A DNA stretch of 34,988 nt, from the IMG/VR virus record IMGVR_UViG_3300027734_000182, positions 1 to 34,988 of that record; one strand, 5' to 3'. Below the pieces are notes generated by a model. It was not told the origin of the DNA and did not search any database. It saw only the letters and a program-made list of their open reading frames with translations. Shown piece by piece: positions 1 through 34,988 of this stretch. How positions within the stretch are numbered: position 1 is the first letter of the stretch; each line of letters starts with the position of its first letter. The position numbers were made by a program, and so were the translations under genes. Source of the stretch: a virus.

Positions 1-8
1 TCCGATCT
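1..8. other. Probable sequencing-adapter remnant
   Basis: The first eight bases, TCCGATCT, equal the 3' end of the standard Illumina TruSeq adapter. They differ from the bases before the second copy of the terminal repeat (agtaatcg, 34855-34862). The homology between contig ends begins only at base 9. I infer untrimmed adapter rather than phage DNA. Confidence 0.8.
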
Positions 9-134
9 TCAGAGTTGTTTTTCATATAGCAATCGTTACATCTTCTTTTGGCAATATCAAACCAAATTCATTTGTAAAAAGACTATTTGTTTGAAATCTG
101 TAAATATTAACTTTTCGTTTACTTGTTTCTTTCC
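9..134. repeat. Terminal direct repeat, left copy (circular-assembly overlap)
   Basis: These 126 bases are identical to 34863-34988. The repeat covers the 3' end of the acetyltransferase gene and the first codons of the next leftward gene. Joining the ends gives a 34,854-bp circle in which those two genes meet in a normal ATGA stop/start overlap. The length is close to common assembler k-mers, so it is probably an assembly overlap and not a physical terminal repeat. A circularly permuted (headful) or circular genome fits. Confidence 0.9.
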
Positions 135-564
135 AAGTATTTTTGTGACTAATTCCTTGGCGTTCTCCTACTTTTACCCAACCCATTCTTCCCCAAAAAA
201 AATTACTTGGAAGATCATCAGCACAACCACAGGCAAAATCTTCAATTCCACGCATATTGCCATGCGCTATTGCCGCAGACAATAAAGCCTGTCCACGTTC
301 AATTAACCTTGCATCTTCTTGTATGCAGATTTGATTGCATTTAGACGGGTTTCCATAAGAAAACATAACAAAACCCACCAAATCACCATTTTCTTCACAT
401 ACAAACAGTTTGTCATTACAAGTATTAGACCAACGCTTGCCGCCTTTAAAACTGGTAATAGCGGCTTCGTAGGCTGATTTTGGAATAAAGCCTAAGCACA
501 ATGATTCTTTTTTTGACAAAGAAACAATGTATGGAATATCCAAAAGTGTTGCTAATCTAATCAA
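22..564 (-). CDS. GNAT-family N-acetyltransferase
   Basis: A 180-aa protein with the plan of a GNAT acetyltransferase, which would move an acetyl group from acetyl-CoA to an unknown amine. Visible parts are an N-terminal strand-helix (IRLATLLDIPYI), a central strand (DLVGFVMFSYG), a loop and helix near residues 85-100 where acetyl-CoA would bind, and the C-terminal FFWGRMGWVKVG element that matches the usual F-Y-x-R-x-G-F motif. The start ATG overlaps the upstream replication-domain gene in an ATGA arrangement. Across the circular junction its stop overlaps the next gene (34879) in the same way, so it lies inside the leftward early operon. The tail after about residue 145 is not recognised. 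Substrate unknown; host-protein modification is a guess. Confidence 0.7.
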   Translation of the reverse strand: MIRLATLLDIPYIVSLSKKESLCLGFIPKSAYEAAITSFKGGKRWSNTCNDKLFVCEENGDLVGFVMFSYGNPSKCNQICIQEDARLIERGQALLSAAIAHGNMRGIEDFACGCADDLPSNFFWGRMGWVKVGERQGISHKNTWKETSKRKVNIYRFQTNSLFTNEFGLILPKEDVTIAI

Positions 565-944
565 AGTTGTTCTTCAATTTGTTTTATTTTCTGGCTAATT
601 CTTGCTCGCCATTGTTGCCAGCCTTCACCTGCATAAGCCTGACAGCCAACTTCTTGGGCTTTAGCTTTGGTCAGTTCTTCGCTGGAATACCAAGGCAGTT
701 CTGGCTTTTTCAGCTTTTTGACTTCCATGTCCAGTTCATCTTCCCAACGGCCTTGATTTAACCAAGTAGCAGGATGTGGAATAAAATCTTTTTCAGTCTG
801 CTTTAGCTTCCAGTACGCAAGGTGGTTAGGAAGCGCTACAAACGCATCTTCCTGTTCTTGATGGGTTAGCCTGTCCCAACTGCGTTCAGCCGCCCTACGA
901 CCTTGTTTACGGGGATATAAAACATAAAAATCAGCAAAGTTCAT
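561..944 (-). CDS. Phage replication protein, C-terminal-type domain
   Basis: This 127-aa protein resembles the C-terminal part of phage replisome organisers (lambda O-like and similar winged-helix replication proteins). It opens with FYVLYPRKQGRRAAERSWDR and follows with the FIPHPATWLNQGRWEDEL block around residues 54-71, a pairing typical of those proteins. The N-terminal DNA-binding domain that normally precedes it is absent; the start ATG at 944 overlaps the upstream stop as ATGA. It is therefore either a stand-alone helicase-recruitment domain or a trimmed relic kept in the operon. No DnaC-like loader, helicase or polymerase was recognised, so replication must lean on the host. The C-terminal 40 residues are charged and helical. 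Confidence 0.6.
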   Translation of the reverse strand: MNFADFYVLYPRKQGRRAAERSWDRLTHQEQEDAFVALPNHLAYWKLKQTEKDFIPHPATWLNQGRWEDELDMEVKKLKKPELPWYSSEELTKAKAQEVGCQAYAGEGWQQWRARISQKIKQIEEQL

Positions 945-1276
945 TTCTCTTGTGCCTTTCTTAGTATTGCTCTAGCAAAACCTGTGTATCTACTTTTATC
1001 CAATCCTTGTGGCATATAAGATTCTTCAACAATTTCCATGACTTCCTCATCTGTTAGTGTCTTTGCTGGTTGTAGATTAGTTACTTCCATAACTTTTCCG
1101 CAACTGCAAGTAGCACTAGCGACAACAACGCTACTTAATGGTTTTGCTGGATGGGTGTAGAGTGGTGTGGTAATGCCCATGTTATCCACTTTGTTTTCTG
1201 AAACGCAATCGGCTAAATACAATGCCTCATCTTTAAATCTATCTAAGTTAATCCACACTACTGGTTCATTTTTCAT
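941..1276 (-). CDS. Hypothetical early protein
   Basis: A 111-aa protein of unknown function. The N-terminal half ends in the PLYTHP string found in many small early phage proteins of mosaic build. A CSC pair lies near residue 58. The C-terminal half (LTDEEVMEIVEES ... YTGFARAILRKAQEK) resembles a short helical module that recurs at the end of small early proteins in proteobacterial phages. The start overlaps the end of the preceding gene by 11 bp and its stop overlaps the next start as ATGA, so it is translated within the leftward operon. Confidence 0.65.
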   Translation of the reverse strand: MKNEPVVWINLDRFKDEALYLADCVSENKVDNMGITTPLYTHPAKPLSSVVVASATCSCGKVMEVTNLQPAKTLTDEEVMEIVEESYMPQGLDKSRYTGFARAILRKAQEK

Positions 1277-1457
1277 TTACCTGCTCCCGTAATGCTTTAC
1301 ATTCATTTTCTAAAAAACTGACAGTAGTTTTTAGATCAGCAATTGCATCGGCTTGCAAAATTAAAAGCTGTGCCGCATGAATTGTGTAATCTTTATCATA
1401 ATCAGTAATGTCGTTTGCATATTCCTGCAAATGCTGGGCTAATCCGTAAGCGTTCAT
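1266..1457 (-). CDS. Hypothetical small helical protein
   Basis: A 63-aa protein, soluble and largely helical, ending in a coiled-coil-like stretch (LENECKALREQVNEK). The open frame continues upstream to 1592, but I chose the ATG at 1457 because it sits in an ATGA overlap with the stop of a 28-aa membrane peptide, matching other junctions in this operon. The upstream extension overlaps two other genes and reads like a shadow. Function unknown. Confidence 0.6.
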   Translation of the reverse strand: MNAYGLAQHLQEYANDITDYDKDYTIHAAQLLILQADAIADLKTTVSFLENECKALREQVNEK

Positions 1458-1540
1458 TTTTTTATCCAGTATAAAAGTAAGGCAGTAATTACCATGACCG
1501 TGCCAAAGGTGACAAACACACCAATGGCAAATACGGTCAT
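1454..1540 (-). CDS. 28-aa single-pass membrane micropeptide
   Basis: Minus-strand frame encoding MTVFAIGVFVTFGTVM... and ending LLLYWIKK: one hydrophobic segment with a two-lysine tail, so the C-terminus probably faces the cytoplasm. Its TGA overlaps the ATG of the next gene as ATGA. A longer form starting at TTG 1555 (33 aa) would overlap the stop of the upstream 65-aa gene as TTGA. No strong ribosome site precedes the ATG, so translational coupling is likely. The role is unknown; small membrane peptides in early phage operons are often host-takeover or exclusion factors, which is only a guess here. Confidence 0.5.
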   Translation of the reverse strand: MTVFAIGVFVTFGTVMVITALLLYWIKK

Positions 1541-1551
1541 TATGGTTTCGA

Positions 1552-1749
1552 TCAAGTTGGGTAGCCCTGTACTTTGCGGATTTCTTTTTCAAACGGGGCT
1601 TGTATTACATCGGCTTTAAATTCATTGCCATACGCAAATGGTAAAGCATTGGCAAGCATTTCTTTGGCATTGAAATTGTCAATAACAAAACCATCAGCAA
1701 CCCAAGTTTCTGATACTTCAAACTCTACAACCCATTTAAATGTTTTCAT
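1552..1749 (-). CDS. First gene of the leftward operon, hypothetical
   Basis: A 65-aa protein (MKTFKWVVEFEVSETWVADG...) that looks like a compact beta-alpha-beta domain. Phages carry many proteins opening with this KTFKWVVEFEVSETWVADGF pattern, function unknown. A good ribosome site (AAAAAGGAA) lies about seven bases before the ATG. It is the first cistron after the promoter at 1792-1820, so it should be among the earliest and most abundant products. Confidence 0.7.
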   Translation of the reverse strand: MKTFKWVVEFEVSETWVADGFVIDNFNAKEMLANALPFAYGNEFKADVIQAPFEKEIRKVQGYPT

Positions 1750-1769
1750 TTTGCGTTCCTTTTTCTATC

Positions 1770-1787
1770 TCACTCGTTATTGAGTGA
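1770..1787 (-). promoter_or_regulatory. 5'-terminal stem-loop of the leftward transcript
   Basis: TCACTC and GAGTGA form a perfect 6-bp inverted repeat with a 6-base loop. Seen from the -10 element at 1792-1797, the expected transcription start (about 1785) falls inside the first arm, so the mRNA should begin with this hairpin. It could protect the 5' end or be a second protein-binding site. Confidence 0.5.
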
Positions 1788-1791
1788 TACC

Positions 1792-1820
1792 AGTTTATTA
1801 AGGTAGCTTAACCATGTCAA
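1792..1820 (-). promoter_or_regulatory. Leftward early promoter with operator O1 in its spacer
   Basis: On the minus strand a perfect -35 TTGACA (1815-1820) is followed by a 17-base spacer and -10 TAAACT (1792-1797). The spacer contains the 14-bp operator at 1798-1811 (TTAAGGTAGCTTAA on the plus strand). It drives the gene at 1749 and, through overlapping cistrons and across the circular junction, the genes down to about 31311. A bound repressor would block polymerase directly. Confidence 0.75.
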
Positions 1821-2110
1821 CATTTATTTGTAATTATTTTGTAGGTGTTTTCCCTATATGTTGTATTTTTGCCCATAGGTTGCCCAAAGGTGATAAGCCT
1901 TCATCCATTCAAGAAGTTGATCCTGAACTAATGCTTCCGAAGATAATGTTCATTCGATACAAGGTTGTCTATCACCATTGTCCTTGTAACTTGTGTAGTA
2001 CCCATTTAAGTCTACGGGGCTTGCTGTCAGGTGTAGACCAGCCCATGTTCTATTCCACGCCACCCATTTAGGTGCTTAATATCGTTTGGAGTACGAATGG
2101 GAATGAACAA
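1821..2110. other. Gene-poor region between terminator and leftward promoter
   Basis: No convincing gene was found in these 290 bases. An 85-codon plus-strand frame starts inside the leftward promoter and has no phage-like features. A minus-strand frame (1854-1949) reads like a protein fragment but lacks an initiator at its head. Short dyads occur, for example GTAG...CTAC around 1995-2025, and the 8-mer ACCCATTT is repeated. It may hold decayed coding DNA, a small RNA or replication signals; none can be shown by reading. Confidence 0.4.
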
Positions 2111-2206
2111 TAAAAAAGGGCTTTAGGGGTAGCTTTATGCTTGAACGGTTTAGAAAATGCCTCTTTACTTCATTTCCTAAACCCACAAAGTTACCTCTAA
2201 AACCCT
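2111..2206 (-). terminator. Very long rho-independent terminator after the regulator gene
   Basis: Read leftward, the arms 2171-2206 and 2117-2159 fold into one long hairpin. The inner stem pairs GGTTTAGGAAATG with CATTTTCTAAACC (13 bp with one wobble) around an 11-base loop. The outer stem pairs the AGGGTTTTAG...GTG arm with CAT...CTAAAGCCCT, with a few mismatches and wobbles. A run of U follows at the base (plus-strand A-run 2112-2117). It lies 40 bases after the regulator stop, so it should end the short regulator transcript before the leftward promoter. The stem is far longer than a usual terminator. Confidence 0.75.
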
Positions 2207-2246
2207 AATCTATCGAGTGTTCAAGTCCTCAATAAATAAAACTATA

Positions 2247-2468
2247 TCACACTAATTCAGGCCATATCAATTTGTAATTGTTTGGGAATAAATTTTTGCG
2301 TGTAATCAATCCGTGTGATTCTTTTTCTAGCGTTGCGGCCAAGATCACCAGCTTATCCATTGGTATCTCACCGTTCTGCCACATAGATACTGCTGGCACG
2401 GATACGCCTACCAGCTTTGCTATACGGGTAGGGCCACCAAGAAGTTTGATAATTGCTGTTGGATTCAT
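2247..2468 (-). CDS. YdaS/Cro-like helix-turn-helix regulator
   Basis: A 73-aa DNA-binding protein of the YdaS/Cro type. Residues 5-35 form the helix-turn-helix (IIKLLGGPTRIAKLVGVSVPAVSMWQNGEIP). The C-terminal stretch HGLITRKNLFPNNYKLIWPEL matches the family's 'G-x-(V/I)-T-R-x-x-L-x-P-x-x-Y/W...W-P-E-L' ending. It is transcribed alone, leftward, from a promoter whose -10 overlaps operator O2, and is followed by the long terminator. The predicted transcription start coincides with the ATG, so the mRNA should be leaderless; no ribosome site is visible. It is the only obvious regulator in the genome and is the natural candidate to bind the five TTAAGRTAGCTTAA operators. Whether it acts as Cro (lytic timing) or as a maintenance repressor cannot be read from sequence. 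Confidence 0.8.
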   Translation of the reverse strand: MNPTAIIKLLGGPTRIAKLVGVSVPAVSMWQNGEIPMDKLVILAATLEKESHGLITRKNLFPNNYKLIWPELV

Positions 2469-2503
2469 TCAGCTATCTTAACAAATAAACAACATATTTG
2501 CAA
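2468..2503 (-). promoter_or_regulatory. Regulator promoter with operator O2 (leaderless start)
   Basis: Minus-strand -35 TTGCAA (2498-2503), a 17-base spacer, and -10 TAAGAT (2475-2480). The -10 lies inside operator O2 (2468-2481, TTAAGATAGCTGAA on the minus strand, one base off the palindrome). Only six bases separate the -10 from the A of the ATG at 2468, so transcription should start at or next to the start codon. Binding at O2 would give negative autoregulation. Confidence 0.65.
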
Positions 2504-2511
2504 TAAAGTTC

Positions 2512-2540
2512 TTGCTTTAGTGTTTAAGGTAGCTTAATAT
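2512..2540 (+). promoter_or_regulatory. Rightward early promoter with operator O3
   Basis: -35 TTGCTT (2512-2517), a 17-base spacer and -10 TAATAT (2535-2540). Operator O3, TTAAGGTAGCTTAA (2524-2537), fills the spacer and touches the -10. It drives 2583-4591. Its -35 lies only eight bases from the -35 of the divergent regulator promoter, which recalls the cI/cro switch layout of temperate phages. Confidence 0.7.
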
Positions 2541-2546
2541 CTAAGT

Positions 2547-2561
2547 ACGGCAATGTGCCGT
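2547..2561 (+). promoter_or_regulatory. 5'-terminal stem-loop of the rightward transcript
   Basis: ACGGCA-atg-TGCCGT is a perfect 6-bp stem with a 3-base loop. It begins at the expected transcription start, seven bases after the -10. The ribosome site (AAGGAG) follows about eight bases later and stays free. Confidence 0.5.
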
Positions 2562-2582
2562 GTTAATTAAGGAGAAACTCGT

Positions 2583-2786
2583 ATGAGTGAGCAAGATCAA
2601 GACTTTCACAGCTTCCAACAACATTTGGAACGCATCTTTAAAGACCTAGAAGATGGTGTCTTTATTACCCAAGCAGAAATATCAGACTTACGCCACGCCT
2701 GTGGACTACCCCGTAATAGCCATGTCAATCCTTTATTGCGTGATGTTATTAACGAATTTTCAAATATTTTTAGGAGTGCAAAATGA
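2583..2786 (+). CDS. Hypothetical early protein
   Basis: First gene of the rightward operon, 67 aa, behind a strong AAGGAG site. The protein is acidic and helical (FQQHLERIFKDLEDGVFITQAEISDLRHACGLP) with no recognised domain. Its TGA overlaps the next ATG (ATGA). Early position suggests a role in takeover or replication; function unknown. Confidence 0.65.
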   Translation: MSEQDQDFHSFQQHLERIFKDLEDGVFITQAEISDLRHACGLPRNSHVNPLLRDVINEFSNIFRSAK

Positions 2787-3223
2787 GTTTTATTTCAGCG
2801 TTAGAACTTAACAAAAAATACGGTGGTAAAGGCGGTCGTGGCCGTTCACCTATTGACCATGATGTAGCTTTAGCAACAGATAAAAGCGTTGCTAAAACAG
2901 GTCAAGTTGTTTACAGCTTGCGGTTTTCAATTTCAGCAAAGCTAATTAAAGAAGCTCGTTTTATTGAAGGCGATAAGGTTGATGTGTTGTTTGACTTTGA
3001 AAGCAGTCCAAAGCGTGTATTGGTTGTCCGTAGTTTGGCTGGCGGTTGGAGTTTATATAACAACAACAAAAACAAAAATTCACGGTTTAATTTTAAAATT
3101 ACCCACAGACCTGAATTGCCATCATTTACTGAAAGCACACCAACTAAAGCGGTTGTGACTTCTGAGGGTATTTTGTTTGATATTCCACCAACAGCCATTT
3201 TTGGCAGAAATGCGAGAGCGTAA
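2783..3223 (+). CDS. Hypothetical early protein, beta-rich
   Basis: A 146-aa protein. The N-terminus is basic and glycine-rich (KKYGGKGGRGRSP) and could touch nucleic acid. The body is beta-rich (KTGQVVYSLRFSISAKLI, GDKVDVLFDFE, KRVLVVRSLAGGWSLY). It overlaps the upstream gene by four bases, and its TAA (3221-3223) shares one base with the ATG of the ssDNA-binding-like gene. This tight coupling suggests a shared role in the recombination/replication module, but no family is recognised. Confidence 0.6.
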   Translation: MSFISALELNKKYGGKGGRGRSPIDHDVALATDKSVAKTGQVVYSLRFSISAKLIKEARFIEGDKVDVLFDFESSPKRVLVVRSLAGGWSLYNNNKNKNSRFNFKITHRPELPSFTESTPTKAVVTSEGILFDIPPTAIFGRNARA

Positions 3224-3840
3224 TGATTATTTCAGATAACAGTAAAGAATTTAAGATTGCTCCTGCTGGCCTGCACATGGCACGGCTATACAGCATTATT
3301 GACCTTGGCCACCAATCTACAGAATGGGCTGGCGAATCCAAGATCATGCACAAGGTTGTATTTACTTGGGAACTTCACGGTGACGATGATGCTGGCTTAC
3401 CGTTAAAAACAGACGATGGAAAGCCTTTAATCGTGTCCAAACGATACACAGTCAGTTTAGGCGATCAAGCACGATTACGCCAAGATTTAGAGGCTTGGGG
3501 CAATAAAAAAATGACCGCAGAAGATCGTAAAAACTTTGATCTTAAAGGTTTATTAGGCCGCTTTTGCATGGTTAATATTACTCATTCAGAAGATGGCAAA
3601 TACGCCAACATTAGCGGCATTAGCCCTGTACCGTCAGCTTTGCGTAACGCCCAGCCAGAAGGCATTAACCCACCGTTGCATTTCTGGTTAGCTGAATTTG
3701 ACCAAGCTAAGTACGATGCGTTGCCAAAGTATTATCGTGAAAAGATTACGGAATCATCTGAATGGCGTGGCCAAAAAGCTAGGGATGCTGAAGCACCTGT
3801 AGCTAATGACAATACGCTTGTTGACGATATTCCGTTCTGA
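3223..3840 (+). CDS. Putative phage single-stranded-DNA-binding-like protein
   Basis: A 205-aa protein of a phage family often placed beside recombination nucleases. The typical pattern is APAGLHMARLYSIIDLG, then VVFTWEL, a 'P-L-I-V-S-K-R-Y-T-V-S-L' strand, 'L-R-x-D-L-E-A-W' and 'F-D-L-K-G-L-L-G-R-F-C-M-V-N-I' near residues 70-125. The predicted beta-barrel and the adjacent exonuclease suggest it binds ssDNA during recombination or replication. The C-terminus is acidic and ends DDIPF, like the acidic tails of bacterial SSBs that recruit partner proteins. I am confident of the family resemblance and less so of the biochemical role. Confidence 0.65.
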   Translation: MIISDNSKEFKIAPAGLHMARLYSIIDLGHQSTEWAGESKIMHKVVFTWELHGDDDAGLPLKTDDGKPLIVSKRYTVSLGDQARLRQDLEAWGNKKMTAEDRKNFDLKGLLGRFCMVNITHSEDGKYANISGISPVPSALRNAQPEGINPPLHFWLAEFDQAKYDALPKYYREKITESSEWRGQKARDAEAPVANDNTLVDDIPF

Positions 3841-3847
3841 GGCACAC

Positions 3848-4591
3848 ATGATAGTTAAAGAAAAGGTACAAGAAAATGGTCATTGGTACACAAAAGAGGG
3901 TACTCCAGCCTATACAATTATCGGCAAAACTGGGGAACGGCCAACAACGCTCCGTGACGCACGGAAACTCGGACTTTTGCCAAGTGTTACTACAATTAAC
4001 GGACAGCTATCGAAAGCAGGCCTTGATACATGGAAACAGCAACAAGTCCTCCTAGCGGCTTTAACCTTGCCTAGAGCAGAGGGTGAGGCAGAACAGGAAT
4101 GGCTGGCCCGTGTAATGCAGGACAGTAAAGCAACAGGTCGTGAAGCGGCAGAACGGGGTACAAAAATCCACGCCATTATTGAGGGCTATTTTGAGCAGAT
4201 GTATATGCCAGAAAAGCCTGCGTATCTGGATAACATTGATGTAGCCCTTAAAGACGCTTTTGGAGAACAGCCTTGGCTTGCAGAGCGTTCTTTTGGCCAT
4301 CCGCTAGGTTATGGTGGCAAATGTGACTTAATGGCTAAAACAGGCTTTATTGTTGATTTCAAGACCAAGGACACCAGCCTTGAAAAAGTAGATGTTTACT
4401 TTGAGCATGAGATGCAATTAGCGGCTTACCGTGAGGGTCTGGGTATGCCAACAGCTAGATGCGCCATTGTGTTTGTCAACGGCACTACCAATGAGGTCAA
4501 ATTAATAGAAGTAGAGCAGGATCAGCTTCAAAAGGGCTGGGAGTGCTTTGAACATCTGCTACGGGTCTACCAGATCAAGAACGGAATATAA
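3848..4591 (+). CDS. PD-(D/E)XK (RecB/Cas4-like) exonuclease
   Basis: A 247-aa nuclease of the RecB-like PD-(D/E)XK fold. Motifs in order: RGTKIH near residues 103-108, AERSFG (145-150), GYGGKCDL with D160, VDFKTK with D170 and K172 as the core metal and catalytic residues, and QLAAY with Q190 as the usual RecB motif. I moved the start to 3848, since GAGG (3839-3842) lies just before it and the longer frame from 3806 overlaps the previous gene without a site. Paired with the ssDNA-binding-like protein it likely forms the phage's recombination or end-processing pair. No annealase was recognised. Confidence 0.8.
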   Translation: MIVKEKVQENGHWYTKEGTPAYTIIGKTGERPTTLRDARKLGLLPSVTTINGQLSKAGLDTWKQQQVLLAALTLPRAEGEAEQEWLARVMQDSKATGREAAERGTKIHAIIEGYFEQMYMPEKPAYLDNIDVALKDAFGEQPWLAERSFGHPLGYGGKCDLMAKTGFIVDFKTKDTSLEKVDVYFEHEMQLAAYREGLGMPTARCAIVFVNGTTNEVKLIEVEQDQLQKGWECFEHLLRVYQIKNGI

Positions 4592-4789
4592 TGGGGTATG
4601 GGCGGCAGTAATAGACACAATCTATGCTCCTTCACGGGACTGCTGACCCACCATCTAAGGGCGTTAAGCCGCCATAACAGGATGCAGTAAGTTAGGGTTT
4701 TTGCGGCTTTCAACCTAACAGCTTGTAACTGCCAAATGTTGCCCTGTTGCTTTTCCACAATATTAGGGTATATCCCTATAAAATAATGC
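4592..4789 (+). other. Structured intergenic region, no gene
   Basis: No coding frame is convincing here. Three dyads stand out. First, ATAGA-cacaa-TCTAT (4611-4625) nests inside GCAGT (4605-4609)/ACTGC (4639-4643), with TGGG/CCCA further out. Second, GTTAGG (4691-4696) pairs with CCTAAC (4714-4719) and extends with TT/AA across a one-base bulge. Third, TAGGG-TATAT-CCCTA (4764-4778) is a DNA-type palindrome directly before the -35 at 4790. The first two could form an RNA made from upstream readthrough, or end that transcript; there is no U-run typical of an intrinsic terminator. The third may be a second regulator's site. Confidence 0.4.
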
Positions 4790-4818
4790 TTGCAATGTTA
4801 AGATAACTTAACTAAACT
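4790..4818 (+). promoter_or_regulatory. Second rightward early promoter with operator O4
   Basis: -35 TTGCAA (4790-4795), a 17-base spacer and -10 TAAACT (4813-4818). Operator O4, TTAAGATAACTTAA (4798-4811), is a 14-bp dyad with perfect 5-base arms inside the spacer. Serves the 4861-6168 genes. The -10 is the same hexamer as at the leftward promoter. Confidence 0.65.
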
Positions 4819-4824
4819 GGAGTT

Positions 4825-4839
4825 ACTCCATTGGGGAGT
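4825..4839 (+). promoter_or_regulatory. 5'-terminal stem-loop of the second rightward transcript
   Basis: ACTCC (4825-4829) pairs with GGAGT (4835-4839) around a 5-base loop. The expected start, seven bases after the -10, is the first base of the stem. A competing fold uses GGAGT at 4819-4823 with ACTCC. The AAGGAG ribosome site (4850-4855) lies free downstream. Confidence 0.45.
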
Positions 4840-4860
4840 GAGATAGATAAGGAGATTCAA

Positions 4861-5142
4861 ATGCAAGTTTTAGACATCCAGATTACAGAAGTAGACCAGT
4901 TAGGTATGTTGTTGGCTCAGATCGCTGACTTGGAAGCACAAGCAGAAATCATCAAGAACAACCTTAAAAACGCTGGTGAAGGCCATGTAGAAGGTAACTT
5001 GTACAAGTCTTGCGTAACTTTGTCACAGCGCAAAACTGTAGATAACAAAGCTGTATTTGCAGAATTCAATGTGCCAACAGAGTTAATTGAAAAGCACACC
5101 AAAACCACCGCAGTTATCACACTTAAAGTAACAGCCCGTTAA
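4861..5142 (+). CDS. Hypothetical early protein
   Basis: A 93-aa protein: a helical N-terminal half (VDQLGMLLAQIADLEAQAEI), then GEGHVEGNLYKSCVTL and a threonine-rich C-terminal strand. This plan recurs in small phage proteins near recombination genes, with no assigned function. I chose ATG 4861 because AAGGAG lies six bases ahead; an in-frame TTG at 4831 sits inside the leader hairpin. First gene behind operator O4. Confidence 0.65.
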   Translation: MQVLDIQITEVDQLGMLLAQIADLEAQAEIIKNNLKNAGEGHVEGNLYKSCVTLSQRKTVDNKAVFAEFNVPTELIEKHTKTTAVITLKVTAR

Positions 5143-5147
5143 TCAAC

Positions 5148-5217
5148 GGCAGGTCATTGACACTATTCGGCAACGGCTATACGAAGCGACAGTTATACAA
5201 AAAGACCTTGACCTGCC
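5148..5217 (+). repeat. 9-bp inverted repeat between two genes
   Basis: GGCAGGTCA (5148-5156) and TGACCTGCC (5209-5217) are perfect inverted copies separated by 52 bases. The pair fills the gap between the 93-aa gene and the lipoprotein gene, ending eight bases before the latter's ribosome site. It may form an mRNA stem; no U-run follows. Confidence 0.4.
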
Positions 5218-5234
5218 ACCCACTAAGGAAAACC

Positions 5235-5489
5235 ATGAAATACTTATTTTTATTAGCCCCATTAGCATTAGCCGCTTGTAGTTCTTTTGATCCACCGCCT
5301 CATGTCAACTTAGAAACTGACAAACAAGCGTTTCACATGAACCGTCAAGCAGTTATTTTAGGCATTACTGAGTGTGAAGAAGCTGGCACACGCCCAGTAG
5401 TTATTACCGCCAAACGCAGAATTAACGGCATTATGAGCGATGTTCCAGTAGAAGTTACTTGCCACCCACGCTACCGTATTTTTCAATAG
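5235..5489 (+). CDS. Small early lipoprotein
   Basis: An 84-aa predicted lipoprotein. MKYLFLLAPLALAACSS is a short signal peptide with an LAAC lipobox, so Cys15 would be lipidated by the host. The mature part of about 70 residues has two more cysteines (ITECEEAG and VTCHP) that could form a disulfide in the periplasm. I chose this ATG because AAGGA precedes it; the frame open from 5157 runs through an inverted repeat. It is expressed early and is far from the lysis genes, so it is unlikely to be the outer-membrane spanin. A superinfection-exclusion role like phage T5 Llp is possible but unproven. Confidence 0.7.
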   Translation: MKYLFLLAPLALAACSSFDPPPHVNLETDKQAFHMNRQAVILGITECEEAGTRPVVITAKRRINGIMSDVPVEVTCHPRYRIFQ

Positions 5490-5498
5490 GAGATAGCT

Positions 5499-5741
5499 AT
5501 GTTACAAAGCGAAAAAGATGCTGAAAATTATTACCGAGTGCAGGCTAAGTTTGAGCAACGCCAGCGCATGATTGATAAAGGCTGGGGTGACCGTGCAGAA
5601 TACGAAAAGTTGCAACACCGTGAACGCAAAAACAGGCATATTCAAAATATTAAAAATGCAATATTAGGTGGTTTGATGGCTTTGTTTATCTGTTTTATTG
5701 TGTTTGGCACTAACTATGTAATAAATGGCAATGCAATATAA
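5499..5741 (+). CDS. Small membrane-anchored protein
   Basis: An 80-aa protein with a charged, helical N-terminal 50 residues (DAENYYRVQAKFEQRQRMIDK ... QHRERKNRH) and one C-terminal membrane segment (LGGLMALFICFIVFGTNYVI). The basic stretch before the segment predicts a cytoplasmic N-terminus. AGGAG precedes the ATG. It sits between the lipoprotein and the 147-aa protein, so it may act at the envelope with the former. Function unknown. Confidence 0.6.
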   Translation: MLQSEKDAENYYRVQAKFEQRQRMIDKGWGDRAEYEKLQHRERKNRHIQNIKNAILGGLMALFICFIVFGTNYVINGNAI

Positions 5742-6168
5742 AAAGTTCGACCAGCGATTGCACGATGAGTGTGATCCACCTGCCCGTAATGCGGTCGCTG
5801 GCTGGCTTAAAAACCTTTGGTATGTCGATGCCTTACCAAACCCAGATAAATACGCTGTAGACCTTGTATTGAGCAAAAATGGGCAGGAGATTGGGTTTGC
5901 AGAAGTTGAAGTGCGGGATTGGGGTATGCAATTTTGCCCATACGACACAATTCACATTGCCCAGCGTAAAGAAAAACTGTTTGCCCATCCCCGTACAACA
6001 ATGTATGTTGTAACTTCTGACTATACACACGCTTACTGGATCAGGGCCAACAAGATTAAGGATTGCCCGTTAATTGAAGTACCTAACAGGGCAGTTGCCC
6101 GTGATGAGTATTTTTACGATGTTCCCAAAGACCTGTGGAAGTTTGTCGATCTTCGGGAATTATTTTAA
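5725..6168 (+). CDS. Hypothetical protein, possible restriction-fold nuclease
   Basis: A 147-aa protein that overlaps the previous gene by 17 bases; an in-frame ATG at 5731 is an equal alternative start. Residues around 43-62 (YAVDLVLSKNGQEIGFAEVEVRDW) show an acidic residue on one strand and E-V-E on the next, as in PD-(D/E)XK-fold enzymes where the lysine is replaced (BamHI uses E-x-E). Later there is a strand of the type YVVTSDYTHAYWI. It is the last rightward gene and meets the leftward endolysin gene tail to tail with a 4-base overlap. The nuclease idea is an inference from one motif. Confidence 0.55.
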   Translation: MAMQYKKFDQRLHDECDPPARNAVAGWLKNLWYVDALPNPDKYAVDLVLSKNGQEIGFAEVEVRDWGMQFCPYDTIHIAQRKEKLFAHPRTTMYVVTSDYTHAYWIRANKIKDCPLIEVPNRAVARDEYFYDVPKDLWKFVDLRELF

Positions 6169-6596
6169 GCGTAGGGCCTTGTGCCTGATCTATCAATAAT
6201 TAAAGACTGTTTGCGAGGATTGCTCCCAGCAACACTAGGCACACTAATATGTGTCCAACGGTCAAATTCTCGAATAACTTGGTCATAGCCAATCCCCGAT
6301 GCGATCACAGCTTTCACTACTTCATCGGGGGTCATGCCTGCTACACGAATATCTGCCGCACAACCAATCCGATGCTGTGATGTGTCCTTTGATCCTACCG
6401 CATCATTAACTTGCTTGCAACGAAACGCTGAATTAACGGTAATGGCTTTTTTGCCAAGAACTTCTCTGACTTCCTCAAGAAACAAAGCTAAACGCTCTAA
6501 ATTGGCAATTTCAGCATCATTGGGCGTGTTTTCAAACTCACGGTGATCCGTGTGTGTTAATTCTTCTAGCGTGAAGTGTTCAGTCAGTTTCGTCAT
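6165..6596 (-). CDS. Endolysin, peptidase M15 family
   Basis: A 143-aa zinc peptidase of the M15 D-Ala-D-Ala/L-Ala-D-Glu group that cuts peptidoglycan cross-bridges. Zinc ligands are visible as SQHRIGCAAD (His75 and Asp82) and WTHIS (His116), with the VNSAFRC stretch carrying the conserved arginine near residue 59. The length is the usual one for the short phage forms. It has no signal peptide and so needs the adjacent holins. The start is preceded by TAGGAC and overlaps the holin gene by 17 bases. It is the last gene of the late leftward block. Confidence 0.85.
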   Translation of the reverse strand: MTKLTEHFTLEELTHTDHREFENTPNDAEIANLERLALFLEEVREVLGKKAITVNSAFRCKQVNDAVGSKDTSQHRIGCAADIRVAGMTPDEVVKAVIASGIGYDQVIREFDRWTHISVPSVAGSNPRKQSLIIDRSGTRPYA

Positions 6597-6807
6597 TTTG
6601 TCCTATCTTAATGCCTGTAATTAAACCTATAAACCCACCAACTACCGTTTGAAACGCTGGGCCAATAATTGCAAAAATAGGGTCATTTGGAATATTAGGG
6701 TCAAATACTGCCATAACCATAGCTATTACCATGCCAGAAATAACAAGGCATAAAGTAAAAGTTACGCAAATAGTGACAAATCCAGCAACATTTTCTTTAG
6801 CTATCAT
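6580..6807 (-). CDS. Putative holin, two membrane segments
   Basis: A 75-aa protein with two hydrophobic segments (about residues 8-33 and 43-67) joined by a short loop (DPNIPNDP), and a charged C-terminus (QNDETD). This is the plan of a class II holin. It lies directly before the endolysin and overlaps both neighbours (ATGA with the upstream gene). Holins have little sequence conservation, so the call rests on topology and position. Confidence 0.65.
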   Translation of the reverse strand: MIAKENVAGFVTICVTFTLCLVISGMVIAMVMAVFDPNIPNDPIFAIIGPAFQTVVGGFIGLITGIKIGQNDETD

Positions 6808-7208
6808 TCTTTGGCCTTTGTTTTCATATCCATAATCTTTTCTAGGCTACGGCCACCAAAGTATGCGGTCATTACCAACATACCCCATTGGCCTAACAAT
6901 TCTACATAAGCGCCCCTTGTTTCATGCCCAAGCATGGACATAAACGCAAAAAATGTATATACAGCCAGAATAAATATAAGGGTAAGCGGCCTGATGTTTT
7001 TAGCTAAAAAACTGTCTGTACTGGCATCAGATTTCCAACGGTCAGAGATGTTATTAGCTTCATTCATATCAGCTTGTAATTCAGCCAATTTACCGTCTTG
7101 GGCTAATTTTTGTAGTTCTAGTGCCGCTTGTGCTTTTTGTGCAGGGTCAGGTATTACTTTGTCTAGTATTTTTAAACCAGCACCAACTATATCGTCTATG
7201 CCAAACAT
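6804..7208 (-). CDS. 3TM-type phage holin family protein
   Basis: A 134-aa protein matching the phage/GTA 3TM holin family. It has an N-terminal amphipathic helix (MFGIDDIVGAGLKILDKVIPDP), a coiled region rich in A, Q, L and K, the NNISDRWKSDASTDSFLAKNIRP-type linker (broken here into its parts N-N-I and W-K-S-D), and then two hydrophobic segments around 74-93 and 104-120. GGGGGT precedes the ATG. Two holin-like genes in a row suggest a holin/antiholin pair or a holin plus pinholin. Confidence 0.75.
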   Translation of the reverse strand: MFGIDDIVGAGLKILDKVIPDPAQKAQAALELQKLAQDGKLAELQADMNEANNISDRWKSDASTDSFLAKNIRPLTLIFILAVYTFFAFMSMLGHETRGAYVELLGQWGMLVMTAYFGGRSLEKIMDMKTKAKE

Positions 7209-7247
7209 GATATTGACCCCCAGTAACTAAAACAAAAAGATAAGTAA

Positions 7248-7337
7248 CTAATTGTAATAAACATAAATTCCAAACGCTATCCACCCTGTAGCTACTACCC
7301 AACCCCACATTAAAATGTCAAAATCATCATTCACCAC
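7248..7337 (-). CDS. 29-aa membrane micropeptide
   Basis: Minus-strand frame starting at GTG 7337 (or the next GTG at 7334), reading NDDFDILMWGWVVAT... to IYVYYN. It has an acidic head and one tryptophan-rich membrane segment. GGGGGT lies before the GTG, the same ribosome-site form as the neighbouring holin gene, and the start overlaps the stop of the upstream gene. Its place in the lysis cassette suggests an accessory lysis peptide. The evidence is thin: no ATG, and very short. Confidence 0.35.
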   Translation of the reverse strand: MVNDDFDILMWGWVVATGWIAFGIYVYYN

Positions 7338-7783
7338 TTGTACCCCCAAGTAGCGTACCAAGCAATTACTGCGGCAAACGCAAAACAATAAAACTGTACC
7401 CGTCTAATTGCTTTTAAATCATGTTGGTATGCTTCATTATCCTTGCGTTGCATATTTTCAATGTCTAGCTTTATTTTTAATACTGCTTCCCACTCTTTAG
7501 CGCCATGAGCCTTGACAAATTTAATCTTTAAATTAGCTTCTTCATCACTTATTTGTTTTTTGTGTTTCCAAGATTCTAAGGCTTTAATTAACGCTTTTTC
7601 TTTTTTTAACTCAGCTTCACGCCTTGCTCTAATGCGGTCATTTGCTTGTTTTTGGGCTACATCAATTGCATCGTGCTGTACATCTTCAATACTTTTACTA
7701 AGTTGTTTTGATGCTTCACGGCTAGAATTTAAACTACCGCTAAGACCTTTTACGCCTTCAGATATTCCAAATGGATCTGCCAC
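7331..7783 (-). CDS. Coiled-coil protein with C-terminal membrane anchor
   Basis: A 150-aa protein starting with GTG. Residues 20-120 are strongly helical and charged, likely a coiled coil (for example RARREAELKKEKALIKALE). One membrane segment ends the protein (FYCFAFAAVIAWYATW). A cytoplasmic coiled coil with a C-terminal anchor is unlike the usual inner-membrane spanin, whose anchor is N-terminal. It lies between the XhlA-like gene and the holins, so a lysis or membrane role is likely; family not recognised. Confidence 0.55.
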   Translation of the reverse strand: MADPFGISEGVKGLSGSLNSSREASKQLSKSIEDVQHDAIDVAQKQANDRIRARREAELKKEKALIKALESWKHKKQISDEEANLKIKFVKAHGAKEWEAVLKIKLDIENMQRKDNEAYQHDLKAIRRVQFYCFAFAAVIAWYATWGYKW

Positions 7784-7788
7784 ATCAT

Positions 7789-8019
7789 TTACTTATTTGA
7801 AAACCAATGTGCGATAAAACCCACGATTGAACTAATAGCCGATACAAACCCCATACCGACCCAAAAACCACCACGACTGCGATTAGCCATTGCAACAAGT
7901 TCTTCAACGCTGGCTTCCATTTTGTCAATTTTTTTAGACATATCGTCAAACTTGGCTTCATAAGATTCAACCTTATTCCACAAAACTCCATACTTTACGG
8001 GGTCAATTTCAAAAGACAT
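7789..8019 (-). CDS. XhlA-like coiled-coil membrane protein
   Basis: A 76-aa protein with a short coiled coil (KVESYEAKFDDMSKKIDKME) followed by a basic NRSRGG turn and one membrane segment (FWVGMGFVSAISSIVGFIA). This is the plan of the haemolysin XhlA/holin-associated proteins. I chose ATG 8019 over the longer frame, whose first 21 residues fall in the end of the fibre gene. It opens the lysis cassette. Confidence 0.6.
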   Translation of the reverse strand: MSFEIDPVKYGVLWNKVESYEAKFDDMSKKIDKMEASVEELVAMANRSRGGFWVGMGFVSAISSIVGFIAHWFSNK

Positions 8020-8029
8020 AATGTTCACT

Positions 8030-8947
8030 TTAAGCAGTATATGTACCAGATGATGTAAATTTGATGACTGTATTAGAGCCACTTGTAGTTACAGTAGGAG
8101 AACCAGTAACTAAGCCAGAGTAATTTCTTGTTGGTACAGAAAAAATAACTACTCCTGAACCACCAGCGCCAGCACCAAAGCTAGTTTGTGTTGCGCCACC
8201 GTTGTAAACAAAAGCGGTATCTCCACCTCCACCACCACCAGAATTTACAGAACCACTTGTAGCGGCAGTTGCACCATCACCAGCAGTATTTTCATCGCCA
8301 GCAGTTCCGCCATTACCCCCACCACCAGATCCACCGCTACCATTAGTTCCACGGTTTGATCCGCCAGTACCGTTATATGTTCCTCCGCCTCCACCGCCTG
8401 CATACGCAACGCTAGAGCCTGTAATAGATGATGTTGTACCTGTGCCTCCATTACCACCTTGAGTTGAAGTGGATGCCGCACCTACGGTACTACTACCGCC
8501 TCCACCTCCGCCTGATCCGCCTGAACTACCACCAGTACCACCAGCAAATCCTTGGCCACTAATTCCAGCGCCACCGCTAGATGCCGTTGTAGCTTGACCG
8601 CCACCGCCTGATCCTCCAGTAGCACCTATGCCGCTACTTGCTTGGCCTCCACCATAGCCACCACCATTAGATGTTACAAGGCTTGTAATAACGCTATTGC
8701 TACCAGTAGTAGCTGAAGCGCCACCAGCGCCTACAGTAACCGTATAAACGGTTTTAGGAATAAATATAGCGCTTGCAGTTAATAAGCCGCCTGCTCCCCC
8801 TCCACCACCTCCACGATAGCCAAAGCTAGAACAATTACCGCCACCACCCCCACCAGCTACTGATAAATAGCTAACAGGATATGGCGCACTTAAATTAAAG
8901 CCATAGCCAACAGCAGTATTGTTACCAACGGTTGTTATAAATGGCAT
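8030..8947 (-). CDS. Glycine-rich tail fibre / adhesin, paralogue 1
   Basis: A 305-aa protein with a short N-terminus, then PVSYLSVAGGGGGG, a beta-strand domain (YTVTVGAGGA), and about 150 residues of G/S/T repeats (GGSGGGG, GGGGGGTYNGTGG). The end (FSVPTRNYSG ... IKFTSSGTYTA) is nearly shared with the 23820-24899 protein. Such glycine runs form polyglycine-II helices in the tip adhesins of some phages (T4-like S16 gp38 type). It is likely a receptor-binding or fibre-tip protein. The C-terminus could dock it on the fibre. Confidence 0.7.
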   Translation of the reverse strand: MPFITTVGNNTAVGYGFNLSAPYPVSYLSVAGGGGGGNCSSFGYRGGGGGGAGGLLTASAIFIPKTVYTVTVGAGGASATTGSNSVITSLVTSNGGGYGGGQASSGIGATGGSGGGGQATTASSGGAGISGQGFAGGTGGSSGGSGGGGGGSSTVGAASTSTQGGNGGTGTTSSITGSSVAYAGGGGGGTYNGTGGSNRGTNGSGGSGGGGNGGTAGDENTAGDGATAATSGSVNSGGGGGGDTAFVYNGGATQTSFGAGAGGSGVVIFSVPTRNYSGLVTGSPTVTTSGSNTVIKFTSSGTYTA

Positions 8948-8949
8948 AT

Positions 8950-9651
8950 TTAAGCGTATTTAGATTGTGAAGCAAAAGTGGTAAATGTTGCACTTGCAGT
9001 TTTTACAATGGTTAAAGTGTAAATATCTACAGAATTAGCATTACCAGATGTGATTGCTATGCCGTTAATAGTTTTAGGAGTAACGGTTGTGCCATCAATT
9101 TTAATTACATTGGCGTAATAGGCTGTAGAACCATTAGTAACCATTAACACTAAAGTAGCCGTTTGGCCTACTGCCATCAATGAATCTAAACTGGTAGTAG
9201 AGTTTCCACGGACATTAACGGTAAAGTTAGTTGAGTTGTTAGATGTGTAATAACGAACCGCTTGGGTTTTAAAATCATAATCAATGCTTGCAGAAGGGGC
9301 AGTACCAGTAACCGTAGCGCCTTCCAAAATACTGCTAATAGAACCGCCTGTAATGGCCACATTATTAGCGTTTTGGGTGGACATAGTACCTAAAGCGCCT
9401 ACATAAGTATCTACATAATTCTTGGTAGCTACATCTTGTGCGTTAGTAGGGTCAGAAGTATTAACAATACGGTTTGTACCCATATTGAGATTGCCAGTAG
9501 CGGTTGTTTGACCGTCAGTAGCTAACGAACCTGTCAAAGCATTAGCAATGTCTGTAAGGGTTGTATTAGCCCATGTAGAACTAATAGTTGTGCCTGTAAC
9601 TACTGGGTTACCAGCAGGTAGGGAATAAGTACCCGATCCATTGCGTGACAT
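8950..9651 (-). CDS. Tail fibre protein
   Basis: A 233-aa protein. The N-terminus, SGTYSLPAGNPVVTGTTI and TTLTDIANALTGSL, is the common virion-binding head of podovirus fibres. LNMGTNRIVNTSDPTNAQDVATKNYVD (residues about 53-80) is a familiar fibre repeat that precedes the trimeric shaft. The rest is T/S/N-rich beta structure. AAGGAAA precedes the ATG. It lies two bases upstream of the glycine-rich adhesin, with which it probably forms a fibre. Confidence 0.8.
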   Translation of the reverse strand: MSRNGSGTYSLPAGNPVVTGTTISSTWANTTLTDIANALTGSLATDGQTTATGNLNMGTNRIVNTSDPTNAQDVATKNYVDTYVGALGTMSTQNANNVAITGGSISSILEGATVTGTAPSASIDYDFKTQAVRYYTSNNSTNFTVNVRGNSTTSLDSLMAVGQTATLVLMVTNGSTAYYANVIKIDGTTVTPKTINGIAITSGNANSVDIYTLTIVKTASATFTTFASQSKYA

Positions 9652-9661
9652 AAATTTTCCT

Positions 9662-11521
9662 TTACATACCTTGCATCATTAACATTTTAGCCAATTGTTT
9701 GGCTTTTTCTACTTCAGCTATTTTGTCGGTCATATTTCGACCTACTTGCGACATTTCGTAAGGGCTTACGCTTTCCATTAACCTAGCGGCTTCAGCAGGA
9801 TTTAGCATGGTTTCGCCAATTTTTGTTTTTAACTTTTGATTAGCACCGCCATACAACGCATCGCCTACTCGTTCTAATGCGCCACCTACTATTCCAGCAG
9901 GAGCAAAATTACGCAAAGCATTAGGCAATCCAACCTGATTCATCATGTTAGAAAATGCCAATTTTTGAACCGTATCTGAACCTACATCTTTACCAGCAGT
10001 TTCAGCGTACTTTACACGCTTCATATCTTCGCCAATAGCTTCTAATCTGGCAAATTGACGATCAGACAGTACGCCTTCTTTTTTCAATGCTTTTAAATTA
10101 TTAAAAAATGTGTCGTATTTAACCGTGCCTTTAGATGCGGAAATAGATTTATCAGCAATATTTTGCAAACTTTGCAATTGTTCAATTGGCTTAGAAAGCC
10201 GTGCAAATGTTTCTCTAGCTAACTTGTATTCAGGGCTTATTTGGTCATTTTCAAGGAAATTTAACAATCTGTTCTTTGCGGTTATCTTTGCTTTTAATTC
10301 TGAATCAAGGGCAGGATTCTTAGTGTTTTGCAATCTTCCTTCTAAAGCGTTAATTTGACTGTCTAAGGCAAATTTAGTTTCATGCAAGCCACGCAATGAA
10401 TTTGCTGGGTTTCCAATATCTTTACCTTTGTCTAAGGCATTTTCACCAGCTTGAAGCATGGCAGACTTAATAGATGGCGATTTTGTCAATCCTTTAAATT
10501 CTGCTTGTAATTCAGGTGTCAATGTTGAAAAATCAACGCCTTTTTGTAGTGCTGGCTCATATAGTTCATCACCTAGCTGTTTACGCAAATCAAGGTATTT
10601 CTCTGATCTTGTAGGGCTGGCAATGTTACTAAGAGCAGTTGCTTGTGCGTTAGCTTGTGCCGCTTTACGACCAGCAATAGTATTAGTCATTTCAGGCGTA
10701 TTTACCGCTGTACGCTCTAATGCGGCCAAACTTGGTACACCAGCGGCCTGACCAACAGTAGGCATTGAACCTTCAATTAAAGGTTTAGCGTTTTTAAGGT
10801 TTTGAATAGCCAATTCGTCTTGACCACCTGAAAACTCACGCAAAGCACGGCCTAAAATTTTATTTCGGCCACCTTCATATAATGGCTCTACTGCACCTTT
10901 AACAGCGTTATAGCCTGTTTTAATTAAACCACCAACCACAGGAAATGCCGCACCAATTGCTCCTTGGATGCCCATGTTTTCCATTTTAGTGTTGCCAAAT
11001 TCTTCAGGCGTTAAACCAACCTTTTCAGGAGATGCAACACCTGAAGCCACGCCAACACCAAATCCTTGTGCAACACGCTGGGCAAAACTAGGAATCATTC
11101 CAGATCCAGCCGTAGCCATCCAAGGGGCGGCTTGACCAACCATTGATCCACCAGAACTAATTGCACCACCTACATCACCTGAAGCCTTTTGTGTTCCTGC
11201 TTCAATCTGATTAATGGCGTTAACCATATTGTCACCAGTTTGACCGCCACCAAAGTATTTACCAAATGCTTGAATTACACCAGCAGGGTTTTTAGCGACC
11301 CCAGTTGCAATATTTACAGGCAATGAAGCAGTTGCTGTAAGTGCTTTACGGGCTGTATCTGTGCCGCCAGTAGTCCCAGAACCGTAAGATGATGTATTTA
11401 ATGGAACGCCTGACATTGGGTCGTACTGTATATCTTCAGCAGACTGCGTGAACATATTGCCCTGTTCAGGAGCATTTGCAACAAATCTACCAGTTGAGGG
11501 AGCATTAGGTATAAATGGCAT
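9662..11521 (-). CDS. Putative ejection / internal virion protein
   Basis: A 619-aa protein with a flexible P/N/G/T-rich head (MPFIPNAPSTGRFVANAPEQG), an A/G-rich region with weakly hydrophobic segments near 160-260 (IGAAFPVVGGLIKTGYNAVKGA), and a long helical C-terminal half. It takes the place that internal core or ejection proteins have in T7- and P22-like phages, which lack a tape measure. I start it at ATG 11521, directly after the upstream stop; an in-frame TTG at 11548 would overlap that gene. No catalytic motif is seen. Confidence 0.6.
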   Translation of the reverse strand: MPFIPNAPSTGRFVANAPEQGNMFTQSAEDIQYDPMSGVPLNTSSYGSGTTGGTDTARKALTATASLPVNIATGVAKNPAGVIQAFGKYFGGGQTGDNMVNAINQIEAGTQKASGDVGGAISSGGSMVGQAAPWMATAGSGMIPSFAQRVAQGFGVGVASGVASPEKVGLTPEEFGNTKMENMGIQGAIGAAFPVVGGLIKTGYNAVKGAVEPLYEGGRNKILGRALREFSGGQDELAIQNLKNAKPLIEGSMPTVGQAAGVPSLAALERTAVNTPEMTNTIAGRKAAQANAQATALSNIASPTRSEKYLDLRKQLGDELYEPALQKGVDFSTLTPELQAEFKGLTKSPSIKSAMLQAGENALDKGKDIGNPANSLRGLHETKFALDSQINALEGRLQNTKNPALDSELKAKITAKNRLLNFLENDQISPEYKLARETFARLSKPIEQLQSLQNIADKSISASKGTVKYDTFFNNLKALKKEGVLSDRQFARLEAIGEDMKRVKYAETAGKDVGSDTVQKLAFSNMMNQVGLPNALRNFAPAGIVGGALERVGDALYGGANQKLKTKIGETMLNPAEAARLMESVSPYEMSQVGRNMTDKIAEVEKAKQLAKMLMMQGM

Positions 11522-11522
11522 A

Positions 11523-12893
11523 TTAGTTTTTCCAAATTCCTTCAACACCGTTAATAATTATTGGCGTACCATCTTGCAATTTAGCATTTGCCGCATCAGC
11601 TTCAGATGCAAACCTCATTGGCGCATTGTTAGTTGCAGGTTTTGGAGCAACATTAGAATTTTCTAATTCTTTGCTGGTTTTGCCGTAATAAGCTGGAACT
11701 GCACCACGAACAGATGATGTTCCTGCTTCTTTGTTTTGAATGTAGCGGTTATAGCCATTCATTTTTCCAATAATTACATCAGCACCATCAAACGGTGATG
11801 GCAAGAAACGCATAATTGTTTCTTTTTCGCTTGCGCTTTGAGCAGTACCAGCCCGTTCTTTAATGACAGCAGAAGCAGTATTAAATACTTCAGATCGTGC
11901 TTCTAATTGAGCAGGTGTAAATTTACGGTTTTGAGCAACATCACCAAAAGGTATTGATCCTTTTGCACCAATAGCAGGGCCAAACGCATCTCTATTATTT
12001 TCAACGCCTTTAAGAACGCCATTAATAATGGATTTTTGTTGGTTTAATTCAGTAAATTCTTTACCTAAAGATGCGGATGGAGAACCTTTTAATGGTTGAC
12101 CATCTGAACCTAATACTTGTGTGGCTTGTGCAGTTCTAGGATTTACTATATAAATTCCATCTTCACGATCAATTACTTGACCGCCAGTAGGCATTTGAGA
12201 TTTAGGAATTCTTTGTAAAACAATACTAATATTGTCTGGATCACGGAACTCAATAGCAGTTCCAGTATCAATTTGAATAGGTTTTTTAGCTCCTGCGGCT
12301 ACTTGTTTAACAGTTCCATCAGGTTGTTTTTCAAAACGAACGGCATTTTCAGACAAAGTAAACGCTTCAGGATCAGCGTTCATTTTGGTAAACGCAAAAT
12401 TTCTTTGTGCGGCAGATGCTTTTGGATTTGCATACAAATTAGCATAAGCCGCTTGAGGATTAGCTGGAATTGCGGCAACAGGGGCAACCTGTTTGTATTG
12501 TGGATTCAATTCCATGTTAGGGCCGTACATATCAGCAGTAGTTTGAGTAGTAATCTGGTTGTTTGGACCATAAATACCGCCTTCAACACCTGCTTTGCCT
12601 TGTTTTTGCTGAATAAAATCAGCCATAGCAGAAGTTTCGTCTGCTCTTAATTGTTTTGCTAAATCAATTTGCGCTTGATCTGCTTTTTCAAGATTTCTTT
12701 GACCAACATACATATTGGCTAAACTGGCAAGGTTTTGTGTAAATGATGGTGCAACATAACGGCCGCTAATCATTTGACCTTGTGGCTGTTGAGAACCTTG
12801 TTGCATAAGCATTTCAGCCATTTTTTGCTGGCGTAAAATCTGTTGCTGTTGCAACATTTGTTCTGGTGTAAGTGTTCCAATATCAGCGGCCAT
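11523..12893 (-). CDS. Putative virion-internal protein, Q-rich head
   Basis: A 456-aa protein. The first 50 residues are glutamine/methionine-rich (EQMLQQQQILRQQKMAEMLM), followed by a helical region, a beta segment (TAIEFRDPDNISIVLQRIP), and a C-terminal helical part ending in a short beta unit (IIINGVEGIWKN). It is flanked by other putative ejection proteins and is probably packed in the capsid or at the portal. The family is common in environmental podoviruses but has no assigned activity. Confidence 0.55.
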   Translation of the reverse strand: MAADIGTLTPEQMLQQQQILRQQKMAEMLMQQGSQQPQGQMISGRYVAPSFTQNLASLANMYVGQRNLEKADQAQIDLAKQLRADETSAMADFIQQKQGKAGVEGGIYGPNNQITTQTTADMYGPNMELNPQYKQVAPVAAIPANPQAAYANLYANPKASAAQRNFAFTKMNADPEAFTLSENAVRFEKQPDGTVKQVAAGAKKPIQIDTGTAIEFRDPDNISIVLQRIPKSQMPTGGQVIDREDGIYIVNPRTAQATQVLGSDGQPLKGSPSASLGKEFTELNQQKSIINGVLKGVENNRDAFGPAIGAKGSIPFGDVAQNRKFTPAQLEARSEVFNTASAVIKERAGTAQSASEKETIMRFLPSPFDGADVIIGKMNGYNRYIQNKEAGTSSVRGAVPAYYGKTSKELENSNVAPKPATNNAPMRFASEADAANAKLQDGTPIIINGVEGIWKN

Positions 12894-12895
12894 AA

Positions 12896-13228
12896 TTAAT
12901 CTCTTGTAGAAAATAAATTACCAACATTGCTGTAATCAGGTTGTTTTGGCGTATAAGCATAAGGATTTTGACCATTTTGGTCGTAAGCAAGACCTGTAGG
13001 GTTTTCTGTTATCCCATTGCCTTTTTTACGCAAAGCCATTGCCATAGCCATAGGGTTCATGCCGCCTTGTTGCTGAGTTTGACCAGCTTGTTGGACTAAT
13101 TGATTTTGCTGTGCAAGTGCGGCTTGTTGATTGGCTTGTTGCTGGCCAATATTTTGAAAAACAGGGGATAAACCTTGATCTTGCTGGGCAAAGTACGGGC
13201 TTACATCAGTAATATATGGATTAGGCAT
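12896..13228 (-). CDS. Glutamine-rich small virion protein
   Basis: A 110-aa low-complexity protein: residues 25-60 are mostly Q, A and N (GQQQANQQAALAQQNQLVQQ), then an NPMAMAMALRKKG stretch and a Y/N/P-rich tail. The start overlaps the S74-domain gene by 8 bases. Q-rich composition is shared with the genes on both sides, so the three may assemble together. Function unknown. Confidence 0.55.
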   Translation of the reverse strand: MPNPYITDVSPYFAQQDQGLSPVFQNIGQQQANQQAALAQQNQLVQQAGQTQQQGGMNPMAMAMALRKKGNGITENPTGLAYDQNGQNPYAYTPKQPDYSNVGNLFSTRD

Positions 13229-14402
13229 TGATTTTTCCGTAATCTACGGCCAAGTAGCCGTTTTCAAGGGTAACAACAGCATCAGGAATAAGCGCTTGAA
13301 CTTCTTGAGCCATAACGCCAACAAACTTACCGTGACCAGCCAAAGGATGATCTTTAAATTCAGGCTTGTATTCGTATTCGTATACAGGTAAACCGTTAGG
13401 CAACCAATGAATCTGTTTGATGTTTTCTTTCATACGAACATCAGATGCGGCCATAATGCCAGCACCGCCTAGACCCATTAAGCCGCTATTAAAGTTTTGC
13501 TGTGCCGCATTTTTAGCGTTAAAGTCACCCATCTGGGCGTTGTAACCCATCTGATTAGCACCCAAAATATCAGCACCGCCTGTAGTAGCTTGTTGTGCAG
13601 AGTTAACAAATGATGGGTTTTGAACCTGTGCGCCAGTACGCAATGCACTTAATGTATTAAGCGGCAAATTGTACTTAGTAAGTTCTTGGTTAAATGCTTG
13701 TTGCTGTGCAGTATTTCCAAAGTTGCCTTGGTTTATTAAGGCTTGATTTGTAAATTGACCGCCTTGCAAACCTTGTGTAAACAGGTTTTGGCCTATTTGC
13801 TGACCAGCTAATTGTGAATTAGTTGTTAAATCGTTTTGGCCTTGATTAAAGGTACGCATAGCGTTTTCGTATGCTTTAGTACCTTGCACAATACCTTGGT
13901 TTGCCAATCGTGCCGCTTGTGCATCTCGTTGCTGTTGCATTTGCGGCTGTAATCTAGCCTGCAAAATTTCGTTTGCTTTATCCCAGCCTTGCATACCGCC
14001 AGCATAGTTAGGATCAGTTACATAATTAGAGCCTAGACTAGTTTGGGTTTGTGGAATATTAGGGTTAAAACCTCTACCCATTGTGTCTTGAACCATGCCA
14101 AGTTGTGCATTAATAGCACTTCCCAAACCTAAACTAGCGTTGTTTTGGTTGTTTAATAGCTTTTGACCAACATCAGATAGGCTTGTAGTAGCTGTCCAAG
14201 TTGGGTTTCCTTGAGAATCTGTACCACTTTGTGTGTAATTTAAGTTTCCATAAGGAGTAACTTGGTTTACACGATTGGCGGCAGTAGCCGCTTGTGCGGC
14301 TTGCAAGTTACCTTGCGCTGTTTCTTGTGCCGCACCCCTGTAATCAGGAGGCGTTGGTGCGCTTGGCGCAGGCCCTAATCCTAAAAATCCACCACCACCC
14401 AT
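13221..14402 (-). CDS. Virion protein with C-terminal S74 self-cleaving chaperone domain
   Basis: A 393-aa protein. The glycine-rich start (MGGGGFLGLGPAPSAP) leads into a long Q/N/A-rich helical body. The last 74 residues form a Peptidase_S74 intramolecular chaperone: it begins ASDVRMKENI, with Ser320 and Lys325 as the expected dyad for self-cleavage just before the serine, then VYEYEY, GVMAQEV and VDYGKI. These domains help trimeric fibres fold and are then cut off. The body here is not beta-helical as in most clients. It lies beside the ejection-protein genes. Confidence 0.75.
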   Translation of the reverse strand: MGGGGFLGLGPAPSAPTPPDYRGAAQETAQGNLQAAQAATAANRVNQVTPYGNLNYTQSGTDSQGNPTWTATTSLSDVGQKLLNNQNNASLGLGSAINAQLGMVQDTMGRGFNPNIPQTQTSLGSNYVTDPNYAGGMQGWDKANEILQARLQPQMQQQRDAQAARLANQGIVQGTKAYENAMRTFNQGQNDLTTNSQLAGQQIGQNLFTQGLQGGQFTNQALINQGNFGNTAQQQAFNQELTKYNLPLNTLSALRTGAQVQNPSFVNSAQQATTGGADILGANQMGYNAQMGDFNAKNAAQQNFNSGLMGLGGAGIMAASDVRMKENIKQIHWLPNGLPVYEYEYKPEFKDHPLAGHGKFVGVMAQEVQALIPDAVVTLENGYLAVDYGKINA

Positions 14403-14403
14403 G

Positions 14404-14847
14404 TCATTCTCCTCTTGCTGTTCTTAAAGGGCATTTGATGTCAAGAAAGCGACAATCTTCACGCCTCATAGCCATAATCACTAAGTCACCATCCATGTGA
14501 GCATCAGGTATTTCGGCTATTACTTTAAAACCAAGGTGTCGGTTTAATTTTAGGGCAGATTCATTATCTGCACAAATTTGACCTAGTATAACGCTAACAC
14601 CTAGTTTATTAAAGGGGTAATCGAAAGCCGCCCACAATAAATCTCTACTCATCCAATTTACTTCGTCTACTGCCGCAATGTGCATTTGACACGCTTTTGG
14701 CATAAAACTAGCAAATCCAACTACTGCTACCAAATTCCCGTCAATTTCTTGACCTATACATACCGTTTCTTCTGGTAACGGATGGTTCATTAACCGAACC
14801 AACCAATCACCCATGTATTGTTGATTTTCTGTAGTGACTTGACGCAT
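14404..14847 (-). CDS. GNAT-family acetyltransferase in the virion operon
   Basis: A 147-aa GNAT-type enzyme. LVAVVGFASFMPKACQMHIAA is the central strand, and the ADNESALKLNRHLGFKVIAEI element around residues 101-121 is the typical acetyl-CoA-associated C-terminal motif. The acetyl-CoA loop is not a clean Q/RxxGxG/A, so activity is uncertain. The start overlaps the stop of the 588-aa gene by one base (TAATG). Similar genes sit among head and tail genes of other podoviruses; substrate unknown, possibly a virion protein. Confidence 0.7.
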   Translation of the reverse strand: MRQVTTENQQYMGDWLVRLMNHPLPEETVCIGQEIDGNLVAVVGFASFMPKACQMHIAAVDEVNWMSRDLLWAAFDYPFNKLGVSVILGQICADNESALKLNRHLGFKVIAEIPDAHMDGDLVIMAMRREDCRFLDIKCPLRTARGE

Positions 14848-16613
14848 TACAGAACGCCACCTCGCTCCATTACATAATCGCTACTAATCCAGTACACATC
14901 AATGCCTTGGGAGGCTATTTTCATAATAATGCCACCTGAATAACCTACTCCAGTTACGCCTTGCCATAACTTAGTTAAGGCTAAATTGCCGCCCCATACA
15001 TCTTCATCCCATACGGCCGTGTCCCATACCCCAAGGGTAGAACTAACAGCATTAAAACTGACAGCACCAAGGCTGTTTTGAGCATCAAAATCGGTATTTA
15101 TACCTGCTAAAACACTAGGCAAACCGTTGTCAGTTTGAAATATTGGGCGAATCATTGTGAAGCGTTTTTGCTGTCCTACGCTGTCAAAATAGCTATATGC
15201 CTGCTGTACTTGGGCATTAATATTGTTTCCGTTATCGCTGTAAGAATCCCAAAAGCGGCCTACATAACCATTGCCACCAAAATACATTTGGTCGTAACTT
15301 ATTTCCCAGCATTTAGCTTCAATGTTGGAAAAGCTACACCAAGCCTTAGATATGGTGTGCATACAAAACTGTTGTGTTCCACCCGTTGTTGGAACATTAA
15401 TCATTAACATATTTTCACTAGCAAAATAAGCCAATTGCCAGCCAAAATTAGTTGAATACAAAGAAGCTGAACGGCTAATTTCGTAGTAAATCTTGTCTGT
15501 TAGATTGATTCTAGGGTCTAAACGGCTTGATTGCAAAGCGGCCGCTAATGGTACAAGACCGTCTTGAGTGAGCAGTAAAAGATCACCGCCCCACTTTAAA
15601 AAGCATCTACGGTTGTAGGTTTGACCTAATTGCCATACGCCTTTTAACACCCAAGTATCTGCATTGTCAGGGTCAGTACCGTTATAAACAATAACTTCAC
15701 CCATGCTAGTAACAAATACTGCGTAATCATCAACGCCTTGTCCAGCATCAATAGTCCAAGTACCCATTGCTTGTAAAAAACCTGAATTTCTAGCAATTCC
15801 ACCAAAATACAATGGAGAAGCTGGGCCACTTATTGCATCAACACCTAAATACCAGCAATTTAGACTGTTTTCTTGGGTAAAATATAAACGGTTTTTAAAT
15901 AGGTTTACATTAACAAAAGTATTTGAATTAACACCTGTAATAGCGTACAAAACAGTATAAGTGCCAACAACAGTAGCGTTGTTAGCAGGGGCAGTAGCCA
16001 TTACATAAGTAAATGTACTGTTACCAGTCTTGGTAATAATAAATGTACCGTTAAATTGTGCTGGAGTTGCGCCAGCTACGGTTATTTGATTGCCTGTTTC
16101 TAAACCATGCGGTGAAGCAGTAGTAACGGTAGCCGTTAGATTACCTGTACCACCTCTGGTAATGCTACTAATTGTTTGTGCAGTTGCGGTAGAAGCAATG
16201 CTAATCCAATTAGTTCCATCGTATAGCTGGGCAGGATCAACGCCATTCACGGCCACCATAAAGTGACCTGCCGCATTGGTAATATTGACATATTGAAACT
16301 TGTCATCAGTAATTGTCTTGACTGCTACGGCAGTAGAGCCTGAAGCATCATAAATGCTTGTTCCTGCGGCCGCAAATAGCTTTTGACTGCTTACGCCAGC
16401 ATAGTTCATCAAGCTATTGACTTGACCTGTAATGCCAGTAGAGAACCTTGTATAGCCTAGTCTTAGTTGTACGCTAGTTGGTGTAGGCCAAAAGTTGTTT
16501 AAAGCAACCGCATCCAATGGCGGCATATTGGCAATAGAATCCCTAGCGTTCCAGCCACCAATAGGCGCAGAAACACTAGCAGTTACAGCTTGTCTTTTTT
16601 GTGCGACTGCCAT
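14847..16613 (-). CDS. Putative tail nozzle / stabilisation protein
   Basis: A 588-aa beta-rich protein. The sequence opens with an APIGGWNARDSIANMPPLDA motif typical of a widespread podovirus virion protein encoded next to the adaptor gene. Beta repeats follow, with an Ig-like insert near 150-220 (VTTASPHGLETGNQITVAG) and many aromatic strands as in a propeller. Position after the adaptor suggests the nozzle (T7 gp12) or stabilisation (P22 gp10) role. Start chosen at ATG 16613, two bases after the upstream stop, over the in-frame start at 16652. Confidence 0.65.
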   Translation of the reverse strand: MAVAQKRQAVTASVSAPIGGWNARDSIANMPPLDAVALNNFWPTPTSVQLRLGYTRFSTGITGQVNSLMNYAGVSSQKLFAAAGTSIYDASGSTAVAVKTITDDKFQYVNITNAAGHFMVAVNGVDPAQLYDGTNWISIASTATAQTISSITRGGTGNLTATVTTASPHGLETGNQITVAGATPAQFNGTFIITKTGNSTFTYVMATAPANNATVVGTYTVLYAITGVNSNTFVNVNLFKNRLYFTQENSLNCWYLGVDAISGPASPLYFGGIARNSGFLQAMGTWTIDAGQGVDDYAVFVTSMGEVIVYNGTDPDNADTWVLKGVWQLGQTYNRRCFLKWGGDLLLLTQDGLVPLAAALQSSRLDPRINLTDKIYYEISRSASLYSTNFGWQLAYFASENMLMINVPTTGGTQQFCMHTISKAWCSFSNIEAKCWEISYDQMYFGGNGYVGRFWDSYSDNGNNINAQVQQAYSYFDSVGQQKRFTMIRPIFQTDNGLPSVLAGINTDFDAQNSLGAVSFNAVSSTLGVWDTAVWDEDVWGGNLALTKLWQGVTGVGYSGGIIMKIASQGIDVYWISSDYVMERGGVL

Positions 16614-16615
16614 AA

Positions 16616-17521
16616 TTAGCTTCCATAACCAGTATCGGGAATATTTGCCCAACCAATTAATACAGCACTTGGCTGTGGCGCAAAAGATAAAGTTGCAGAA
16701 CCTTTGTCATTAGCTTTGGCAACGCTTAAATAACGGCTGTAATCTTGTTGCAACGCAGTAGTATCAAAAGACTTAATTTGAAAATATTTGAGTTTAGTCA
16801 ACAATACAATGATTGCATCGTCTAATACAGATGTATCAGTATCAGCAGTAAAGCTGTTTTTGACCGCATCTGTAGCACTACGCACCCAGCCTTTAGAACG
16901 GTACTCAAAGCCTAAATATTCAAGGGTGTTATATGGTGGCCAAATTTCAAACTTATTGCCCAGAATACGCCAACGAACCCTTGGGCCAGTTGAGATATAA
17001 CCAGACTTAAGCCATTGCCATTGCTGGGCATCTACTGGGCCAAGCATTTGCCAATGTTTTGTCTTATCCCAATGGGTATTGTCGGTAATAGTTTCGTAAT
17101 CAGGCGGTAAAGGGTAAATAGTTCTGCTAAAAGTAACTGATTGCCCTACTGATGTTGCTGAAGATTGCTGTGTAGTTGTTACCGAATTGGCGCTAAGAAC
17201 CTCATCTACATAAGTATCTTGGGGAATTGCCGTGCCAACAATAGAATAGTTTTTGTCCAGACCTGCGGTACTGGGAATAGCAGTTAAAACTTGTGTGCCA
17301 TTAACAGTAGTGCAGGTCGTGGTTATTGCGTTTGTATAAAACCTGTATTCCAACTCCAATGCCTGCCAATTGTGTTCCTTAATCAAATCGTACCCTGCAC
17401 GATTCATCAAAGCCAAGATTTGTTGCACATCTTGGTTTGTGTTTCCTGCTACATAAGTAGGTACGGCTAAGTTAAGTTCAGCAGTTACTTGCTGGACAAG
17501 TTCAAGCATTGTTGATGACAT
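16616..17521 (-). CDS. Head-tail adaptor (SU10/T7 gp11-like)
   Basis: A 301-aa protein with the layout of podovirus adaptors: a helical N-terminus (MLELVQQVTAELNLAVP ... VQQILALMNRAGYDLIKEHNW), a beta insert, then the YPLPPDYETITDNTHWD stretch near 137-155 and a C-terminal helical pair (LTKLKYFQIKSFD). Twelve copies normally dock under the portal and join it to the nozzle. It lies directly upstream of the putative nozzle gene. Confidence 0.75.
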   Translation of the reverse strand: MSSTMLELVQQVTAELNLAVPTYVAGNTNQDVQQILALMNRAGYDLIKEHNWQALELEYRFYTNAITTTCTTVNGTQVLTAIPSTAGLDKNYSIVGTAIPQDTYVDEVLSANSVTTTQQSSATSVGQSVTFSRTIYPLPPDYETITDNTHWDKTKHWQMLGPVDAQQWQWLKSGYISTGPRVRWRILGNKFEIWPPYNTLEYLGFEYRSKGWVRSATDAVKNSFTADTDTSVLDDAIIVLLTKLKYFQIKSFDTTALQQDYSRYLSVAKANDKGSATLSFAPQPSAVLIGWANIPDTGYGS

Positions 17522-17522
17522 A

Positions 17523-18173
17523 TCAGGCTTCCTCTGTGGCTACCGTTTTCTGTTTACGGGGTTTCTTTTCACCAACAGCGGCAAGTATAGCGGCCATTTG
17601 ATCCTGCATTTGGGCCAGCTTCGCATCTGTTTCTGCTTTCATTTTAGCAGTTTCTAACTCTTTTTTGGCAAGTTCTTCTTTCAAAGCGTTAATTTCTGTT
17701 TCACGCTTGTCAGTTTCTGCCGCATTGGTGGCTAAATTTAAAAATGCCTTTGCTTTATCACGGAACGCATAAGGTGACATTCCTGCCGCCATACCCATAC
17801 GCTGTAATTGAGCATCAGAAGCGCCTGCAATAGCTTCTACGGTGTGAAATTTCAAAGCCCGTAGTTCTTCAGCTTGGGATTTGGACACAATAGGCCATTC
17901 AGATACAGGAGTTCCAACAATTTGTTGGTCATCCGCACCTACACGATTCATGTATTGCGCCCATTGAACTGGGAATCGTAACTTATGGTTGTTTAGTACA
18001 TAAGTGTCGATTTCGGTCAATGTATCGCCAGCAACGCAAATATGCACAAAGTCAAACTCTTTGTATATTGGTCTGCCAGCATCCAATGTTTCCTGTTCTT
18101 GCTGAACTGCTCGCTTGTAAAAACGAACCTGTAATCGTGCATCTGCACCCTGCTCATCTGATGGTAAAGCCAT
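17523..18173 (-). CDS. Hypothetical virion-operon protein with coiled-coil end
   Basis: A 216-aa protein of a family often found between the capsid and adaptor genes of podoviruses. The N-terminal half reads LQVRFYKRAVQQEQETLDAGRP and IVGTPVSEWPIVSKSQAEEL; a helix-hairpin-like part (LKFHTVEAIAGASDAQLQRMG) follows near 105-128. The C-terminal 70 residues are a charged coiled coil ending in a basic patch (EKKPRKQK). AAGGAGA precedes the ATG. Role unknown. Confidence 0.6.
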   Translation of the reverse strand: MALPSDEQGADARLQVRFYKRAVQQEQETLDAGRPIYKEFDFVHICVAGDTLTEIDTYVLNNHKLRFPVQWAQYMNRVGADDQQIVGTPVSEWPIVSKSQAEELRALKFHTVEAIAGASDAQLQRMGMAAGMSPYAFRDKAKAFLNLATNAAETDKRETEINALKEELAKKELETAKMKAETDAKLAQMQDQMAAILAAVGEKKPRKQKTVATEEA

Positions 18174-18212
18174 TTTTAAATCTCCTTCAAGGTATTAAAG
18201 GTAAAACAATTG

Positions 18213-18243
18213 AAAAAAAGGGGCTACCAGTTAAGGTAACCCC
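18213..18243 (-). terminator. Rho-independent terminator after the capsid genes
   Basis: Read leftward: GGGGTTACC, a 6-base loop, GGTAGCCCC, then seven U. The stem is 9 bp with one wobble. It follows the stop of the 97-aa gene by about 22 bases, so it would end or attenuate transcripts carrying scaffold, capsid and the small protein before the adaptor genes. Confidence 0.8.
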
Positions 18244-18265
18244 CTGTTTTTACTACATAAAACTA

Positions 18266-18559
18266 TTAAACACTAGCCTTACCAAACCAACCATAGTCAC
18301 CAGAAGCCATAGAAGCTCCAGCAACATAAGTACCAGCACCCAAGGTAACTTGGAATGTTGATGCGTTGATTACGCAAGTAGCGGTTGATGCCGCAATAGC
18401 TACACCAGCTTGGGCAAAAACATAACGGAAGCCATCGCTACCGAAAGTTTCAGCACCTAATGGGCCAAATGTTGCAATTGCTGTGCCAGCGGAATTAGGA
18501 TTTGTAGTTGTTGTATTGTACAAATCCACGCCAGCGATAGGGAGAACGGTATAAGCCAT
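18266..18559 (-). CDS. Putative head decoration protein
   Basis: A 97-aa protein rich in A, G, T and beta strands (TAIATFGPLGAETFG, RYVFAQAGVAI, FQVTLGAGTYVAG). It is placed just after the capsid gene and before a strong terminator. Its size, composition and place suggest a decoration or cement protein, but no family is identified. AAGGAA precedes the ATG. Confidence 0.5.
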   Translation of the reverse strand: MAYTVLPIAGVDLYNTTTTNPNSAGTAIATFGPLGAETFGSDGFRYVFAQAGVAIAASTATCVINASTFQVTLGAGTYVAGASMASGDYGWFGKASV

Positions 18560-18600
18560 GATAATTCCTTTTCTATTCGTTAAGTTGAGTTAATAGATAC

Positions 18601-19584
18601 TTAAGCAGTACCTGTCAACACGCCTTGTAGGAAGCTGTTAGAACAAGTCAAGTTACCAGCCCAACCGTATAACTTCACGATTGCATCTTGGTTGATTGAC
18701 TGACGCTCGCCACCGATAGGTACAAAGTTACGCTCTTTGTGTGGGCGTAGGAAAATGTAGTTAGTGTTCAAGAAGTACATATAGTTTGCAGTTTCTTGAG
18801 CGCCATAACCACCGCCTAATACCACATCAGCAGACATACCGCCACCGTAGAACTTGAGTGATGCGAAACCAGCCGCACCTTCGTCTACACCAGCAATACG
18901 CTGAATAGCTTGCAATGAAGCTACATAGCGTTGATACAGAGTGTTACCAGCAACAATTAAATCAACCTTATCAGTTCCACGAACGGACTTGATAGCGGCT
19001 GAAGTCATAGCGGCTTGGATCAATGCGGCTGTGTCAGCACCTGTGGATGACTGATTCTGCCAGAATGTCCAGTTAGCACGGTTGATGCCACCGTAAGTTC
19101 CTGTGGTATTTGAAACTGGGCAAGCGGCCGCCAAACCTGTAATGTTTTTTCCGCCATTACCTGTACCGTCACCATAGATGTCAGTAGAAATACGGTTTAA
19201 CAAGCGAGCCTCAGAAACTTGCATACGGCCATCTAACAGGTCGATAATTGCTTCTTTTGAGCTATTTTGCAACATTTCTAAACCACTCATTGTTACGCTA
19301 TCAGCGTACTGAGTAATTGAGAATTGAGCCGCAGAAATAGGGCTATCAGGAGTGATGTTCAATACTTCGTAGCCACTATAAGAGTTAGCATTGTTAGTAT
19401 TTGGATCGTTGTACATGATCTCCTCAAGGATCACATTACCGCCTGAAAACGGGCGAACATTACCTTTAGAGTTCAAACGCTGAAGAATTGCGTTGTTTTG
19501 TGTTAAGTTGTCTGCCAATACTCCGCTACGGCTTTGAATGGTAGTAGCGATAATATCGGTGATTGCTGAGTTAGCAAAAGCCAT
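18601..19584 (-). CDS. Major capsid protein
   Basis: A 327-aa protein typical of podovirus HK97-fold capsids. The N-terminal arm has SGVLADNLTQNNAILQRL; next comes GGNVILEEIMYND; around residues 70-120 is FSITQYADSVTMSGLEML; the P-domain helix follows (SSKEAIIDLLDGRMQVSEARL); and the C-terminal domain has YMYFLNTNYIFLRPHKERNF. It is flanked by scaffold and decoration-like genes. AAGGAAA precedes the ATG. The capsid identification is firm from pattern and context. Confidence 0.85.
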   Translation of the reverse strand: MAFANSAITDIIATTIQSRSGVLADNLTQNNAILQRLNSKGNVRPFSGGNVILEEIMYNDPNTNNANSYSGYEVLNITPDSPISAAQFSITQYADSVTMSGLEMLQNSSKEAIIDLLDGRMQVSEARLLNRISTDIYGDGTGNGGKNITGLAAACPVSNTTGTYGGINRANWTFWQNQSSTGADTAALIQAAMTSAAIKSVRGTDKVDLIVAGNTLYQRYVASLQAIQRIAGVDEGAAGFASLKFYGGGMSADVVLGGGYGAQETANYMYFLNTNYIFLRPHKERNFVPIGGERQSINQDAIVKLYGWAGNLTCSNSFLQGVLTGTA

Positions 19585-19607
19585 GATATTTCCTTTATTA
19601 AATTAAG

Positions 19608-20711
19608 TTAAACCCGACCACCCTCTGCATCGGCCAAATTAGCCATCAACAAGGATCGTCTATCCTTTGCATCTGCTTTATTCACTTGACCGCTAGGTGT
19701 AACGGATCGTGGACTAACCGCAGTTGCTTTGGCTTTAGCTACTTGCTGTGCCTTAGACGCTTGGGTACTGGCTGATCTCAGGAGTTTTTCCTGCTCTAGC
19801 TTGTACGCTTCGTCATTCATACGCACCGCTTTGGCATAAGCCGATTCTAGGTCTTGGGCTAAACCTCGCTCAAGTAATTGAGCCATATCCTCCCGTACCA
19901 TTTCAAAGTGCGGAAACCGCTCTCTGTCGCTACTTACACGGCTGATTTCATTGGTCAACCGTGCATTTTCCTCTTGATCCCGTATCGCTGACAGTTGCTG
20001 AACTTGTTGCTGTGTAGCTTGAAGTTGTTGCATTAACTGTTGTTGATATGGGTCTACATACGCCTGTTCTGGCATTTGTAAGCTATCTGAATTTAATTGT
20101 ATTCCATAATCTTGTGCAAGTCTATGGAACATCTGAACCTTCTGTTCGTATGGCGCTTTACTTAAAACCATGTGCGCTCTGCCAAGGTTATTGATCCAAG
20201 CTACAGGATGAATACCTTGTTGCTGTAGTTCAGGAACGAATGGCCCAATAGCCTCTGTAAGTTGACGGGCATTGTCAGCTTCGGCTTTATAGGCAGATAC
20301 ACCCTTCTTGTACTCAGCTTCACGCTGATTGGCGTATTCAGCAAACTTAACGAACTCTTGTTCATTTAACGGCTTGCCACCCTTCATCTTTTCCCAAACC
20401 TCTACATACTCTTTTTTCCAAGTAGTAGGGCGCTTTACTTCTTCTTGAGCGTCATCACTAGCTTCTGCCACAGGCTCAGATTCTTGATCGGAATCGTCTT
20501 GGCTACTGGTTTCTTCCGACTTACTTTTGAAACGACCTTTTTCGTCACGGTCGTTGCTTTCTTCAGGGGTGCTTTCTTCGCTGGCGTTTTCGGCTTGGAT
20601 TGGATCGTCATTTACTTCAATCTCCTTTTCAACAGGGGCTTCTAAAGTGCCTTCTTCGGCTTGTTCTAATGCGGATTCGAGCAATTCTCTGCGGTCTAAT
20701 TCTTCACTCAT
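19608..20711 (-). CDS. Scaffolding protein
   Basis: A 367-aa acidic, helical protein directly before the capsid gene. The first 100 residues are very rich in E, D and S (EEGTLEAPVEKEIEVNDDP, SSQDDSDQESEPVAEASDDA). A conserved WKKEYVEVWEKMKGGKPLNE follows near 100, then a Q-rich coiled coil (QQQLMQQLQATQQQVQQL), and a basic C-terminus that would bind the capsid shell. I chose ATG 20711 because AAGGAG precedes it; the frame runs on to 20753. Confidence 0.8.
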   Translation of the reverse strand: MSEELDRRELLESALEQAEEGTLEAPVEKEIEVNDDPIQAENASEESTPEESNDRDEKGRFKSKSEETSSQDDSDQESEPVAEASDDAQEEVKRPTTWKKEYVEVWEKMKGGKPLNEQEFVKFAEYANQREAEYKKGVSAYKAEADNARQLTEAIGPFVPELQQQGIHPVAWINNLGRAHMVLSKAPYEQKVQMFHRLAQDYGIQLNSDSLQMPEQAYVDPYQQQLMQQLQATQQQVQQLSAIRDQEENARLTNEISRVSSDRERFPHFEMVREDMAQLLERGLAQDLESAYAKAVRMNDEAYKLEQEKLLRSASTQASKAQQVAKAKATAVSPRSVTPSGQVNKADAKDRRSLLMANLADAEGGRV

Positions 20712-20721
20712 TTGATGCTCC

Positions 20722-21114
20722 TTATCTAAGTTTTGCGTATGCAAGTTCGGCAATTTGACGCTTGCGTGATTCGTTTTCTGACCTGCTTAATTCATGTTTT
20801 TTTTGCTCAAAAGACACATCATTGCCTATTTCAACGCAATTATTGCGTTTAAGGTTTTCACGATGGCTTGATCGGCTACCTACCCATTGACCGTCAGCCA
20901 TAGATATGTGGCCTTCAATGTCTGATATGACGATTGGGGCTTCTTTTGGGGTCATGTTTAACTTATCCTGCCATGCTTTATCAGCTTCTTCGCCTTCAAA
21001 TGGCAAATTCCAGTAAGCAAGGTACTTTTCACGGTCATCATAGTGCGCTGGGTCGTATTCCTCATGGGAAACCTTGCAATGGTTACAGGTTACGGTCATT
21101 TTTACTAAAGCCAT
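20722..21114 (-). CDS. Small conserved phage protein with CxxC
   Basis: A 130-aa protein with a CNHC pair at residues 10-13, then APIVISDIEGHISMADGQWV and SRSSHRENLKRNNCVEIGND around residues 59-98, a pattern seen in many phages near head genes. The C-terminal half is basic and helical. A metal-binding knuckle is possible, although only one CxxC is present. Its ATG shares one base with the glycosyltransferase stop. Role unknown. Confidence 0.65.
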   Translation of the reverse strand: MALVKMTVTCNHCKVSHEEYDPAHYDDREKYLAYWNLPFEGEEADKAWQDKLNMTPKEAPIVISDIEGHISMADGQWVGSRSSHRENLKRNNCVEIGNDVSFEQKKHELSRSENESRKRQIAELAYAKLR

Positions 21115-22022
21115 TACATTCTCCTAATAAGTTCGGGCAATTGATCGTATTCGTGGGGTCTAAGTAAGCAAATGCTGTCATACCAACGGGCATTTTTCCA
21201 ACGCCAGCAGACAAATTCTTCTTTTGGCAATAAAACAATGGTTTTTACTCCTAATGCGCCTGCAAGGTGAGCCGTTCCTGTATCTACAGTAACAATTCCC
21301 TTCATGGCCTTCATGTGTGAAGCAGTTTTAACCCAGTTTTGCTTCCAACCATCGTTAGGTAATGGGTGAAATAAGCCATCTGACTGTGGATTTAGCGAAT
21401 AAGCGTCATCACCAATCATTTCTTCCATGTGTTCATGGGCAATAGATTTGATGTAATACAAAGTTTGCTTGGATGCTTCCCAATTTACGCCAATCTTGGG
21501 CGGAATGTTGCTTGGTTGGGCGTGAAGATAGCCTTCAGAACCCATAATTTTGTTCCGTGTTACTGGAAACATAGCTTTAATAATAGGATGCGACAGCGAT
21601 ATGTAGTACGGCAAAGACATTGAGCCAATCCAATAATCAGATTCTTTGGCAACACCATTTTCAAGATCGTTGCTAAACACATCTACAGCGTGTATTTGAC
21701 CTAATAGGTGGTGCAATGTACCTTCTTGCAAGACAACTACCCTAGATGCCCCTAAAGCCTTCAATGCAGGCAAAAAACGGGCAAACATAATAATGTCACC
21801 AAAGCCTTGCTCCATCTGAACTGTGATGGATTTACCGATTAGCGGTTCACCCCTCCATACTGGCATTTTTAACGCAGGTGCATAAGGCTGGGCTTGTTTG
21901 GCAATAATGTCTGGATGCCAGCGGTATTCAAACCCCCTAAAACCAGCTTCATAGCGACCAGCGTGTAGGTGTTCGTAAGCCTTCTTGTATTCCGAATGTG
22001 GATCTAGTGGAGCAGTAGTAAT
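21114..22022 (-). CDS. Glycosyltransferase (GT9/TPR-GT-like) with ATT start
   Basis: A 302-aa sugar transferase. HAGRYEAGFRGFEYRWHPDI (residues 21-40) matches the last TPR-like helix and YRW motif before the catalytic part in TPR-linked glycosyltransferases. Next come WRGEPLIGKS, QMEQGFGD (69-76), VDTGTAHLAGALG (246-258) and CWRW (272-275), the nucleotide-sugar-side motifs. A start at ATG 21866 would delete the first 52 residues. The frame is open up to 22031 with no ATG, GTG or TTG; ATT at 22022 gives (M)TTAPLDPHSEYKKAY and has GAGG seven bases ahead. It overlaps the upstream gene by 19 bases. It may decorate virion fibres or host surface sugars. A -1 frameshift from the upstream gene is the alternative. 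Confidence 0.7.
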   Translation of the reverse strand: MTTAPLDPHSEYKKAYEHLHAGRYEAGFRGFEYRWHPDIIAKQAQPYAPALKMPVWRGEPLIGKSITVQMEQGFGDIIMFARFLPALKALGASRVVVLQEGTLHHLLGQIHAVDVFSNDLENGVAKESDYWIGSMSLPYYISLSHPIIKAMFPVTRNKIMGSEGYLHAQPSNIPPKIGVNWEASKQTLYYIKSIAHEHMEEMIGDDAYSLNPQSDGLFHPLPNDGWKQNWVKTASHMKAMKGIVTVDTGTAHLAGALGVKTIVLLPKEEFVCWRWKNARWYDSICLLRPHEYDQLPELIRRM

Positions 22023-22480
22023 AGTGCGGCCTCATCGTCAAGTTCCTCTTGGCGTTTGGCTTCCATTACCATTAGTTGCATTTCAATATTTGCAACTTCT
22101 TGTCTGTAAGCTACTGCCGCAAGGATGTTATCCCGTTGTCTTTCAAGGTAGCTTATTGACCGTTGTAAATCTTCTGTTTCAGCTAACGGTATATCAGCCT
22201 TAACCTCTTGTTTTGATTGTACTTTAGTTTGCTTAACTTTAGCAACAGGATCAATTAAATCCTTAAATGCTTGCTTGCGTGAAGCATTAGCATCTTTTGT
22301 AGCTTGCTCTAATTTGCGTTGGCGTTCAGCAATCTTTAGCTGAATCTTTTGTATTCTGCGTAATTCTTCTTTTGTTACCCAAGCATCATCACCGCCTACC
22401 CTAGTTTCTACAGGTGGTTGGCCATATATTTGAAATGCGTTATTTTGAAACGCATTAGCTTGGAAAGCAGTAGAAAACAT
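22004..22480 (-). CDS. Hypothetical coiled-coil protein of the fibre module
   Basis: A 158-aa protein. It starts with the repetitive MFSTAFQANAFQNNAFQIYG, a head found on many small phage structural proteins, then a long charged coiled coil (about residues 35-150), ending in a run of five leucines. Its ATG shares one base with the stop of the glycine-rich fibre gene and its end overlaps the glycosyltransferase. It may be a fibre-associated linker or chaperone; no family role is known. Confidence 0.6.
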   Translation of the reverse strand: MFSTAFQANAFQNNAFQIYGQPPVETRVGGDDAWVTKEELRRIQKIQLKIAERQRKLEQATKDANASRKQAFKDLIDPVAKVKQTKVQSKQEVKADIPLAETEDLQRSISYLERQRDNILAAVAYRQEVANIEMQLMVMEAKRQEELDDEAALLLLLH

Positions 22481-23448
22481 TAGGCTGTGTAATTGCCAGA
22501 TGTTGTAAATGTGTGGATGCTATAACCGCCAGATGATGTATATGTTCCACCTGTACCACGCTGAGAACCAGCATAAGAAATAATAAATATGCCTGAACCT
22601 CCAGCGCCACCAGTTTGCGTAGAACCAGCAGTTCCTGATGCGCCTCCTCCTCCACCGCCTAAATTGGCAGAAGCGGCATTACCATTTCCACCGCCTGAAG
22701 CACCACCATTTGCGCCCCCACCCGTACCGCCTACTCCTGTAGTTCCGCTAATGTAAACACCACCGCCACCACCTCCAGCGTAGTATGTATTTGTCCCTGA
22801 AAGTGCAGAAGCTGAACCAGCCCCACCGTTACCACCATTGGTTGAACTTCCAGCAGTCCCTACGGCACTTGCGCCTCCACCGCCCCCTCCACCGTAAGCT
22901 GAAGCGCCACCGCCAATACCACCGCCATAGCCTTGTCCGCTAGTTCCGCTACCGCCAGCACTACCGCCCCATCCACCGCCACCTCCTGAACCGCCTGACA
23001 AGCCAGTATAGTTTCCGCTTGCCGCACCTCCACCGCCTACAGAAGTTTGCAATAATCCAGTTGTATTTGAACCTGATGTTCCATTATTTGCTGTATCAGG
23101 CGCACCAGCACCCCCAGCACCGATAGATATTGAATAAACAGTTCCTGAAGTTAAGGTAGTGGTATTGGCTAAAAACCCACCTGCGCCTCCACCGCCTCCA
23201 GTAGCATAATTTCCTGTAATAGTAGGCCTTACTGCGCCCCCGCCACCTCCACCAGCTACAGAAAGATAACTGACTGTGTAACCATTTGAAGCAACTGAAA
23301 CCCACCCACCACTAGAACCAGCATAAATTTCATAAGCAGATAATGTAGTGTTATATCCTTGCTGACCCAATGCAGGGCTTGACGGTCTACCAGCAGTAGT
23401 CCATTGTGCAGGGCTTATACCTGCTGTGCCATCAATAATTACAGACAT
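22480..23448 (-). CDS. Glycine-rich tail fibre / adhesin, paralogue 2
   Basis: A 322-aa protein. It starts with a fibre head (IIDGTAGISPAQWTTAGRPS, then LSAYEIYAGSSGGWVSVAS), then YTVSYLSVAGGGGGG, a beta domain (YSISIGAGGAGAP) and about 160 residues of G-rich repeats, ending in HTFTTSGNYTA. It has the same core plan as 8030-8947 and 23820-24899 but a different end. Probably a receptor-binding fibre tip with polyglycine-II packing. Confidence 0.7.
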   Translation of the reverse strand: MSVIIDGTAGISPAQWTTAGRPSSPALGQQGYNTTLSAYEIYAGSSGGWVSVASNGYTVSYLSVAGGGGGGAVRPTITGNYATGGGGGAGGFLANTTTLTSGTVYSISIGAGGAGAPDTANNGTSGSNTTGLLQTSVGGGGAASGNYTGLSGGSGGGGGWGGSAGGSGTSGQGYGGGIGGGASAYGGGGGGGASAVGTAGSSTNGGNGGAGSASALSGTNTYYAGGGGGGVYISGTTGVGGTGGGANGGASGGGNGNAASANLGGGGGGASGTAGSTQTGGAGGSGIFIISYAGSQRGTGGTYTSSGGYSIHTFTTSGNYTA

Positions 23449-23456
23449 ATAACTCC

Positions 23457-23807
23457 TTAAATTGTTACTTCAACCCAAGATGTAGTAGCTTCATCCCATT
23501 TGTATGGCTTGCCGTCTGTTGGATAAGCTACTGGCGCTTCCCATGTCCATGTAGGGGCTGAAATTGTCCAGCTTGCGTATGGTTGTGGGGCATAAAACAC
23601 ATCATTTGTAGCATCGTATGTGTAGCCAATACCAGCGTAATTACCACGCAAGGGTGTGCCGCCATTTGTATGCTGACCGCCATGCGTGTTATAGCTAGTC
23701 TGTAACCATGTACCTGCGCTTGAATCAACGAATGTATCAAAGAAATCAGGTTCAGCCACAATAACTTGAGTAACCTTTCCGTCTACTACTTTTGCAAAAT
23801 GTCCCAT
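23457..23807 (-). CDS. Small fibre-associated protein
   Basis: A 116-aa protein of a family seen near tail fibres of many aquatic phages: GHFAKVVDGKVTQVIVAEPDF at the start, GYTYDATNDVFYAPQPYASW in the middle, and a tryptophan-rich end (WTWEAPVAYPTDGKPYKWDE). It looks like a compact beta domain, perhaps a fibre cap or chaperone. AAGGAG precedes the ATG. Exact role unknown. Confidence 0.65.
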   Translation of the reverse strand: MGHFAKVVDGKVTQVIVAEPDFFDTFVDSSAGTWLQTSYNTHGGQHTNGGTPLRGNYAGIGYTYDATNDVFYAPQPYASWTISAPTWTWEAPVAYPTDGKPYKWDEATTSWVEVTI

Positions 23808-23819
23808 GTAAATCTCCTT

Positions 23820-24899
23820 TTAAGCTGTGTATGTACCGCTAGATGTGAATTTGATAATAGTGCTTGTCAGGTATGTAGTTATGGTTGGTGAACCAGTTGT
23901 AGTGCCTGAATAATTTGCAGTAGGTACAGAAAGAATAACAACCCCTGAACCCCCATTACCTCCAGCCGCAGTTGCTGTGTAATTAGCATTTCCGCCTCCA
24001 CCGCCTCCGCCTCCGCCTGTGTTGGCAGAACCGTTGCCGCCAGCAGTTCCTCCGCCCCCTGTACCTCCTCCAGCACCAGCAGATGCACCTCCTCCATTAC
24101 CACCTGCACCAGCAGTTCCAGTAGTAATTGCTCCGCCTCCACCGCCAGCGTAAAATACTGCGCTACCAGTAATTGAATTTGATGCGCCTACACCACCATC
24201 GCCACCATTTGAGCCAGTTCCTGCTGAAGCTACTGCACCAGCGCCACCTCCGCCTCCAGAAGAATAAGTCCCAGTACCTACAACACCTGAAGAACCTGCA
24301 AAACCTTGCCCTGAAGTTCCGCTACCGCCAGAATTTGTTACATATCCACCACCGCCTGAACCACCGCTTCCTCCTGCGTTATTTGGAATACTTCCGCCTG
24401 CGCCACCACCATACCCACCACCAACAGCAGTCAAACTAATTGCAGTCGAACTTGTACCAGCATTATTTGTAGTAGTAGTCCCTGCGCCACCAGCGCCAAC
24501 TACAATGGTATATGTAGTTCCAATGGTTAATGTTGTTGTTCCACTAAGCAAGCCTCCAGCGCCACCACCACCACCAACAGGCGCATTAACAACCCCACCC
24601 CCTGAACCACCTCCGCCAACCATTAAATAACTAGCAGAATATCCTTGATTTGTAATTGAAATCCATGCAATTCCTGAATAAATTTCAGTAACATTTGTTG
24701 TAGTGTTGTAGCGAATCATTCCAGCCGCTAAAGAACTAGGTCTTTGTGCAGTAGTACCAGTAGGAACAACTAAAGCGCCTGTAGTTGAAGCGGCAGTAAT
24801 AATGCCTGAATCAGCAGTTAAAGCTAAAGTTCCTGTTGTGTCAGGGCTTATATTAAAAGCTGTTCCGCTAGTTGTACCAGTTCTAATAATAGATGCCAT
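23820..24899 (-). CDS. Glycine-rich tail fibre / adhesin, paralogue 3
   Basis: A 359-aa protein. The fibre head (GTTAQRPSSLAAGMIRYNTT ... EIYSGIAWISI) spans about residues 45-85. The glycine core follows (ASYLMVGGGGSGGG, YTIVVGAGGAG, repeated GGSGGGG blocks). The end, LSVPTANYSGTTTGSPTITT and IKFTSSGTYTA, is nearly the same as in the 8030-8947 protein. The start overlaps the 63-aa gene by one base (TAATG). Confidence 0.7.
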   Translation of the reverse strand: MASIIRTGTTSGTAFNISPDTTGTLALTADSGIITAASTTGALVVPTGTTAQRPSSLAAGMIRYNTTTNVTEIYSGIAWISITNQGYSASYLMVGGGGSGGGVVNAPVGGGGGAGGLLSGTTTLTIGTTYTIVVGAGGAGTTTTNNAGTSSTAISLTAVGGGYGGGAGGSIPNNAGGSGGSGGGGYVTNSGGSGTSGQGFAGSSGVVGTGTYSSGGGGGAGAVASAGTGSNGGDGGVGASNSITGSAVFYAGGGGGAITTGTAGAGGNGGGASAGAGGGTGGGGTAGGNGSANTGGGGGGGGGNANYTATAAGGNGGSGVVILSVPTANYSGTTTGSPTITTYLTSTIIKFTSSGTYTA

Positions 24900-25090
24900 T
24901 ATGTACCTGAAGTAGAAGCCAATAAATAATAAGTTGTGCCATTGATAACAATGGAAATTTTATTAGTTACTGTGTTTGTAGTTGAAGATGAAACAACTAA
25001 AGGCAATGTAACTGCCTGTGTTCCTGCTACAGCAGGGGCAGTTAATGTAATTGTTCCGCTTGTATCACCTGAAATAACAATGGATGCCAT
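24899..25090 (-). CDS. Short fibre-head protein
   Basis: A 63-aa protein matching the N-terminal head found on many fibre proteins (MASIVISGDTSGTITLTAPA, then AGTQAVTLP). The downstream part of such a fibre is missing, so it may be a free-standing adaptor or a remnant separated from the next gene by the TAATG overlap. The next gene begins with a similar MASI-start head. Confidence 0.6.
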   Translation of the reverse strand: MASIVISGDTSGTITLTAPAVAGTQAVTLPLVVSSSTTNTVTNKISIVINGTTYYLLASTSGT

Positions 25091-25099
25091 TTTTTTACC

Positions 25100-27169
25100 T
25101 TATAAAACTACCCAGCGACTACCGCTAGGAACAGTTACAGATTGACCTGTTGCTACAGTTACAGGGCCTACAGACATTGCATTATATCCACTAGCAATAC
25201 TAAAACTTGCGCCTACTGTGGCGTTGTTCATTACTAAACCATTGCTTGCAACTAGGTTAGGTGCGGTCAATGTTGAACTTGCATAAGTAAAGCTAGAGTT
25301 AGCGCCAAAAGCACCAGCATTGTTGTATTGAACTTGGGTATCAGAACCAGCAGGACTAGCCGCTACTGTTGCCCATGTGCCATCACCACGCCAATAAGTG
25401 CTAGATGTTGCACCTGTACCGCTATTTAAGTTAGTTACAGGTAAATTGCCAGTTACTTGGGTAGCTAGGCTTACATTGGATAATGTGCCACCAAGGGTCA
25501 AATTTCCACTTGAAGTTACCGTGCCAGTTAATGTAATACCGTTTACTGTGCCTGTGCCACCTACGCTAGTTACAGACCCACTACCTTTTCCATTAAAAGT
25601 ATTCCAATCGGTACTTGTCAAATAACCGTTAGTTGTTGTATTGGCGGCAGCCATGCTAATAGCTGGGGTTGCACCACCACTACTTACTACTGGGGCAGTT
25701 CCAGTAACAGAAGTAACTGTCCCTTGTGGATTAGAAGCGGTAGTTATGCTAGTTACACGACCATAAGTATCAATAGTGACTACTGGAATAAGACTAGATG
25801 AACCAGTTGTTCCAGCCGTTGCTACACCACTTGCAAGGTCAATTACAGGGGTTGTTCCACCTGTAGAAGTAATGCGACCAGTAGTTCCGCTAACGCTAGT
25901 TACCGTGCCACCGCTAGATGGGCTTGTATTGGTAATAGTGAAGTTAGGGTATGTACCGCTAGTGCTTATGCCTGTGCCAGCAGTTAAAACTACTGTTTGG
26001 TCAGGCGCACTATTGGTAATAGTTAATGTACCGCTAGTAGTAATAGGGCTACCACTAACAGTTATTCCTGTGCCTGCGGTTGCTGCTACGCTTGTAACTG
26101 TGCCTGTATTACCTGTAAGCAAAGTGCCATTAGCAGTTACTGTATTTGCAAAAACAGCAGTTGAATCTTGGTTTATGGTTAAAGCGGTAACTTGGGTAGT
26201 TGTTGTATTAGGTGTAACTTTGATTACAGCCTTTGTACCCCTAGCAACAGCACCCCACGCTTCTGTAGCAACACCCTCTAAAGAAGCCTGTGGATAACCT
26301 TCTGAAGAAGTTGTGCCGTAACCAGCTAATTCAAACTTACCTAAACTGTCACCGCTTTGTGGTGCTTGTGGTGCGCCAGCCGTACCCCTAAATTTAGTAA
26401 CACGAATAGCAGAACTATTGGCATCACTTGAATAACCACGCATAGCAATACGGGAAGATGAGTTGTTATCACCGATTGCCCTAATCTTAATAGTTGGTAC
26501 AACAGCAGTTCCAACGCCTAAATTACTTACATTGGTCAAAGACTTGTTGTTTAAGTCTACTGCGCCTGTTGCACCTGTATATGGGACTGCGCTTACATCT
26601 GCGGCAGTTAATACTACTGTGCCTGTATAGCCGTTTACGCTAGTTACCGCATCAGTATTGTCTACCTTCTGCCATGCCGATCCGTTATATACCGCCCAAT
26701 CGCCCACCACCCAATCAGTAATACCGTTGAGGTTAGTGCTACCAGCAACATTAACAACATAGTAATAACCCTTAGTACCCACAGAACTGGTGAGAGTAGG
26801 TGTATTAGTAGAGGCGTTCCATGTGCCTTGATAACTTAATGCTCCTAAAACTGCGGCTGGTAATTGGCTAATTGGTACTGTACCACTACCGTCTAGTGTT
26901 GCAACGCCATTGGCTACGCCTGCGTCTTTAGTTGATGCCGTGCCAAGACCAGTAATATCTGTATTAGGAATAGTAGATGAGGCTGTCATATTAGCCGTGC
27001 CACTACCCTTAACATAACCTGTAAGTGTTGCCGCACCTGTACCACCGTTAGCTACAGGTACAGTTCCTACTAAATCATGGCTATCGTTCCAATTAGACGG
27101 CTGAACAATTGTAGTATCACCAGCATCAGGTATTGCGCTGACAAACTTATGTTTGACTGTTATAGCCAT
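25100..27169 (-). CDS. Long tail fibre protein
   Basis: A 689-aa fibre. The head, [20 protein letters not shown] then [20 protein letters not shown], is a common podovirus fibre start. It is followed by [20 protein letters not shown] and [20 protein letters not shown] (about 108-175) and [20 protein letters not shown], then many T/S/G repeats of the TVTSV-GTGITVS type. The tail ends in a strand unit ([15 protein letters not shown]). It has no S74 or lysozyme domain. Its ATG overlaps the portal stop (TAATG). Repetitive coding creates long open frames on the other strand. Confidence 0.85.
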
Positions 27170-29427
27170 TATTGAACCCCAATAATTTTACCGTCTTGTC
27201 CCCGTACCACTTGTTTAGGTCTATTGTGGTTTTCGTTAATAGTGTTTACTAGGTCACCTAGGGCTAATGTCATTTGTTGATTGCTTTGGCTAATAGCATC
27301 TGCAATAGGCTGTAATGGGTGTTGCATAGATGCGGCCATAGCTTCTTCAGATAAATAAGCCTGTTCACCAGTAGATTCATCAGCACCGATACGGGCAACT
27401 TCGATCTTTGCACCGTTGTTAATGTGCGCTAACAAGACCTGAGTATTGCGCTCGGTATTCATCTTCATCTGAGCAACCTTGATTTCCATCTCACGATCCA
27501 TCATATTGCGCTGTTCTTCAAGCTGGAATTTAAGCTGGTTTTCTTGTGCTTGATATTCTTGCTTGGCCTTCTCAAGCTCCATCTGCATCTGCATCTTCTG
27601 TTGTTCAAGCTGAGATTGAGCCTGCATCTTGGCCTGATCCATCTGCGCTTGCATCTGTAATTTTTGTATTTCAGGTGATGGTGGCTTGGGTTGACCTTCT
27701 GCCGCTTTAGCTTGTTCACGGAACTTATCAGCAGTTTCGTCAATCATGCCTTCCATTTGCTTGCCAGCCTTAAACGCTGTTACGCCAAACTTGAGCATTT
27801 CCATTAGCAACGGAGTAAGTTCAGGTACGCCCTGTGCTACTGGTAGGGCTGTCTGCATATAGCTACTGACTGCGGCCAAGAACTCAATGCGGTTTTGCTT
27901 TTCTTGCTGTTCATCCTGATAAATCATCGAATCGCTAGTCACTTCAATACGGAAGTTCTTAGCTGGTTCATTCTTTAGTAATTCAAGGGCTTTCGGTATA
28001 AGTTTTTGATCTTGCTGAGATAATTGCATTGCACCGCTAATCTTAACGATGGTGTCATCGGTAAAATGCTGGCAAATAATCTGTGCTTTGATCTGCAACA
28101 AGGCTGTAGCAAAGTTCACTACATCGTGTTGCATAGTCTTTAAACGCCCTGAAGCGTTGTTAGACTTGATAATCTGTGCGCCTAGTGTTTCGCTTGGATC
28201 GGTTTGGCCACGCTGAATGTCAGCAATGCCCATAATCTCGTAGATTTGACCCTTAACCTGATCCATAGCTTGATAAGCCATAGTCAATGCTTGAGCAATT
28301 GGGGCAATATCTACAAGGTTAATAGCTCCTGCCATGCCCTGCTTTTCAGCAAACGCACCCCAGTTTTTAATTGGCAGAAGTGAATTGTTTTCACCTTCAG
28401 TAAACAAACGCTGTAAGGATGGCTCAGATGCGTCATATACGCCACGAACCTTGAGGGCTTGAATGAATCCATCAATACGATCTGCCAGCGTGTCTAGCTG
28501 TCTTGCTTGGTCTTGGTAAAGAACAAAGTCAGGAACTGGAACAAGAGTATCAGTTGTCAGGGTTGAAAACATTGGCTTTGGACATGGCCAAAAGTTTTCA
28601 AGCTGTAGCGGATCATCACGGGTATCAAGGATCTTGCCTAAAGACTTAGATAGCCATAAAACTTGACCTGTAGTTTTATCCCAAATCTCATAAACAACGG
28701 CTTCAGATGCACCTTCGCCCATCTTTTCGTTAAATGTTTTGGATGTTTCTGGCTTGGTATCAAGCGGAATCTTACCGCCCAATTCTTCACCAAAGCGCTC
28801 AACAAGGGCTGGTCTGCCCATATAAACCTTACGCCATACTGCTGTTACTTCTTCCCATGTACGGGCTACGGTTAAGCCAAAATCACGCCAATGAACATAA
28901 TCAACAGGAGCGCACTCATATTCAATGCGTTCTTGGTTTTCACGATGGATGCCGCCTTCGGTTTCAGCTTCATCAATATCTTCTGTAATCTGGTAACCGT
29001 CATCGGGTGCGCCTTCACCTTCACCACCAGCTTCGCCAGTAATATGTGGCTCATAACGAACCCAAGCTGTACCACGCCCACCTAATAAACGGTCTTGAAC
29101 CGCTTGTTTCATGGCGCTGGCATAGTCACCATAATGTTCAACTTCATACTCCAAAGCCCGTTCTAGCATCATTGATGCCACTCGGCCTACTGGATCGTTA
29201 TCACGGAATCTACGGCTTACATCTGGTCTTGGTAAACGGGCAAATACCGCTGGGGTAATGGTTTGAACATTGCTCCACAGGATATTAAATTTGGCATTAG
29301 GGTTATTCCTAGTGCGGTTGTCATCACGGTAACGCTTAACAATCTTGTCTGCTCTGCCTTCCCATTCTTTATAAGTACGCTCGTACTGGGCAATGCAGTT
29401 GTACCAATCTTGGTATGTATGTTCCAT
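27169..29427 (-). CDS. Portal protein
   Basis: A 752-aa podovirus portal. Familiar parts are [20 protein letters not shown] and [20 protein letters not shown] at residues 33-72, the [17 protein letters not shown] block near 185, and [20 protein letters not shown] near 395. The last 200 residues are a Q/M/K/E-rich coiled coil ([20 protein letters not shown]), as in the barrel of P22-type portals. Twelve copies form the packaging and ejection channel. It follows the large terminase by four bases. Confidence 0.9.
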
Positions 29428-29430
29428 GTT

Positions 29431-30774
29431 TTATATCCTGCGATTAACTATTTTGGGGGTTTCTTTCCACATCTCGTTGAGCGTTACATCCGTTTGCCCG
29501 ACATGAAGTCCTTTAATCCTTGAATCTTTGAGGATAGGGCTGTCCTCATCTTTCCAAACAACGCTGAGATAGCGGAACGCATCGGCAGAGTGGCTTGTAA
29601 AATCGTGTTTAGGGCGGTCATTAAAGCATTTTTTATCATCATTCCACTCTCTTTGATATTGACGCAAACATTCGATACCTTCTTCGCATCTATTATCAAA
29701 CCAAGCTCTAGTTAATGCAAGCCTTGTTGCTTGTATTCCATCCTGAATTGACAGGTTTGGAACAATTTTTAGGTGTTTTATGTCAATTTTTGTCGCAATT
29801 TGTTCAATTATGCTCTTACCGCCAGATGCTAAAGTTTTTGCCCGTGCATCGTGAGGCAGGTAATGGTAACCATATTTGTACCCAAACTCATATTCTTTTT
29901 GTGCTATTAAACCTGTGTAAAACGGTATTGCTTGGCCATTACTGGAATGATGGTCTAATACCCGTATCTCCCCGTACACCACCTGAAACCACCAAATGCT
30001 AGTGGAATCGTTAAACCCTAAGTCCCAAGCAGTATGACAAGGAAACATTGGGTCATAGTCAACGGTGGTAATGCGCTCAAGGTCGGTAAGCCTACGCATC
30101 TCCTGTCCATAGTACGCCCCAGTTATTGCCGCTTCAAATGAACATAGGAACTCAGCCTCGTATTGATTATCAGACATCATGCGCTGGGCATCTTCTAGCT
30201 CAGATTGTGGCAATAAGCCTGATTGATCTGCTCTTAAAGTTTTGGAGTACCAATCTGGATTGTTCTCAGCCCCCTTGTAAATGTCATAAAACCCGTTATG
30301 ACCTTTTGGCGTACCAATGAATGTAGCCCATCCACCTCTGTCTGCAAGGGCAGGGCGAATGATCTCACCCCACACACGGGGCTTCATATCAGCGTATTCG
30401 TCAAGCACAATTCCGTCAATATAATTGCCTCGGAGCGTGTCTGGAGCATCAGCGCCAAAAAGTCTAATCCTAGCCCCATTATGTAGTTGCACCCATAGTT
30501 CTGATTGGTTAGCTTTAGATAGCGCAGGTGCTGAAAATTTAAGCAAGTATTCCCATGCTACGGTTTTGGCCTGTGAGTATAGTGGGCAAAGGTAAAAATA
30601 CCTGCCATCAGGCTTGTTTTCTTTAATTGCCCTGCGGATTAGGTCATTGATAGAAGCTACGGTTTTACCTGCTCTACGGTGACAGACTAGAACTGCCCAG
30701 CGTTGTTTCCGTTTGTGGAAGTCTTTAAACGCATCTCTAGCCTTGTATTCAAACTCATGTACTACTTCAATCAT
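29431..30774 (-). CDS. terL: Terminase large subunit
   Basis: A 447-aa packaging motor. The ATPase part has Walker A CHRRAGKT (31-38), Walker B GIVLDEY with D125/E126, and the coupling motif FIGTPKG (152-158). The nuclease part has AWDLGFND with D251 and D256, LPHDARAK, and the final acidic site SHSADAFRYL near 400. It cuts and pumps DNA into the prohead through the portal. The ATG overlaps the small subunit by 8 bases. Confidence 0.93.
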   Translation of the reverse strand: MIEVVHEFEYKARDAFKDFHKRKQRWAVLVCHRRAGKTVASINDLIRRAIKENKPDGRYFYLCPLYSQAKTVAWEYLLKFSAPALSKANQSELWVQLHNGARIRLFGADAPDTLRGNYIDGIVLDEYADMKPRVWGEIIRPALADRGGWATFIGTPKGHNGFYDIYKGAENNPDWYSKTLRADQSGLLPQSELEDAQRMMSDNQYEAEFLCSFEAAITGAYYGQEMRRLTDLERITTVDYDPMFPCHTAWDLGFNDSTSIWWFQVVYGEIRVLDHHSSNGQAIPFYTGLIAQKEYEFGYKYGYHYLPHDARAKTLASGGKSIIEQIATKIDIKHLKIVPNLSIQDGIQATRLALTRAWFDNRCEEGIECLRQYQREWNDDKKCFNDRPKHDFTSHSADAFRYLSVVWKDEDSPILKDSRIKGLHVGQTDVTLNEMWKETPKIVNRRI

Positions 30775-31081
30775 CTTGCCATTTATAGATGTGGACTACT
30801 GGAGCAGTTTCATCGCCTACCATCTCAGTACGGGCTAATTTAGGTACATGGTATTCCATGACGCTTTGCAACATTCCAAATGCTTTTTCAGGATTAGGCA
30901 AAACAATGTATTTATCCTCATCGTTTTTAACGCCTTTAGCGACCTGCTCAAGCCATTCTTCCATCTTGTGAGCGTTACCATCAACAAAGCTGGCAATCGC
31001 TTCTCTGGCCATTGCTGTGGACTTGTTAGGGCTACCCTTGGGTCTACCTTTAGGATTATTTGTTTGTTGTTTATTGGGCAT
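30767..31081 (-). CDS. Terminase small subunit-like protein
   Basis: A 104-aa protein directly before the large terminase. The N-terminus is basic with the GRPKGSPNKSTAMAREAIAS motif common to phage small-terminase and DNA-binding heads. Helices follow (MEEWLEQVAKG, PEKAFGMLQSVMEYHVPKLA), and the end is short and acidic. It likely recognises the packaging site. It is the first gene of the late block behind the divergent promoter at 31097-31130. Confidence 0.75.
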   Translation of the reverse strand: MPNKQQTNNPKGRPKGSPNKSTAMAREAIASFVDGNAHKMEEWLEQVAKGVKNDEDKYIVLPNPEKAFGMLQSVMEYHVPKLARTEMVGDETAPVVHIYKWQDD

Positions 31082-31088
31082 ATCTTTA

Positions 31089-31130
31089 CCAAGTAGTTGT
31101 TAAGATAGGTTAATACTTGGTATAATTATA
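31089..31130. promoter_or_regulatory. Divergent late/accessory promoter pair with operator O5
   Basis: TATAATTATA (31121-31130) is a perfect 10-bp palindrome that gives a TATAAT -10 on both strands. Rightward: -35 TTGTTA (31097-31102), an 18-base spacer, and a TGG extended -10. Leftward: a weaker -35 (ATGTCA, about 31148-31153) serves the terminase genes. Operator O5, TTAAGATAGGTTAA (31100-31113), overlaps the rightward -35/spacer and lies just past the leftward start. It is flanked by CCAAGTA (31089-31095) and TACTTGG (31114-31120), an inverted repeat with which the leftward mRNA should begin. The rightward leader has TCAAA-gag-TTTGA (31138-31148). Confidence 0.6.
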
Positions 31131-31151
31131 TTACAAATCAAAGAGTTTGAC

Positions 31152-31310
31152 ATGCCAGAAATTAATTTAACCCGTGATGCTTTAGGAAACTTAAATTGCA
31201 ATTTAAATGATAAGGCTATTGATCTTAGTAATGATGATTATGTGGCGTTACTACAAGATGCCATACACGCATTACAGTCTGAGTTACTTACAGCAGAGTT
31301 ACAAGCCTAG
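31152..31310 (+). CDS. 52-aa plus-strand gene in the leftward block
   Basis: A small protein, MPEINLTRDALGNLNCN... to LLTAELQA: acidic, with a C-terminal helix (YVALLQDAIHALQSELLTAE). It lies just behind the strong extended -10 promoter at 31121-31126 with operator O5, and is convergent with the 425-aa gene, overlapping its end by 12 bases. No good ribosome site is visible; a small hairpin covers the leader. It could be a regulator, or a gene used at a different time from its neighbours. Function unknown. Confidence 0.55.
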   Translation: MPEINLTRDALGNLNCNLNDKAIDLSNDDYVALLQDAIHALQSELLTAELQA

Positions 31311-32576
31311 CTTTTTTTGTTGTTCTAGATAATTGTAATAATTGTCTATAACTTGCTGGTCAATTAACTCTGACACGCCAGAGGACTTCTTTTCTAAACC
31401 GCCAATTGCCATATTTCGCAAATCGCCTTTTTTATTGGCGTATGCTTGTTCAAATTGCGGAAATAATTTAGGAAACATTACTTCGACTGGGACATTGTTA
31501 CCTAGCGTTCCCATGTATTTGCCAGTAAAGTCTGTGGAATAAGTGGGGTTTTGGCTTGGGCGCAGATGCATACCTTCAGGGCCAATCTGTATTAATGTAT
31601 TGCCTACATAACCTTTTGGCACTCCTTCAAGCGCAGGATCACGCAAGGCGGCCGCTAAATCTTCAGCATTAAAGCCTAAGTATTCCTGCCTACCTTTTAA
31701 GCCAGCGGTTCTGTCAATAAATACTTTACGCAGATCACCCGCTGTACCAGCAACACCTTCACCAGAATATAACTGCATACGGCCTTCTTCTGTTCCTATG
31801 CCAGCAAACTTACTAAATGGATTTGTGCCTCTTTGTGGGTCTTTATACTGTCTAATACTTTGGTCTAATTCTTTTATAAATTTTTTGCTTGGCTGTCTGG
31901 CATCAATAATTCCAAGCATTGCTTCAGTTGGCATTACGCTAAAGTTTTCACCGCCAGCACCCATGCTTACTGGTAAATGTACGATATTTCCAGTACCACC
32001 AGCGGCAAGATTTTCCATCCTAGCAATGGCATCACGATTTTGTATGCGCTTAGCAATACCAAGATTAGATGCGCCAGCTATACCTTGCTCTATATGAGCC
32101 AAATCACGAGCGTAATCATGACCGCCATGAGTAATTACATCTCTTGGTAACGCTTCGTCAGAAATAGATTTAATTGCGTAATTACGGCTGGTGCTGTCCC
32201 AAGGCATAATCATTGCACTTGAACCCTTAAGGCTTTCAATAGGAACTTGTTTTTTATCTGCTAAACCACCTAAAAATTCACGGACATAACGCTTACCAAC
32301 TTCAAGATTTGGCTTTAATGGGGTAGACGGCAGATAAGATCCCATGATTGCTGGCATATAGTTCTGCGTAAACTCATTCCTAGCTTCAGGGTAGTAATTA
32401 GGGTTTGGCCTACCCATGATGTCTGTTTTGTCCATACCAGCCATAGTTCTATCCATAGCCCGTTGGTTTGTTTCTAATTGCTGTGGCAGAGTGCGGAAAT
32501 GTTCTTTGATCGGGTCAGCTAGAGCCGATGTAGTGGGCGGTGTAAAACTCCGTAAGACTTCTGCCAGCGTAGCCAT
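31299..32576 (-). CDS. Hypothetical large protein at the end of the early operon
   Basis: A 425-aa protein of no recognised family. Visible pieces are a helical head (FRTLPQQLETNQRAMDRTM), DYARDLAHIEQGIAGASN with a possible helix near 155-170, GGENFSVMPTEAMLGIIDA, and a beta-rich GNTLIQIGPEGMHLRPSQN section near 330. The end is helical (IDNYYNYLEQQKKLGL). The HGGHDYARD stretch resembles motifs from large multidomain phage proteins, but no activity can be assigned. Its ATG overlaps the upstream 55-aa gene by one base (TAATG). It might be a virion protein delivered with DNA. Confidence 0.55.
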   Translation of the reverse strand: MATLAEVLRSFTPPTTSALADPIKEHFRTLPQQLETNQRAMDRTMAGMDKTDIMGRPNPNYYPEARNEFTQNYMPAIMGSYLPSTPLKPNLEVGKRYVREFLGGLADKKQVPIESLKGSSAMIMPWDSTSRNYAIKSISDEALPRDVITHGGHDYARDLAHIEQGIAGASNLGIAKRIQNRDAIARMENLAAGGTGNIVHLPVSMGAGGENFSVMPTEAMLGIIDARQPSKKFIKELDQSIRQYKDPQRGTNPFSKFAGIGTEEGRMQLYSGEGVAGTAGDLRKVFIDRTAGLKGRQEYLGFNAEDLAAALRDPALEGVPKGYVGNTLIQIGPEGMHLRPSQNPTYSTDFTGKYMGTLGNNVPVEVMFPKLFPQFEQAYANKKGDLRNMAIGGLEKKSSGVSELIDQQVIDNYYNYLEQQKKLGL

Positions 32577-32743
32577 TACAAAACTTCTTTATCCAAATCT
32601 TTTAACTTGTCGGCAAGTGCGGCTCTACGCTCTAAACGCTCACGCTGGTTTTTTTCTAGCGTAGTTTCAGTATGCGGTCTAAGCATTGCATCTTCTTTTT
32701 TGTATTTGCGGCTCATGTGGGTAATTGGAATCATTTTGTCCAT
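32576..32743 (-). CDS. 55-aa hypothetical protein
   Basis: A short basic helical protein, MDKMIPITHMSRKYKKED... to KLKDLDKEVL. The middle (LEKNQRERLERRAALADKL) is likely a charged helix. It is bounded by two overlaps: its ATG shares one base with the stop of the upstream 56-aa gene (TGATG), and its TAA shares one base with the ATG of the 425-aa gene (TAATG). Such tight packing supports it as real. Function unknown. Confidence 0.6.
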   Translation of the reverse strand: MDKMIPITHMSRKYKKEDAMLRPHTETTLEKNQRERLERRAALADKLKDLDKEVL

Positions 32744-32913
32744 CACATATCCTTCATTTTTTCAGTAATGACTTCTTTGCGTGTTTTAGCTGATTCTTTA
32801 AAATCTTTAGCGGATGGCGCATCTTTTGAGCCAACTTTGTTCATTTTTTCACCAGATCCAGCGGCTATCCTAGCCCTTTTTTTATGGATATTGGCGTACA
32901 AACCGTCACTCAT
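32743..32913 (-). CDS. 56-aa conserved phage micro-protein
   Basis: MSDGLYANIHKKRARIAAGS..., then GEKMNKVGSKDAPSAKDFKE. The SDGLYANIHxKRxRIxAGSGEKM core (given here as a pattern) recurs in many aquatic phages near packaging genes, from memory of the family; role unknown. It is very basic and probably binds nucleic acid or is a virion component. It overlaps both neighbours. Confidence 0.65.
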   Translation of the reverse strand: MSDGLYANIHKKRARIAAGSGEKMNKVGSKDAPSAKDFKESAKTRKEVITEKMKDM

Positions 32914-33094
32914 CACGCTCACCTAAGAAACGGCCATAGGCTTCTTCTAGCTTGGCTTTACGCTCACCCTTGGCGTTATCACGCTCAACATTAAGGGCAA
33001 TTGCTAGGGCTTGTTTCTTGCCTTTACCAGCTTTCATTTCAGCCTTAATATTCTTACCTACGGATGCTTCTGTACCTGATTTGTCTAATGGCAT
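32906..33094 (-). CDS. 62-aa conserved phage protein
   Basis: MPLDKSGTEASVGKNIKAEM followed by KAGKGKKQALAIALNVERDN: a small lysine-rich protein often found next to the SDGLYANI-type gene in phage genomes. It overlaps that gene by 8 bases. The 'xxKQAxAIAL' helix is the family mark. Function unknown; DNA or RNA binding is plausible from charge. Confidence 0.65.
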   Translation of the reverse strand: MPLDKSGTEASVGKNIKAEMKAGKGKKQALAIALNVERDNAKGERKAKLEEAYGRFLGERDE

Positions 33095-33096
33095 GA

Positions 33097-33456
33097 TTAA
33101 CTCTTAAATTTAAGTAAATAGATGGTTGTGTCAATTTCTTGGGCAATATTGTCAATTAACTGGACAATTTCAGAATCAGTAGGCAGATCATTACGGGCTT
33201 CTTTTACAAACTTTTGCAATGATTGTAGGTATGCCAAAGGTTCTTTTGGCTGGTGATATGTGCTTGGAAACTCAGTTATTTGACCGTAACAACCAAAGTA
33301 AGCCTCTGCTAACTCATCGGTTAATTCAATAATTCGCTCATAAAAGCCGCCCAAAGCCTTGTGTTTAGCGTAAGACTTGGTAGCCCAATGGAAAAAATGG
33401 GTGTTTGTCCCAGAATGTAGCAAGGTTGCTAAGAACAACGCCATTGACTTTTCCAT
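33097..33456 (-). CDS. Dps/ferritin-like protein
   Basis: A 119-aa protein resembling the first half of Dps-type mini-ferritins. The HFFHWATKSYAKHKALGGFY stretch (20-39) is close to the Dps 'FHWNVxGxxFxxLHxxFE' ferroxidase helix; His20, His23, His32, Glu40, Asp47, Glu48 and Glu51 are possible metal ligands. ELTDELAEAYFGCYG follows. Similar proteins occur in cyanophages. Whether it stores iron, guards DNA from peroxide, or has a new role is open; at 119 aa it is shorter than a full Dps (about 160). AAGGAT precedes the ATG. Confidence 0.55.
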   Translation of the reverse strand: MEKSMALFLATLLHSGTNTHFFHWATKSYAKHKALGGFYERIIELTDELAEAYFGCYGQITEFPSTYHQPKEPLAYLQSLQKFVKEARNDLPTDSEIVQLIDNIAQEIDTTIYLLKFKS

Positions 33457-33464
33457 ACGAATCC

Positions 33465-33842
33465 TTATTTTATGGGTTCATTTTCTTCTATTTTATCAAG
33501 AATATCAATATATACACGGCAACCGCCACCTTTTTTTATTTCGCCACGCTCAATAAATAATGTATCTATTTGTTCATCGTTGTCAAATACACCAGAATCA
33601 GCTAGTGCATCCCACAACGCTTTGATTCTATTGTCAATATCTTGTTTTCTGCGGTCTTTAGGAAACAACACTACAGTCATTGCCAGTCGTGCCGTGCCTA
33701 ACTTGGGTACACGGTAGTCAATAACATATTCTGCTACTTTTTCTTTAAAAGCCACGCCAGCTTTAGATACAAAGCGCCTATGCCCGTGTTGCCCCCAGTA
33801 GTGGTTTACAGATGGAGGCAATGGTAAATCAAGAATAAGCAT
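33465..33842 (-). CDS. rusA: RusA-family Holliday junction resolvase
   Basis: A 125-aa RusA homologue. LPLPPSVNHYW opens it as usual, and RKQDIDNRIKALWDALADSG carries Asp68, Asp70 and Lys74, with FDNDEQID giving Asp87 and Asp89; these match the D70/D72/K76/D91 catalytic set of E. coli RusA. It cuts four-way junctions made in phage recombination or resolves branches before packaging. Length is normal. It overlaps the Ref-like gene by 14 bases. Confidence 0.9.
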   Translation of the reverse strand: MLILDLPLPPSVNHYWGQHGHRRFVSKAGVAFKEKVAEYVIDYRVPKLGTARLAMTVVLFPKDRRKQDIDNRIKALWDALADSGVFDNDEQIDTLFIERGEIKKGGGCRVYIDILDKIEENEPIK

Positions 33843-34110
33843 TTAGTAATTCCTCGGTCTGTACCAAAAGTTGTTCTTCCGTGATGGCGTACTCTCGCTC
33901 AAAACGCCTTCGACCCATTCCGTGAATACTGGTATTTGATCCTCTATGGTGATAGGGGCATAACGGTATAACAGGGGCATTACTTCGCTTACTAGTTCGT
34001 CTAATGTGATGCAATTCTGCTGGCGTTCCTTCGTTACCTTGATGCCTACATAATGAGCATCCCAGTTCAGCAGTTTTTCGGTAGAGTTCTTTTTCGGCTT
34101 TAGTGGCCAT
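33829..34110 (-). CDS. Ref-like (RecA-dependent) HNH nuclease
   Basis: A 93-aa protein of the Ref/RecA-dependent nuclease family. CSLC (Cys18, Cys21), LHHIRRTSKR (His34, His35), LCPYHHRG (Cys51, His54, His55) and SIHGMGRRRFEREY (His63) give the HNH and zinc-site residues. Phage P1 Ref cuts DNA only at RecA filaments. Short forms like this are common beside rusA. It overlaps the 55-aa gene upstream by 11 bases. Confidence 0.75.
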   Translation of the reverse strand: MATKAEKELYRKTAELGCSLCRHQGNEGTPAELHHIRRTSKRSNAPVIPLCPYHHRGSNTSIHGMGRRRFEREYAITEEQLLVQTEELLNAYS

Positions 34111-34267
34111 TTGCGTGGTCGCAGGACAATTGTTCTAATTTTTCAGCACTTTCAGCAATATCAACACTTAACTGCAAAAGGATAACAGGATCACCCTTGC
34201 ATAGTGCTTCATCGTACATACGGATTAAAGTTTTAAGGATTAAGAATTCTTCTGTAAGGGTCATCAT
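34100..34267 (-). CDS. 55-aa hypothetical acidic protein
   Basis: MMTLTEEFLILKTLIRMYDE..., then LLQLSVDIAESAEKLEQLSC: two short amphipathic helices, acidic. The ATG at 34267 forms an ATGA overlap with the stop of the 114-aa gene, and its end overlaps the Ref-like gene. Function unknown. Confidence 0.55.
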   Translation of the reverse strand: MMTLTEEFLILKTLIRMYDEALCKGDPVILLQLSVDIAESAEKLEQLSCDHANGH

Positions 34268-34608
34268 CGGGTCATTTTTTCCAAGTTACGGTTGCTTGCT
34301 TGTTCGGTACGCCACGCATCAAAACGCATGGTAGCGGCTGTAATCTTCCACTTTAATGCTTCTGCCTGCTCTGTGGCCGTTCCGATGGCTACACACAAGT
34401 CTTGGTACTCTTGGCTTGAATATGCTTCACGCTCTTGTGCGCCAAGACTTTGTTCGCTGGATTTCTTCATCATTATAGATTTAAGGCTAGACTTATAAGC
34501 CTCAAGCTGGGCAAGCTGGCCCTTGGCTTTAGCGTATTCAGGTGCAGTTGTGTAAATAAAATTAATTGCATCGTGTGGGTCAAATTCTTTCATTTTGTTT
34601 GCATCCAT
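34264..34608 (-). CDS. Hypothetical helical protein
   Basis: A 114-aa all-helical protein (PEYAKAKGQLAQLEAYKSSL ... LKWKITAATMRFDAWRTEQA). Proteins with this 'AKAxxxxLxxxxKxxxxxxM' coiled pattern are found beside RusA and recombination genes in many phages, without a proven function. The start overlaps the 47-aa membrane gene by 19 bases. Confidence 0.6.
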   Translation of the reverse strand: MDANKMKEFDPHDAINFIYTTAPEYAKAKGQLAQLEAYKSSLKSIMMKKSSEQSLGAQEREAYSSQEYQDLCVAIGTATEQAEALKWKITAATMRFDAWRTEQASNRNLEKMTR

Positions 34609-34733
34609 AATCCAATACTTCCTATTGAATAGCCTAAAAATGCTACGGCCAAGCCCATGTTTCCTTTAAAAAACGAATCTATTGCGGTGCAAAAATAGAT
34701 TACGCCTACCGTTGCTACTAACCATCCACTCAT
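34590..34733 (-). CDS. 47-aa membrane protein, two segments
   Basis: MSGWLVATVGVIYFCTAIDS..., then FFKGNMGLAVAFLGYSIGSI and GLWMQTK: two hydrophobic segments split by a short polar turn (DSFFKGN). Its ATG overlaps the stop of the 49-aa gene as ATGA. It is an early gene, far in the operon from the lysis cassette, so a holin role is unlikely. Unknown function. Confidence 0.6.
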   Translation of the reverse strand: MSGWLVATVGVIYFCTAIDSFFKGNMGLAVAFLGYSIGSIGLWMQTK

Positions 34734-34879
34734 TTTCCTAGCTTTCTTTTTATTAACTGTTTAATGCGTTCTTCTTTTTTAGGGTATTGGGCCAACAAGC
34801 GTACAACTTCAGGCCAACCTCGTTTTTTGGCTACACCGATATACCACCAAGCTAAGTAATCGTCAGAGTTGTTTTTCAT
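34730..34879 (-). CDS. 49-aa hypothetical protein across the contig junction
   Basis: MKNNSDDYLAWWYIGVAKKR..., then GWPEVVRLLAQYPKKEERIK and QLIKRKLGK: basic, helical, with a WWYIGVAKKRG core. Its ATG (34877-34879) lies in the terminal repeat. On the circle it overlaps the acetyltransferase stop as ATGA, which supports both the gene and the circular map. Function unknown. Confidence 0.65.
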   Translation of the reverse strand: MKNNSDDYLAWWYIGVAKKRGWPEVVRLLAQYPKKEERIKQLIKRKLGK

Positions 34880-34988
34880 ATAGCAATCGTTACATCTTCT
34901 TTTGGCAATATCAAACCAAATTCATTTGTAAAAAGACTATTTGTTTGAAATCTGTAAATATTAACTTTTCGTTTACTTGTTTCTTTCC
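34863..34988. repeat. Terminal direct repeat, right copy
   Basis: Second copy of 9-134, identical over 126 bases. It contains the 3' end of the acetyltransferase gene again (34876-34988 corresponds to 22-134) and the first codons of the 49-aa gene. The partial acetyltransferase copy here is not a separate gene. Confidence 0.9.

Follow-up and report, generated by a model that had tools for sequence, protein, structure and literature searches.

A conserved ATT codon as the probable start of a GT9-type glycosyltransferase gene in a group of mostly lake phages

The glycosyltransferase (GT) gene on the minus strand of the window (the whole 34,988-base stretch of viral DNA analysed here) is very probably translated from an AUU codon at position 22022, preceded by GAGG, and its translation is probably coupled to that of the gene upstream. 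Comparison across the phage clade to which it belongs shows that a T-ATT-A motif with GAGG ahead of it has been kept throughout, with no canonical start available to the gene.

Read from the ATT, the GT9-like CDS occupies 21114–22022 on the minus strand (302 aa, stop TAA at 21116–21114) and its predicted product begins ITTAPLDPHSEYKKAYEHLHAGRYEAGFRGFEYRWHPDI. An in-frame TGA at 22034–22032, also found in aligned relatives, closes the frame upstream and so shuts it to entry from further upstream; past this TGA the frame reads GGC CGC ACT ATT ACT ACT GCT. Between 22031 and the first in-frame ATG (21866–21864) we counted 55 codons with no stop and no ATG, GTG or TTG, in agreement with the first-pass annotation of this DNA, and the start-less open extensions of the other listed minus-strand genes of the window ran to 0–20 codons. 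The candidate initiation codon (22022–22020) is flanked by T at 22023 and A at 22019, giving T-ATT-A, and the Shine-Dalgarno-like GAGG lies at 22033–22030, separated from it by the seven-nucleotide spacer CCGCACT, as that annotation had also described. The ATT falls within the upstream 158-aa gene (22004–22480, minus strand, ending in EELDDEAALLLLLH with a TAG stop at 22006–22004), for which no Pfam, PHROG or NCBIfam match was obtained. The two genes overlap by 19 nt (22004–22022), with the GT in the −1 frame relative to the 158-aa gene. At the other end the ATG of the next gene on the same strand (MALVK..., 130 aa, 20722–21114) shares 1 nt with the GT stop.

Relatives were taken from IMG/VR, either confirmed by tblastn or matched by pattern, and removal of duplicates left 230 distinct sequences (172 start-less and 58 with an ATG); the phages that carry the gene form a large group, mostly from lakes. 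Among the first 80 relatives the ATT stood 7 nt past GAGG (GAGA in a few) wherever upstream DNA was present, and no ATG, GTG or TTG lay ahead of the conserved N-terminus. In an intermediate distinct set ATT was the sole ATG-like codon common to all members (128/128). The complete start-less set gave the same picture: ATT was present in the GT frame in 172/172, always as T-ATT-A and in relatives as low as 62% identity, and a canonical start before the conserved Tyr anchor in none. The Shine-Dalgarno element was GAGG in 167 and GAGA in five, which together with the invariant ATT supports the original proposal that this codon is the GT start. Spacing from the element to the ATT was 7 nt in 142, 4 nt in 26 and 10 nt in 4; the shortness of GAGG and the less than ideal spacing of 4 or 10 nt in 30/172 count against an ATT start. 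The start lay before the upstream stop in every case, with overlaps of 16 nt (94 relatives), 19 nt (72) or 13 nt (6), which is the geometry of translational coupling. Homologues in isolated phages in GenBank (27% and 23% identity) were too distant to inform the start, and the bacterial genomes searched yielded no GT homologue.

A single base change would restore an ATG in any one genome, and a sequencing or assembly error could in principle have removed it. However, 172 distinct sequences share the start-less state, and they come from many independent metagenomes, so the probability of such an error is negligible, and the recurrence in independently assembled contigs excludes the indel near the start that had been named beforehand as a possible refutation.

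The ATT in a single genome proves nothing, because under a codon-usage null the Leu-rich tail of the upstream gene would contain some −1-frame ATT with a chance of about 0.60 per sequence, and T-ATT-A with a chance of about 0.45. Nor are the 172 relatives independent, since by the GT tree the ATT class is one clade with one origin; the weight rests on the absence of change along the tree. All 36 of 36 sub-clusters defined at a tree depth of 0.15 had the ATT, for which the chance expectation is about 1e-8, although the clusters are not fully independent. In the upstream frame the A of the ATT ends a Leu, Ile or Val codon and the TT open a Leu codon, and we counted substitutions in both on a GT tree of 117 sequences. 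The codon supplying the A (TTA, CTA, ATA or GTA) had undergone about 29, 0 and 1 changes at bases 1, 2 and 3, respectively; the mean number of third-position changes per codon in the 158-aa gene was 18.4. The codon that follows encoded Leu in 117/117 and was TTA in 114, though CTN codons are common in the 158-aa gene; the remaining three had CTA, with the ATT shifted one codon later. On these counts the ATT is held by the GT frame and not by the upstream protein.

The ATG at 21866 is the first canonical start in the GT frame and the choice a gene caller would make, giving a 250-aa product for which the open frame upstream would be incidental. A UniProt phage homologue of exactly 250 aa, 63% identical and aligned over its full length, appears to favor this reading, though it probably reflects the same automatic choice of start; its size is that expected from an internal-ATG call and suggests an actual truncation, in keeping with the earlier prediction that gene callers would shorten this protein. 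The region between the overlap and 21866 nevertheless gave a dN/dS of 0.12, similar to the 0.10 of the remainder of the GT, and this comparison shows the N-terminus before 21866 to be under purifying selection. The same N-terminus is present in all ATG-class orthologues, which supports the view that it belongs to the protein. Among the 172 relatives the first in-frame ATG was found anywhere from 18 to 99 codons past the anchor, at the position equivalent to 21866 in only 73, and four (L229, L192, L175 and L211) had no ATG at all ahead of the core motif. Because of this dN/dS and the poor conservation of the ATG we consider the 250-aa product very unlikely and judge the ATG at 21866 to be internal. 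The invariant N-terminal residues in 25 diverse members include H18, L19, H20, G22, R23 and Y24, and an AlphaFold model placed helices at residues 8–20, 24–35 and 37–40, all encoded upstream of 21866, with block pLDDT of 83–90 for the first two. Initiation at the ATT would predict an N-terminus of M-TTAPLDPHSEYK, or TTAPLDPHSEYK following removal of Met.

The position of the GT in the −1 frame of the 158-aa gene and the conservation of the overlap would also be compatible with a programmed −1 frameshift producing a fusion protein, as had been suggested for checking. A search running from the −1-frame TGA to the upstream stop found no X_XXY_YYZ slippery heptamer in any of 128 overlaps and a homotetramer in only one. 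In addition, a tRNA on TTA would be unable to re-pair with ATT in the invariant T-ATT-A, and the existence of GT relatives with a separate ATG start argues against a fusion; this explanation is highly improbable. A +1 shift following an out-of-frame ATG in GATGAGG was also considered and rejected, as the codons leading up to the ATT vary (CAC, CCG, CGC, GCA and others) and offer no common slip site.

The ATG-type orthologues, recovered in searches with the upstream protein of relative L348 and with an ATG-type GT, served as a comparison. In the 58 distinct members the ATG was reached through an ATGA stop/start overlap (34) or after a leader of about 20–45 nt (24). Only 6/58 had an ATT in the GT frame, and a single small clade, which has the ATG as well, accounts for five of these; in the start-less class the figure was 172/172. 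Codon pairs at the equivalent site were diverse (TTA CTG, ATA CTG, ATT TTA, ATC GTT and others). It had been proposed to examine whether the ATG of relatives falls at the ATT codon. It does so in L348, where the ATG stands in place of the ATT of its close relatives (MSSNLN.. vs ISSNTLN..), and in the 57 others it falls at nearly the same residue, the distance from the start to the conserved Tyr being 6–11 codons in these 57 and 8–11 codons in the ATT class. When the GT tree was rooted at its midpoint, the two start types fell into separate clades, L348/L361 being the sole exception. This pair is nested in the ATT clade and has an ATG with a leader; its motif has been lost (AGC ATT CTG vs AGC ATA TTA), and L384, a member of the ATG class, has an upstream gene 91% like its own. 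It is probably a recombinant (positions 1354–1400) in which an upstream gene and leader of the ATG class were joined to a GT of the ATT clade.

Several other arrangements were observed at this locus. A phage of the same group (L402) has no GT here, its upstream gene being followed directly by the MALVK gene, and it has TTG TTG at the site equivalent to the ATT. In five genomes (L398, L401, L470, L472 and L475) the leader before the GT contains a short frame, GTG-ATT-ACT-TAC-GCA-GAA-CTG...TGA, which overlaps the GT ATG as ATGA and may be a coupled mini-ORF. In L360 (about 570–725) the GT frame has neither ATT nor ATG, which would count against an ATT start, though the DNA upstream is unrelated to the usual gene; this contig may be rearranged or chimeric, or the gene may be dead. 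One 41-kb contig (IMGVR_UViG_3300028393_000135) carries two GT loci at opposite ends (L006 and L014), which could reflect a duplication, the joining of two genomes or a terminal overlap.

A borderline Pfam score and the predicted structure point to a GT-B glycosyltransferase, of GT9 type, whose N-terminal part is helical. The Pfam GT9 family PF01075 scored 21.9 bits, at the border of the gathering cutoff of 22, and was matched at E<=0.01 by 54/62 GT members; no PDB entry was matched by sequence. An AlphaFold model built from a 62-row alignment reached a pLDDT of 88 (52 with 25 rows), and Foldseek matched it to 3tov, TibC and WaaC with a probability of 1.00 and a TM of about 0.5, indicating a heptosyltransferase-like fold. 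The same fold was found in GT9-like/TPR-GT proteins of uncultured Caudovirales phages and of Synechococcus phage S-SRM01. The record contains terminase, portal, head and tail genes, among them the portal (phrog_12082, 27169–29427; 38% identity to Bradyrhizobium phage ppBjS10J-1) and the major head protein (phrog_9953, 18601–19584). No closely related phage isolate was found for this group. The location of the GT beside glycine-rich, tail-like genes suggests that it may add sugar to the virion or to the host surface.

We propose that a ribosome placed by GAGG would initiate at AUU 22022, within the final codons of the 158-aa gene, using initiator tRNA with Met as the first residue. Ribosomes ending the 158-aa gene would probably assist, by termination-reinitiation or by unmasking of the site; the first T of the upstream stop lies 16 nt downstream of the A of the AUU. 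Initiation would be weak and IF3-sensitive, as has been documented for other AUU starts (PMC5472188, PMC13009471); initiation at non-canonical codons is repressed by IF3 (PMC5472188), as is re-initiation without a Shine-Dalgarno element (PMC2268962). As to origin, it is plausible that the ATG of an ATGA overlap was lost and that an upstream in-frame AUU took over. The sister clade still has ATGA overlaps; in a few of these genomes (CTA TTA ATG CTC TTATGA) an in-frame AUU already lies 12 nt ahead of the ATG.

Why the AUU has persisted can be read in two ways. Its retention could be due to history and to the constraint of the overlap, with no regulatory role; it would then be a relic whose loss would be lethal to the gene and whose replacement by ATG is made difficult by the overlapping Leu codons. 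The single origin of the ATT class, the overlap with upstream coding and the absence of anything unusual in RNA structure around the start (z +0.5) are in line with such a relic, but L348, nested in the ATT clade, shows that an ATG is reachable, and the A at +4 is also fixed although the AUU itself does not need it; we give the relic somewhat less than an even chance. Alternatively, weak and coupled synthesis would keep the enzyme scarce among tail and structural genes, and this may be the reason an AUU is tolerated or preferred. The fuller proposal, that the AUU has been maintained as a regulatory start and ties a scarce GT to structural-gene translation and to the host IF3 level, with the flanking U and A acting in extended initiator-tRNA pairing, we hold to be possible but doubtful. 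The fixed U and A might strengthen pairing with the initiator tRNA; an extended codon-anticodon pairing model was reportedly put forward by Esposito in 2003, as cited in PMC1397820.

Very few AUU starts have been documented (infC, pcnB and cvfC1), and a survey reconstructed one AUG-to-AUU switch among 61,358 ancestral AUG starts (PMC5622118). The ATT clade, its sister ATG clade and the ATG genome nested within the former provide a ready comparison for why a poor start codon persists. In practical terms, a caller restricted to ATG, GTG and TTG would remove about 52 residues of the GT, and hidden start codons can be exposed by synonymous constraint in a gene that overlaps them. Conserved AUU starts are already known as a kind from infC and cvfC1. 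The open-access papers searched gave no example of a conserved AUU start in a phage gene. Within that literature, what is new is the occurrence in a phage, the location of the start inside an overlapping gene, and a sister clade with ATG that serves as a control.

A close parallel is E. coli infC, which has an AUU start with a Shine-Dalgarno element upstream and the same T-ATT-A context as the phage GT (GGAGGAATAAGGT-ATT-AAA), and whose non-canonical start is likewise conserved. The discrimination of IF3 against AUU makes infC autoregulatory (PMC5472188); the GT, in contrast, is unconnected to IF3 and belongs to a phage, where it overlaps the adjacent gene. E. coli pcnB, encoding poly(A) polymerase I, is a half-match: its start region (GAGGTGTACT-ATT-TTT) has GAGG 6 nt before the ATT and T at −1, as in the phage GT, but the gene is chromosomal, without overlap, and has T at +4. 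The pcnB start is described as translationally limited (Binns and Masters 2002, as cited in PMC13009471). In S. aureus, cvfC1 (AUU) and ccpN (AUA) have non-canonical starts whose output in poor medium was shown to be about 10% of that from AUG, a figure that for AUU comes from reporters, and start and Shine-Dalgarno element are conserved together, for cvfC1 among staphylococci and for ccpN between S. aureus and B. subtilis (PMC13009471). The phage GT shares this joint conservation; cvfC1 and ccpN, however, have a long extended Shine-Dalgarno element and proof from ribosome profiling, while the GT has a 4-nt element within an overlapping gene and a start proposed from comparative evidence. Finally, Streptomyces sigR has a GTC start in 32/34 species, repressed by IF3 to set stoichiometry (PMC5472188). 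As in the phage GT a rare start is conserved across a group, in this case a genus, although the sigR codon is GTC or GTT and not AUU, and its product is a sigma factor.

Follow-up and report, generated by a model that had tools for sequence, protein, structure and literature searches.

A probable two-way promoter on a palindromic -10 element, with a P22-type operator, at the terminase genes of an uncultured phage

The locus and its genes

The window, meaning the whole stretch of DNA that was analyzed, covers 34,988 bases recorded from an uncultured dsDNA phage and carries large terminase, portal, and major head genes. The nearest isolated phages by the large terminase subunit (TerL) are Rhodoferax and Pelagibacter phages, with an identity of at most 43%. 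Genome contigs were scanned for close relatives of TerL to find a host; the matches were all distant (28-41% identity), and no host was found. Searches of the window for Rfam families and tRNAs found none.

The terminase genes are read leftward; upstream of them lie a short intergenic region and a small gene read rightward. The features of this locus are as follows:

29431-30774, minus strand: gene for TerL
30767-31081, minus strand: 104-aa gene, presumed small terminase subunit, named from its position before TerL
31087-31095, both strands: left arm of an inverted repeat, TACCAAGTA, overlapping the conserved ACTTG leader of the presumed small-terminase gene
31097-31102, plus strand: rightward -35, TTGTTA, with a spacer of 18 to the -10
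31100-31113, both strands: operator O5, TTAAGATAGGTTAA, a P22-type core TTAAG-N4-CTTAA with one asymmetric base at position 10
31113-31118, minus strand: decayed ancestral leftward -10, AAGTAT
31114-31122, both strands: right arm of the inverted repeat, TACTTGGTA, overlapping the extended -10
31118-31120, plus strand: extended -10, TGG (TGR in every relative)
31121-31130, both strands: palindrome TATAATTATA, made up of the rightward -10 (31121-31126) and the leftward -10 (31125-31130), with a 2-bp overlap
31148-31153, minus strand: weak leftward -35, ATGTCA, with a spacer of 17, variable among relatives
31152-31310, plus strand: 52-aa gene of no known family, the sole rightward gene amid a leftward block

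The gene at 30767-31081 is presumed to encode the small terminase subunit because it lies just before TerL; family searches match only an unnamed PHROG. A scan found at least 80 related loci, which indicates that the gene is real. The 52-aa gene has a ribosome-binding site and a dN/dS of ~0.07-0.3, indicative of purifying selection. An earlier note on this DNA had placed leftward terminase genes and a rightward 52-aa gene on either side of the palindrome, and both genes are borne out. The 3' ends of the 52-aa gene and of a leftward 425-aa gene overlap by 12 bp (31299-31310). Close full-length relatives of the 425-aa gene occur in loci that have the two-way promoter.

The palindrome and the probable history of the leftward promoter

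The palindrome TATAATTATA has a single match within the window, even when one mismatch is allowed. As the earlier note had it, the palindrome gives a perfect -10 to both strands, with consensus hexamers at 31121-31126 and 31130-31125, and the -10 elements of the two strands overlap. Promoters were scored with a sigma-70 weight matrix of generic base frequencies, and a separate consensus scan found both of them. The rightward site has the top sigma-70-like score in the window, both strands counted, and the leftward site is among the six best. Assuming that each start lies 7 bp from its -10, the predicted starts are an A at 31133 for the rightward RNA and an A at 31118 for the leftward RNA, 15 bp apart.

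It is most improbable that the palindrome is a chance match and a promoter in neither direction. The intergenic DNA is AT-rich, which would favor such a match, but the exact TATAATTATA arose in only 0.19% of first-order Markov trials of the 70-bp gap and TAYAATTRTA in 0.58%, a chance probability of ~0.002-0.006. Moreover, the palindrome is conserved in all relatives with this arrangement, the promoter is top-scoring, and the gene downstream is under selection and has its ribosome-binding site.

Loci with a rightward gene were found in three ways: by the 52-aa protein, by a DNA pattern that includes the rightward -10, and by a pattern of the leader and operator only. The latter two patterns return the same 39 loci, which largely share ancestry. 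These loci contain 17 distinct promoters. TAYAATTRTA is present in 17/17, so that both -10s read TAYAAT; the invariance spans TANAATTNTA, with variation confined to the third base of the hexamers. Conservation extends to a large part of the rightward 5' leader as well and is thus not unique to the leftward hexamer. Among leftward positions over ~240 bp, the palindrome is the best leftward site in all 17 distinct loci.

The wider family indicates what preceded this arrangement. In the 80 presumed small-terminase loci, upstream similarity is limited to a conserved block that runs as far as the start codon, TAgAATTAACyTATCTTAATCAACyACTTGGgtAAGgTATG. In 122 of 122 distinct sequences that lack the rightward gene, the operator is directly adjoined by a hexamer of the form TANAAT or TANACT. 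This hexamer is read as the -10 of the presumed small-terminase promoter, and its retention in every such relative implies that the terminase gene normally has its own promoter.

A one-way reading, in which only the rightward promoter is active, is unlikely. On this view, the leftward TATAAT would be incidental to the AT-rich DNA around the start, and polymerases would reach the terminase genes by read-through from leftward genes upstream. The leftward -35 is weak and variable, and poor in several relatives (scores down to -1.5), which counts against a two-way promoter, and the conservation of the whole rightward leader also suits the one-way reading. In addition, the block from 34879 to 31299 runs leftward, and no leftward terminator was found before the terminase gene. 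Against this stand the 122 relatives that keep a promoter -10 exactly here and the leftward hexamer TAYAAT of the palindrome in 17/17.

At rightward-gene loci, the older leftward -10 reads AANNAT, and the palindrome lies 12 bp upstream of it. In a second, quite unlikely alternative, the leftward promoter is still the ancestral one (TTGATT at 31141-31136, spacer 17, AAGTAT at 31118-31113, start inside O5). The palindrome would then serve the rightward gene only, and the two directions would have separate divergent promoters. The position equals that of the promoter in the 122 relatives, locus L006 still reads AATAAT, and a TTGTTT-like -35 sits 17 bp upstream in most relatives. However, the mean leftward score of the older site is 2.7, versus 9.7 for the palindrome; 560 leftward positions in the window score at least as high as the older site, and the fourth base of its hexamer is now free to vary.

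All rightward-gene loci also lack one base of the TTGATTAAG of the other relatives, which brings TTGTTA to an 18-bp and not a 19-bp spacing. The leader and operator pattern was itself built on the TTGTTA/18-bp form, and the unbiased support for this difference comes from the loci retrieved with the protein (11/11) and from the two loci of the 80 that have the rightward gene. Most likely, the two-way promoter arose through insertion of a small-gene cassette, together with a move of the terminase promoter. The promoter serves three unrelated small genes, which encode proteins of 52 aa, 61 aa (MTPTVNV...), and 62 aa (MRKILIR...). In locus L251, the 61-aa gene is found without the usual leader, with an upstream operator-like TTAAGCTAGGTTAA in a promoter spacer. 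This is consistent with the 61-aa gene belonging to the operator-controlled set wherever it is placed.

Operator O5 and its predicted regulator

O5 belongs to a family of TTAAG-N4-CTTAA sites, several of which are near early promoters. The other members in the window and the putative regulator are as follows:

1798-1811, both strands: operator TTAAGGTAGCTTAA, symmetric, 10/10
2247-2468, minus strand: gene for a 73-aa P22-Cro-like regulator, presumed to bind O5
2468-2481, both strands: operator TTCAGCTATCTTAA, 9/10 with one mismatch, at the start of the regulator gene
2524-2537, both strands: operator TTAAGGTAGCTTAA, symmetric, 10/10, in the early rightward promoter region
4798-4811, both strands: operator TTAAGATAACTTAA, symmetric, 10/10, lying in a rightward-promoter spacer (TTGCAA-17-TAAACT, read by eye)

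O5 is one mismatch (9/10) from the symmetric operators at 1798, 2524, and 4798. The operator core is present in 14/14 related records searched for the pattern. The regulator matches the P22_Cro family (Pfam PF14549, 33.4 bits versus a cut-off of 30.2) and aligns to P22 Cro across the helix-turn-helix. It is 79-96% identical in 9 of 18 related records searched, many of which are fragments, and operators and P22-Cro-like genes co-occur in relatives. The Cro-like protein is presumed to be the binder and repressor at O5.

The Cro-like gene appears to have TTGCAA-17-TAAGAT (2468-2503, by eye) as its promoter, with the -10 inside the gene's own operator, which would give a nearly leaderless mRNA; L100, L102, and L104 look alike here, also by eye. 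A non-coding stretch at 2118-2232, between this gene and the leftward early genes, is conserved, with homologs in L099 and L105, and has the look of a structured RNA. By eye, GGGCTTTAGGGGTAG pairs with TTACCTCTAAAACCC in a long outer stem; there is also an inner stem, and CTTGAAC / GTTCAAG make a pseudoknot-like pair, both sides of which are changed in L105 (TAGAAC / GTTCTA). An Rfam search with this stretch returned no match.

Given the predicted starts, O5 spans -33 to -20 of the rightward promoter, that is, its spacer, and +6 to +19 of the leftward RNA. This agrees with the earlier note, which had O5 covering the rightward spacer and the start of the leftward RNA. Several other operators, such as that at 4798, are likewise held in rightward-promoter spacers. 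The earlier note also proposed that one bound dimer could close both directions or tip the choice between them. By its predicted position, the single O5 is placed to block both, and a simultaneous block is the simpler prediction.

The 7-bp inverted repeat that the earlier note drew around O5 is present, but it measures 9 bp and is not conserved. A 9-bp inverted repeat of this kind appears in 1.2% of Markov trials. Across 17 relatives, pairing averages 6.1 of 9, the level seen with shuffled partners, with no covariation, and the repeat was rejected as a functional element. The likeliest account is that two elements, each conserved in its own right, happen to pair: the extended -10 and the ACTTG of the terminase leader.

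Among 135 distinct operators at the terminase promoter, position 10 is always G or A (135/135), and the symmetric C occurs in 0/135. Away from the terminase promoter, this position is C in 33/45 sites. An operator one base off symmetric suggests a weaker binding site. Two-way loci show the same asymmetry even though their leftward start appears to have moved, and for this reason a weaker site is favored over constraint from the old promoter. A tentative and rather doubtful extension is that the lower strength of the terminase operator, relative to the early operators, is deliberately maintained, with packaging starting only once replicating genomes titrate the early repressor. If true, in the two-way version the same weak site would tie the small early-type gene to that titration threshold.

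In a second group of relatives (e.g., L055 and L058), the spacing between the terminase -10 and the start codon is roughly unchanged. Their terminase promoters are without the TTAAG operator core, and their regulator is just 51% identical, which suggests a changed operator specificity. A matching new operator was sought at these terminase promoters, and no clear one was found.

A probable two-way promoter and its relation to known systems

The site is probably a genuine two-way promoter, with divergent polymerases on overlapping -10s of one palindrome. In the rightward direction, a strong extended -10 promoter would drive a small early-type gene. Leftward, the -10 of the palindrome would take the place of the promoter that the presumed small-terminase gene had before. 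At O5, a P22-Cro-like dimer would occupy the DNA separating the rightward -35 from its -10 as well as the initial ~20 bases of the leftward transcript; since it covers both, it should block transcription in both directions. Competition between polymerases at the palindrome, as anticipated in the earlier note, is possible.

Bacterial bidirectional promoters with a symmetric shared -10 are already known (Warman, Grainger and colleagues; PMC12825309, PMC10268837), and the class is defined by divergent starts 7-25 bp apart (PMC10268837). The phage site is like them in its near-symmetric -10, its overlapping divergent polymerase sites, and starts that are predicted to fall within 7-25 bp; the predicted separation is 15 bp, whereas 18 is the commonest in bacterial bidirectional promoters. 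The tested E. coli bidirectional promoters are weak and are controlled by an activator. In contrast, both -10s of the phage site are at consensus, and control would be by a predicted phage repressor. At the bidirectional promoters tested in E. coli, basal activity brought no competition between polymerases, which appeared only upon strong activation of one direction (PMC12825309); the phage promoter is closer to consensus than these.

The OR and OL regions of P22, with the c2 and Cro operators, have the same core TTAAG-N4-CTTAA (OL1, TTAAGACTTCTTAA; OR3, TTAAGTCATCTTAA) and likewise combine a Cro-family regulator with operators in promoter spacers. Unlike P22, one operator here is also found at the terminase (presumed late) promoter, far from the regulator gene. 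The two promoters here share a -10, and no separate prophage repressor was identified. A literature search for phage examples of a shared -10 beside terminase genes gave no match.

The palindrome promoter is probably a further instance of the known bidirectional type with a symmetric -10, conserved across dozens of uncultured phages. It would provide a natural, conserved example from phage, combining two near-consensus -10s with a single predicted repressor site, at which mutual exclusion of polymerases is directly testable. The related loci also record a probable route of origin, in which a small gene was inserted and the older -10 shifted by 12 bp. Together with O5, the site points to an early-type repressor that may control DNA packaging in a widespread group of uncultured phages.
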